DNA of 44,379 nt from Verrucomicrobiota bacterium (GTDB lineage: Bacteria; Verrucomicrobiota; Verrucomicrobiia; Limisphaerales; J093): positions 1 through 44,379 of the forward strand of contig JAKLFY010000052.1 in NCBI GenBank assembly GCA_022710935.1. The letters run 5' to 3'. Positions 1 to 44,379 of this stretch are shown here, one piece after another; positions within the stretch are counted from its first letter, which is position 1; every line of letters starts with the position of its first letter. The translations under genes and the position numbers were made by a program. The notes under the pieces were generated by a model. It did not search any database. It was given only the letters and a program-made list of their open reading frames with translations, and was not told where the DNA came from.

Positions 1-303
1 CGACAACAACAGTCATCTCGGCGACCCCGGAAAGCCTAACTTAATTTCGCGGTTCCGTGGTCCAACACTTGGGGTCCACCTCAAAGCGAGGGCGGCGATT
101 TCTCCGCCGTGGGATGGGTAGCGACCTGTTCTGCGGTCCTGAAGCTGACAGGATAACCAAGAACCCGCCGATGGAACTGCACGTGTGCGTCTTGCTTGCT
201 CGCTTCGACCGGTACGGGCACACCCAGCAGATCGCGTCTCAGCCGGCCTTGGGGTCGACGCCCATGCGCGGCTGCGGGGTGGTCCCTCCGCAGAAAAGGG
301 GGA
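1..303. other. non-coding stretch 3' of the helicase
   Basis: No convincing gene is visible. Short open frames on both strands have no recognisable domain and no good ribosome binding site. The only structure is an imperfect stem with arms CTGCGG (272-277) and CCGCAG (288-293), lying 11-32 bases past the helicase stop. It could act as a weak terminator for the minus strand, but no T-tract follows it. Confidence 0.5.
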
Positions 304-2901
304 TTATGGGCGAGTGAAGACGCCGATCCGACACAGGCGCACGACGGGGGTCTGCAGCTCGCGTGATCGGGGCAAATCGACGTCGAACTCGGCCACCCAA
401 TCGTTGTGTTCCTCGGGGTCTATGAGCATCTGCTGGACCCGTAAAGCGCGCTGGTCTTCCGATGGCAGGACATAGGTGTGCCGCGTGTTGCGCGCGTTCG
501 GATCGAGGCAGATCCGCTGGTGCCCGGCGTGGTAGGCGTCGATCGTTTCGCGCAGGCGGTCGGGTGTCCATGTGTCTTCCGAGCTCTGGTCGGGGGCGGC
601 GCTTTCCGCCGGCCCGGCCAACGTCGCCAGGGCGGCCTCGTAGTCGCCCACCACGCAGGCGCGGAGGAAGGTAAAGACCACCGTTCGAATGGCGGCGGTG
701 AAGGCGCGCGTGTTCCGCGTGATGTCGGCCGCGGCCTCGTCCGCGCCGGGGGGGCGCACCTCGGTTGCCGGCTCGGCCGCCGCGGCGATCTTTGTTCCGC
801 GCATCTTCTCCCATTCGTCGAGAAGACTCGAATCCACCTGGCGGATCATGGCGGACAGGTAAAGTTCCATCTCGCGGACCGGATCGGTCTTGGCGGCGTC
901 GGGGACAGTCTGGGCGAGGACTTTGAACACGCTGTTGAGATGGCGCAGCAGGAGCCCCTCGGACCGCTGGAGTTCGTAATCGCGGATGTAATCGCCGAAC
1001 GATCGAAACTGCTCGAACATCTCGCGGGCGATCGACTTGGGCCGGATGTTTTCCTGGCCCACCCACGGGTGCTTGTCGGCGAAGGCGTTGAAGGTCGAGT
1101 AGATGAAATCGCGGTTGGGCTTGGGATACTCGAGCTTCTCGAGTTCGTCCATGCGCTCCTGGTACTCGAGGCCGCGGGCCTTCATGTCCGCCATCGCCTC
1201 CGACTTCACCCGATCGAGCTGCTTGCGCAGGATGATGTCCGGATCTTCGAGAATCGACTCGACCAGCGTGAGCAGGTCCAGCGCGTAATCGGGCGCCGCC
1301 GGATCGAGCAGCGGAACGGTCTCGATCAGGTAGAGCGAGAGGGCCTGGTCCATCGAAAAATCATCCTGCAACTCGACGTTCACGCGCAGCTTGCGATCGG
1401 GATGATCCTCCTCGGACCGCTCGGCCTGCGGAATGAACTCGACGATCCTCCGGTCAAGCAGCGAACGGAACAGTTGCCACGCGCGGCGTCGATGCGACCC
1501 TTTCGCCTTGGGCGATTCATGGCTCTCCCGAATCAGTTGGCGCATGGCGCGGCAGCCGTCGCTGTTCCGGCTCAGCACGTTCAGCAGCATGCCGTGCGAC
1601 ACCTGGAAACGGGACGCCAGCCGTTCCGGCGACGCGCCGATCAGCCGCGCGAATGTGTTCTTGTCCCAGTTGACAAAGTTGCGCTCGGGCGGCTTGCGCT
1701 TGACGAACTTGCGCCCCTGTTTGGCCGATTTCTCCTCGAGTTTGAGGTTCTCGATCACGTGCTCCGGGGCCTGGGCCACCACCCAGCCCCGATCGTCGAA
1801 TCCCTTGCGCCCGGCCCGCCCGCTGATCTGATGGAAATCGCGCGCGCTCAGGATGCCGGTCTTCTGGCCGTCGTACTTGCACAGGCGGGTGAACAGGACC
1901 GTCCGGATGGGGACGTTGATGCCGACCCCGAGCGTGTCGGTGCCGCAGATGATCTTGAGCAGACCGCGCTGAGCGAGTTGTTCGACCAGCACGCGATACT
2001 TGGGCAGCAGACCGGCGTGGTGGACGCCAATCCCCTGCTTGAGCCAGGTGCGCACGTTCGGTCCGTAGGGACTGCTGAACTTGAATGTGACCAGTTCCTG
2101 CGCCAGCGCCGCCTTCTCGTCGCGGGTGCAGACGTTGAGGCTGGTGAAGTCCTGCGCGCTCTGGGCCGCCTCGGCCTGGGTGAAATGGACGACGTAGACC
2201 GGGGCCTTCCCGTCGCTGACGAGGCGTTCGAGCGTCTGGGCCAGGGGCGTCTCCGCATACGCGAATTCGAGCGGCACAGGACGCTCGACCGATTTCACCG
2301 ACACGCTCGGCCGCCCGTTGAGCCGCGTCAGATCCTCCTCGAAAAAGGCCGTGTCGCCCAGCGTCGCCGACATCAGAAGAAACCGCGCCTGCGGCAGCGT
2401 CAGCAGCGGCACTTGCCACGCCACCCCCCGGTCGCGGTCGGCATACCAATGGAACTCGTCCATGACCACTTCGCCGACGCCGGCCCGCGCGCCCTCGCGC
2501 AAGGCGATGTTGGCCAGGATCTCGGCGGTGCAGCAGAGGATCGGCGCGTCCCGGTTGACCGAGGCGTCCCCCGTGCTCAGACCCACATTGTCGGCCCCAA
2601 ACTCGCGGCACAGGGCCATCCACTTCTCGTTGACCAGCGCCTTGATTGGACATGTGTAGATCGAGCGTCGGCCCTGGGCCAGGGCCTTGAAATGCAGCGC
2701 CGCGGCCACGAGCGATTTCCCCGACCCGGTCGGGGTATTGAGGATCACGTTCTTCTCCTCGAACAGTTCGAGGATGGCCTCCTCCTGGGCCGGGTAAAGG
2801 ACGAGCCCCTTGACCTGGGCGTAGTCAAGAAAGCGCTCGAACAGCAGGTCGTTGCCGGTGTCATCGCCGCGCGGCAACAGGTCGTAAAGCGTCGTGGCCA
2901 T
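304..2901 (-). CDS. Ski2-like DEAD/DEAH-box RNA helicase with C-terminal DUF3516 region
   Basis: A superfamily 2 helicase of 865 residues, expected to unwind RNA in the cytoplasm using ATP. Walker A is TPTGSGKS (residues 56-63). The DEAH-type box reads DEFH, motif III is MSATLG, and motif VI is in [18 protein letters not shown], the signature of Ski2/Mtr4-type enzymes. The roughly 350-residue C-terminal half has the alpha-helical character of the DUF3516 region found in bacterial members. I chose the ATG at 2901 ([12 protein letters not shown]) because the frame further upstream runs into intergenic DNA. It stands alone, facing away from the mraZ cluster, so its partner and substrate are unknown. 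The domain calls are strong; the role in RNA turnover or ribosome metabolism is inferred from the family. Confidence 0.9.
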
Positions 2902-3030
2902 TAGCGAGTGTCCGCCTCGAATCGGCGGGCCGGGGCATTGTGCTGGCAACGGGCCATCCGAGTCACTCGGAATCGCCGCTGAATGTCCTCGTGCCGTGTG
3001 TCTGGAGGTTGTCGCTGGGAATCGAGTTTG

Positions 3031-3114
3031 CGCCGCGTGGGGGCACGCGGCCTACACCGGGAGTCTCGATCCGGTGTAGGCCCGGTGCCCTCACCGGGCG
3101 ACAGAACACCGACA
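3031..3114. repeat. composite palindromic GTAGG repeat, copy 1
   Basis: Two hairpins face each other. The left one is CCGCGTG (3033-3039), loop GGGG, CACGCGG (3044-3050). The right one is CCCGGTG (3081-3087), loop CCCT, CACCGGG (3092-3098). Between them, CCTACACCGG (3051-3060) and CCGGTGTAGG (3071-3080) form a perfect 10-bp inverted repeat around ten bases. A tail containing ACAGAACACCGAC follows. The right hairpin, centre and tail recur in inverted orientation at 36259-36324, so this is a dispersed REP/BIME-like element and not a local terminator. Confidence 0.85.
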
Positions 3115-3147
3115 ACGAGCAAGATGCACCGGTCTCCGTGAACCGCA

Positions 3148-3205
3148 TCTCTCGGAGGGCCGATCCCGAGCTGGCGGGAGAGGCACTGATTGACGACAGA
3201 GGCTG
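3148..3205. repeat. half copy of the TCCCGC-hairpin repeat
   Basis: The stretch from CTCTCGGAGGG through GATCCCG, GCGGGAGAG and TGACGACAG closely matches the element at 10537-10640, where the same words occur twice facing each other. The stem here is TCCCG (3164-3168) with CGGGA (3175-3179). It lies between the helicase start and the mraZ control region. Confidence 0.65.
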
Positions 3206-3230
3206 GTGGCCAAGTTCTGTTTACGCGGGT

Positions 3231-3250
3231 TGTGAATAACCTGTGAACAG
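3231..3250 (-). promoter_or_regulatory. candidate DnaA boxes upstream of mraZ
   Basis: TGTGAATAA at 3231-3239 is the complement of TTATTCACA, a perfect match to the DnaA box consensus TTATNCACA. Eleven bases further on, TGTGAACAG (3242-3250) matches at 7 of 9 positions in the same orientation. The pair sits about 105 bases before the mraZ start and just upstream of the MraZ repeats. The first match is plain; a role in tying division genes to replication initiation is speculative. Confidence 0.35.
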
Positions 3251-3298
3251 ATGTTAACAAGTTATGCTGGCATCGGGTGCGGGGGTAATCGTATTGAA

Positions 3299-3323
3299 TA
3301 GGGGGTTATGGGGAGCAATGGGG
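3299..3323 (+). promoter_or_regulatory. MraZ-binding repeats (MraZ box)
   Basis: Three direct repeats of a TGGGN-type word are spaced by exactly five bases: TAGGG (3299-3303), TGGGG (3309-3313) and TGGGG (3319-3323). A 10-bp period of TGGGN words is the known MraZ operator design in several bacteria, where MraZ represses its own operon. The last repeat ends 31 bases before the mraZ ATG, so autoregulation of mraZ, the FtsL-like gene, ftsI and ftsW is expected. The first repeat departs from consensus at one base. Confidence 0.7.
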
Positions 3324-3354
3324 ACTGATCGGATTCAACGTCTGAGGCGGTGGA

Positions 3355-3843
3355 ATGATCGAGGCAGTGCCACAAAACGACCTGTTCGCCGAATACTCGG
3401 GCAACTACCGACACAAGGTCGATCGGAGCCACAGGGTTGCCTTGCCCGTTTGCTGGCGTCCCGACGGCTGGCCTCAATCGTTTGTGGTGGCGCGGTGGCC
3501 GATTTGTGAGGAGGGAACGGTCCCCGAAAAGCAGCATCTCCTGGTGCTGACACCCGAGCGTTGGCGGGCCGTGTACGCGACCTTGACCACGCAATCCATC
3601 TCGGACCCGAAGGCAGCCGCATTGAGTCGGGAGATCGGATCCGCCTACGCCCGGCTGACCCTGGACAAGGTGGGGCGTCTTCCGCTCATGGATTGGCTGG
3701 CGCGCGACGCCGGGATTGAAGACGAAGCCCTTTTGCTCGGGTTGGTCAATCGCTTCGAGATCTGGAATCCGAAGCGGTATGCCGAGTTTCAAGCTGACAG
3801 CAAACGCCTGGCCTCCGAGGCCTACAAGCAGATCGCACTATGA
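3355..3843 (+). CDS. mraZ: MraZ, transcriptional regulator of the division and cell-wall cluster
   Basis: 162 residues with the two SpoVT/AbrB-like DNA-binding halves of MraZ. The first half carries the YRHKVDRSHRVALP segment, equivalent to the usual D-x-K-G-R-x-x-x-P. The second has LTLDKVGRLPL and the family hallmark NRFEIWNPKRYAEF. The ATG is preceded by a GAGGCGGTGG purine stretch that can serve as ribosome binding site. In other bacteria MraZ forms a ring-shaped oligomer that binds the TGGGN repeats, three of which lie just upstream. Its stop overlaps the next start by ATGA, so the two genes are translationally coupled. In most genomes rsmH (mraW) comes next, but here it does not. The function is well supported by motifs and neighbours. 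Confidence 0.92.
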   Translation: MIEAVPQNDLFAEYSGNYRHKVDRSHRVALPVCWRPDGWPQSFVVARWPICEEGTVPEKQHLLVLTPERWRAVYATLTTQSISDPKAAALSREIGSAYARLTLDKVGRLPLMDWLARDAGIEDEALLLGLVNRFEIWNPKRYAEFQADSKRLASEAYKQIAL

Positions 3844-4469
3844 ATCCGACCTCGATCATCCAAATGAACCCCAGCCTCTGCACTGCAATCGGTGACAGTC
3901 TTGCATTTCCGGCAAGATCTCCGCACTTCTATTCTCCAGCAGCGCTGCGCAGCAGCGCCGGCGCAGCGCGGCGACCGGGGCGTGCGTCGCCGCCGGACGT
4001 GCGTGAGGTTCCCGCTGCGTTGGTTGCGGCTTTGCCGCGCTGCGTCCAGCAGATTCAGGGCAATCCCTACACTTTCATCCGCGGGTGGCGGCCTTTGGCG
4101 CTGGGTCGGTCAGGGGCGGCCGACAAGGGGGGCGCACGGCGCGCACCGGATGGGACCGTGGTTGGAACGGCCTGCCAGAGGCCGCGGAGAACAGGCGCGG
4201 CCAAGGCGATGGCGTTGACCGCGGTCTTGGTGTTCGCGGCGGTGGTGAATCTGAGTCTGTGGGGTGCCTCCCGCGTCGACCAGCAGAGGAGGACCTATCA
4301 ATTGGCTCAGCAACTGCGCAAGTCCGAGGCCCGAAGCCATCTGCTGGTTGTCGGGAATCGCAGTGTGAACGCGTTTCTGGCCATGTCGGAGGCCAGAGTC
4401 AGTTCTGTCAATGCGATTGCGGCATCCGGTCAATCGAATTCCAAACCGTTACGCCGAAATAAGATATGA
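3840..4469 (+). CDS. FtsL-like small division protein, start uncertain
   Basis: The frame begins with ATG overlapping the mraZ stop and runs 209 codons. Only the last part looks like a conserved protein: one membrane segment (about residues 123-142, AMALTAVLVFAAVVNLSLWG) followed by a short periplasmic helix with DQQRRTYQLAQQLRKSEA, the shape of FtsL, which recruits and activates FtsI/FtsW. Residues 25-120 are rich in Ala, Arg and Pro and come from GC-rich DNA with repeated CAGCGC words, which suggests a spacer or disordered tail. Translation could instead start at the ATG at 4209, giving 86 residues. Position between mraZ and ftsI is the strongest evidence for FtsL; the sequence itself is poorly conserved, as is usual in that family. 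Confidence 0.6.
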   Translation: MNPTSIIQMNPSLCTAIGDSLAFPARSPHFYSPAALRSSAGAARRPGRASPPDVREVPAALVAALPRCVQQIQGNPYTFIRGWRPLALGRSGAADKGGARRAPDGTVVGTACQRPRRTGAAKAMALTAVLVFAAVVNLSLWGASRVDQQRRTYQLAQQLRKSEARSHLLVVGNRSVNAFLAMSEARVSSVNAIAASGQSNSKPLRRNKI

Positions 4470-4517
4470 TTCGTTTGGACATCGAGGTGTCCCACCCACC
4501 ACCCATGATCGACCGCA

Positions 4518-6365
4518 ATGAACACCACCCGCCAATACCGCGTCCTGGCGCTGATGGGCGTCGCTGTCAGCGTCTTCTTCGGGATTGTCGCGCTCCGGCT
4601 CGTTGACATTCAGGTCTGGCGACACGACGAACTGCGGGTCAAGGCGGAGCGCTTCACCCGCACGCGCCGCTACTCGGAGCCGTGGCGGGGCGATGTGCTC
4701 GATTGTCGGGGACGGACACTGGCGACGGGTCTGCCGGTGAAGACGGTGTATGCCGATCTGACCGTTTGCTCGAATCGTTTCGAGGAGGTGGCGGCCGTGA
4801 TCGCGCGGCCTTTGGGCATGACGCAGGGTCGGGTCGCGGAGGTGATGCGCAAGGCCGCGCAGGGCAACGGCCCGGATTCCCCGCGGGCTGCCAAGGCGAT
4901 TTTGCTCCAGCGATCGGTCCCGCTCTGGATTTGGGAGAACCTGACAAATGCCCTGGCGCAGGCTGACTTTGGACTGCCGTCCGAGCCGACGAATCGCCGG
5001 CAGCGATTGGCTCGGGAACGCCTGCGGCGGCGCGCGGTCTTTGCCCGCGACGACCAGGTGCGTGTGTATCCTCTGACGAACGTGCTGGGCCAGGTTCTTG
5101 GCTTTGTGCAGCCAGGTCCGGACGCCATCGGCCTCAAGGGCGCCGCGGGTCTCGAGCTGAGCCTCGATTCACTGCTCGGTGGCGTTCGAGGCGTGTGTGT
5201 GTCCGAGCAGGACGCTGCCGGCCGCGAACTGCCCTTTGCGCGGAGCCAATGGACGCCGGCGGTGGATGGCAGCAGCGTCGAGCTGACGATCGACGCCGCG
5301 ATTCAGCAGAGTGTCGAGCGGATGCTGGCGGCGGCTGTCCTGCGCCACGAACCGCGCTGCGCGTCGGTGATCATTCTGCGTCCGAAGACGGGCGAGATTC
5401 TCGCCTGGGCATCGAGTCCGCCTGCGAGCCCGATCCGCCCCGCCGAGGGACCGATCGACATTTGGAGGATCTACGGCCTCAGCGACCGGCTCGAGCCAGG
5501 ATCGGTTCTCAAGGTGCTGGTGGTGGCGGCGGCCTTCGAGCACGGTTCCGCCACGCCAGACCTTCCGTACTTTTGCGAGCACGGGCGCATGATGTTCCAG
5601 GGCGGTGCACTGCGAGACCATAGGCCGTATGGCACCCTGACCGTGCGGGACATCATCGCCAAATCGTCGAACATCGGCGCGGCCAAGATCGGTCTCGGGG
5701 TCGGACCCGAACGCCTGCGCGAGGTTTTTCTGCGTTTTGGTTTGGGGCAGCGGACCGGTCTGCCCTTGCGGGGCGAGACGCCCGGATACCTGCCGTCCGC
5801 CGACAAACTCACGCGGCTGGTCCTGGCACGCGCCGCGATAGGGCAGGGGTTGGCCGTGAGCCAGTTGCAGTTGACCCTGGCGGTTGGAGCGCTGGCAAAC
5901 AACGGGCGGCTCATGCGGCCGCTCCTGGTGAAGGAGGTTCGGGCCCCGGACGGCAAGCCGAGCTTCCAGGCCAGCCCGGTTGCGGTGCGGCAGGCGGTGC
6001 GCCCGGCCGTGGCGCAGGCGGTGATCGAACTGATGCGCGGCGTGGTCCAGCCGGGAGGAACCGGCACGGCGGGCCAACCCAGGCTCTACTCCGCCGGCGC
6101 CAAAACCGGGACCGCGCAGAAGGCCAATGAACACGGCTATATGCGGGGCGCCTACACCTCCTGGTTTGTCGGATTCGCCCCCGCAACGGATCCCGAACTG
6201 GTCGTTTCAGTCATGTTTGACGAGCCGCGCCGCGGCTATTACGGCGGCGAAGTCTGCGCCCCGCTGTTTGGCGCGGTTGTGGACGAGGTGGGTCCCCGCC
6301 TGGGCATTCGCGCTGATCGCGACACGGCGCGTCGGGTTGGAAACCTGGCGAGCCGCGGTCAGTAA
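4518..6365 (+). CDS. ftsI: FtsI/PBP3-type peptidoglycan transpeptidase
   Basis: 615 residues of a class B penicillin-binding protein that cross-links septal peptidoglycan in the periplasm. A single N-terminal membrane anchor (about residues 10-32) is followed by the PBP dimerisation domain, including RGDVLDCRGRTLATG. The transpeptidase domain holds all three active-site motifs: S329-V-L-K332 with the nucleophilic serine, S383-S-N385, and K529-T-G-T532. The gene lies 48 bases after the FtsL-like gene and 26 bases before ftsW, the usual divisome trio order. The final 45 or so residues are an ordinary tail with no PASTA domain. Identification as a class B PBP is firm; FtsI rather than the elongation enzyme PBP2 rests on the cluster context. 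Confidence 0.92.
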   Translation: MNTTRQYRVLALMGVAVSVFFGIVALRLVDIQVWRHDELRVKAERFTRTRRYSEPWRGDVLDCRGRTLATGLPVKTVYADLTVCSNRFEEVAAVIARPLGMTQGRVAEVMRKAAQGNGPDSPRAAKAILLQRSVPLWIWENLTNALAQADFGLPSEPTNRRQRLARERLRRRAVFARDDQVRVYPLTNVLGQVLGFVQPGPDAIGLKGAAGLELSLDSLLGGVRGVCVSEQDAAGRELPFARSQWTPAVDGSSVELTIDAAIQQSVERMLAAAVLRHEPRCASVIILRPKTGEILAWASSPPASPIRPAEGPIDIWRIYGLSDRLEPGSVLKVLVVAAAFEHGSATPDLPYFCEHGRMMFQGGALRDHRPYGTLTVRDIIAKSSNIGAAKIGLGVGPERLREVFLRFGLGQRTGLPLRGETPGYLPSADKLTRLVLARAAIGQGLAVSQLQLTLAVGALANNGRLMRPLLVKEVRAPDGKPSFQASPVAVRQAVRPAVAQAVIELMRGVVQPGGTGTAGQPRLYSAGAKTGTAQKANEHGYMRGAYTSWFVGFAPATDPELVVSVMFDEPRRGYYGGEVCAPLFGAVVDEVGPRLGIRADRDTARRVGNLASRGQ

Positions 6366-6391
6366 CAAGCAAGCGCGGACAGTGTCGAGTC

Positions 6392-7675
6392 ATGAACCTC
6401 AAGACAGCCATTCTCCTCTGTGCCGCTGGCAGCTTGGCCGCCATCGGCTTGGTTTCCCTCGACAGCACGATGGTCGATGGAGGCGATCCGAACCGATTGC
6501 GAACGCACGCGTGGGCGCTGGCGCTGGGCGGCGGTCTTGGCCTGGCTGCCGCCCTGATCGACTACCGTCGTCTGAGCCGGCATGGTCTGCCCCGGATTCT
6601 CCTTGGGCTGAGCCTGGCCGCCCTGGCGCTGGTCCTGGTTCCGGGCATCGGCGAAGAGATCAACGGCGCGCGGCGCTGGTTCCGGTGGGGCGGTCAGCCA
6701 TCGGAATTCGCCAAAGTGGCGGTGCTGGTCTGGCTCGCCAACTACGCCGCGTGCCACCTGGGTCGGATGAGCCATTTTCAGGCCGGGTTCGTCACGCCGT
6801 TGTTGGGAAGCGGCGCCGCGAGCCTTCTGATCTTCGTCGAGCAGGATTGGGGAACAGCGCTGCTGCTGTTGGGCTCGAGTGTGACAATGCTCACGGTGGC
6901 CGGGACGCGCCCCGTCTATCTGGGCGGGGCCGGGTTGGGGGGGCTTGGACTTCTGACGATCCTGGTGCGACACGATCCGCATCGCTGGGCGCGCCTGATC
7001 TGCTTCCTGGACCCTGAGCGCTACCAGGACGGCATCGGCGCCCAGCAATGGCATGGGTTGCTGTCGCTGGGCACCGGCGGGCTCTTCGGCGGCTTCTTCG
7101 GGAGCGGGCGACACAAGTTCGGGTTCGTTCCGGAGCAACACACGGATTTCATCTTTTCGCTCATTGGCGAGGAATTGGGGCTGTCGGGGACGCTGTTGGT
7201 GCTCGGTCTGTTCTTTCTGGTGTTCAAGTCGGGGCTGTCGATTGCCTGGGGAGCCGGCGATCCTTTTGGCCGTTTCCTGGCAGTGGGCTTGACGAGCCTG
7301 ATTACGTACCAGGCCCTGGTGAATATGGGCGTGGTCACGTGCCTGCTGCCCAACAAAGGAATCCCCCTCCCGTTCATCAGCTATGGATCGTCCGACCTGC
7401 TCTGCATGTGCGTGGCCACGGGACTCCTCGTCTCGATTGCCAGGCATTCGCCGGAACCGCCCGCTGGCCAGACGCCGCCACCCTCTCCGGAAGACGCCGC
7501 CGCGCTCGAGCGTCGGTCGGCCCTCCATGCGCTGCCGTTGGGCGACGAGAAGCGTCCCTGGTGGAAGCGGATCAGCCTGCGGCTCGGCAGGGTCGGCGCG
7601 CGGAACGCCTTCCGCGCGGCGCGCAGCTATCAGCGGCCACCCGCGCCGGAGCCCTTGACCCGCGAAACCTGCTGA
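6392..7675 (+). CDS. ftsW: FtsW/RodA/SpoVE family peptidoglycan glycosyltransferase
   Basis: A polytopic membrane protein of 427 residues of the SEDS family, which polymerises lipid II into glycan strands together with a cognate class B PBP. Typical words are present: NGARRWF...QPSEFAK in the first half, HTDFIFSLIGEELGLSG before the late helices, and NKGIPLPFISYGSS near the end. The C-terminal 70 residues form a charged cytoplasmic tail rich in Pro and Arg. Pairing with ftsI directly upstream and the mraZ context favour FtsW over RodA. No murG, murC or ftsQAZ follows, so the cluster stops here. Confidence 0.92.
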   Translation: MNLKTAILLCAAGSLAAIGLVSLDSTMVDGGDPNRLRTHAWALALGGGLGLAAALIDYRRLSRHGLPRILLGLSLAALALVLVPGIGEEINGARRWFRWGGQPSEFAKVAVLVWLANYAACHLGRMSHFQAGFVTPLLGSGAASLLIFVEQDWGTALLLLGSSVTMLTVAGTRPVYLGGAGLGGLGLLTILVRHDPHRWARLICFLDPERYQDGIGAQQWHGLLSLGTGGLFGGFFGSGRHKFGFVPEQHTDFIFSLIGEELGLSGTLLVLGLFFLVFKSGLSIAWGAGDPFGRFLAVGLTSLITYQALVNMGVVTCLLPNKGIPLPFISYGSSDLLCMCVATGLLVSIARHSPEPPAGQTPPPSPEDAAALERRSALHALPLGDEKRPWWKRISLRLGRVGARNAFRAARSYQRPPAPEPLTRETC

Positions 7676-7749
7676 TTCCCGTCTTTGCCGAGCGAGATGG
7701 CGCGGACTTATCCCGCGACGGCGCATGCGCGTCAACCTAATGAAATCTC

Positions 7750-7775
7750 CAGCGCTGCTCCTGGGAGCAGCGCTG
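7750..7775 (+). terminator. strong hairpin 75 bases after ftsW
   Basis: Perfect 11-bp arms CAGCGCTGCTC (7750-7760) and GAGCAGCGCTG (7765-7775) enclose a CTGG loop. There is no clear T-tract after it, only TCGTGGTTGTC, so it is either a weak intrinsic terminator, a processing or stability hairpin at the end of the mraZ-ftsW transcript, or another palindromic repeat. Confidence 0.5.
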
Positions 7776-7846
7776 TCGTGGTTGTCTAAGTCTTTGGGCC
7801 GGCGTTCGTTGTGGCAGTCGCCAATGCTCAGTTCGGCGTCGAGGTC

Positions 7847-7972
7847 GCGGAGTCCCGCGGCCGCGGGAGAGTGCGGCGGTTGACCGCCGCTTTCCGAGGA
7901 CGGTTTTCAGTGCGCTCCCATTCCAAAGCGGTGCTGAAGCACACGCACTCTCCCGCAATGCGGGACTTCGCG
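7847..7972. repeat. TCCCGC-hairpin repeat pair in the ftsW/secreted-protein spacer
   Basis: The left unit contains the 16-bp palindrome TCCCGCGGCCGCGGGA (7853-7868), then a second stem GCGGCGGT (7873-7880) with ACCGCCGC (7883-7890). The right unit has TCCCGC (7951-7956), loop AAT, GCGGGA (7960-7965). The flanks mirror each other: GAGTGC after the left stem pairs with GCACTC before the right stem. The facing pair of TCCCGC hairpins with GAGAG/CTCTC edges matches the design at 10537-10640. Confidence 0.7.
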
Positions 7973-8094
7973 TTGTCGGACACGTTCGTGCCGGGGCGGC
8001 TTCCGTGCAGGGTCCGCATCTCAACCACCCTTAGGTTGACGCGTATGCGCGACGGCGGGACGGCTACGGAACCACGGTTCATGGCAAGCGTTGA

Positions 8095-8111
8095 CATTCA
8101 ACGGTTGAATG
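8095..8111. repeat. 17-base inverted repeat
   Basis: CATTCAAC and GTTGAATG are perfect 8-bp arms around a single G. It could bind a dimeric regulator, but it lies in a convergent spacer with no promoter expected nearby, so it may be just one more palindrome in this hairpin-rich stretch. Confidence 0.45.
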
Positions 8112-8147
8112 CGCACGGGGACCGTGAACGGGAGTTTCCCGCTCCTC

Positions 8148-8211
8148 ATCGTAATCGTAATCATAATCGTAATCCTGTGTCGTCGAGTGGGATTACGATT
8201 ACGATTACGAT
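8148..8211. repeat. GATTAC hexamer runs forming a snap-back hairpin
   Basis: The left arm is a run of ATCGTA-type hexamers (8148-8175). The right arm is the complementary GATTAC run (8190-8211). The arms pair over 22 bp with one mismatch (A at 8163) around a 14-base loop. Tandem hexamers on both arms suggest growth by slippage or by copying one arm from the other. It sits 31 bases past the stop of the minus-strand gene and may also end its transcript. Confidence 0.7.
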
Positions 8212-8241
8212 CAGGATCTGGGTTAGGACCACCTCGACGGC

Positions 8242-10683
8242 CTACGGAGACGCTGGCACGGATGCGCGGTAGAACCGACGCGGTGCGCCGCCGGGGTCAG
8301 TGAAGCGCGTGATGCCCGTGGCGTTGAGCACATTGGTCAATGCCACCCACGAGCCGAGGTCGGATGAACCCTCGATCCGCACCCATCCGCCGGCTTCGCT
8401 CCCCACCTGGCAGGTGAACGAGCCATCAGGCTGGAGCGTCGGCCCGATCAGAAGGGGCGGCGGCGGGTCGGTCTCGGTCAGGACGCAGTCATCGATCCCG
8501 TACAAATGCCACTCGACGCCCTCTCCTTTGAGGTGAACGAAGGCGGTGAGCGTGGTGTTCGAAGCCACGGTTGTGAGGGCCGGGTTCGAGTAGCGCAGGT
8601 GGCTGTAGAGCCGCGGGGTCCAACGCACACTCGATGCGTTCGGGTTCGTGCCGCCCAGAGGATCGAGGCCAAGGCGAACGTGGATCAGGCGGTTGCGGTC
8701 GTTCCAGACATCGTACTTCTCGACGGTCTGGTTGTTGATTCGTTCGAGAGCCTTGGTCAGCACCCAGGCGCTGAATGTGTAGCGCTTCCCGGGCGTCACC
8801 GAAACGCGCTGGTACACATGCGAGTCCGAGCTCGATCCGTTGAGCGCGCCTTCGAGCAGCCATTGGCCCGTGTGCGGCTTCAATTCTCCAAACCAGGTCC
8901 CGTCCGACATCCCCATGTCCAGCCCGCCAGCCTTCGTCCATCCCGGTATGGGCTTGCGCGGACTCGAGCCCGAGCCTGACTCGAAACCGGGATTGGCGAG
9001 CAGATTCGGGCGTGCAGGGCGGGTGCAGAGGGCGAAGTCGCGTGACACGCCCGGGCGATGCCCCGGCGCGGCGGAGGTGATTCGAAGATGATAGAGGGTC
9101 TGGGGTTGGAGGCCCGAGAGCGTGAGCACGTGGTCCTGAACCAGGTTCGCATCGGCGACCAGCCCGGTGTAAGGCGGGTTTCCGAGCGCAGACTCGATCC
9201 GGCTGTCACTGGCTGTGTCCGTGCGCCAGCGGATGACAAATCGGTCCGACTCGCGCTCGGCTTCGGCCACGGCGGGTTCTGTGACAAACCGGACCGTCGA
9301 CTGCGTCGCAGTCCCTTGGGCAGCCTCCTCCATCAGCGTGCCGGCCAGATCCGCACCCGCGACAGCCACGCCGTTTTGATACGCCTGCCCGTGCGGGAAC
9401 GGATCCGCCCGGTTGACATAGATTTGGCTGAACGATCCGCCGCCCGCGCGCGTGACCTCCGCATAATAGATCTGGCCCGGCGTCAGCGGGCATTCGTCGG
9501 GGGCCCAGGCCACGATCATCTCGGGATCGGCGGTGACTCGGGGCGGTTTGCCGCGTTTGGCGGTTCCGACCTGTGCGCCGCCCGGGCCGCCTTCGAGCAC
9601 GCGGACCTCGAACGTGGGGGTCGCGGGATCAGCCAGCCAGAACGCCGCGCTGATCAGGGCTGTGCCGCGCGCGATGAAGGTTTGGCCGACGCTGCTGGCG
9701 CTGCCGAGTGGCGCGCCGCTCGATCGGGCGTAAAGGTTCGTGATCAGTCCGTCGTCGTCGGACATGATGACGAGCCCAAGATCGCGGTCCGGGTAGGGGG
9801 TGAGGACGCTCCCGTTGCCGAGCCAGAGGCAGCCTCCTGGCATCGGATCCGAGAAATCGGGGCGCGGATCCATCTGCATGAGGACGCCCCCGATACTTGG
9901 GGAAGAAGTGCGGATGCGCGCGTAGTATGTGCGACCGGCCACGGTGGGCATGTCGCCGTAACCGTAGATGGGGCGCTGGTCGCCTCCGGAGAACGTCCGG
10001 GCCGCACCGACCTGCGGTCCGCCGGGGCCGCCTTCGTGAACCGTGAACGTGTAAATGGTCGAGAACGGGGCCCGCAGGTAGATCATGGAAATCGGGCCTG
10101 TGGCCGTGAACGTCTGACCGAACTCGTGGTATCCGGTGTCGTCCCAGAACGCCGGGTATCCCCACATGGTGGCTCTCAGGCGCAGATCGACCGACGGGCT
10201 CGAACCGCTTGCCGGGACGCTCACGTTGAAGGCGTAGGCGGAGCGCCACCAGACGTCCCACGACACCACCGTGTAGCGGCCGGCGGCAAGGTTGCCCATG
10301 TTGAACCGGCCATAGACATCCGTCGCAGCCGCGCCGCCCGTGCCGACAGCGCCGTCGGGATTGGCGTTGATGCCGTATTCGTAATAGCCGACCCCGTAGG
10401 GCTGGCTTTGGAATCGGGCGTACCAGTTCTGATCGCGCAAGTAACCCGCCAAAGTGCCGGCGCTCGCGCCAGGCGTGATCCCCCAAGCCAAGGTGAATGC
10501 CCAAAGGAGAGTCCAATGAAACCGTGGACCCTTCTGTCGGAGCGCCGATCCCGCGGACGCGGGAGAGGCCCTGATCGATGACGGCGATTGTCTCGAGTCG
10601 GGGACTCTCCCGCGCCTGCGGGATTGTCCCTCCGAGAGGGGTTCATGGGCGCAACGCGCGGCTGAAAGTCGGGGGAGTCTCAT
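8242..10683 (-). CDS. large secreted protein with fibronectin-like domain and verrucomicrobial C-terminal module
   Basis: 813 codons from the first ATG. A hydrophobic signal-peptide-like stretch (FHWTLLWAFTLAWGI, ending in GASAG) appears only at about residues 55-75. The 50 residues before it are read from the repeat at 10537-10640. The true start therefore probably lies near 10530 with a non-standard codon, or the 5' end has been overrun by the repeat. The body holds two similar beta-rich blocks (GQTFTATGPI / GQTFIARGTA; VHEGGPGGPQVG / VLEGGPGGAQVG). A fibronectin-III-like domain follows around residues 480-570, then a jelly-roll-like segment with NLLANPGFESGSG. The C-terminus (WVRIEGSSDLGSWVALTNV, DPGGAPRRFYRA) is the module common in exported verrucomicrobial proteins. 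The substrate or role is unknown. Confidence 0.75.
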   Translation of the reverse strand: MRLPRLSAARCAHEPLSEGQSRRRGRVPDSRQSPSSIRASPASAGSALRQKGPRFHWTLLWAFTLAWGITPGASAGTLAGYLRDQNWYARFQSQPYGVGYYEYGINANPDGAVGTGGAAATDVYGRFNMGNLAAGRYTVVSWDVWWRSAYAFNVSVPASGSSPSVDLRLRATMWGYPAFWDDTGYHEFGQTFTATGPISMIYLRAPFSTIYTFTVHEGGPGGPQVGAARTFSGGDQRPIYGYGDMPTVAGRTYYARIRTSSPSIGGVLMQMDPRPDFSDPMPGGCLWLGNGSVLTPYPDRDLGLVIMSDDDGLITNLYARSSGAPLGSASSVGQTFIARGTALISAAFWLADPATPTFEVRVLEGGPGGAQVGTAKRGKPPRVTADPEMIVAWAPDECPLTPGQIYYAEVTRAGGGSFSQIYVNRADPFPHGQAYQNGVAVAGADLAGTLMEEAAQGTATQSTVRFVTEPAVAEAERESDRFVIRWRTDTASDSRIESALGNPPYTGLVADANLVQDHVLTLSGLQPQTLYHLRITSAAPGHRPGVSRDFALCTRPARPNLLANPGFESGSGSSPRKPIPGWTKAGGLDMGMSDGTWFGELKPHTGQWLLEGALNGSSSDSHVYQRVSVTPGKRYTFSAWVLTKALERINNQTVEKYDVWNDRNRLIHVRLGLDPLGGTNPNASSVRWTPRLYSHLRYSNPALTTVASNTTLTAFVHLKGEGVEWHLYGIDDCVLTETDPPPPLLIGPTLQPDGSFTCQVGSEAGGWVRIEGSSDLGSWVALTNVLNATGITRFTDPGGAPRRFYRASVPASP
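10537..10640. repeat. TCCCGC-hairpin repeat pair overlapping the 5' end of the secreted-protein frame
   Basis: Two hairpins face each other: TCCCGC (10549-10554), GGAC, GCGGGA (10559-10564), and TCCCGC (10608-10613), GCCT, GCGGGA (10618-10623). Each is followed or preceded by GAGAG/CTCTC and bounded by CGGAG/CTCCG. The left half also matches 3148-3205. It underlies the first 50 or so codons of the long frame on the minus strand, which makes that N-terminus doubtful. Confidence 0.75.
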
Positions 10684-10731
10684 CTCGGGATGCAGGTGTG
10701 CAATTCAACGCCCAACTTGCCCACACGCATG

Positions 10732-10983
10732 CTACTTCGCGCACGGGCCCTTCGGATTCGCTTTGCCGGGCCGGACTTCCTTGAGGGCGGCAACCTGGCC
10801 GAGATCGATGATGCTGAAAGTGCGATCCTCGTCGTAGACGACGACGTCCCACTGGTTCGGTTTGGGCGGCATGAACGCAAAGTCCGGGTGGGGAACTCGG
10901 ACAACCTGTCCGCTGTTCAGCCACAGTTCGAAGGGCCTGAAGGGAGTCGCTTGGAGCCGGGCTCTCACGATCGCTGGACTCAT
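10732..10983 (-). CDS. small conserved protein of unknown function
   Basis: 83 residues, no membrane segment and no signal peptide. The core RPFELWLNSGQVVRVPHPDF followed by DVVVYDEDRTFSIIDLGQV resembles a family of short proteins I have met in Planctomycetes and Verrucomicrobia, which read like a small beta-barrel with an RPF-x-L/I-x-L-x-x-G-x-x-x-x-V-x-H-P pattern. No function is known to me. The ATG at 10983 gives the full pattern. It stands alone between two dispersed repeats. Confidence 0.65.
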   Translation of the reverse strand: MSPAIVRARLQATPFRPFELWLNSGQVVRVPHPDFAFMPPKPNQWDVVVYDEDRTFSIIDLGQVAALKEVRPGKANPKGPCAK

Positions 10984-11071
10984 ATTGCAGCCAAGCTACA
11001 CGCGCCCCCACCAACCGCAAGGAACGAATCGGTTCGAATCGCCTGTCCCGCCTATTCGGGCGCGCCGCCGG

Positions 11072-11174
11072 ACACAGCGTCAGGAGTCCCGCCGCGTGAG
11101 GCCTGCCTGCTGCGCCGCCGCGCTTTGCGGCGCAGGCGGTGCAAGCGGCCTACGGGCTTGCAGGCCGGATCCCC
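11072..11174. repeat. GTAGG repeat, copy 4, with an extra hairpin in the loop
   Basis: The outer parts (11072-11100 and 11144-11174), read on the minus strand, match the copy at 31900-31954: GGATCCGGCC...GTAGGCCGC on one side and TCACGCGGCGGGACT...GACGCTGTGT on the other. Where the other copy has only a CCC loop, about 40 bases are present that themselves fold: CTGCGCCGC (11110-11118), loop of eight, GCGGCGCAG (11127-11135). The GTAG word provides the stop codon of the heptosyltransferase gene (11150-11152). Confidence 0.7.
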
Positions 11175-12454
11175 TGACCCGGCGCTGCATCATGGATGTC
11201 GCTCTGTCGAGCGAGCGCAGTCAGGCCGATCACTGCCGTCACAATCCGCTCGACGGAGATGGACCGCATGCAGCGGAAATCGATCGGGCACTCGCGTCGG
11301 AAACAGGGGCGGCAGGGGACGTCCGCACACACCAGCCGATGTCTGGGGTCGTTCGGCAGGCCGGGGCCGGTGAGCTCGGGCGACGTGCTGCCGAACGGCA
11401 CGACCACCGGCGTGCCGACCGCCGCCGCCACATGCATCGGCCCCGTGTCGTTGGTGATCAGGACGCGGCAAAGACGGAGCGTGGCGCACAGTTCGCGCAG
11501 GGACGTGCGGCCGGCCAGGTTGAACACGCGCGGGGCGCCGCCCGCCGAGTCGCGTCCGGGCAGGTCAGCCTGCGCGGCAATCTCGGCGGCAATTGACGCC
11601 GCTTGTGCGACATCGGCATGTCCGCCGAACACGACCCAATGACAGGCCAGGCGTCGCCGCAAAGCGAGCGCGGCGGCGACGAAGCTGTCTCGGGGCCAGC
11701 GTTTTGCCGGGCCGTACTCGGCGCCGGCATTGAGTCCAAGCACGGGAACCGCGCTCTCATGGGGCTGAGGCAGGCCGAAGCGACTGGCCGCAGCCTCGAT
11801 TTCGGCCTGCGTCACAGCGATGTGCGGGGCCAGCGGGATTGGATCGGCCCCGGCCGCAGCGGCCAATTCGAGGTAGTGATGGATGTGGTGGGCGGCAGCG
11901 GGCCACGACGGGCTGGCGCCAGCGACCGGGCCGCCGGCGATGAGGGAACGGATTTCCCAGGTCGACCGTTTGCGCATGGCCACATGACCGGGCCGTTGGG
12001 CCACCGCCTCGGTCAGCAGCCAGCGCCGCCACGGTGTTGCGTAACCGATGCGGCGGGGCACCCGTCCCCACCAGAGTTCCAACGCCGAGCGCGGCGAGTT
12101 GGGCAAGAGGATGCCGAGATCGAAACCATGCGGGCGGAGTTGGAGTCCGGCCCGCCAGGGTGACGCGCGCGGTTCGAGCGGAAGGACGGCATCGATTGCC
12201 GGGTGATGCCGCCACAAGTCGGCGAGCTTGCCCGGGGTCAGCAGCGCGATGTGGGCGTTCGGATAGGCGGCGCGGAGTTGGAGAAGCGCCGGGGTCGACA
12301 TGACGGCGTCTCCGAGCCAATTGACGCCGCGCACGACAATCTTCGAGACTGGGAGCGTGTGGCGCGGGTGCGCCGCTTGCTCGAAGGCCGCCCGGGGACA
12401 TGCGTCCGAGGTCGAGCAGGGCGGGGATGCGAAGGGTGCAGCGGGCCGGCTCAT
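11150..12454 (-). CDS. waaF: glycosyltransferase family 9, WaaF-type heptosyltransferase
   Basis: 434 residues. ADP-heptose:LPS heptosyltransferases add heptose to the inner core of lipopolysaccharide on the cytoplasmic face of the inner membrane. The N-terminal domain starts with GVNWLGDAVMSTPALLQLR, matching the family G-D-x-x-x-x-x-P loop. The C-terminal domain has NDTGPMHVAAAVGTPVV and FGSTSPELTGP, the ADP-heptose site. The end CRPCFRRECPIDFRCMRSI is typical of WaaF. The ATG at 12454 overlaps the acyltransferase stop by ATGA. This gives about 35 extra N-terminal residues relative to the family, but no better start is seen. The last few codons lie inside a dispersed repeat. Confidence 0.88.
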   Translation of the reverse strand: MSRPAAPFASPPCSTSDACPRAAFEQAAHPRHTLPVSKIVVRGVNWLGDAVMSTPALLQLRAAYPNAHIALLTPGKLADLWRHHPAIDAVLPLEPRASPWRAGLQLRPHGFDLGILLPNSPRSALELWWGRVPRRIGYATPWRRWLLTEAVAQRPGHVAMRKRSTWEIRSLIAGGPVAGASPSWPAAAHHIHHYLELAAAAGADPIPLAPHIAVTQAEIEAAASRFGLPQPHESAVPVLGLNAGAEYGPAKRWPRDSFVAAALALRRRLACHWVVFGGHADVAQAASIAAEIAAQADLPGRDSAGGAPRVFNLAGRTSLRELCATLRLCRVLITNDTGPMHVAAAVGTPVVVPFGSTSPELTGPGLPNDPRHRLVCADVPCRPCFRRECPIDFRCMRSISVERIVTAVIGLTALARQSDIHDAAPGQGIRPASP

Positions 12455-13389
12455 GCACTCGGGGGGTCGGTTGTGTGGTGGTCTTCGGCCGGCGCGCTGC
12501 GCGACGGGGCGCGATGCTTGCCCGGTTTCCAGCGTCGGTGGACCCAGAACCAGTTGGCGGGGTCGCGGCGGACAGCCGTTTCGAACGCGCGATTGACATC
12601 GAGCATGATAGCCTCGACGGGCCGCGCCTTGCCGTCGACGCGCGTGGGAATGGGCGGGCCCAGCTCGATCCGCCATCGGCCGAGACCGGTGCGGAAGCAG
12701 ACGGCGGTGACCAGGAGGCAGTTGTACCGCAGGGCGAACACCGCGGGCGCGGCGCTTGTGGAACAGGTGCGGCCGAAGAAGGGGACGGGGAGGCCGCGGT
12801 TTCCGGCGTGCTGATCGGCGAGGAAGCCCACGGCCAGCCGTTGGCGATTCATGGCCTCGCGCAATGCGGCGGCCTCGAAGCGGCGCTCGAAGTAGAGGCA
12901 GCCTGACCTGGCGCGCAGGGTTTGCAGGAGGCGATTGAGCGAAGGCTGGCGCAGGGCGCGGTAGGTGGTTGCGGATTGATAACCGTCGAGCCACAGGCTG
13001 CCGCGGGCGTAGAGCTCGAAGTTGCCGAAGTGCCCGATCGCCGCAACAACGCCCCGATGCCCCTCGGCGGCGGCCAGGACCGCATTCGCGCCGGCCACGT
13101 CGAGGATGGCGCGGATTTCGTCGTTGGACATCGTCGCGGTGCGCACGGCGCAGGCGAATGTTTCGCCGATTCGACGGAAGTTTTCGCGGGCGAGGGCGCG
13201 AATTGCCCGCGGCGGCTGCTCGTGTCCGAAACAGCCGGTGAGATTCTCGATGGCGGCCCGGCGGTGGCGGGCGTCGAGGGCGTGCGCCAGAGAACCGCCC
13301 ATGCGGCCCAGGCGCGCGACCAACCGGAGAGGCAGCGCCTGCAGCACGGCGATCAGTCCCTGTGCAAGCCGAGACACGATGGTTTCCAT
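12451..13389 (-). CDS. LpxL/HtrB-type lipid A lauroyl acyltransferase
   Basis: 312 residues of the lysophospholipid acyltransferase superfamily that adds a secondary acyl chain to lipid A at the inner membrane. The catalytic H-x4-E motif is in GHFGNFELYARGS. The segment DQHAGNRGLPVPFFGRTCST contains the conserved FFG block, and W-x-W-V-H-R-R-W-K-P near the end is a standard hallmark. An N-terminal amphipathic or hydrophobic stretch (residues 5-25) anchors it. It is coupled by ATGA to waaF, so lipid A acylation and core heptosylation are co-expressed, which supports a real outer membrane with LPS. LpxL and LpxM cannot be told apart here. Confidence 0.88.
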   Translation of the reverse strand: METIVSRLAQGLIAVLQALPLRLVARLGRMGGSLAHALDARHRRAAIENLTGCFGHEQPPRAIRALARENFRRIGETFACAVRTATMSNDEIRAILDVAGANAVLAAAEGHRGVVAAIGHFGNFELYARGSLWLDGYQSATTYRALRQPSLNRLLQTLRARSGCLYFERRFEAAALREAMNRQRLAVGFLADQHAGNRGLPVPFFGRTCSTSAAPAVFALRYNCLLVTAVCFRTGLGRWRIELGPPIPTRVDGKARPVEAIMLDVNRAFETAVRRDPANWFWVHRRWKPGKHRAPSRSAPAEDHHTTDPPSA

Positions 13390-13454
13390 CTGTGGCGCAG
13401 TGTAACGAACGCGTGGCTGGATTCAATGGCCGGACGCAACCGGCACACGGGCGC

Positions 13455-14333
13455 TCAGCCGTAGCGGCCTTCGATGTATTCCGCCGTCTTGGGGTGCCGC
13501 GGATTGAGGAAGAGTTCCTCGGTGCGGCGGTGTTCGATGATCTTGCCCATCAGCATGAAGATGCACTCGTCGCTGACACGCCGGGCCTGGGCCATGTTAT
13601 GCGTGACGATCAGGATGGTGTAATGCCCCTTGAGGGCGAACATCAGCTCCTCGATGGCGCGCGTGCCCTCGACATCAAGGGCGGAACAGGGCTCGTCCAT
13701 CAGGATGACCTGGGGCTTGAGCGGCAGGAGCCGGGCGATACAGAGCTTCTGCTGCTGTTCGAGCTGGAGGCCGGTGGCCTTCTGGCCGAGCCGGTCCTTG
13801 AGGTCGTTCCACAGGCCGACTTCGGTCAGGGCTTTCTCGACGGCTTCATCGAGGTTGGCGCGAGTCAGTTCGGCGCGTTCCTTGTGGATGCGCAAGCCGA
13901 AGACGACGTTCTCATACACAGAAATGGGCAGCGGATTGGGCCGTTGGAACACCATGCCGACGCTCTTGCGCAGTTCGATCAGAGAGACATCAGGGTCGTA
14001 GATGTTCTTGCCCAGAATCCTGATCTCCCCCCGGGTGGTGACGTAGCCGTAGCGCTCATTCACGCGGTTCAAACAGCGCAGGAGCGTGGTCTTGCCGCAC
14101 CCGGATGGCCCGATGAGCGATGTGATCAGCCCATGCTGGATGTCCACGGTGACATCGTGGAGCGCCTGGAATCCGGCATACCAGAGGTTCAGGGCGCGGG
14201 CCGTGATCGAGGGCGCGAGGGGCGCCGGGGGTGGCGGATTGAGATGTCGGGATGTTGGCGCGTTGGGGGGCGAAGGCCGGTCGGCGTCCGCGGCAGGACT
14301 GCGGTCGGGTCGATTTGGATCAAGGTCAGCCAT
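13455..14333 (-). CDS. pstB: PstB-like phosphate transporter ATPase with degenerate ABC signature (PstB1)
   Basis: 292 residues, last gene of the phosphate operon. It has a 40-residue Pro-rich N-terminal tail, then a normal nucleotide-binding domain: Walker A GPSGCGKTT (75-83), Q-loop FQRPNPLP, Walker B with D-loop ILMDEPCSALD, and H-loop IVTHNMAQARR. Instead of the expected LSGGQ, the signature reads LQLEQ (189-193) inside ATGLQLEQQQKLCIARLL. I checked this codon by codon, and there is no frameshift. The paralogue upstream keeps LSGGQ but has an altered D-loop, so the two probably pair. The family role is to power phosphate import with PstA/PstC. Gene identity is firm; a heterodimer is inference. 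Confidence 0.88.
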   Translation of the reverse strand: MADLDPNRPDRSPAADADRPSPPNAPTSRHLNPPPPAPLAPSITARALNLWYAGFQALHDVTVDIQHGLITSLIGPSGCGKTTLLRCLNRVNERYGYVTTRGEIRILGKNIYDPDVSLIELRKSVGMVFQRPNPLPISVYENVVFGLRIHKERAELTRANLDEAVEKALTEVGLWNDLKDRLGQKATGLQLEQQQKLCIARLLPLKPQVILMDEPCSALDVEGTRAIEELMFALKGHYTILIVTHNMAQARRVSDECIFMLMGKIIEHRRTEELFLNPRHPKTAEYIEGRYG

Positions 14334-14365
14334 GGCGGGTGCGTCCGGGATCGAACTTCAACGCG

Positions 14366-15130
14366 TCACCCAAAGACGCCGTTCACATAATCGAAGGTCC
14401 TTCGGTCCCTGGGCGTGTCGCCAAAGATCACGTCCGTGTCGGCCATTTCCACAATGTCGCCGTTCCACAGGAACATGGTGCGATCGGCCAGGCGACGGGC
14501 CTGTTGGGTGAGATTGGTCACGAGGACGATCGTGACGTGGGCCCGCAGCTCCTGGAGGACGTCTTCAATGCGCATGGTCGTGACCGGGTCGATGGCGATC
14601 GAGAACTCGTCGAGGCAGAGGATCTCCGGGTCGTGGGAGAGGGCGCGTGCGATGGTGAGGCGCTGCTGCTGGCCGCCGGAGAGCTTTGTCCCCAGGCTGT
14701 CCAGCCGATCCTTGACTTCATCCCAAAGGGCGGCCTGACGCAGGCATGTCTCGACGCGGGCGTCCAGTTCGGCCTTGGCGGTGAGGCCGGCGCAGCGCGG
14801 GGCGAAGGCGACGTTGTCGTAGATGGTCAGCGGCAGCCCGACGGGCAGCGGGGCGACCATGCCGATCCTGCGGCGCAAGCCATAGACATCCGCCATGCGC
14901 ATCAGGTCTTCGCCGTCGACGCGCACCGTGCCGCTCATGACCGCGCCGGGCGTGAACTCGACCGTGCGGTTAATGCAGCGCAGGAGCGAGGTCTTGCCGG
15001 ATTGCGCGGGGCCGATGACGGCGAGGATTTCGTTGGGCGCGATGGCGAAGGAGACGCCGTGCAGCACCTCCTTGTGTCCGTAGCTGAGGCGAAGATTCTC
15101 GACGGAGATTTTGGGTGTGGGGGTCACCAT
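14366..15130 (-). CDS. pstB: PstB-like phosphate transporter ATPase with altered D-loop (PstB2)
   Basis: 254 residues from ATG 15130 (MVTPTPKISVENLRLSYG). That start overlaps the pstA stop by seven bases. Walker A is GPAQSGKTS (40-48), the signature LSGGQ is intact (150-154), and Walker B keeps the catalytic glutamate in ILCLDEF. The normally strict DEPxSALD becomes DEFSIAID, and the H-loop position reads VTNLTQQARR, with Asn in place of the His of VTHN. The normal gamma-phosphate sensor is therefore missing. With PstB1 32 bases downstream carrying the opposite defect, one good and one impaired ATP site are predicted in a mixed dimer. Confidence 0.88.
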   Translation of the reverse strand: MVTPTPKISVENLRLSYGHKEVLHGVSFAIAPNEILAVIGPAQSGKTSLLRCINRTVEFTPGAVMSGTVRVDGEDLMRMADVYGLRRRIGMVAPLPVGLPLTIYDNVAFAPRCAGLTAKAELDARVETCLRQAALWDEVKDRLDSLGTKLSGGQQQRLTIARALSHDPEILCLDEFSIAIDPVTTMRIEDVLQELRAHVTIVLVTNLTQQARRLADRTMFLWNGDIVEMADTDVIFGDTPRDRRTFDYVNGVFG

Positions 15131-16020
15131 TTCTTTCGGGAGCGCAAGAGGCCGCGGAGGAGAATTGCGGCGGCGTTGACCAGGAGCACGGCGCCGAGCA
15201 GGACGACGGCGATGGCGTAGGGCAGGGCCTCGGGCGCGTTGGTCACCTGGGTGGTGACGGTGTAGAGGTGCATCGAGAGCGCCATGCATTGGTCGGTGAG
15301 CGCATAGGGGAAAAGCGTGTCGTCGTGGATTTTTTTTAAGAAGACGGCGCCGGTGAACATGATGGGGGCGGTTTCGCCGGCGGTGCGGGACACTTGGAGA
15401 ATGACGCCGGTGAGGATGCCGCTGATGGAGTTGGGCAGGACGACCTTCCAGATGGTCTGCCAGCGCGAGGCGCCGACGTTCCAGCAGGCTTCGCGGAAGG
15501 ACATCGGCACGGCGGCGAGCGCTTCTTTCGTGCTGGCGATGACCACCGGGAGGGTCATGATGGCAAGCGTCAGCGCGGCGGCGAGAATCGAGCGCCCGAT
15601 CCCGGCGAACAGGACAAAGGCGCCCAGACCGAACAGGGCATGGACGATGCTCGGCACGCCGGCGAGATTGACCACGGCGAGATGGATGAGGCGTGTGAAC
15701 CAGTTCTCCCGGGCGTATTCGTTCAGATAGACGGCGCAGAGCACGCCGACGGGCGCGGAGACCAGCAGAGCGATCACCACGAGATAGATCGTGCCCACCA
15801 GGGCCGACCAGATGCCGCCGGCGCGCATGCCGTTGCTGGGGTTTTGTGTCAGGAACGACCACGAGATCAGCGGCGCGCCCTGGACCACCAGGTAGGCGAT
15901 GATGGCTGCCAGCGGCAGCACCATGGCGAGCACCATGCCGGCCAGGACCGCACGGGCGAGGCGTTCCTGCCGCAGCTTTCGGCGGACCAGGGGCGTGGCG
16001 GTGAACGTGGGCGGATTCAT
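15124..16020 (-). CDS. pstA: phosphate ABC transporter permease PstA
   Basis: 298 residues, about six membrane helices, inner-membrane channel subunit for phosphate import. The permease coupling loop is clear: EALAAVPMSFREACWNVGASRWQTIWKVVLP, with the EAA-x3-G pattern that contacts the ATPases. The C-terminal block SRTAGETAPIMFTGAVF is the PstA hallmark. The ATG at 16020 overlaps the pstC stop by ATGA, and the stop overlaps pstB2. The frame extends further upstream, but that part only reads the other strand of pstC, so the ATGA start is preferred. Confidence 0.93.
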   Translation of the reverse strand: MNPPTFTATPLVRRKLRQERLARAVLAGMVLAMVLPLAAIIAYLVVQGAPLISWSFLTQNPSNGMRAGGIWSALVGTIYLVVIALLVSAPVGVLCAVYLNEYARENWFTRLIHLAVVNLAGVPSIVHALFGLGAFVLFAGIGRSILAAALTLAIMTLPVVIASTKEALAAVPMSFREACWNVGASRWQTIWKVVLPNSISGILTGVILQVSRTAGETAPIMFTGAVFLKKIHDDTLFPYALTDQCMALSMHLYTVTTQVTNAPEALPYAIAVVLLGAVLLVNAAAILLRGLLRSRKKW

Positions 16021-16934
16021 TGGCGGCGCACGCCGCGCACGGCGAGGTCGGCCAGCAGGTTGACGGCGAAGGTGATCGTGAACAGCATCAGTCCGATCAG
16101 GAAGAGCATCCGGTAGTGGGGCGAGCCCACCGCCGTCTCCCCCAGTTCGGCCGCGATGGTGGCGGTGAGAGTGCGGATGGGATCGAAAAGGCTGGTGGGG
16201 ATGTTCACCGCGTGTCCCGTGGCCATGAGGACGGCCATGGTTTCGCCGATGGCGCGCCCGACGCCCAGCAGCACGGCGGCGAGCAATCCGTTGCGCGCGG
16301 CGGGCAGGAGCACGCGCCAGGCGATTTGCCAGCGTGTGGCCCCCAGCGCCAGCGCGGCCTCGCGATAGGAGTCGGGCACCGCCTTGAGCGCGTCCTCGCC
16401 GATGCTGACGATGATGGGCACGCTCATCAAGGCGAGCAGCAGGGCCGCATTGAGCAGATTCAGGCCGACTGGTGCGGGCAGGAAACGCTGGATGAGGTGA
16501 TTCACCACGCTGAGACCGATGAAACCCCACACGATGCTCGGGATGGCGGCCAGCAGTTCGATCACTACTTTGAGCGTCTCACGCAGCGTGCCGGAGCAGA
16601 ACTCGGAGACGAAAAACGCCGCCCCGAGCCCGAACGGCACGGCGATGACCATCGCCAGCCCGGTCACGCTCAGCGTGCCGATGATCATGGCGCCGACGCC
16701 GTAACGGACATTCTCGCGCGAGGTCGGATACCAATCCGGGCTGAAGATGGCCTTGCTCCAGTCGAGGTCGGTGATCAGGGGCGCGCCCTCGATGAAGACG
16801 AACAGGAAGATGCCGAAGACGAACAGCACCGCGCTGACACCACTGAGGCGGATGAGCAGTTCGACGGCCCGCTCACCCCAGAGGGCGAGCGCCGACCGGG
16901 TCTGGCGGGCGGGTGAGGCGGGCGGAACGCTCAT
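16017..16934 (-). CDS. pstC: phosphate ABC transporter permease PstC
   Basis: 305 residues with six membrane helices. The first helix follows a 30-residue cytoplasmic tail (VSAVLFVFGIFLFVFIEGAP). The coupling loop reads DALKAVPDSYREAALALGATRWQ and is followed by GVGRAIGETMAVLMATGH, the PstC signature. It pairs with PstA to form the channel. The start at 16934 overlaps the pstS stop by ATGA. The position of each gene in phoU-pstS-pstC-pstA-pstB2-pstB1 order leaves no doubt about the transporter. Confidence 0.94.
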   Translation of the reverse strand: MSVPPASPARQTRSALALWGERAVELLIRLSGVSAVLFVFGIFLFVFIEGAPLITDLDWSKAIFSPDWYPTSRENVRYGVGAMIIGTLSVTGLAMVIAVPFGLGAAFFVSEFCSGTLRETLKVVIELLAAIPSIVWGFIGLSVVNHLIQRFLPAPVGLNLLNAALLLALMSVPIIVSIGEDALKAVPDSYREAALALGATRWQIAWRVLLPAARNGLLAAVLLGVGRAIGETMAVLMATGHAVNIPTSLFDPIRTLTATIAAELGETAVGSPHYRMLFLIGLMLFTITFAVNLLADLAVRGVRRQ

Positions 16935-17860
16935 GGCTGGGCCTCTGGCGGGGGCATGGGGATGTAGCCCGTTTCCTCGACGATCTTCTGGCCGGCGGGC
17001 GAAAGCACCCACTCGAGGAACCGCTGCACATGCGGGGGCGGCTCGCTGGGCGTGTACATGAACATCGGGCGCGAAATCGGGTAGCTCTTGTCGAGCGTGG
17101 TCGCAATGCTGGGCAGGACCGCGCGGGCCCCTTTGCGGGGCGAGACGGGGATCATCTTGACGTTGGGGGTTCTGTAGCCGAGGCCGCTGTAGCCGATGGC
17201 GCCGGGTGTCCGCGACACCAGTTCCACCACATCCTTCGAGCCATTCATGTCGAGCGAGCCGAGCTTGAAATCGGTCTTCTTGCCGCAGACGGTGTCGCGG
17301 AAGTAGTGGTAGGTGCCGGAGTTGTTCTGGCGACTTACGCGGATGATCCGGTCGGTCCGGGCGTTGGGGATGTTGGTCACGCCCAACTGGGACCACCGGT
17401 CGAGAGCGGAGTCTTCGGCATAGATGTCGTGCAACTCCTCCATGCTGATTTCCGTGATGGGGTTGTCCTTGTGGACGAAGATGGAGAGCGCGTCGAAGCC
17501 CACCAGAAACTCGCGCGGCTTGACGCCGGTCCTCTCGACGATCTTGGCCTCTTCGCTTGGCTCGATGTGGCGGCTCGAGTTGGCGATGTCCGCCGTGCCG
17601 TTCATCAGGGCGGCGATGCCCAGGCCCGAGCCGCCGCCGGAGACCTCGACCGAGACATCCGGCGCAATCCCCTGGTAGGTTTCCGCCCAGGCTTGCGCGA
17701 GGTTCACCATCGTGTCGGAACCGATGTTTTGAATGACCTCGGGCTTGACCGATGCGCCGGGGCCCGGACGCGAGCAACCGGCGGTGAGCAGCGCGACCGC
17801 GCACGTCAACGCCGCCCAGGGCGCGGCGGAGTGTCGGAGCGTCGGCGACGGGCGGTTCAT
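16931..17860 (-). CDS. pstS: phosphate-binding lipoprotein PstS
   Basis: 309 residues. A lipoprotein signal peptide ends in LLTAGC, giving lipidated Cys29, so the protein is anchored in the membrane facing the periplasm. The phosphate-binding loop SGGGSGLGIAALMNGTADIA and the RQNNSGTYHYF segment (equivalent to the R-x-x-x-S-G-T loop) contact the anion. The end, RFLEWVLSPAGQKIVEETGYIPM, is the usual last helix. It starts 7 bases after the phoU stop. Expression is probably induced by phosphate starvation, but I see no convincing Pho box upstream of the operon. Confidence 0.93.
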   Translation of the reverse strand: MNRPSPTLRHSAAPWAALTCAVALLTAGCSRPGPGASVKPEVIQNIGSDTMVNLAQAWAETYQGIAPDVSVEVSGGGSGLGIAALMNGTADIANSSRHIEPSEEAKIVERTGVKPREFLVGFDALSIFVHKDNPITEISMEELHDIYAEDSALDRWSQLGVTNIPNARTDRIIRVSRQNNSGTYHYFRDTVCGKKTDFKLGSLDMNGSKDVVELVSRTPGAIGYSGLGYRTPNVKMIPVSPRKGARAVLPSIATTLDKSYPISRPMFMYTPSEPPPHVQRFLEWVLSPAGQKIVEETGYIPMPPPEAQP

Positions 17861-17867
17861 CGAGGGC

Positions 17868-19028
17868 TCAGGCGGGGTTTTCGCCCACGATGGCTTGGAT
17901 CAGGGCGCTCAACTGCTGGTCAAGTGCCTGGTAGGCGGATTCGCACGCGGCGCGCACGGCTTCGGGCGGTCCGCCGACTGTTGCCGGATCGGGCACAGGC
18001 CAGTCGAGGAAGATGATCTTGTGGGCCTGTTGGGGGAACAGTTTCTTGGCCTGCGGGTCCAGGACCGCCACGACATGGTAACGGTCGAGGTCAGGGACTT
18101 GATTGAGCGCCTTGCCGTGCTTGCGCCCGAGGTCCAGCCCCTTCTCGCGCATGAACTCGAGCACGGCCGGGGCGCACGGCTGCGGATCCAAGCCCGCGCT
18201 GCTGAAGGAGAAGCGGGGCTGTCCCATCGCCTCGGCCATCGCCTCGGCCATGAGGCTGGCGCCGGCGTTGTGCCGATCCAGAAACAGGATGCGAAACGTG
18301 TTGGAATCCGGGTGCTGGGCGAACTCGCCCGTGCACAGGTAAAGCGTCTCGACACAGATGTTGCGGGCCTGATCTGAAACCCGTTCCAGGCGGCGCGTGA
18401 TGGTGAGGCACGGGTCCAGCGCCTCGAACGGCAGCCGACTGTCCTTGAACATCTGGATGAGGTCCTTGCGCAGGCGGCTCTTGAACTGATCGGCGGTGTT
18501 CTCGATCGGGATGGTGGCGCGGGCCAGGGCGGCGTCTTGCCGGATGAAGGCCTGGACCGAGTCATGCACCATGGGCACCACCAGGTCGGTCAGTTCCTGG
18601 AAACGATCCAGAGGCACTTGGGCATCCTGGACAGCGAGCTTGCTGGCCTGGTGCGCGATGCTCTCGGCGTAATCGCCGATCCGTTCCAGATCGGTGTTGA
18701 TTTTGACGGCCGAGTAGGCAAAGCGGAGGGGTGTGGCGACCGGTTGCTGGCGCACAAGGAACTCAATGCACAAACGGGCCGTGGCCTCCTCGAGGGTGTC
18801 AATGGCCTGATCCCGAATGATCACCGCGTAGGCGAGCTGGCGATCGCGTGTCCGCAAGGCCTGAATGGCATCCCGCACCGCGCGGCCCGCCAGGTCCGCC
18901 ATGCGTGCAAGGCTGTCGCTAATCCGCCGGCGATCGCGTTGAATGGCGGCCTCGTGGCGCGAAGTGGCCCAACCGCCCCCAGGTCCCATCGGGTTGCCCG
19001 CCGCTGGCGGGCTCGAATTGTCTGACAT
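17868..19028 (-). CDS. phoU: PhoU fused to a catalytically dead LMW phosphatase/arsenate reductase-like domain
   Basis: 386 residues. Residues 25-235 are two three-helix PhoU repeats (TDLERIGDYAESIAHQA; RRLERVSDQARNICVE, the E-R-x-x-D metal-binding pattern). PhoU tunes phosphate uptake and the PhoR sensor. Residues 246-386 fold like low-molecular-weight tyrosine phosphatases/arsenate reductase (RILFLDRHNAGASLMAEAMA; FLDWPVPDPATVGG). The catalytic loop should be C-x5-R, but the nucleophile position is Asp251 and the Arg position is Ala257. The DP loop that normally carries the acid is kept. It is first in the operon, 8 bases before pstS. The domain may bind phosphate or arsenate without turnover; that is inference. 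Confidence 0.85.
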   Translation of the reverse strand: MSDNSSPPAAGNPMGPGGGWATSRHEAAIQRDRRRISDSLARMADLAGRAVRDAIQALRTRDRQLAYAVIIRDQAIDTLEEATARLCIEFLVRQQPVATPLRFAYSAVKINTDLERIGDYAESIAHQASKLAVQDAQVPLDRFQELTDLVVPMVHDSVQAFIRQDAALARATIPIENTADQFKSRLRKDLIQMFKDSRLPFEALDPCLTITRRLERVSDQARNICVETLYLCTGEFAQHPDSNTFRILFLDRHNAGASLMAEAMAEAMGQPRFSFSSAGLDPQPCAPAVLEFMREKGLDLGRKHGKALNQVPDLDRYHVVAVLDPQAKKLFPQQAHKIIFLDWPVPDPATVGGPPEAVRAACESAYQALDQQLSALIQAIVGENPA

Positions 19029-19157
19029 GATGACACAGTCGCCGGAATCAACCGGGAGCGAGACCGGTCCGGGGATTCCAAGTATTTGCTCTTTCGATGT
19101 GGCGGCAGTGTGCCCGCCCCGAGGAGGGCCTTCAAGGCCAAACGACCGAAGGCTTTC

Positions 19158-19230
19158 CTAGCCTGCATGCTGACTTCTCTTGTGAACTCCGGCTTCGCGG
19201 TGGCACAAAGTGGTGAGAAATGCAGGCTAG
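19158..19230. repeat. 73-bp structured repeat, copy A
   Basis: The ends CTAGCCTGCAT (19158-19168) and ATGCAGGCTAG (19220-19230) are perfect 11-bp inverted repeats. Inside, TTGTG and CACAA can pair around the CTCCGGCTTCGCGG core. Copy B at 29620-29692 differs by only two bases inside the shared 70, and copy C at 37663-37736 is a diverged relative. The right arm supplies the TAG stop (19227-19229) of the site-2 protease gene. Confidence 0.9.
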
Positions 19231-20327
19231 CCCGCAGCCGCCTTGCGTTTGCCTTTGAGAGCGGACTGGATCATGAGAAACTCACCCAGATTCTCCGCGG
19301 TGACCATGCCGACGAGGCGGTTGTGGTCCAGGACCGGCAGCGAGCGGCAATCCGATGTCTGGAGGCGTCCGAACACGGCGTCGGCCTCCTCGGCCGGGCG
19401 GGCGGTTTGGAACTCGCGCTGCATCACGTCATTGACGGTGGCGTTCTGTCCCTGGCGCGTGAGGGCGGTGAGGAGCCCGCGGCGCGTGAGGATGCCGACG
19501 ACGCGGTCGCCTTCGAGGACCGGGAAATCCTGATGGAAGCCGGCAAGCGTGTGGTCGATGGCGCGCTCGAGATGGTCGTGAGGTGCGAGGGTGCGGAGGT
19601 CGGTGATCATGACGCGCTCGATGGGCACGCCCGACAACACCGAGCGCATTTTGACCAGTTCGAGTTCCTGATCGGCACCGACGAAGACGAACAGGGCGAT
19701 GAACACCCAGAGCGGGTTCATGGCGTAGAGGCCCACGGCGCCAAAGGCGAACGCCAGCGCCTGGCCCACATCCACCGCCAGCCGCGTGGCGCGGTTGGCG
19801 CCCAGCCGCATGGCCAGGATCGAGCGCAAGACCCGTCCGCCATCCATGGGAAAGGCGGGAACCAGGTTGAACACGCCCATGGCCAGGTTGGCCCACGCCA
19901 GTTTCTGGAGGAAATGGCCGCCTCCCCAGCTCAGATCGGTCGTCAGCGCCAGCTCCGAGATCGGGCTGATCGTTCCCCAGTAGAGGAGGGCGATAAGGAA
20001 ATTCACGGCCGGACCCGCCAGGGCGACGATCAACTCCTGGTGCGGCTTGTCCGGTAGCGCGTCCATCCGGGCGAGGCCGCCGATGGGCATCAGGGTGATG
20101 TCGCGCGTTCGGATGCCGTAGCGGCGGGCGGCGAGGGCGTGGCCCAGTTCATGGAGGAGGACGATGACGAAGAAGCACGCGACGAACAGCACCGCCTCGA
20201 CAACGTCGCCTGCCCGATGCCGCCACGCGTAGTATTCGTACCCGACCCACGCGATCAGGATCAGCAATGTGGCATGGAGATAGACTGTGACGTCGGCGAT
20301 GCGCCCGACCCGCCAGGACCATTTCAT
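19227..20327 (-). CDS. site-2 protease family (M50) metalloprotease with two CBS domains
   Basis: 366 residues. An intramembrane zinc protease that cuts substrates within the membrane, often in regulated proteolysis. The zinc ligands are in HELGH (H59, E60, H63), with the third ligand in NLVPAFPMDGGR around residues 160-171. About five membrane helices fill residues 15-220. Two CBS domains follow (about 235-290 and 300-355), which usually bind adenine nucleotides and regulate activity; the words are VMITDLRTLAPHD and VNDVMQREFQTARP. It lies 49 bases after frr in the same direction. Its stop codon is supplied by the adjoining 73-bp repeat. Confidence 0.9.
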   Translation of the reverse strand: MKWSWRVGRIADVTVYLHATLLILIAWVGYEYYAWRHRAGDVVEAVLFVACFFVIVLLHELGHALAARRYGIRTRDITLMPIGGLARMDALPDKPHQELIVALAGPAVNFLIALLYWGTISPISELALTTDLSWGGGHFLQKLAWANLAMGVFNLVPAFPMDGGRVLRSILAMRLGANRATRLAVDVGQALAFAFGAVGLYAMNPLWVFIALFVFVGADQELELVKMRSVLSGVPIERVMITDLRTLAPHDHLERAIDHTLAGFHQDFPVLEGDRVVGILTRRGLLTALTRQGQNATVNDVMQREFQTARPAEEADAVFGRLQTSDCRSLPVLDHNRLVGMVTAENLGEFLMIQSALKGKRKAAAG

Positions 20328-20376
20328 ATCGGTGAATCAAAGAGACAACGCCCGGCGCGGTCGTGTTCAAGGACAA

Positions 20377-20937
20377 CTAGACGGTCATGATTTCCTTCTC
20401 CTTGTGGGTGGCGTGCTGATCGATCTTGCTGATGAAGTCGTCGTGCAGCTTCTGGACCTCTTTCTCGGCATGCTTCTGCTCGTCTTCGGTGACCCCGCCG
20501 GCCTTGGCCGCCGCCTTGAGGTGTTCGATGGCTTCGCGACGCACGTGCCGCACGGCGACACGCCCGTCCTCGGCCATTTTCTTGACGATCTTGACGAACT
20601 CCTGCCGCCGTTCGGTGCTCAGCTCGGGGAACACGATGCGGAGCACCCGTTTGTCGACCATGGGATTGAGCCCGAGGTTGCTCTTCTGAATCGCCTTCTC
20701 GATCGGATGCAGGGCGGCGGCGTCCCACGGTTGGACCACAAGCACGCGCGGTTCGGGCGTGGTGATGCCCGCCAGCTCGCGGATGCGCATTTGGGATCCG
20801 TAGACTTCGACCATGATGTTCTCGATCAGGGAGGACGAGGCTTTGCCGGTCCGCACGCCGGCGAACTCGTGCAGGACGACCTGCTCGGTCTTCTGCATCT
20901 TCTCTTTGGTTTCAGTCAGGATGGACTGGATTGTCAT
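20377..20937 (-). CDS. frr: ribosome recycling factor
   Basis: 186 residues, the standard family length. With EF-G it splits the post-termination ribosome. The hallmark segments are present: the EFAGVRTGKASSSLIENI triple-helix start, ITTPEPRVLVVQPWD in the beta domain, IEKAIQKSNLGLNP, and RRQEFVKIVKKMAEDGRVAVRHVRREA. It follows pyrH by 55 bases, the common pyrH-frr pairing. Confidence 0.97.
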   Translation of the reverse strand: MTIQSILTETKEKMQKTEQVVLHEFAGVRTGKASSSLIENIMVEVYGSQMRIRELAGITTPEPRVLVVQPWDAAALHPIEKAIQKSNLGLNPMVDKRVLRIVFPELSTERRQEFVKIVKKMAEDGRVAVRHVRREAIEHLKAAAKAGGVTEDEQKHAEKEVQKLHDDFISKIDQHATHKEKEIMTV

Positions 20938-20992
20938 AAGCGACGAGTGTTTGAGTTGAATTTGGGAAAACGGGGGAGGCGCGCTGCGCGGG

Positions 20993-21760
<768 letters not shown>

Positions 21761-22201
21761 CTAGTTGCCGAGGCGTTTGAAGAGTTCGACGGTGCCGACC
21801 ACGCTGACCTTGTTGGCCTGGAGGGCCTTGACCGCGGCGTCCGGATCGTCGAAGCGGAACAGCATCAGCCCTTTGCCCTCCTGTTTGGCGGTGAACGGGT
21901 ACATGTATTCGACGTTGATGCTGGCGCGCTCGAAGACCTCGAAGAGACTCGCCAGGCCTCCAGGGGTATCCGACACCTCGATCGCCACCACATCGGTGAC
22001 TTTCACCGTCCACCCGCCCTCGAGCAACACCCGCCTGGCCTTTTCCCATTCGTGGACGACGAGGCGGAGGATGCCGAATTTCTGCGTGTCGGCCAGGGCG
22101 AATGTCTGGATGTTGACGCCCGCGTCGGCGAGGGCGCGGCAGGGCGCGCTCAGCGTCCCGGGTTTGTTTTCGAGGAAGACCGAGAGTTGCTTGAGGATCA
22201 T
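21761..22201 (-). CDS. tandem ACT-domain protein
   Basis: 146 residues made of two ACT domains: residues 1-70 (QLSVFLENKPGTLSAPCRALADAGVNI) and 71-146 (VVAIEVSDTPGGLASLFEVFERASINVEYMYPF). ACT domains bind amino acids. This stand-alone type is regularly found beside PaaK and indolepyruvate oxidoreductase genes, so aromatic amino acid sensing is a fair guess. It starts 30 bases after paaK. Confidence 0.87.
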   Translation of the reverse strand: MILKQLSVFLENKPGTLSAPCRALADAGVNIQTFALADTQKFGILRLVVHEWEKARRVLLEGGWTVKVTDVVAIEVSDTPGGLASLFEVFERASINVEYMYPFTAKQEGKGLMLFRFDDPDAAVKALQANKVSVVGTVELFKRLGN

Positions 22202-22231
22202 GAGTATGCCTTTCTTGAGACGGGACCGGGG

Positions 22232-23557
22232 TTACATCTTCCTTTTGTCGATCACGCGTTTGGCTTTGCCTTCGCTGCGCTGGAGGGTGTGGGGAGCGAC
22301 CAGGCGCACTTCGGCGCGCAGGCCGGTGACACTTTCCACCGAGCGACTCAGCTTGGCCTGGAGTTTTTCGAGTCCTCCGACCGTGTCGCTGAACAGTTCG
22401 GCTGTGACTTCGACCTGAACTTCGAGGACATCAAGCCCCCTCTGGCGGTCGACGACAATCTGGTAATGCGGTTGGGCCCCCTCGACGGCGAGCAAAGCCG
22501 ACTCGATTTGCGACGGATAGACATTCACCCCGCGGATGATCAGCATGTCGTCGCTGCGCCGTCCGATGCGCCGGATGCGCCGCAGCGTCCGCCCGCAGGC
22601 GCACGGCTCCGAATTGAGCGACGTGATGTCCCGGGTCCGGTAACGGATCATCGGCATGGCGCGCTTGCAGAGCGTGGTCAGGACCAGCTCGCCCTCGGAC
22701 CCATCGGAGAGCAGTTCGCAGGTCTCGGGATCGATGATCTCCGGGTAGAACATGTCCTCGAAAATGTGAGGACCCGCCTGGTGCAGGCATTCCATCGCCA
22801 CGCCGGGGCCGATGATTTCGGACAACCCGTAGATGTCGTAGGCCTTGATGCCGCTCTCCGCCTCGATGCGTTGGCGCATCGACTCGGTCCAGGGCTCGGC
22901 GCCGAAGATGCCGGCGCGGAGTGGGAGATCCTTGAAGTTGACGCCCATGCCGGCGGCCCGCTCGATGAGGTGGAGGAAGTAGCTCGGGGTGCAGCAGATG
23001 GCGGTCGCGCCGAAGTCGCGGAGCACCATGACCTGGCGATCGGTGTTGCCTCCGGAGATCGGGATGACGCTGGCGCCGAGCGCCTCGGCTCCGTAGTGCG
23101 CCCCCAGTCCGCCGGTGAACAGCCCGTAGCCGTAGGCGTTATGGACGATGTCGCCGCGATGCACCCCGCACGCCGCAAAGCTCCGGAGCATCACCTGCGC
23201 CCAGTCGTTCAGATCCTCCTGCGTGTACGCCACGACAATCGGCTTGCCCGTCGTGCCGGTCGAGGCGTGGAAACGCACGATCTCCGCCAACGGGCTCGCA
23301 AAGAGCCCAAAGGGATAGGTGTCGCGCAGGTCCGTCTTCACCGTGAAGGGGAGCTTGGCGATGTCATCGAGCGTCTCGAGGTGGGCGGGCTTCAACGAGC
23401 GGGCGTCCATCCGCTGGCGGAACAGGCCCACCCGATCGTAGGCGCGCTGCACCATCGCGCGCAGGCGTTGGAACTGCAAATCGCGCAGTTGAGACAATGG
23501 CAAATAGTCCATCGCGCTTGCAGGATGGAACGGGCCGGGTTGGTAGTTCTTGCTCAT
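22232..23557 (-). CDS. paaK: phenylacetate-CoA ligase
   Basis: 441 residues of the adenylate-forming family, converting arylacetates such as phenylacetate to the CoA thioester with ATP. The P-loop is in HASTGTTGKPIVVAYTQED, the substrate pocket segment is YGYGLFTGGLGAHYGAEALG, and DIYGLSEIIGPGVAMEC precedes the hinge. The C-terminal RIGRRSDDMLIIRGVNVYPSQIE and KRVIDKR carry the mobile lid and its lysine. Next to iorAB it fits conversion of aryl pyruvates to aryl-CoA and on to arylacetates, or the reverse route. Confidence 0.93.
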   Translation of the reverse strand: MSKNYQPGPFHPASAMDYLPLSQLRDLQFQRLRAMVQRAYDRVGLFRQRMDARSLKPAHLETLDDIAKLPFTVKTDLRDTYPFGLFASPLAEIVRFHASTGTTGKPIVVAYTQEDLNDWAQVMLRSFAACGVHRGDIVHNAYGYGLFTGGLGAHYGAEALGASVIPISGGNTDRQVMVLRDFGATAICCTPSYFLHLIERAAGMGVNFKDLPLRAGIFGAEPWTESMRQRIEAESGIKAYDIYGLSEIIGPGVAMECLHQAGPHIFEDMFYPEIIDPETCELLSDGSEGELVLTTLCKRAMPMIRYRTRDITSLNSEPCACGRTLRRIRRIGRRSDDMLIIRGVNVYPSQIESALLAVEGAQPHYQIVVDRQRGLDVLEVQVEVTAELFSDTVGGLEKLQAKLSRSVESVTGLRAEVRLVAPHTLQRSEGKAKRVIDKRKM

Positions 23558-23624
23558 GGCGGTTGAGTTGCGATCGGGAGGGCGCGGCCAGGAGAGGGTC
23601 GCGGTCCCGGTCTGCGGGTTGGGT

Positions 23625-24128
23625 TCAGGTCGATGGACGTTTTGCAGAGCCGCTTTGGCTGAGGCGTCCGAGCTGGAACGCCTGTTCGTTTGCCGCCCAC
23701 AAGTCCTGGCGGAAATTGGCGTGCAAGGCCGCCGTCCAGAGCTCCGCGGGCAAGTCGAGGTGCGCGCTCAGGGCGCCCGTCAGAGCCACATTCAGACTGC
23801 GTCGGTTGGGGAGCGCGGCGGCCTCGATGGCGTCAGGCGCAATCACAACGCCGCCCGGGCGCAACAGGTGGCGACAGACATCCACCTGGCTGGAATCGAC
23901 CGCAACCAGGTAATCGGCCTCCCCGGGCGAGACCATGGGGCTGAACACCTCGGGTCCGTACCGGACGTCGCTTCGGACCGATCCGCCGCGCTGGGCCATC
24001 CCGTGGACTTCGCTCTTCTTGACATCGTGTCCGGCGCGCAGCAGGGCGTCGCTGAGGACATCGCTGGCCTTGAGAACGCCCTGGCCGCCCAGGCCGGCCA
24101 CAACAATGTTGGTTACGGTCGACGTCAT
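23625..24128 (-). CDS. iorB: indolepyruvate ferredoxin oxidoreductase, beta subunit
   Basis: 167 residues from ATG 24128, two bases after the iorA stop. The gamma-type 2-oxoacid oxidoreductase fold is recognisable from NIVVAGLGGQGVLKASDVLSDAL, KKSEVHGMAQRGGSVRSDVRYG and LVAVDSSQVDVCRHLLRPGG. With IorA it oxidatively decarboxylates aryl pyruvates to aryl-CoA, passing electrons to ferredoxin. It is shorter than many IorB (about 190-200), lacking part of the C-terminus. Confidence 0.9.
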   Translation of the reverse strand: MTSTVTNIVVAGLGGQGVLKASDVLSDALLRAGHDVKKSEVHGMAQRGGSVRSDVRYGPEVFSPMVSPGEADYLVAVDSSQVDVCRHLLRPGGVVIAPDAIEAAALPNRRSLNVALTGALSAHLDLPAELWTAALHANFRQDLWAANEQAFQLGRLSQSGSAKRPST

Positions 24129-24130
24129 AG

Positions 24131-25825
24131 TCAGATCCCGCTCTTGGGGCGATCCGCGCCGGCGCCCGCCGGAACGCCGTTCGGGCAACAGGCGGCTTCG
24201 GCGGCAATCCCCGTGCTCGGGAGCGGCGATTCGGGTGCGGTGTGGCGTTGTTCCAGCTCCTTGAGACGCTTGGCAATGAGGATGCACGGGCGCCGGGTGA
24301 TGAGGACGCACAGTTCGCCGGAGGCCAGGCACTCGAGCAGCATGCGGCCGAAATCCTCCGATCCGACGCGGGGTTCGACCACATGGACGCGGCGGACGCC
24401 CAGGGCGCGGGCCAGATCCTCGATGACCAGCTTGTTGGTGGGTTCGTGATCGAGTGTGCGTCCGGTGCCCGGGTGTTCCTGGTGGCCGGTCATTGCGGTG
24501 GTCGAGTTGTCCAGGATGATCAGCACGTGTCCGCCCGGGGGTGGATTGTAGACCATCTCGACCAGTCCGCTGATGCCGCTGTGGACGAACGTGCTGTCGC
24601 CGATCACGCTGACAACGCGCCGGGCTTCGTCGGGCGGCAGCGCGTGGCGCAGGCCCAGGCCGACACCGATGCTGGCGCCCATGCAAACGCACGAGTCCAT
24701 CGCCTCGAACGGCGGCAGCACGCCCAGCGTGTAGCACCCGATATCCCCGGCCACGATGCAGTCGTGGCGGCGGAGTGTGTCGAACACCACCCGGTATTGG
24801 CAGGCGTCGCACAGTTGGGGTGGTTTGCCGGGAGGCGGCTTGGATTCCGGGCTGACGTCGCCTTCGAGGATGCGCCGGACGCGCGGCACGCTTAGCTCGC
24901 CGAAGCGGTACATGTCCGGCTTGCCTTCGACGCGGATCCCAGCGGCGCGGAACGCGTCGACCAGCCACGGATCGCCCTCCTCGATCACCACGCACCGGGA
25001 CACGCCGCGGGCGAACTCGGCCACGCGGCGGAGCGGGAGCGGGTAGGTGAGACCGAGCTTGAGAACAGAGGCCGCGGGCGCGGCTTCGCGCACATGAGCA
25101 TACGAAACGCCGGAGGTGATGATGCCCAGGGCTGGGTCGCCAGGCAACGCGCGGTTCAAATCCGAGGTCTCGTTCCAGGCCTGGATCTCAGCCAGCTTCT
25201 GGCGCAGGCGGCGGTGGGCCGGACGGGCGTATGCGGGGATCATGACCCGCCCCGGTATGTCGCGGACGAAATGCGGAGCCAGTGGCTGGGCCTGGACGGC
25301 ACGGGGCCGGACGACTGTTTTGCTGTGGCAGACGCGCGTGGTGACGCGCAGCAGAACGGGCGTGTGCCACCGCTCGGAAATCTCGATCGCCGCGAAGACG
25401 AAATCGTAGGCTTCCTGCGAATTGGAGGGTTCGAGCATGGGGACGCCCGCGGCTTCGGCATAATGCCGATTGTCCTGCTCGTTCTGGCTCGAGGCCATGC
25501 CCGGGTCATCGGCGGACACGATCAGCAGGGCGCCGCTGACGCCGGTGTAGGCCACGGTGAAGAGGGGATCGGCGGCCACATTCAGGCCGACATGCTTCAT
25601 CGTGACCAGGGCGCGCGCGCCCGCGTAAGCCACGCCGATCGCGACTTCAAACGCGACCTTCTCGTTGGGCGACCATTGGGCGCGTCCGCCCATCTTGGAA
25701 AAGGACTCGAGGATTTCCGTGGATGGCGTGCCGGGGTAGCCTGCCCCCAAAGCCACACCGGCGTGGAGACAGCCCAATGCAATCGCCTCGTCCCCGTTCA
25801 ACAATATGCGTTCAGTGGCGGACAT
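24131..25825 (-). CDS. iorA: indolepyruvate ferredoxin oxidoreductase, alpha subunit, without the usual ferredoxin domain
   Basis: 564 residues. The pyrimidine-binding half starts MSATERILLNGDEAIALGCLHAGVALGAGYPGTPSTEI. The thiamine diphosphate-binding half has GDIGCYTLGVLPPFEAMDSCVCMGASIG and GDSTFVHSGISGLVEMVYN with DNSTTAMTGHQEHPGTG. Family members usually continue with two CxxCxxCxxxCP clusters (total about 600-620 residues). This one ends after LITRRPCILIAKRLKELE with a loose tail and only a CC pair. iorB starts two bases on, so the domain is not in another frame. Electrons must leave by another route, or the enzyme uses a separate ferredoxin. Confidence 0.9.
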   Translation of the reverse strand: MSATERILLNGDEAIALGCLHAGVALGAGYPGTPSTEILESFSKMGGRAQWSPNEKVAFEVAIGVAYAGARALVTMKHVGLNVAADPLFTVAYTGVSGALLIVSADDPGMASSQNEQDNRHYAEAAGVPMLEPSNSQEAYDFVFAAIEISERWHTPVLLRVTTRVCHSKTVVRPRAVQAQPLAPHFVRDIPGRVMIPAYARPAHRRLRQKLAEIQAWNETSDLNRALPGDPALGIITSGVSYAHVREAAPAASVLKLGLTYPLPLRRVAEFARGVSRCVVIEEGDPWLVDAFRAAGIRVEGKPDMYRFGELSVPRVRRILEGDVSPESKPPPGKPPQLCDACQYRVVFDTLRRHDCIVAGDIGCYTLGVLPPFEAMDSCVCMGASIGVGLGLRHALPPDEARRVVSVIGDSTFVHSGISGLVEMVYNPPPGGHVLIILDNSTTAMTGHQEHPGTGRTLDHEPTNKLVIEDLARALGVRRVHVVEPRVGSEDFGRMLLECLASGELCVLITRRPCILIAKRLKELEQRHTAPESPLPSTGIAAEAACCPNGVPAGAGADRPKSGI

Positions 25826-26051
25826 GAGTTGCTATGCCTACGGCCGCGCCAGGCCGCCACGGCGCTGGCGCAGTCTCGGTTGGCACGGGCAGAATTGGAG
25901 AAGCGGGGAGGATTTGCCAGAAAAAACAATCCAGGTCTCGGCGCGCGCCGACGCTGCCGACTCAGCGAACCGAGTCGGGTGCTGCGGCAGAGTTCGAGAC
26001 TCTCACGGTATTCATTACAAAGTACTTGGACCAGTCCTAGACCAATTCTGT

Positions 26052-26065
26052 GTCGCGATCGCGAC
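26052..26065. promoter_or_regulatory. 14-bp perfect palindrome, possible operator
   Basis: GTCGCGATCGCGAC reads the same on both strands and lies about 230 bases upstream of iorA. It could be a site for a dimeric regulator of the aromatic acid operon, or another palindromic repeat. No second copy was noticed. Confidence 0.3.
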
Positions 26066-26149
26066 GTGAAATCGGCGCAACGCCGCAGTTCCTGAACCGT
26101 GGGTGCCACTGCAGCGGCGTTTCTTTGAATCGGAAACTGGCCTCTGGCA

Positions 26150-26193
26150 AATCTGTGTTCCGCCCTGAATCGGCGAGGGATTCGACACAGATT
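26150..26193 (-). terminator. nested hairpin after the carbonic anhydrase gene
   Basis: Outer arms AATCTGTGT (26150-26158) and ACACAGATT (26185-26193) enclose inner arms GAATC (26167-26171) and GATTC (26179-26183). It lies 90 bases past the stop of the minus-strand operon. No T-tract is obvious, so terminator is tentative. Confidence 0.4.
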
Positions 26194-26282
26194 CGCGCCC
26201 CAACAGCAATCGCGGCGCAAATCCCGGATCATTGCAGTCACACCAACACCAACACGGGTTTCTGGAGAGGTTCTCGTCGAAC

Positions 26283-26942
26283 TCAAGAACTCTGAGTGGT
26301 TCCGATCGGCGGCAGATCGCCCGTAATGCGAAAACCCGGGTCGAGGGGCGATTCGGGCGGCGGGAGGGGGTGTTGTTCGAGTTCCGCGGCCGGCTGGGCT
26401 TCGTAACCGTTGACGACCCATTCGATCTGGCCCGATTCGATGTCGACCATGAGGCCATGCACAGGGACGGCGCGCGGGATGAGGGGGCTTTGGCGGATGT
26501 GCTGGACGGCAGAGCGGACGTTGGCCCGCTCGTTGACCAAACGCCCGAGGAATTCGTCCAGTTCGGACGCCGCCGCTCCCAGGTGGATGCCTCTGCTCCT
26601 GAGGCGCCCTTCGAGCAGGAAGCGGACGGGTTGAAAGAACCGGCAGTCGGTGTGGCCGAGGACGGCGATTTCCTTGCCGTCATGCATGCCGCAGGCGAGC
26701 GCCAGGGAGCGCACGGTGCTGCTGAGCGGGCTGGTGATGATGTTGCCGGCATTGGTAAGCCAGATGAAATCGGCTTCGCTCACTCCCAACACTTCAGGCA
26801 TCAGCGGGTGCAGGCGAGGGTCGAAACAGGTCAGCACGACAGCCGGGAGCGCCTCCGCCCATTCGTGCGGGCGCAGCCCGGCCTGTTCGTCGCCGCTCAG
26901 GGCGCGGTGGTTGGCGTCGACGATGGCTTCGAAGAGACGCAT
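26283..26942 (-). CDS. beta-class carbonic anhydrase
   Basis: 219 residues from ATG 26942. It interconverts carbon dioxide and bicarbonate using zinc. The ligands and dyad are visible: C39-x-D41-x-R43 in TCFDPR, the NAGN segment at 64-67, and H97-x-x-C100 in GHTDCRF. A longer frame to 27014 would run through the stop of the small gene upstream, so the ATG four bases after that stop is preferred. The last 40 residues are a Pro-rich tail. It is the last gene of the nfeD-flotillin operon. Confidence 0.9.
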   Translation of the reverse strand: MRLFEAIVDANHRALSGDEQAGLRPHEWAEALPAVVLTCFDPRLHPLMPEVLGVSEADFIWLTNAGNIITSPLSSTVRSLALACGMHDGKEIAVLGHTDCRFFQPVRFLLEGRLRSRGIHLGAAASELDEFLGRLVNERANVRSAVQHIRQSPLIPRAVPVHGLMVDIESGQIEWVVNGYEAQPAAELEQHPLPPPESPLDPGFRITGDLPPIGTTQSS

Positions 26943-26946
26943 GCAC

Positions 26947-27156
26947 TCAACCGAGGCTGCCGCCGTCCCATTCGTGCTTCGGATCGGGGTAGAAGGCGAT
27001 GCCGCTGAGGCCATCGTTCCCGCAGGTGACCAGCAGCCAGCCCCCGGGGACCTTGCCGCGGAAGGCTGTGGTCACCCACTTGCTGAGTCGCCCCGCTTTC
27101 CGGCCGTCGTAAGCGAGTTGGATTGTTTCGAGATTGAGGCAAGGGGATTCCGTCAT
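26947..27156 (-). CDS. 69-residue conserved-looking protein, unknown function
   Basis: A compact soluble protein: NLETIQLAYDGRKAGRLSKW, TAFRGKVPGGWLLVTCGND, GIAFYPDPKHEWDGGSLG. It has no membrane segment and no domain I recognise. It starts 3 bases after the flotillin stop and ends 4 bases before the carbonic anhydrase start, so tight operon packing supports that it is real. Its partner may be either neighbour. Confidence 0.7.
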   Translation of the reverse strand: MTESPCLNLETIQLAYDGRKAGRLSKWVTTAFRGKVPGGWLLVTCGNDGLSGIAFYPDPKHEWDGGSLG

Positions 27157-27159
27157 AGG

Positions 27160-28686
27160 TCACTCCTGCTTGTCCGGCTTGCCCATGGCATTCTTGAGCG
27201 CCGGCACCTGTTCGAGAAGCCGCTCGAACTTGATCCCGGTGAGACTTTCGATCACAGGCGGGAGTTGGCCGATGATTTGGGTGACGTCGCCAGTCAGCTT
27301 GCTGGCGCCGCCGCCCAGACCGCCGCCCGAGTTGATGATGACAATCTTCTCGGTTTTCGAGAGCGGCTCGCTCACCTTGCCCGCCACATCCGGAAGCACG
27401 CGGACGATCATCTCGATCACCGCCGCCTCGTTGTACTGCTTGAACGACTCGGCCTTGAGCCGCATCGCCTCGGCGTTCGCTTTGCCCTGCGCCTCGATGA
27501 TGGCCGCCTCGGCCAGGCCGCGCGCCTTGTTCGCCTCGGCCTCCGCGATGCCGGTGGCTCTGGCTACATCCGCGTCGGCGAAGCCGCTCGCCTTGGTGGC
27601 GGACGCGGCGCCGGTGGCTTCGGTTTCGAGTTGGAATTTCTTGGCATTGGCCAGGGTCTCGACCTTGTAGCGCTCGGCGTCGGCCGGCTTCTGCACGTTG
27701 GCTTCGAGTTCGCGCTGTTTGCGGAGGATTTCCTGCTGCTGCAGCTCGATCTGCTTCTGCTTCTCGATGATTTGGACCTGGACCTCCTCGGCCTTGACGA
27801 GCTGGCCGGTCTTGAACTTCTGGAGGTCATAGGCGAGGTCGGCCTCGGCCTTCTTCTGGTTCACCGCCGCCTGGTACATCGCCACGTTCGTCTGATAGTC
27901 GCGTTGCGCCTCGGCGATCTTGGTGTCGGCGGCGAACTTGGCTTCCTGCCCGGCCTGTGTCGCCTGCGAGGACTTGATCTGGGCGTCGCGGTCGGCTTCG
28001 GCCTGAGCGATGACGGCGTCGCGTTTGACCTGGGCGATGCGCGGCTTGCCGAGGGCTTCGAGGTAGCCCTGGCCATCCCGGATGTCGCGAATCGTGAAAC
28101 TGACGATCCCCAGGCCCATGTTGGCCATGTCGCCCGCGGCAACCTCCTGCACCTTCGACGCGAACGCATCGCGGTTCTGGTAGATGTCCTCGACGGTCAT
28201 GGTGCCGAGAATGGCGCGGAGATGGCCTTCGAGGGTCTGCGTGGCGATGTTGCGGATTTCGTCCGTTCTCTTGCCCAGGAACTGCTCGGCGGCGGTGGAG
28301 ATCGAAATGTCGTCGCCTTTCACCTTGATCTGCGCCACGCCGTCCACTTTCACCGGCACGCCCTTGCTCGTGTACACCTCCGGCGTCTGGACGTCGATCG
28401 TCAGCAACTCGAGCGAAAGAATGTCCACCTTCTCGACCACGGGATAGACGAATGTGCCGCCGCCCTTCACGATCCGGAACCCCCGCTTGACCTCGCTGCC
28501 GTCCGGATCCCGGTAGGCGTGTTTGCGTCCCGAGATGACCAGCACCTCGTTCGGACCCACCTTCGTGTAGCGGCTCAGAACCACCACGATGCTGATGATC
28601 ACGACGATTGGCACGATCAGGGCGACGGCGACCACCCAGAATTGCGACAGCAGACTGGCCTGGGCGAGGAGCGGCATGATGTTCAT
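27160..28686 (-). CDS. flotillin-like SPFH-domain membrane scaffold protein
   Basis: 508 residues. One N-terminal membrane segment (about residues 15-37, VVAVALIVPIVVIISIVVVL), the SPFH domain (about 40-215, with NEVLVISGRKHAYRDPDGSEVKRGFRIV spread over it), then a long coiled coil rich in Ala, Glu and Lys with EAEANKARGLAEA-type repeats (about 215-420), and a C-terminal oligomerisation region with a Gly-rich link GGGLGGGASKL. Flotillins organise membrane microdomains. NfeD upstream is the standard partner. Confidence 0.93.
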   Translation of the reverse strand: MNIMPLLAQASLLSQFWVVAVALIVPIVVIISIVVVLSRYTKVGPNEVLVISGRKHAYRDPDGSEVKRGFRIVKGGGTFVYPVVEKVDILSLELLTIDVQTPEVYTSKGVPVKVDGVAQIKVKGDDISISTAAEQFLGKRTDEIRNIATQTLEGHLRAILGTMTVEDIYQNRDAFASKVQEVAAGDMANMGLGIVSFTIRDIRDGQGYLEALGKPRIAQVKRDAVIAQAEADRDAQIKSSQATQAGQEAKFAADTKIAEAQRDYQTNVAMYQAAVNQKKAEADLAYDLQKFKTGQLVKAEEVQVQIIEKQKQIELQQQEILRKQRELEANVQKPADAERYKVETLANAKKFQLETEATGAASATKASGFADADVARATGIAEAEANKARGLAEAAIIEAQGKANAEAMRLKAESFKQYNEAAVIEMIVRVLPDVAGKVSEPLSKTEKIVIINSGGGLGGGASKLTGDVTQIIGQLPPVIESLTGIKFERLLEQVPALKNAMGKPDKQE

Positions 28687-28748
28687 TTGGATTGATCGGT
28701 TTGAGTGTGACTCGAATGTTGTGGCGATGTGTCGGTGCGAACGGCGGT

Positions 28749-29306
28749 TCAGCCTGGGGTCACGTAAAACTGGCCTCCTGCGATGCGTGTAATCCGCGCC
28801 GAAGCTCCGTTCGGCAGGGCGGCGCCGTCTTCCGTGCGCGCCGGCGCGGTGTATCGGGTGCCGCCCTGCACGTAGGCAATCTCGCCCACCCCGTGCGCCG
28901 GGATCGGCGTGATGATCGTGCCCACGGCGCCGACCAGGGTGGCGACGTGCGATTCGCTCGAACTCTGCGTGCGGCGGAACAACTGCCTCAACACCGCCAG
29001 CACACCGGACGCCACGATCGCCCCGCCCAGCACCGCCAGCGGCGCGCTGATGACCGGATTCCGCGTTGCGGGGATCTGATGGAAGATGATGCCGAAGCCG
29101 CCGAAAGCGGTAATGAACGAGCAGATGATGGTCGGGCTCAACACCGAGACCCCGGGCGCGTCGCTCGAGTCAATGCCCGCCTCCGCGTGGCCGCCGCTGC
29201 CGTCCAGATGGCCGTGGTCGCCGCCGAAGAAGTGACCCAGGACCGCGCTTAAGATCGTGAAGACCAGGCCCGCCCCCAGGCAACTGAGATAGATCAGGAA
29301 GTCCAT
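28749..29306 (-). CDS. NfeD/YqiJ-like membrane protein, flotillin partner
   Basis: 185 residues with about three membrane segments (2-25, 54-78, 84-110). They are split by a His/Gly-rich loop (GHFFGGDHGHLDGSGGH) that may bind metal. The C-terminal 65 residues look like the NfeD OB-fold: VATLVGAVGTIITPIPAHGVGEIAYVQGG. Co-occurrence of NfeD with flotillin is general. It starts the operon 30-odd bases after a good promoter. Confidence 0.82.
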   Translation of the reverse strand: MDFLIYLSCLGAGLVFTILSAVLGHFFGGDHGHLDGSGGHAEAGIDSSDAPGVSVLSPTIICSFITAFGGFGIIFHQIPATRNPVISAPLAVLGGAIVASGVLAVLRQLFRRTQSSSESHVATLVGAVGTIITPIPAHGVGEIAYVQGGTRYTAPARTEDGAALPNGASARITRIAGGQFYVTPG

Positions 29307-29335
29307 AGCGCCAGAGTGTCTGTGTGCGTGCCTTT

Positions 29336-29363
29336 ATTATAGAGTCCAGATCAAGTCGAGCAA
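29336..29363 (-). promoter_or_regulatory. sigma-70-like promoter of the nfeD-flotillin operon
   Basis: On the minus strand a perfect TATAAT (29341-29336) is preceded, with a 16-base spacer, by TTGCTC (29363-29358), which keeps the TTG of the -35 box. Transcription would start about 20-25 bases before the nfeD ATG at 29306. Confidence 0.6.
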
Positions 29364-29541
29364 ATACAGGCCCTTGCCAACGCGCGATGCGGACTCTGGT
29401 TTCATTGGCTGTCGGTCCGTGACGCGGGCAATGGAACCCGAATCGGGCAGCGCGCGCATTTATAATGACTTGGGACGATTGTACGCCGACGCGGGACTTC
29501 GCTCCTCCGCGCGCGGACGGCGAGGTCGCGAGGCGCCCCGG

Positions 29542-29565
29542 AGCGCCGGCTTGCAGCCGGCTTAA
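29542..29565. repeat. CCGGCT/AGCCGG hairpin repeat
   Basis: AGCGCCGGCTTGCAGCCGGC plus TTAA forms a stem CCGGCT/AGCCGG with a short loop. Its reverse complement recurs with two differences at 44268-44291, where a group II intron seems to begin directly after it. Confidence 0.7.
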
Positions 29566-29619
29566 CGCGGGCGCCGTCCCCGCAGAGGTTCATCCGCCCA
29601 ATGCGTTCCCAAGAGAGAA

Positions 29620-29692
29620 ATCGCCTGCATGCTGACTTCTCTTGTGAACTCCGGCTTCGCGGTTGCAAAAAGTGGTGAGAAATGCAGGCTAG
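29620..29692. repeat. 73-bp structured repeat, copy B
   Basis: The part from 29623 (GCCTGCAT) to 29692 (GCTAG) is identical to copy A apart from two bases in the TTGCAAAAAG segment. The first three bases have changed, so the arms pair over 8 bp only. It lies 68 bases before the esterase start, away from any stop codon. Confidence 0.88.
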
Positions 29693-29760
29693 CGTCAGAT
29701 CGCTGACACAGGCCTTTGAATGCGGATTTGTTTTGCCCTGCCAACCATGAGGATTCAGCC

Positions 29761-31857
29761 ATGAAACCTGACGAGCGAACAGAGAATCGAAATCCACCCG
29801 CGCTTCAGCACGGTTGCAGCCGCCGGGCCATGCTGCAACTCATGGGCATCAACCTGGCCGGGTTAAGCCTGCTCGACGGCCTCTTGACGCCCCGGGCCGA
29901 GGCTGCCGACGGCGGTGTCACTGCCTCGATCGAGCCCCTGAATCGTTTTCCGCGCATGGTCCACGAGTATTTCGTCGAGCGGGTGCGCCAGATCGAGCGG
30001 GCGCACAGCGAGGCCCATGCGGCTCTCAGGACCAAAGCCGAGGCCGAGGCCTATGTGAACACCGCGCGCGAGAAGATTCGCGCCGCCTTCGGTCCGTTCC
30101 CCGAGAAGACACCTCTGAATCCGCGCGTCACGGGCGTGGTCGAACGGGACGCCTACCGCATCGAGAAGGTCATCTTCGAAAGTCGGCCTGGCTTCCTGGT
30201 GACGGCGAATCTCTACCTGCCCAAAGGTCGTCGCTCTCCGCTCCCTGCGGTCGTGGGCGCTTGCGGCCATTCGGACAACGGCAAGGCCAGCGCGGCCTAC
30301 CAGTCCTTCTCGCAGGGATTGGCCCGCATGGGGTATGTCGTCCTCATCTACGATCCCATCGGGCAGGGCGAGCGTCTTCAGTACCCCGACGCCCAACTCA
30401 AATCGCGCATCGGAGCCGGCGTCGCCGAGCATCTGCATGCCGGCAACCAGCAGTTTCTGGTCGGCGAGTTCTTCGGCGCGTGGCGCGCCTGGGACGGCAT
30501 CCGTGCGCTCGATTATCTGCTGACCCGCCCCGAGGTGGATCCGCGCCATCTCGGAGTCACGGGCAACTCGGGCGGCGGCACCCTCACCACATGGCTGTGC
30601 GGACTCGAATCGCGTTGGACCATGGCGGCGCCCGGTTGTTTTGTGACCACCTTCCGCCGCAACCTCGAAAACGAGCTGCCTGCCGACACCGAACAGTGCC
30701 CGCCCCGAGCCCTTGCGTTGGGATTGGACCACGAGGATTTCATCGCCGCCATGGCTCCCAAGCCTGTCATCCTGCTGACGAAGGAACGGGATTACTTCGA
30801 CATTCGCGGATCGGAGGCCGCGTATGCGCGCTTGAAGAGACTCTATGGGCTCCTTGGCGCGGAGGATCGCATTGCACTGTTCACCGGGCCGACCGCGCAT
30901 GGGTACTCGCAGGAGAACCGCGAGGCCATGTACCGTTGGTTCAACCGCGTCACCGGCGTCTCGAACGCGCAGACCGAACCCGAACTCGTCATCGAGCCTG
31001 ACGAGACCCTCTGGTGCACACCCAAAGGGCAGGTCGCGGAATTGCAGTCGCGGCCCATCTGGTCCTACACCCGCGAGCGATCCCAGGCCCTGGCTCGTGA
31101 GCGCCCGAGCCACTCGGGCAGCGCCCTGTCCCGCATCGTGGCCTCGACTCTCAAACTGGAGCAGCGGCAGGGCCTGCCCGATTACCGCATCCTCCGCGCA
31201 TTGCCACCACGCCGATACCCCTGGCCGCACGCGACAACCTATGCAGTCGAGACCGAGCCTGGGATTCACGCCCTGGTCTACCGCTTGTTTCAGGAACGCC
31301 ATGAATCGCGTCCGCCCCGCGACCCGGCCCGGGCAGTGCTCTACGTGGCGCACCTGTCCAGCGACGCCGAATTGCGCGAGGAACAGTGCGTCCGCGATCT
31401 GCTTGCCGCGGAACCCGACGCGGCCTTCTACGCATGCGATGTGCGGGGCATCGGCGAGTCCCAGCCCGACACGTGCGGTCACGACACATTCCTGAAGCCG
31501 TACGGGAGCGATTACTTCTATGCCATCCACGCCCTGATGCTGGATTATCCCTATGTCGCCCAGAGAACCCACGACGTGCTCCGGGTGCTGGATTGGCTGC
31601 TGAGCGTCGGCCACGAGCAGGTTCATCTGGCGGCCAAAGGGTGGGGGACACTCCCGGCAACATTTGCGGCCCTGCTTTGCGACGCGGTGCGCCAGGTGAC
31701 TTTGAAGAACGCACTCGCCTCCTACAGCGAGATAGCGGAGGCCGAGCGCTATCAGTGGCCGCTTGCTGCGTTCGTGCCGGGCGTGCTCGCCCACTTCGAC
31801 TTGCCCGACTGCTACCGCGCGCTGGCCGCCAAGCAACTCAGGCAAATCGACCCTTAG
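29761..31857 (+). CDS. Tat-exported acetyl-xylan-esterase-like alpha/beta hydrolase
   Basis: 698 residues from the ATG at 29761, which has GAGG eight bases upstream. The Tat signal SRRAMLQLMGINLAGLSLLDG indicates export of the folded enzyme. Residues 70-400 are an alpha/beta hydrolase: nucleophile Ser270 in GNSGGG and likely catalytic His380 in TAHGYS. The family removes acetyl groups from plant xylan or similar sugars. Residues 440-698 contain a second hydrolase-like fold (VLYVAHLSSDAELREEQ; YACDVRGIGESQPD) with no obvious nucleophile elbow, so it is probably inactive. The frame could begin at 29716, but the Tat region fits the chosen start. Confidence 0.82.
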   Translation: MKPDERTENRNPPALQHGCSRRAMLQLMGINLAGLSLLDGLLTPRAEAADGGVTASIEPLNRFPRMVHEYFVERVRQIERAHSEAHAALRTKAEAEAYVNTAREKIRAAFGPFPEKTPLNPRVTGVVERDAYRIEKVIFESRPGFLVTANLYLPKGRRSPLPAVVGACGHSDNGKASAAYQSFSQGLARMGYVVLIYDPIGQGERLQYPDAQLKSRIGAGVAEHLHAGNQQFLVGEFFGAWRAWDGIRALDYLLTRPEVDPRHLGVTGNSGGGTLTTWLCGLESRWTMAAPGCFVTTFRRNLENELPADTEQCPPRALALGLDHEDFIAAMAPKPVILLTKERDYFDIRGSEAAYARLKRLYGLLGAEDRIALFTGPTAHGYSQENREAMYRWFNRVTGVSNAQTEPELVIEPDETLWCTPKGQVAELQSRPIWSYTRERSQALARERPSHSGSALSRIVASTLKLEQRQGLPDYRILRALPPRRYPWPHATTYAVETEPGIHALVYRLFQERHESRPPRDPARAVLYVAHLSSDAELREEQCVRDLLAAEPDAAFYACDVRGIGESQPDTCGHDTFLKPYGSDYFYAIHALMLDYPYVAQRTHDVLRVLDWLLSVGHEQVHLAAKGWGTLPATFAALLCDAVRQVTLKNALASYSEIAEAERYQWPLAAFVPGVLAHFDLPDCYRALAAKQLRQIDP

Positions 31858-31874
31858 CGAGGCTCCGCCTCAGG

Positions 31875-31960
31875 CCTGCCTGCCGGCAGGCAGGGGACCC
31901 GGCCAAGCCTGTAGGCCGCGTGCCCTCACGCGGCGGAACTTCTGACGCTGTGTGAAGAAA
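31875..31960. repeat. 20-bp palindrome and GTAGG repeat, copy 3
   Basis: CCTGCCTGCCGGCAGGCAGG (31875-31894) is a perfect palindrome 18 bases after the esterase stop. Then GTAGG (31911-31915) leads into the hairpin CCGCGTG (31916-31922), CCCT, CACGCGG (31927-31933) and the tail GACGCTGTGTG. The hairpin matches copy 1 in design and copy 4 in sequence. It may end the esterase transcript. Confidence 0.8.
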
Positions 31961-32022
31961 GCAGGGCAGCGCCCAGAAAGGGAACCGGGAGCCTTGTGTC
32001 GGTTCCGAAGGCGTGCTGCCGG

Positions 32023-33342
32023 TCAGTCAACCGTCCACAACGTCACCGCATCCTGGTCCTTGATGAAGAGGCGGTTGCCCGAGGCGACCGGATACGCGTA
32101 GGTCGGCGAGTCGGCCACCTTGAGGCGGGCGATTTCCTTGTACGCTTGAGGATTTGGCTCGAAAACCACCAGCATCGACGAGGGCGTCAGGGCTAGCAGC
32201 ACCGACCCGGCATCCACCACCGAGCCAAAACCGCTCCCCCCGCCACCGCGCCCGCCGCGCCCGCCGCGCCCGCCGCCGCCGGTCGATGCCGGCGCGGCGT
32301 CGGTCGCCGCGGGCGCCCACGGCGCGGTCCAGGCGGTCTTGCCGTCCTGGGCATTGAGACAAAAGAACTCGTTGCCGGCCGTGAGTCCGTAGAGGAAGCC
32401 GCTCTTCAGGACCGGAGTGTTGAATTGGACGCTATTGTCGGCGTTCTTCCAGAGTTCCTTCCCCGCGAGGCCGGATTCCTCTTTCTCGAACTTGACCGCC
32501 GTCGCGCCGCGTCCGGAACCGAGGTAGATGACCGTGTCACCTGCGACGATCGGGGTGGCGGCGTTGTAGCCGCGACCTTGGACGACAAAAGGCGTTTCCC
32601 AGGCCAGCTTGCCGTCGGCCAGCGCCAGCGCCACCATCTTGGTGTCGGTCTGGGTCAGGGCATACGGCGTGCCGTCCACCGTGATCAAGACGGGGGAGGC
32701 ATAGGCGGCGCCATCACCGGTCCAGCGCCACTTTTCGGAGCCGCTGGCCAGGTCGTAGGCGATCACGCCGCCGTTTCCCGGGCCTCCGAGCACAGCCACG
32801 CAAAGGCCGTTGGCGACCAGTGGCGAAGCGGAGGTGAAGAAGCGCGGCCAGGCGCCCGTGAAATCCTCTTTTCGCCAGAGCCGCTTGCCGCTGGCGACTT
32901 CGTGGCAGGATAACACACCCCGGAGTCCCAGGGTCACGACCTTCCCCTCGGCCACCGTTGGTGAGCAACGGGGTCCCGAGTGCCCCGAAGCGGGTCCTTC
33001 GGCGCCCAAGGCGTCGTGTTTGTCACGCCACCGTTCCTGGCCGGTCGCCGCGTCGAGACAGCGCAGGATTTCCCCTCCCTCCTGGCGGGCGAACACAAAG
33101 AGGTCGTTCCCCACCAGGGAGGGGGTAGCCGCGCCCTCTCCGACGGTGACTTTCCACTTCTGTGTCAGTTCTTTGGGCCAGGTTTGAGGCGCTCTGAACC
33201 CCACAGCTTTGGCGTCGCGATTTGCGCCGCGCCATTGGGGCCAATCCTGGGCCCACACGCAACTGGCGGTTCCGGCGAGCACGCAGCCCGCCACGAGAGC
33301 GAGGATCTGTCGGGTCGAGTTCATAGCGATTCCGTTGTTCAT
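32023..33342 (-). CDS. secreted PQQ-type beta-propeller protein
   Basis: 439 residues with a signal peptide (ILALVAGCVLAGTASCVWA). The start WPQWRGANRD is the usual opening of exported WD-like/PQQ-type propellers in Planctomycetes and Verrucomicrobia. At least six blades carry G-x-x-x-W motifs (LDAATGQERWR; YDLASGSEKWR; LNAQDGKTAWT). A Gly/Arg low-complexity insert (about residues 350-368) interrupts the propeller late on. No catalytic residues are evident, so it is probably a binding or scaffold protein and not a quinoprotein dehydrogenase. The ATG at 33324 is an equally good start. Confidence 0.8.
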   Translation of the reverse strand: MNNGIAMNSTRQILALVAGCVLAGTASCVWAQDWPQWRGANRDAKAVGFRAPQTWPKELTQKWKVTVGEGAATPSLVGNDLFVFARQEGGEILRCLDAATGQERWRDKHDALGAEGPASGHSGPRCSPTVAEGKVVTLGLRGVLSCHEVASGKRLWRKEDFTGAWPRFFTSASPLVANGLCVAVLGGPGNGGVIAYDLASGSEKWRWTGDGAAYASPVLITVDGTPYALTQTDTKMVALALADGKLAWETPFVVQGRGYNAATPIVAGDTVIYLGSGRGATAVKFEKEESGLAGKELWKNADNSVQFNTPVLKSGFLYGLTAGNEFFCLNAQDGKTAWTAPWAPAATDAAPASTGGGGRGGRGGRGGGGSGFGSVVDAGSVLLALTPSSMLVVFEPNPQAYKEIARLKVADSPTYAYPVASGNRLFIKDQDAVTLWTVD

Positions 33343-33418
33343 GGTGATTCCATTGTCTGTTCGCGGGCTGTTGGGTGGAGTCGGCCTGATCGCGGCCTTC
33401 TCGCGCTTCTTCCCTTCT

Positions 33419-33721
33419 TTACAATCCCTCGGTCAATCGGGCCGGTGTGGCCCTGGGCTCAAGGAGCAAGCCAGGCACAGTGCAGGAGACCGCCGACGCG
33501 ATCGTCGCAACCACGCCGATCAATAGCTCAGGTTCGGTAAGCTCAAGCTCGGCGAATCTTCGAAACACGAACATCGGAATAAGGCAGGCACTGGCGAAGC
33601 AAGCAAGCCGGCCGAACCGGGCTGCGGCGGTCTTTGCCTGCAGCAATTCCTCGCGCAAGGTCTTGTACTCTTCAGCAGGACCACTCTCGCTACCCTTCGT
33701 GCTGGTTTGATTGGTGGTCAT
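33419..33721 (-). CDS. small membrane protein of unknown function
   Basis: 100 residues from ATG 33721. A polar N-terminus with EEYKTLREELLQAKTAAARF is followed by two membrane segments, FGRLACFASACLIPMFVF and LLIGVVATIASAVSCTVPGLLL. The frame continues upstream to 33922, but that part looks random. I recognise no family. Confidence 0.5.
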   Translation of the reverse strand: MTTNQTSTKGSESGPAEEYKTLREELLQAKTAAARFGRLACFASACLIPMFVFRRFAELELTEPELLIGVVATIASAVSCTVPGLLLEPRATPARLTEGL

Positions 33722-33994
33722 AGCGCTCGAGCTGCGCGGACGGCGCCCAACAGGCATTGTGCGGACCCGGCTGGTCGAGAACGAGAAGGAGTCCGTCCAG
33801 TTCGGTCGTCGATCCAGGCGCGGGCATGGGGAAAAGGTAGTTCGGGACCGATGGAGGGACAAGGCGAAAACAGGCGAAAACAGCGCTGGCAGCAGCGGAG
33901 GGAGGGATGAGTTCCCCTGCACCCACTTGCGTCACAGTTCCTCAACTCTCAACGCCCCACTTCGCGGTGGTCACGACTCAATGAACCAGGCGGC

Positions 33995-35092
33995 CTAGTC
34001 CCCAAGGCTGATGCCCAGGGCGCGGGCCGTGCGGACGAAATCGCCGTCGACCGGCACGCGGCGGAGGCGTCCGACGGCCTCGGTGATCGGGACTGGGACC
34101 ATATCGGGCGGGCGGAACGCGACCATGCAGCCGTAGTGTTCCTCGGCGATCAAGCGGACCGCGTTGGCCCCGAAACGGGTGCAGAGGAGCCGGTCGAACG
34201 TCGTCGGGCGCCCGCCCCGTTGCAGGTGCCCGAGCACGCAGACGCGGGCTTCCTTGCCGGTCCGTTTCTGGATTTCCTCGGCTACACGGGCGCCGATGCC
34301 CCCGAGCCGGGCCTCGCGATTGGCCTCCTGCGGGCCGCTTGTAGCGTAGGTGCCGCCGTGTTCGTGCGCCCCTTCGGCCACGACGACGAGCGTGAATCGG
34401 CGTCCGTCCTGCTCGCGTTCGGCGATCTTGGCGCAAATCCGATCGAAGCGGAAAGGAATCTCCGGAATGAGAATGACATCGCCGCCGCCGGCGATCCCGG
34501 CGTACATCGCGATCCACCCGGCATACCGCCCCATCACCTCCAGGACCATCACCCGACCGTGGCTTTCGGCGGTGGTGCGCAAACGGTCGAGAGCGTCGGT
34601 GGCGCAATCCACCGCGGAGTCGAATCCGAACGTGATGGCTGTCGCCTCGAGGTCGTTGTCGATGGTTTTGGGCACCCCGACCAGCGGGATGCCTTTCTCG
34701 TGGAGTTGCTGGGCGATGCTGAGCGAGCCGTCCCCGCCCACCACCACCAACGCCCGCAGCCCCAATTCGCTCACGGTCAATCGGGCCGCCTCCAGGACGT
34801 CGTCCGGGATCCGCTGGGCGACGCCGTGGCCGGTCTTCGCGGTGAACTGCCCCTTGTTGGCGGTGCCAAGGACTGTCCCACCGACGAAGAGGAGACCGTC
34901 CATTTCGTGGTAGTCCAGGAGTCGGGTGCGCCGCGGGGGCAGCAGACCGTCGAAACCTCCCAGGATGCCCACGGTCTCCCAATCCCGTTTGGCGGCGGTC
35001 TTGACAACCGCGCGGATGACTGCGTTGAGACCGGGGCAATCGCCGCCGCCAGTCAGGATGCCGATGCGTGTCTTCATGAGGGGTCTTTTCAT
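33995..35092 (-). CDS. pfkA: 6-phosphofructokinase
   Basis: 365 residues from ATG 35092, which overlaps the mrp stop by ATGA; ATG 35077 is an alternative. It phosphorylates fructose 6-phosphate. Motifs: LTGGGDCPGLNAVIR at the start, VGGTVLGTANKG, VVVGGDGSLSIA and PKTIDNDLEAT. Gly122 in GGDGS is the ATP-type residue, since pyrophosphate enzymes have Asp there. Lys142 in PKTIDND is shared with the pyrophosphate and group III enzymes. This mix is typical of ATP-using group III members. HLQRGGRPTTFDR near residue 290 is the substrate-binding arginine loop. Confidence 0.9.
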   Translation of the reverse strand: MKRPLMKTRIGILTGGGDCPGLNAVIRAVVKTAAKRDWETVGILGGFDGLLPPRRTRLLDYHEMDGLLFVGGTVLGTANKGQFTAKTGHGVAQRIPDDVLEAARLTVSELGLRALVVVGGDGSLSIAQQLHEKGIPLVGVPKTIDNDLEATAITFGFDSAVDCATDALDRLRTTAESHGRVMVLEVMGRYAGWIAMYAGIAGGGDVILIPEIPFRFDRICAKIAEREQDGRRFTLVVVAEGAHEHGGTYATSGPQEANREARLGGIGARVAEEIQKRTGKEARVCVLGHLQRGGRPTTFDRLLCTRFGANAVRLIAEEHYGCMVAFRPPDMVPVPITEAVGRLRRVPVDGDFVRTARALGISLGD

Positions 35093-36144
35093 GTCGCGGC
35101 CGTCATGCGATGCAGCCTTTCGGCGATCGCCACGAATGCCTCGCCGGGCTTCGACTGCGGCGCCGAAACCACGATCGGCACGCCGCGGTCTCCGCCCTCC
35201 CGGATCTCGGTGAACAGCGGGATCTCGCCGAGGAACGGGATGCCTCGGCGCTCGGCCTCGGCCCGCCCGCCTCCGTGCCCGAAGATCTCGATGCGCTCCC
35301 CGTTCGGCGCGGTGAAGTAACTCATGTTCTCGACCAGGCCGAGGATGGCGACGTTGACCTTCTCGAACATTGCGATGCCCTTGCGCACAACGCCGAGCGA
35401 GGCTTCCTGCGGTGTGGTCACCACGACCCCGCCGTCCAGCGGCACGGTCTGACACAGCGACAGTTGGGCGTCGCCTGTTCCGGGGGGCAGATCGACCAGG
35501 AGGTAATCGAGGTCCCCCCACTCGACCGAGAAGAGAAATTGCTGGATGGTCTTGGTGATGAGCGGCCCGCGCCAGATCACCGGCTGATCGTCCTCGACCA
35601 GGAAGCCGATGCTCATCAGCTTCACACCGTGATTCACGGGAGGGACTAGCGTCTCGTGATCGCTCACGGTCGGGCGCTGCTTCAGCCCCATCATCAGCGG
35701 GATGGTCGGGCCGTAAATGTCGCAATCGAGCAATCCGACCCGCGCGCCCACGTGCTGCAACGCGCAGGCGAGATTCACCGAGACGGTGCTCTTGCCGACG
35801 CCACCCTTTCCGCTGGCGATGGCGATCACGCGCTTGACACCCGGGACGCGACTCTGTTGCGCCCAGGGATTGGGTCCGGCGCCCGGGCCTGCATTCGGTC
35901 CGGTCGGATGTTGGATCTCGACACGAACCTCGCCGGCACCCGGCAGGGCGCGGAGCGCCTGCTCGCAATCGGCCTTGATCTGCGCCGCCAACTCCGGGCT
36001 GTTGGATGGCAGCGTGAGCTGAACGCCGACTGCGCCGGCGTCGGCCGTCACTTCCTTAACCAGGCCAAACGACACGATGTCGCGGGAATAGCCGGGATAC
36101 TTCACCGCCTTGAGGGCGGCCATGATCTCGTCACGGTTGGGCAT
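35089..36144 (-). CDS. mrp: Mrp/ApbC-type P-loop ATPase, iron-sulfur carrier family, without the CxxC motif
   Basis: 351 residues. An N-terminal DUF59/MIP18-like domain (1-80, VKYPGYSRDIVSFGLVKEV) precedes a deviant Walker A GKGGVGKST, and LLVDLPPGTGDAQLSL is the second loop. Family members carry and transfer Fe-S clusters, usually held by a CxxC after the VENMS segment. Here that reads VENMSYFTAPNGERIEIFG with no cysteine, so cluster handling may differ, as in some other bacterial Mrp. It is coupled to pfkA by ATGA. Confidence 0.9.
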   Translation of the reverse strand: MPNRDEIMAALKAVKYPGYSRDIVSFGLVKEVTADAGAVGVQLTLPSNSPELAAQIKADCEQALRALPGAGEVRVEIQHPTGPNAGPGAGPNPWAQQSRVPGVKRVIAIASGKGGVGKSTVSVNLACALQHVGARVGLLDCDIYGPTIPLMMGLKQRPTVSDHETLVPPVNHGVKLMSIGFLVEDDQPVIWRGPLITKTIQQFLFSVEWGDLDYLLVDLPPGTGDAQLSLCQTVPLDGGVVVTTPQEASLGVVRKGIAMFEKVNVAILGLVENMSYFTAPNGERIEIFGHGGGRAEAERRGIPFLGEIPLFTEIREGGDRGVPIVVSAPQSKPGEAFVAIAERLHRMTAAT

Positions 36145-36255
36145 GAGAGGTATTAACAGTCCTGCGCACGATGCGTTTCTTACGTTCGAGAATGGACGAG
36201 ACTTGCCGCGGGAGCAACATATTCAAGGCAGCTTGTACCGTCTCCGGTGCATCCG

Positions 36256-36324
36256 GTCGGTGTCGGTGTTCTGTCGCCCGGTGAGGGCACCGGGCCTACA
36301 ACGGATGGAGACTGCCGGTGTAGG
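36256..36324. repeat. composite palindromic GTAGG repeat, copy 2 (inverted)
   Basis: Relative to copy 1 it is reversed: GTCGGTGTTCTGTCG, then CCCGGTG (36277-36283), AGGG, CACCGGG (36288-36294), CCTACAACGG (36295-36304), ten bases, CCGGTGTAGG (36315-36324). The second hairpin of copy 1 is missing; the argD stop (36327-36329) follows after two bases. Confidence 0.85.
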
Positions 36325-36326
36325 CT

Positions 36327-37613
36327 TCACGCCAGGCCGCGAACCACCTGCTCGATGATCGCAAGGCCTTCGTCCGCCTCGGCGCGGCTCAGGTTCAAGG
36401 GGGGGAGCAGCCGCACAACCCGCGCCCCGGCGGGCACGGTGAGCACGCCAGCCGCGTGCAGGCGATCCACAAACTGCGCCGCCGCCGTCTTTGGGCCCGA
36501 AGCAAACGCGGGAATGGCTTCCTTGTCCGCCAGCTCGAAACCGATCATGAGCCCCAATCCGCGCACACTCGTGAGGACTCGAGGGAACTGGCGCGCCAGG
36601 TTTTCGAGACCGGACTTGAGGTGCGCCCCCACCGTCCGCGCGTTGTCAGCCAGCCGGTCGCGGGCGACAATTTCGAGCACCTTCATCGCCACCGCGCACG
36701 CCAACGGCGTGCCGCCAAACGTTGTGGCATGGAGTCCGGGACTGAGCAGGTCGGCGTATGGCGCGCGCACCCAGAACGCGCTGATCGGGAAACCGCCCCC
36801 GAGCGATTTCGCCATCGACACCCCGTCGGGAAGAAAACCGTCGGCGCCCGACACCCCTTCGAGAATGCGCTGGAAACTCTGGAACCGGCCGGTGCGAAAA
36901 TAGCCGCACTGGACGCCGTCCATCAGGAGGAGGAGTTTCTTTTCATCGCACAGGGCGCGCAGTCCAAGCAGGTACTCGGGGGTGGCGGGGGTGATGCCGC
37001 CTTCGCCCTGGACGCCCTCGATCAGGATGGCCACCGTCGCCGGGGAAAGCGCCTGGCGCATCGCCTCGAGGTCGTTGAACGGGACATGGCGGAACCCGGC
37101 CACCATCGGCTCGAATCCCTTCTTGACCTTGTCCTGGCCGGTGGCCGCGATGCCTGCCAGCGTCCGGCCGTGAAAGGAATTGAGCGCGGTGAGAATTTCG
37201 AACCGGCCTTCGTCGTGTCCGAATTTGCGGGCCAGCTTGAACAGGCCTTCGTTGGCCTCGCCGCCCGAGTTGGCGAAGAACACCTTGCCGGGGGCCAGCA
37301 GGCGCACGATCTGCTCCGCAAGGCGCCCCTGGGGCTCGTGATAATACAGATTCGAGATGTGCACCATCCTCCGCGACTGCTCGATCAACGCCTGCGTGAT
37401 CTCCGGATGCGCATGGCCCAGCGAGCAGACGGCAATGCCGCTGCCCAGGTCGAGATAGCGCTTCCCAAACACATCCCAGAGGAAGCTGCCGGCGCCGCGG
37501 GCGAACGCGAGGTCGAAGCGTCCATAGCTCGGGACGACGTACTTGTGGAAAAGCTCGCGCACCGTTTCGAACTGATTGGCGATGATGGGTGGAGGCGGAA
37601 CAATGTCTTTCAT
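36327..37613 (-). CDS. argD: acetylornithine aminotransferase
   Basis: 428 residues from ATG 37613 (MKDIVPPPP). The longer frame to 37673 reads into the 74-bp repeat. It is a PLP class III aminotransferase that makes N-acetylornithine in arginine synthesis. FFANSGGEANEGLFKLARKF binds the cofactor phosphate, and the Schiff-base lysine is in SMAKSLGGGFPISAF. NSFHGRTLAGIAATGQ and HATTFGGTPLACA are standard. The usual DEVQ before the lysine is DGVQ here (LLLMDGVQCGYFRTGRF). It follows argB by 119 bases, split by the repeat. Confidence 0.92.
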   Translation of the reverse strand: MKDIVPPPPIIANQFETVRELFHKYVVPSYGRFDLAFARGAGSFLWDVFGKRYLDLGSGIAVCSLGHAHPEITQALIEQSRRMVHISNLYYHEPQGRLAEQIVRLLAPGKVFFANSGGEANEGLFKLARKFGHDEGRFEILTALNSFHGRTLAGIAATGQDKVKKGFEPMVAGFRHVPFNDLEAMRQALSPATVAILIEGVQGEGGITPATPEYLLGLRALCDEKKLLLLMDGVQCGYFRTGRFQSFQRILEGVSGADGFLPDGVSMAKSLGGGFPISAFWVRAPYADLLSPGLHATTFGGTPLACAVAMKVLEIVARDRLADNARTVGAHLKSGLENLARQFPRVLTSVRGLGLMIGFELADKEAIPAFASGPKTAAAQFVDRLHAAGVLTVPAGARVVRLLPPLNLSRAEADEGLAIIEQVVRGLA

Positions 37614-37662
37614 AAAAGGGAGTCCATTCGATCCAAGGGGCGTCCGGCGCGGTTTTGCCTCG

Positions 37663-37736
37663 CTAGCGCGCATGAGTGCACTTTTCGATAACCTCAGCTC
37701 CGCGTTCTTCGGAGGTTGGTGAGCAATGCGCGCTAG
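37663..37736. repeat. 74-bp structured repeat, copy C
   Basis: Ends CTAGCGCGCAT (37663-37673) and ATGCGCGCTAG (37726-37736) are perfect 11-bp arms. Compared with copies A and B, both arms have changed at matching positions (CCTG to CGCG on one side, CAGG to CGCG on the other), so pairing is kept. Inside, AACCTC and GAGGTT, and CTCCG and CGGAG, can pair. The right arm gives the argB stop TAG (37733-37735). Confidence 0.88.
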
Positions 37737-38608
37737 AGCACCACCTCCGTCCCGACGCCTTCGTCGGTGAAGATCTCGAGAAGAACCGCGTGAGGCACCC
37801 GCCCGTCGACGAACGAGACCTTGTCGACCCCGGCCCGAATGGCGGCGACCGCGCTGTCGACTTTGGGAATCATGCCCCGCTCGACAATCCCGGCGTGCTT
37901 GAGGGCGTCCACCTCGCTGGCGCGCAGATGCGGGATCAAGGTGGCGGGATCCCTGGGATCGCGCAGCAAGCCCGGCACATCGCTCATGAAAACCAGCCGC
38001 CGCGCGCGCAACGCGATGGCCGCGCGCGCCGCCGCAACGTCCGCATTGCAGTTGTAGACCTGGCCGTCCTTGTCCCGCGCGGTGGGGCTGATCACGGGCG
38101 TGATCCCCTTCTCGATGCAGGCCAGAAGCGGGGCCGTGTTCACGCCGGTCACTTCGCCCACGAAACCGATGTCCACCGGCTGCCCGTCCGCCCCATGCAC
38201 CAGAAGCTTCCGACAGGTGAAAATCTCCGTGCCGGCGAAACCCTTGGCCAGCCCGCCCAACGAGCTGATCGTCGTCACCACCTCCGGATTGATCTCGCCC
38301 GAAAGCACCGCATCGACCACCCGCACCGTCGCGGCGTCCGTGACACGCTGGCCCTGGACGAATTGCGCCTTCAGCCCCGCCTTCTCCATCGCGCGCGTGA
38401 TCGCCTTGCCGCCCCCATGCACCACGACGGGATTGATCTCCGCGGCCTCAAGAAAGACAATGTCCCGCGCAACACCGGTGCGGATGACCGGGTCGGGCGA
38501 GTCCATGAAGCTGCCGCCGTATTTGACGACAAACGTGGCCCCGCTGTACTTCTGGAGATAGGGCAATGCCTCGAGCAGCGTCGCGGCTTTCGAGATCAGG
38601 TCTTGCAT
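37733..38608 (-). CDS. argB: acetylglutamate kinase
   Basis: 291 residues of the amino-acid-kinase fold catalysing the second step of arginine synthesis. VKYGGSFMDSP is the glycine-rich phosphate loop, VVVHGGGKAITRAMEKAG binds acetylglutamate, and YNCNADVAAARAAIALRARRLVFMSDVPGLL is the ATP region. GGMIPK-like VERGMIPKVDSA is conserved. The extended N-terminal helix suggests the arginine-inhibited hexameric type; that is inference. It starts the argB-argD-mrp-pfkA run and is divergent from prmC. Confidence 0.95.
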   Translation of the reverse strand: MQDLISKAATLLEALPYLQKYSGATFVVKYGGSFMDSPDPVIRTGVARDIVFLEAAEINPVVVHGGGKAITRAMEKAGLKAQFVQGQRVTDAATVRVVDAVLSGEINPEVVTTISSLGGLAKGFAGTEIFTCRKLLVHGADGQPVDIGFVGEVTGVNTAPLLACIEKGITPVISPTARDKDGQVYNCNADVAAARAAIALRARRLVFMSDVPGLLRDPRDPATLIPHLRASEVDALKHAGIVERGMIPKVDSAVAAIRAGVDKVSFVDGRVPHAVLLEIFTDEGVGTEVVL

Positions 38609-38754
38609 CGGTTTGGGACTGGCGAAAAAGGCGCCAACATTATCTGAGCGCAGGGGCTATCACGCCAACGCCTCGCCGTCAACGGCCATCAGCATTTCAT
38701 CAGCAATTTCAGTTCGTGGCTGACCCCGCCGACCGGCGGCGGTAGTCTCGCCCC

Positions 38755-39615
38755 GTGACGGTTTTGGAAGTCATCCGACGCAGCACCGACTACCTGGCTC
38801 AAAAGGGCGTGGACTCGCCCCGCCTGCAAATCGAGCTGCTCCTGGCCCATGTGCTGAAGCTGCCCCGGCTCCAGCTCTACCTGAACTTCGAGCGCGTCCT
38901 CGAGGAACCCGAACTGGCAACGGTCCGCGCCCTGGTCCGCCGGCGCGGCAACCGCGAGCCCCTGCAACACCTGACCGGTCTGGTGTCGTTTTGCGGGTTC
39001 GAGCTCGCTGTCAGCCCTGATGTCCTGATCCCGCGCCCGGAAACCGAGGTCCTGGCCGAGCGCGCCTGGACACTTCTCGGGACTTCGCCGGCGGCCGCGC
39101 CGGCGGCCTTGGATTTCGGGACCGGCAGCGGCTGCCTGGCCATCGCCCTGGCCCGGCATTGCCCCGCCGCGCACGTCACCGCCGTCGATATCTCTGAACC
39201 GGCCCTGATCCAGGCCCGCACCAACGCAGAACGGCAGGGAGTCGCCGACCGCATCGAATGGCTGCGGAGCGACGGCTTGGCCGCGGTCCGCCCGGAGCTG
39301 CATTTCGACCTCATTGTCGCCAACCCGCCCTACATCCCGAGCGCCGAGATCGACCGTCTCGCTCCGGAAGTCCGCGATCACGATCCGCGCTCGGCGCTCG
39401 ATGGAGGTCCAGACGGTCTGGACGTCATCCGCCTCTTGGCCGCCGGAGCCGTCGCTCACATGAATCCATCCGGCCATCTTCTGCTCGAATTCGGCGACGG
39501 CCAGGCCACGGCCGTTGCCGACCTCTTCGTTCGGCACGGCTGGACCGTCGTGGGCGTCGAGGCCGACCTGAGCGGGCGGGAACGAATCTTGATTGCGCGG
39601 CTCGGCGGAAGGTGA
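38755..39615 (+). CDS. prmC: release factor glutamine methyltransferase
   Basis: 286 residues starting at GTG 38755. It methylates the GGQ glutamine of peptide release factors 1 and 2 with S-adenosylmethionine. The N-terminal helical domain (1-75) includes EPLQHLTG, DFGTGSGCLAIAL is the SAM-binding motif, and N190-P-P-Y193 is the catalytic motif. No in-frame ATG lies close by. It begins the plus-strand run that leads to murA. Confidence 0.94.
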   Translation: MTVLEVIRRSTDYLAQKGVDSPRLQIELLLAHVLKLPRLQLYLNFERVLEEPELATVRALVRRRGNREPLQHLTGLVSFCGFELAVSPDVLIPRPETEVLAERAWTLLGTSPAAAPAALDFGTGSGCLAIALARHCPAAHVTAVDISEPALIQARTNAERQGVADRIEWLRSDGLAAVRPELHFDLIVANPPYIPSAEIDRLAPEVRDHDPRSALDGGPDGLDVIRLLAAGAVAHMNPSGHLLLEFGDGQATAVADLFVRHGWTVVGVEADLSGRERILIARLGGR

Positions 39616-39709
39616 AACATTGCCGCGCACTGTCCGGCCGCGGCCGGCGTGTCGGGGAAACGGGCGGGGCGCGCCGTCTCGATGCGGCGCGGGGATCAAG
39701 TAGCGTGCC

Positions 39710-40972
39710 ATGTACAGTCTGTTGATCGAGGGCGGGCGACCGCTGGAAGGCGAGGTCACGATCAGCGGGGCCAAGAATGCCGTGCTGCCGCTGATGGCGG
39801 CCGCGCTGCTGACCCGCGAGCCGTGCGTCATCCGGCGCGTGCCGGCGTTGAGCGACGTGGCGTTCATGGTGCGCATCCTGACCGCGGTGGGCGCCAAAGT
39901 CCGGTCCCAAGGCGACACCGTCTCGATCGAGGCCAATCGCATTCGCGGCTTCTGCGACTACGATCTGGTGCGCAAGATGCGCGGCTCCGTCTGCCTTCTG
40001 GGCCCGCTGCTGGGGCGCCTGGGACAAGCCAAAGTCTCACTGCCTGGCGGATGCGTCATTGGCACCCGCCCGATCGATCTCCATCTCAAAGGTCTTCGCG
40101 CCCTCGGGGCGAAGATCCAGGTTGACAGCGGGTACGTCTGCGCCCAGACGCGGCGCCTCAAGGGCTCGGCCATGTTCCTGGGCGGGCGCGCCGGCCCGAC
40201 CGTTTTGGGCACAGCCAACGTCATGATGGCCGCCACGCTGGCCGAGGGGGTGACGGTGATCCAGAGCGCCGCCTGCGAACCCGAGATTGTTGACCTGGCC
40301 GAATTCCTCAACGGGATGGGGGCGCAAATCACGGGCGCCGGCAGTCCCACCATCACGATCACCGGCGTCAAGGAACTGCACGGCGCGGAGCACGAGGCCA
40401 TCCCGGATCGGATCGAGGCGGCGACCTTTGCCATTGCGGCGGCGTGCTCGCGCGGTGAAGTGACCCTGCGGGGGGCGCGTCCCGAACACCTCCACGCGGT
40501 CCTCGACAAGCTCGAGGAAGCGGGCGCCCGGCTCGATCGCACCGGCGGGAACCTGACGGTGAAGGGCGGGCGGCGGCTCCGGCCCGTGGATGTCACCACG
40601 CAACCGTACGCCGGGTTTCCGACCGACGCCCAGGCGCAGATGATGGTGTTGATGACCCAGGCGTCCGGCATCAGCATCATCACCGAGCGCATCTTCGAGA
40701 CCCGGTTCATGCACGTGAGCGAATTGGCGCGGCTGGGCGCTGACATCACCATCGAAGGACCCAGCGCCGTCGTCAAGGGCCCCTCGGTCTTGAGCGGCGC
40801 GCCGGTGATGGCGAGCGACCTGCGCGCCTCGGCCGCGCTGGTGATCGCCAGCCTCGTCGCCCAGGGCCGGACGCACGTGAAACGCATCTACCATCTCGAC
40901 CGCGGCTACGAGCGCATCGACGACAAATTGCGTCGGCTCGGCGCCCGGATCCAACGACTCTCCGACTCATGA
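39710..40972 (+). CDS. murA: UDP-N-acetylglucosamine 1-carboxyvinyltransferase
   Basis: 420 residues, first committed step of peptidoglycan synthesis. The N-terminal ISGAKNAVLPLMAAALL holds the conserved Lys-Asn pair. The catalytic Cys115 is in LPGGCVIGTRP, the same number as in E. coli, so fosfomycin sensitivity is expected. YAGFPTDAQAQMMVLMTQA is the other hallmark. It couples to the next gene by ATGA. Confidence 0.97.
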   Translation: MYSLLIEGGRPLEGEVTISGAKNAVLPLMAAALLTREPCVIRRVPALSDVAFMVRILTAVGAKVRSQGDTVSIEANRIRGFCDYDLVRKMRGSVCLLGPLLGRLGQAKVSLPGGCVIGTRPIDLHLKGLRALGAKIQVDSGYVCAQTRRLKGSAMFLGGRAGPTVLGTANVMMAATLAEGVTVIQSAACEPEIVDLAEFLNGMGAQITGAGSPTITITGVKELHGAEHEAIPDRIEAATFAIAAACSRGEVTLRGARPEHLHAVLDKLEEAGARLDRTGGNLTVKGGRRLRPVDVTTQPYAGFPTDAQAQMMVLMTQASGISIITERIFETRFMHVSELARLGADITIEGPSAVVKGPSVLSGAPVMASDLRASAALVIASLVAQGRTHVKRIYHLDRGYERIDDKLRRLGARIQRLSDS

Positions 40973-41367
40973 GACAGTTCCTGACCGTTGTCATGGTTGT
41001 GGCCCTGGTCTGGCTGGGCTGGAAGTTCAGCCACTTCGCCAAAAAGGAAATCGGCACGACTCCGGTGCGGCAAGATGCCGGGCGAGCGCCCGCCCCGGGC
41101 AAACTGCGGGGCATGGCCGCCAGCCTCGAAGAGAGTTATGAGGCGGCCAAACGCGAGGGGGCTCAGGGGGTGGGCCGATGGCTGGCCCAGCACCAAAGCG
41201 AAATCCAGGATCCGCGGCTGACGGACATCGAGCTGGATTATGTGCTGTTGGTCGGGCGTTCGAATGTGGCCGAGGCCCGGCGCGTGCTGGCGGAAATCCG
41301 GCAGCGCATCACGCCCGCATCCCCGGTCTACAAACGGTTCGAGCAGCTCTCGAAAACGTACGAATAG
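40969..41367 (+). CDS. small membrane-anchored protein of unknown function
   Basis: 132 residues. A membrane segment at 3-20 (QFLTVVMVVALVWLGWKF) is followed by a soluble helical region (EESYEAAKREGAQGVGRWLAQH). No family recognised. Overlap with the murA stop by ATGA argues it is expressed with it. Confidence 0.72.
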   Translation: MRQFLTVVMVVALVWLGWKFSHFAKKEIGTTPVRQDAGRAPAPGKLRGMAASLEESYEAAKREGAQGVGRWLAQHQSEIQDPRLTDIELDYVLLVGRSNVAEARRVLAEIRQRITPASPVYKRFEQLSKTYE

Positions 41368-41477
41368 CATCCAACTTTCGGCTCGACGCGCGCCGTTTCG
41401 CGCTCCAAGTTGAGCCTGGACGACGTGGGGCTCTCCCACCGGCGAGCCCGCCGCCGTAACAAGTGAAAGACACGGAC

Positions 41478-41804
41478 ATGACCATGGAAACCTATTTCCA
41501 CAACATCGAAGAGCCGGCCAAGATCAGTCGGGAAAAAGTCGCCGAGGATCTCCGCGTCCTGATCCGCGACGCCGAGGAGTTGCTCAAGGCGGGCGTGGGT
41601 GACACCAGCGGCAAGACCGCCGAAATCAAAGCCCGCCTCCAGGCCTCGGTCGACAAGGCCAAAGCCACCGCCACTCAACTCGAAGACAGGGCCCTCGCCA
41701 GCGCCAAGGCGGCCGACCGGTTGATCCGCGACCATCCGTACGAGTCCATCGGCGCTTCCTTCGGCGTCGGCCTGTTGTTTGGCCTGTTGCTGGGACGCAG
41801 GTAG
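41478..41804 (+). CDS. yqjD: DUF883/ElaB/YqjD-like membrane protein
   Basis: 108 residues from ATG 41478; a GTG at 41463 is in frame. The amphipathic helix KVAEDLRVLIRDAEELLKAGVGDTSGK and the C-terminal anchor HPYESIGASFGVGLLFGLLLGRR are the ElaB/YqjD/DUF883 pattern. In E. coli these proteins bind ribosomes to the membrane in stationary phase. It is first of three overlapping or abutting genes like E. coli yqjD-yqjE-yqjK. Confidence 0.85.
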   Translation: MTMETYFHNIEEPAKISREKVAEDLRVLIRDAEELLKAGVGDTSGKTAEIKARLQASVDKAKATATQLEDRALASAKAADRLIRDHPYESIGASFGVGLLFGLLLGRR

Positions 41805-41808
41805 CCTC

Positions 41809-42198
41809 ATGGCAACCGAACCGAAGTCGCCTCAAGGCCTCTTCGCCTCGTTGCTCGGCGCGATCGAGTCCGTGCTGGCCCTGGCGCGGACGCGCTTCGA
41901 GCTGCTGACGGTCGAGTTGCAGCAGGAGAAGGTCCGGTTGATCGATCTCCTCCTGCGCGTGGCCGCGGCCGGGATTCTTGCGCTGCTGGCCCTGGGCACG
42001 CTCACGGCCGGCCTCATCTGGCTGCTCTGGCCATGGTCGCCCATCGCCGCGTTCGTCGGGTTGACCCTCCTCTACGGCGGCGGCTCGGCCTGGCTCCTGA
42101 TCGGCATCCGACGCGAGTTGAAACACGGGCTCAAGCCATTCGCCGGCACCCTGGCGGAGTTCGAAAAGGACCGCGCATGTTTTCGAGCCGGACGCTAG
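41809..42198 (+). CDS. yqjE: YqjE-like phage-holin-family membrane protein
   Basis: 129 residues. SLLGAIESVLALARTRFELLTVELQQEK precedes two membrane helices (about 45-68 and 75-97). This is the PF07332-type holin-like/YqjE family, despite the name not a phage protein here. It begins four bases after the yqjD-like stop and overlaps the next gene by 22 bases. Confidence 0.83.
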   Translation: MATEPKSPQGLFASLLGAIESVLALARTRFELLTVELQQEKVRLIDLLLRVAAAGILALLALGTLTAGLIWLLWPWSPIAAFVGLTLLYGGGSAWLLIGIRRELKHGLKPFAGTLAEFEKDRACFRAGR

Positions 42199-42470
42199 GC
42201 GAACTCGAGACGCGACGGCAATCGCTCATCACTGCCGCCGCGGATCACCGCGCCCGACTCCACGACGACTGGAGTCGCCTGACCGATTCCTTGGGCTGGG
42301 CGGACCGCGCCCTGCATTGGGCGCGCGGGGCGCGTCCGCTGCTCTGGATTGCCGCTCCGGTTGCCGGTTACACCCTGGCCAGACGCGGGCGTGTCCTCCT
42401 GCGCTGGCTCCCCTTGATCTGGCCCTGGTGGCGCATCGCCAAAAGCTTCGGAGCGCGTTTTCGACAGTAA
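42177..42470 (+). CDS. YqjK-like small protein
   Basis: 97 residues from ATG 42177 (MFSSRTLGELETRRQSLI). A basic helical N-terminus is followed by a membrane segment around 60-75 and an Arg/Trp-rich end. Size, topology and place after a YqjE-like gene match yqjK. Sequence similarity alone would not prove it. Confidence 0.65.
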   Translation: MFSSRTLGELETRRQSLITAAADHRARLHDDWSRLTDSLGWADRALHWARGARPLLWIAAPVAGYTLARRGRVLLRWLPLIWPWWRIAKSFGARFRQ

Positions 42471-42514
42471 TCTCGATCTGTTAGGGTCAGAACTGGATTC
42501 TGGGCACAAGGGCC

Positions 42515-42570
42515 GAAATCTCACCCGCGGACCGTCCGGAATGCCGCGATCGCCCCACTGGTGAGATTTC
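42515..42570. terminator. long inverted repeat between convergent genes
   Basis: GAAATCTCACC (42515-42525) and GGTGAGATTTC (42560-42570) are perfect 11-bp arms around 34 bases. It lies between the plus-strand yqjK-like stop and the minus-strand GH172 stop (42575), suiting a bidirectional terminator. There is no strong T-tract. Confidence 0.5.
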
Positions 42571-42574
42571 CGGG

Positions 42575-44242
42575 TTAGGGGGGCTGCGCGATGACGCTGA
42601 TCTCGTCGAAGAAGGCTTCCTCGTTGCAGATCCCGAGCGGACCACCATAGGCCGCCTTGACCACCAGACACACCGTTTTGCCGGCGTAGGCTCTTAGGGC
42701 ATAGGTTCGCGTGCGCCAGTTCTCGTCCGCCGGCTGGGAGCCTGGGTTGATGGTCTCCGTGGCAAACCAGGTCAGCGTCTCACCATCGTGGACGCCGACC
42801 GCCATGAGGAAGTCGCTCTTGCCGGGATGCTCGTAGGGATCGCCGCTGACGGATAGACGCAGCTCGCATGCGGTCTCCGCCGGCAGAGCGACTTTGCGCA
42901 CGATGTGGCACGAGACGGTTTCGCTCTGCGCGTGAACGGCCAGAATGCCGCGTCGTCCGGGGTTGGGATTGCCCGGATGGCCGCCTTTGGCCTCCGGCAC
43001 GTCGATCCAAAACGGATGGGTTCCCGCATAGCATCCGACGATCCGGCAACGGTCCAGGTCCTCACGCCGGTCAAATCGGTTCGCGAGCCGAGGGTCCAGC
43101 GGCGTCGACCGCATGACCTGATCGAGGTTGGTCGGGTCGAGATTCGGGTGCAGCATGGCGACCCTCCGGGATGCGAGGGGCGGCAGGGGTTCGTGCCGGT
43201 AGCCGGCGGGATCCGCCTGGTACCAATAGAAGACCGACGCGTAGTCCATCCAACAACCGTCCTCCTCCACCCGCGCAGCCCAATCGGGTCGCGAGGTGAA
43301 GCCCCGTTCCTGGCTCCAGTTGATGGACCACGTCAGCTCCCGCGCAAAGCGGATCGGCAGGTGATCGTGGAAGCGGTAGATCGAGAGCATCGCGGGTGTG
43401 CCTTTGCCAATGAACGGCATGCCGGCGCGCAGCCCCGCAAACGGGGTCTGGAAGCCCCAACTGAACGTGAAGGAGTCTTCGGTCCCGAGGTAGTCCAGCG
43501 CCCGTTCACGGCCATCGATGTCGACTTCGTTGTTGCCCTCCATAACGAAATTGAAATCGCGGAAGAGGGGTTCGTCGGTCACGACGCTGAACTGGCGTCC
43601 GACGAGGTGGCCTTGCCCTTGGGTCTTGAAAAACGTGACCTTGGTGTCTTTGGTGAGCTGGAATGACGAGCGGCGCCACGTCGCGTGAAAGTAACCCAGC
43701 TCGGGCTTCCATTGCGGCAGCGGCTCCCACTCGACGTAGCTGTAGTTCATCGCGTCCCGCGGAGTGTCGTTGTGGAGGATGACCCGGGCGCGCCTGGCGA
43801 AGGGCATCGGGAAGTAGCAGTTGTAGCTCCACGGGGCGCATTCGATCAGCGGCGTGCTGAAGTCCATGCTCTTGCCGTTGCAGCCATCGCCGAAGAAGTC
43901 GGCAAGCGGGCACACGACCGCCGGCTCCGGCGCATCGTCGAACGTGATCTCGAGGACGATCCCCCGGGCGTTCAGGTCCGGATCCTGGTGTCGCGTGGTG
44001 TGAATGTGGCGGATGATCCCCGGACCTTGCAGGTCTGCCACCACCATGCGCTGACCCGCATCGAGCGACGGCAACTCCTGGTAACGGTCATACTTCCAGC
44101 CGGCGTTGGCGAACCCGGTCGGGGTGTTTGTCTTGAGCACTGCCAGGTCGCTGCCCACTTCCATGCCCCAACCGAGGGGCTGCTGAGCCGACATCGTGAG
44201 CGCGACAGCGGCGCACAGGGAGAAACGACTGAGAGATTTCAT
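42575..44242 (-). CDS. secreted DUF2961/GH172 family glycoside hydrolase
   Basis: 555 residues from ATG 44242. A signal peptide (SLCAAVALTMSAQQPLGWG) is followed by the DUF2961 double jelly-roll: LQGPGIIRHIHTTRHQDPDLN, PLADFFGDGCNGKSMDFSTP, CYFPMPFARRARV and EGNNEVDIDGRE with GTEDSF are typical. GH172 enzymes act on fructose dianhydrides, arabinans and related sugars. The last 130 residues (residues 420-555) form another beta domain after RIVGCYAGTHPFWID. The substrate cannot be told. Its 5' end faces the apparent intron. Confidence 0.87.
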   Translation of the reverse strand: MKSLSRFSLCAAVALTMSAQQPLGWGMEVGSDLAVLKTNTPTGFANAGWKYDRYQELPSLDAGQRMVVADLQGPGIIRHIHTTRHQDPDLNARGIVLEITFDDAPEPAVVCPLADFFGDGCNGKSMDFSTPLIECAPWSYNCYFPMPFARRARVILHNDTPRDAMNYSYVEWEPLPQWKPELGYFHATWRRSSFQLTKDTKVTFFKTQGQGHLVGRQFSVVTDEPLFRDFNFVMEGNNEVDIDGRERALDYLGTEDSFTFSWGFQTPFAGLRAGMPFIGKGTPAMLSIYRFHDHLPIRFARELTWSINWSQERGFTSRPDWAARVEEDGCWMDYASVFYWYQADPAGYRHEPLPPLASRRVAMLHPNLDPTNLDQVMRSTPLDPRLANRFDRREDLDRCRIVGCYAGTHPFWIDVPEAKGGHPGNPNPGRRGILAVHAQSETVSCHIVRKVALPAETACELRLSVSGDPYEHPGKSDFLMAVGVHDGETLTWFATETINPGSQPADENWRTRTYALRAYAGKTVCLVVKAAYGGPLGICNEEAFFDEISVIAQPP

Positions 44243-44267
44243 TGTTCTTTGTCCTTTGAACTGGGGC

Positions 44268-44292
44268 TTAACCCGGCTGAAAGCCGGCGCTC
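44268..44292. repeat. CCGGCT/AGCCGG hairpin repeat, second copy
   Basis: TTAACCCGGCTGAAAGCCGG followed by CGCTC is the reverse complement of 29542-29565 with two differences. The identity between copies ends exactly at 44292, where GTGCG begins. Confidence 0.75.
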
Positions 44293-44379
44293 GTGCGCCT
44301 GTGGAGGCGTACACACAGCAGGGTGAAAGTCCCTGTCAGGCGGAACGTTCACCCGCCTGTAAGCGAAGGCTACTGCGTC
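44293..44379 (+). mobile_element. 5' end of a group II intron, cut by the window edge
   Basis: The stretch begins GTGCG, the consensus 5' end of bacterial group II introns. It has the domain I hairpin CAGGG, TGAAAGT, CCCTG (44319-44335), then CAGGCGG (44337-44343) pairing with CCGCCTG (44353-44359), and ends in ACTGCGTC, a word often seen early in such introns. The insertion lies just after a stem-loop, as is usual for class C introns. The maturase gene would be beyond the window. The RNA fold is fairly convincing; the class is inferred. Confidence 0.72.

Follow-up and report, generated by a model that had tools for sequence, protein, structure and literature searches.

Paired ends of a short repeat

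The window (the whole stretch of 44,379 nucleotides of Verrucomicrobiota DNA analysed here) contains three copies of a short repeat, A, B and C, whose paired ends change together between copies, and the question is what has kept these ends alike. A preliminary description had considered selection on an RNA or DNA hairpin, a REP/RAYT element and a MITE-like mobile element. We conclude that the repeats are non-autonomous MITEs which use the ends of the IS1380 transposase family (probability approximately 0.88), and the suggestion of a MITE-like mobile element was thus borne out, with the ends now tied to a transposase family.

The positions earlier given for the three copies are all correct (Table 1), and copies A and B match at 97%, with the expected two mismatches in the shared 70 bases. 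Paired ends are indeed present in copies A and C, whereas copy B starts with ATCG instead of CTAG and its outer stem is broken. The co-variation between the ends of A and C is real, but it separates subfamilies and is no rule for individual copies.

Table 1. Copies of the repeat in the window, their parts and the adjoining genes.
Feature	Position	Strand	Remarks
Copy A, subfamily S1	19158-19230	+	left target copy CTAG 19158-19161, right target copy CTAG 19227-19230
Copy A, short left TIR CCTGCAT	19162-19168	+	
Copy A, right TIR ATGCAGG	19220-19226	+	
Copy A, right end GGTGAGAAATGCAGGCTAG	19212-19230	+	CTAG followed by CCTGCATTTCTCACC when read inwards; IS1380-type terminal inverted repeat plus target copy
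Copy B, subfamily S1	29620-29692	+	left target copy/end mutated (ATCG)
Remnant of middle module H2, GGCGCGGTTTTGCCTCG	37646-37662	+	left of copy C
Copy C, subfamily S2 (CTAGCGCGCAT/ATGCGCGCTAG)	37663-37736	+	
M50 peptidase/CBS-domain gene	19227-20327	-	TAG stop 19229-19227 in right-hand CTAG of copy A
Amino-acid-kinase-family gene	37733-38608	-	TAG stop 37735-37733 in right-hand CTAG of copy C

Family size, subfamilies and composites

The genome to which the window belongs (G000; a 7.5 Mb draft in 259 contigs, 95.7% complete) contains approximately 100 copies of the repeat family. BLAST gave at least 40 matches, with copy C not among the matches listed, and a covariance model (R2, which has an automatic fold lacking the outer stem and was used purely as a sequence finder) gave 72 matches at E≤0.001 and 108 at E≤1, detecting copy C at 6e-9. 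The right end GGTGAGAAATGCNSGCTAG, allowing one mismatch, was found 110 times versus 0 for a reversed control pattern, and the number of repeats in this genome is far above chance. The covariance model search of relatives, a check proposed in the preliminary description, added at least 23 matches in the genus-mate G001, and found no copies in 56 other relatives. There was no Rfam match at gathering score, either in the window or in the loci.

Aligned copies define subfamilies S1 (CTAGCCTGCAT../..ATGCAGGCTAG, copies A and B), S2 (CTAGCGCGCAT../..ATGCGCGCTAG, copy C), S3 (CTAGCCCGCATG..CATGCGGGCTAG) and S4 (75–79 bp, with the end GGTGAGAAATGCGGGCTAR). Many copies have a second hairpin, H1 (CTAGCCCGGATTTCTCAC...GAAATCCGGGCT), upstream, either directly or via a middle module H2 (GGCAAAACCGCGCCC...GGGCGCGGTTTTGC), and three-module H1-H2-S composites of approximately 240 bp, in which each module is an inverted repeat, are present at loci L003, L004, L027 and L038. 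In such composites the two outer ends, CTAGCCCGGATTTCTCAC and GTGAGAAATGCAGGCTAG, form an inverted-repeat pair. Overall the repeats measure 65–240 bp, have no coding capacity and have inverted ends of 7–11 bp, which reach approximately 18–21 bp in the composites and in other phyla; the left end shares only 7 bp with the right end, or 11 bp including the CTAG, which counts against the MITE reading. The ends are common to size classes with unrelated interiors, and the interiors are not conserved between subfamilies either. Set beside pneumococcal BOX elements by description, the family shares their modular composite layout with an optional middle module, although the H1-H2-S modules are IS1380-ended.

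Ends shared with the IS1380 family

When species genomes were scanned for GGTGAGAAATGCRSGCTAG, at least 118 stretches were found versus approximately seven expected by chance (estimated from the collection size). They come from Gammaproteobacteria, Acidobacteria, Deltaproteobacteria, Planctomycetota and other groups, and many form facing pairs 150–250 bp apart; this excess and arrangement indicate transposon ends. Transposases of the IS1380 family (PF13701, DDE_Tnp_1_4) are encoded in 93 of 196 genomes of the order of the window, where the PF13701 element of genome G083 has the end CCCGCAWATCTCACCAG (CCCGCAWATCTCACC) and that of G010, from the same family, the end CCCGGATATTTCATAC, with similar ends in further members. 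When used in tblastn searches, the G083 protein matched plasmid proteins annotated as IS1380 family with up to 50% identity. The IS1380-annotated element on Pseudomonas putida plasmid pKF715A has CTAG followed by CCCGCATTTCTCACAG at both ends, which is nearly the right end of the repeats, while a Bradyrhizobium CB82 element is bounded by CTAG followed by CCCGCATTTYTCACA and a Rhizobium element has ends of the same type as these two. The repeats and IS1380 elements have in common the terminal inverted repeat CCCGCATTTCTCAC(C/A), the CCC...GGG ends and a 4-bp YTAR target duplication, whereas the repeats differ by their small size, divergent interiors and lack of a transposase.

The genome of the window itself contains a remnant of an IS1380 transposase (locus L252, a match of 96 aa), which has one end, TTAACCCGGACTTCTCACC. 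Neither this 95.7% complete draft, which has only the 96-aa fragment, nor the partial matches in G001 yielded an intact IS1380 transposase bounded by exactly these ends, and we count this against the MITE reading. A MITE usually shares its genome with an intact cognate transposase, but this is not required, since the partner may have been lost or be absent from the assembly; with no intact IS1380 partner found in G000, we infer mobilisation in trans. IS1380A of Acetobacter (L286) lacks ends of this type, and those of other PF13701 loci also differ, which limits the link to one IS1380 subgroup.

Bacterial MITEs have been described in general terms by size, TIRs, hairpin folding, high copy number and position next to genes (PMC3733652), and in all of these the repeats resemble RUP, NEMIS/Correia, ERIC and Nezha, from which they differ in ends and target. 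The repeats are short, non-coding and dispersed, with TIRs, a target duplication and insertion polymorphism, and their ends match IS1380-family elements, as expected of MITEs with an IS1380 cognate. Neither a MITE of the IS1380 type nor the sequence CTAGCCCGCATTTCTCAC was found in the open literature searched; the family has no name in Rfam and, to judge from the open papers, no published one.

Target duplication and insertion polymorphism

Copies of IS1380 elements in the order of the window are flanked by 4-bp direct repeats, either TTAG..TTAG (L406, L412) or elsewhere CTAG..CTAG or TTAA..TTAA, with the flanking copy changed on one side in 2/14 cases. Since these elements carry such flanks, the CTAG of the repeats is a target duplication and not part of the element. 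Composite copies also have direct pairs, TTAG..TTAG (L027) and CCAG..CCAG (L024), and the non-palindromic TTAG cannot belong to an inverted repeat.

Comparison of the two related genomes, with G001 read in pieces totalling 1.27 Mb, gave sites which differ in occupancy. At position 30119 of contig C210, G001 reads CTCG-CTAG-GGATTC with a single CTAG, versus CTCG-CCAG-[element]-CTAG-GGATTC in G000, with the genomes approximately 93–95% identical around this site, and at a second site (C8, position 15658) the element is also absent from G001. The sites at L012 and L025 are filled in both genomes, and the simplest reading is that insertions took place both before and after the split of the two species, with precise loss as the alternative. 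The 900 bp left of the shared copy at L025/L372 are 100% identical between genomes which otherwise differ by 5–8%, which represents either recent transfer or a mis-binned contig.

No clean empty site for copies A and B was found in G001. Copy B is adjoined by another repeat (29474-29590), which has copies in G001, and the orthologous position in that genome lacks approximately 200 bp that include both this repeat and copy B. Where G000 has copy C, a different short inverted repeat (CCAGCCCGGATTTGCGCAATATGGGGCTAG) is present in G001, which suggests repeated use or turnover of one site.

Overlap with stop codons

The reading frames flanking the repeats were checked in all three frames, with a filter for coding bias. 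The right-hand CTAG contains the TAG stop codon of a gene in 27/53 copies in G000, including copies A and C of the window, and in 10/19 copies in G001, whereas the left-hand CTAG does so in only 4/38 and 2/9 copies, respectively. For comparison, 60/316 CTAG sites in G001 overall are gene stops in either orientation, but this comparison overstates targeting because selection enriches retained CTAGs for stops. In solo copies with both ends intact, the strictest set, the right-left asymmetry falls to only 9 versus 3 (p=0.15). The right-end bias (27/53 vs 4/38) is an orientation effect which has no explanation if the repeats are MITEs, and we count it against that reading.

As a mechanism, we propose that an IS1380 transposase acting in trans would recognise the right end CC(N)GCATTTCTCACC together with a shorter left end, and would move either the 65–66-bp element or a 125–240-bp H1-(H2)-S composite to a 4-bp YTAR target, usually CTAG, which would be duplicated upon insertion. 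Insertion at a CTAG overlapping a TAG stop would do no harm, since the stop is rebuilt by the duplication, and this may place many copies exactly at gene ends. Both ends would be transposase binding sites derived from a symmetric founder, so that the ends of each subfamily agree, with transposase recognition probably keeping them symmetric and the short interior allowing a hairpin.

Covariation and alternative explanations

The double changes noticed in the window separate subfamilies CCTGCAT, CGCGCAT and CCCGCAT, and both partners of pairs 6-69 and 7-68 differ between subfamilies, in copies chosen as well paired. Such covariation, strong between subfamilies in these well-paired copies, is what would be expected of a structured RNA with its pairing under selection, i.e. 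a 3'-UTR stabiliser, decay signal or terminator, as are the frequent position of the elements directly after a stop codon in one orientation and the folding of copies A, B and C, which beats that of shuffled sequences (z -5.3, -2.5 and -2.8, respectively). However, in the alignment of 30 S1 copies plus copy C, 89.1% of the arm cells pair versus 88.4% in shuffles (75/500), with the covariation score reached by 25/500 shuffles. Within all subfamilies, the arms contain 73 single and three non-complementary double changes versus nine complementary double changes, one-sided changes outnumbering complementary ones by approximately 8:1. Hairpin selection is therefore not shown and need not be assumed: pairing is lost within subfamilies at least as readily as it is kept, the outcome named beforehand as speaking against a hairpin, and TIRs explain the symmetry between subfamilies. 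With interiors that differ between subfamilies and no Rfam match, we regard a selected RNA structure as very improbable. A different route to symmetry is quasi-palindrome template switching, which copies one arm onto the other and would partly keep the ends alike in the absence of selection. Where both tetranucleotides have changed, complementary changes number 8 versus 3.5 expected (p=0.01, permutation), at positions which should be free of the effects of both founder symmetry and transposase binding. Nor is this expected from plain target duplication, which we count against the MITE reading; the weak excess in the CTAG tetranucleotide may have arisen when one arm was copied onto the other. 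On the other hand the numbers are small, 43 one-sided changes at the same four positions were left uncorrected, and template switching leaves the dispersal of the family unexplained. We consider it a possible though doubtful contributor, compatible with MITEs.

The REP/RAYT suggestion is not supported. Here, REP or REPIN sequences would be dispersed by a RAYT (Y1) transposase recognising a tetranucleotide at the foot of the hairpin, and the family does share with them short dispersed hairpins, at times in inverted pairs, the H1-H2-S composites holding related hairpins which face inwards as in REPINs. There are also 12 Y1_Tnp matches in the genome, one of which is approximately 1 kb from the composite copy at L038, but the other 11/12 loci have no copy within 1.5 kb, so the proposed search for a RAYT gave no consistent link. 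While REPs are 20–40 bp and tagged at one end with GTAG or CGTC (PMC3733652), the repeats have CTAG at both ends, and the 4-bp target duplication contradicts this type of dispersal. GTAG hairpins form separate repeats in the window, and dispersal by a RAYT is, if anything, even less credible than a selected RNA structure. These GTAG-tagged REP-like hairpins, for example GTAGGCCCGGTGCCCTCACCGGGC, are located at 3076(+), 3055(-), 31911(+) and 36299(-), and 34 matches to the repeat around 36245-36326 occur in the 1.27 Mb of G001.

Elements of 184–186 bp in other phyla

In total 66 distinct end-to-end elements were collected (L134-L251), nearly all from other phyla and mostly folding over their full length; the loci examined around the elements from other phyla, up to 8 kb in size, revealed no IS1380 gene. 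Nineteen elements of 184–186 bp align almost without gaps (alignment A5), and come from Gammaproteobacteria, Acidobacteriota (Holophagae, Thermoanaerobaculales and Bryobacterales), an Actinomycetota MAG and Deltaproteobacteria. Using the 71-pair structure of one of these 19 members, double changes were found in 35 of the 71 pairs, the covariation score was 0.327, a value reached by none of 500 shuffles (0.151 ± 0.010) and compared with a maximum of 0.149 in slid controls, and a G-U pair was kept in 18/19 elements. Relatedness, contamination of MAG bins and arm conversion may be alternative sources of this strong covariation along the full-length stem. It is also conceivable, if unlikely, that the IS1380-ended MITEs include a homologous 184–186-bp class, spread over several phyla, in which compensatory changes maintain the full-length fold. 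A mobile element would then carry an RNA or ssDNA structure under selection, and the repeats of the window would be reduced relatives of this class, located at stop codons in a preferred orientation. If so, the structure in the window repeats could act on the 3' end of mRNAs.

Implications

With the repeats read as IS1380-ended MITEs, a hairpin repeat is accounted for without an RNA function, and transposon ends can mimic the covariation evidence for a structured RNA. Small elements with IS1380 ends, widespread across many phyla and unnamed, are also linked here to one transposase family, and the findings suggest that, by using CTAG as a target, such elements can occupy TAG stop codons and leave the gene undamaged.
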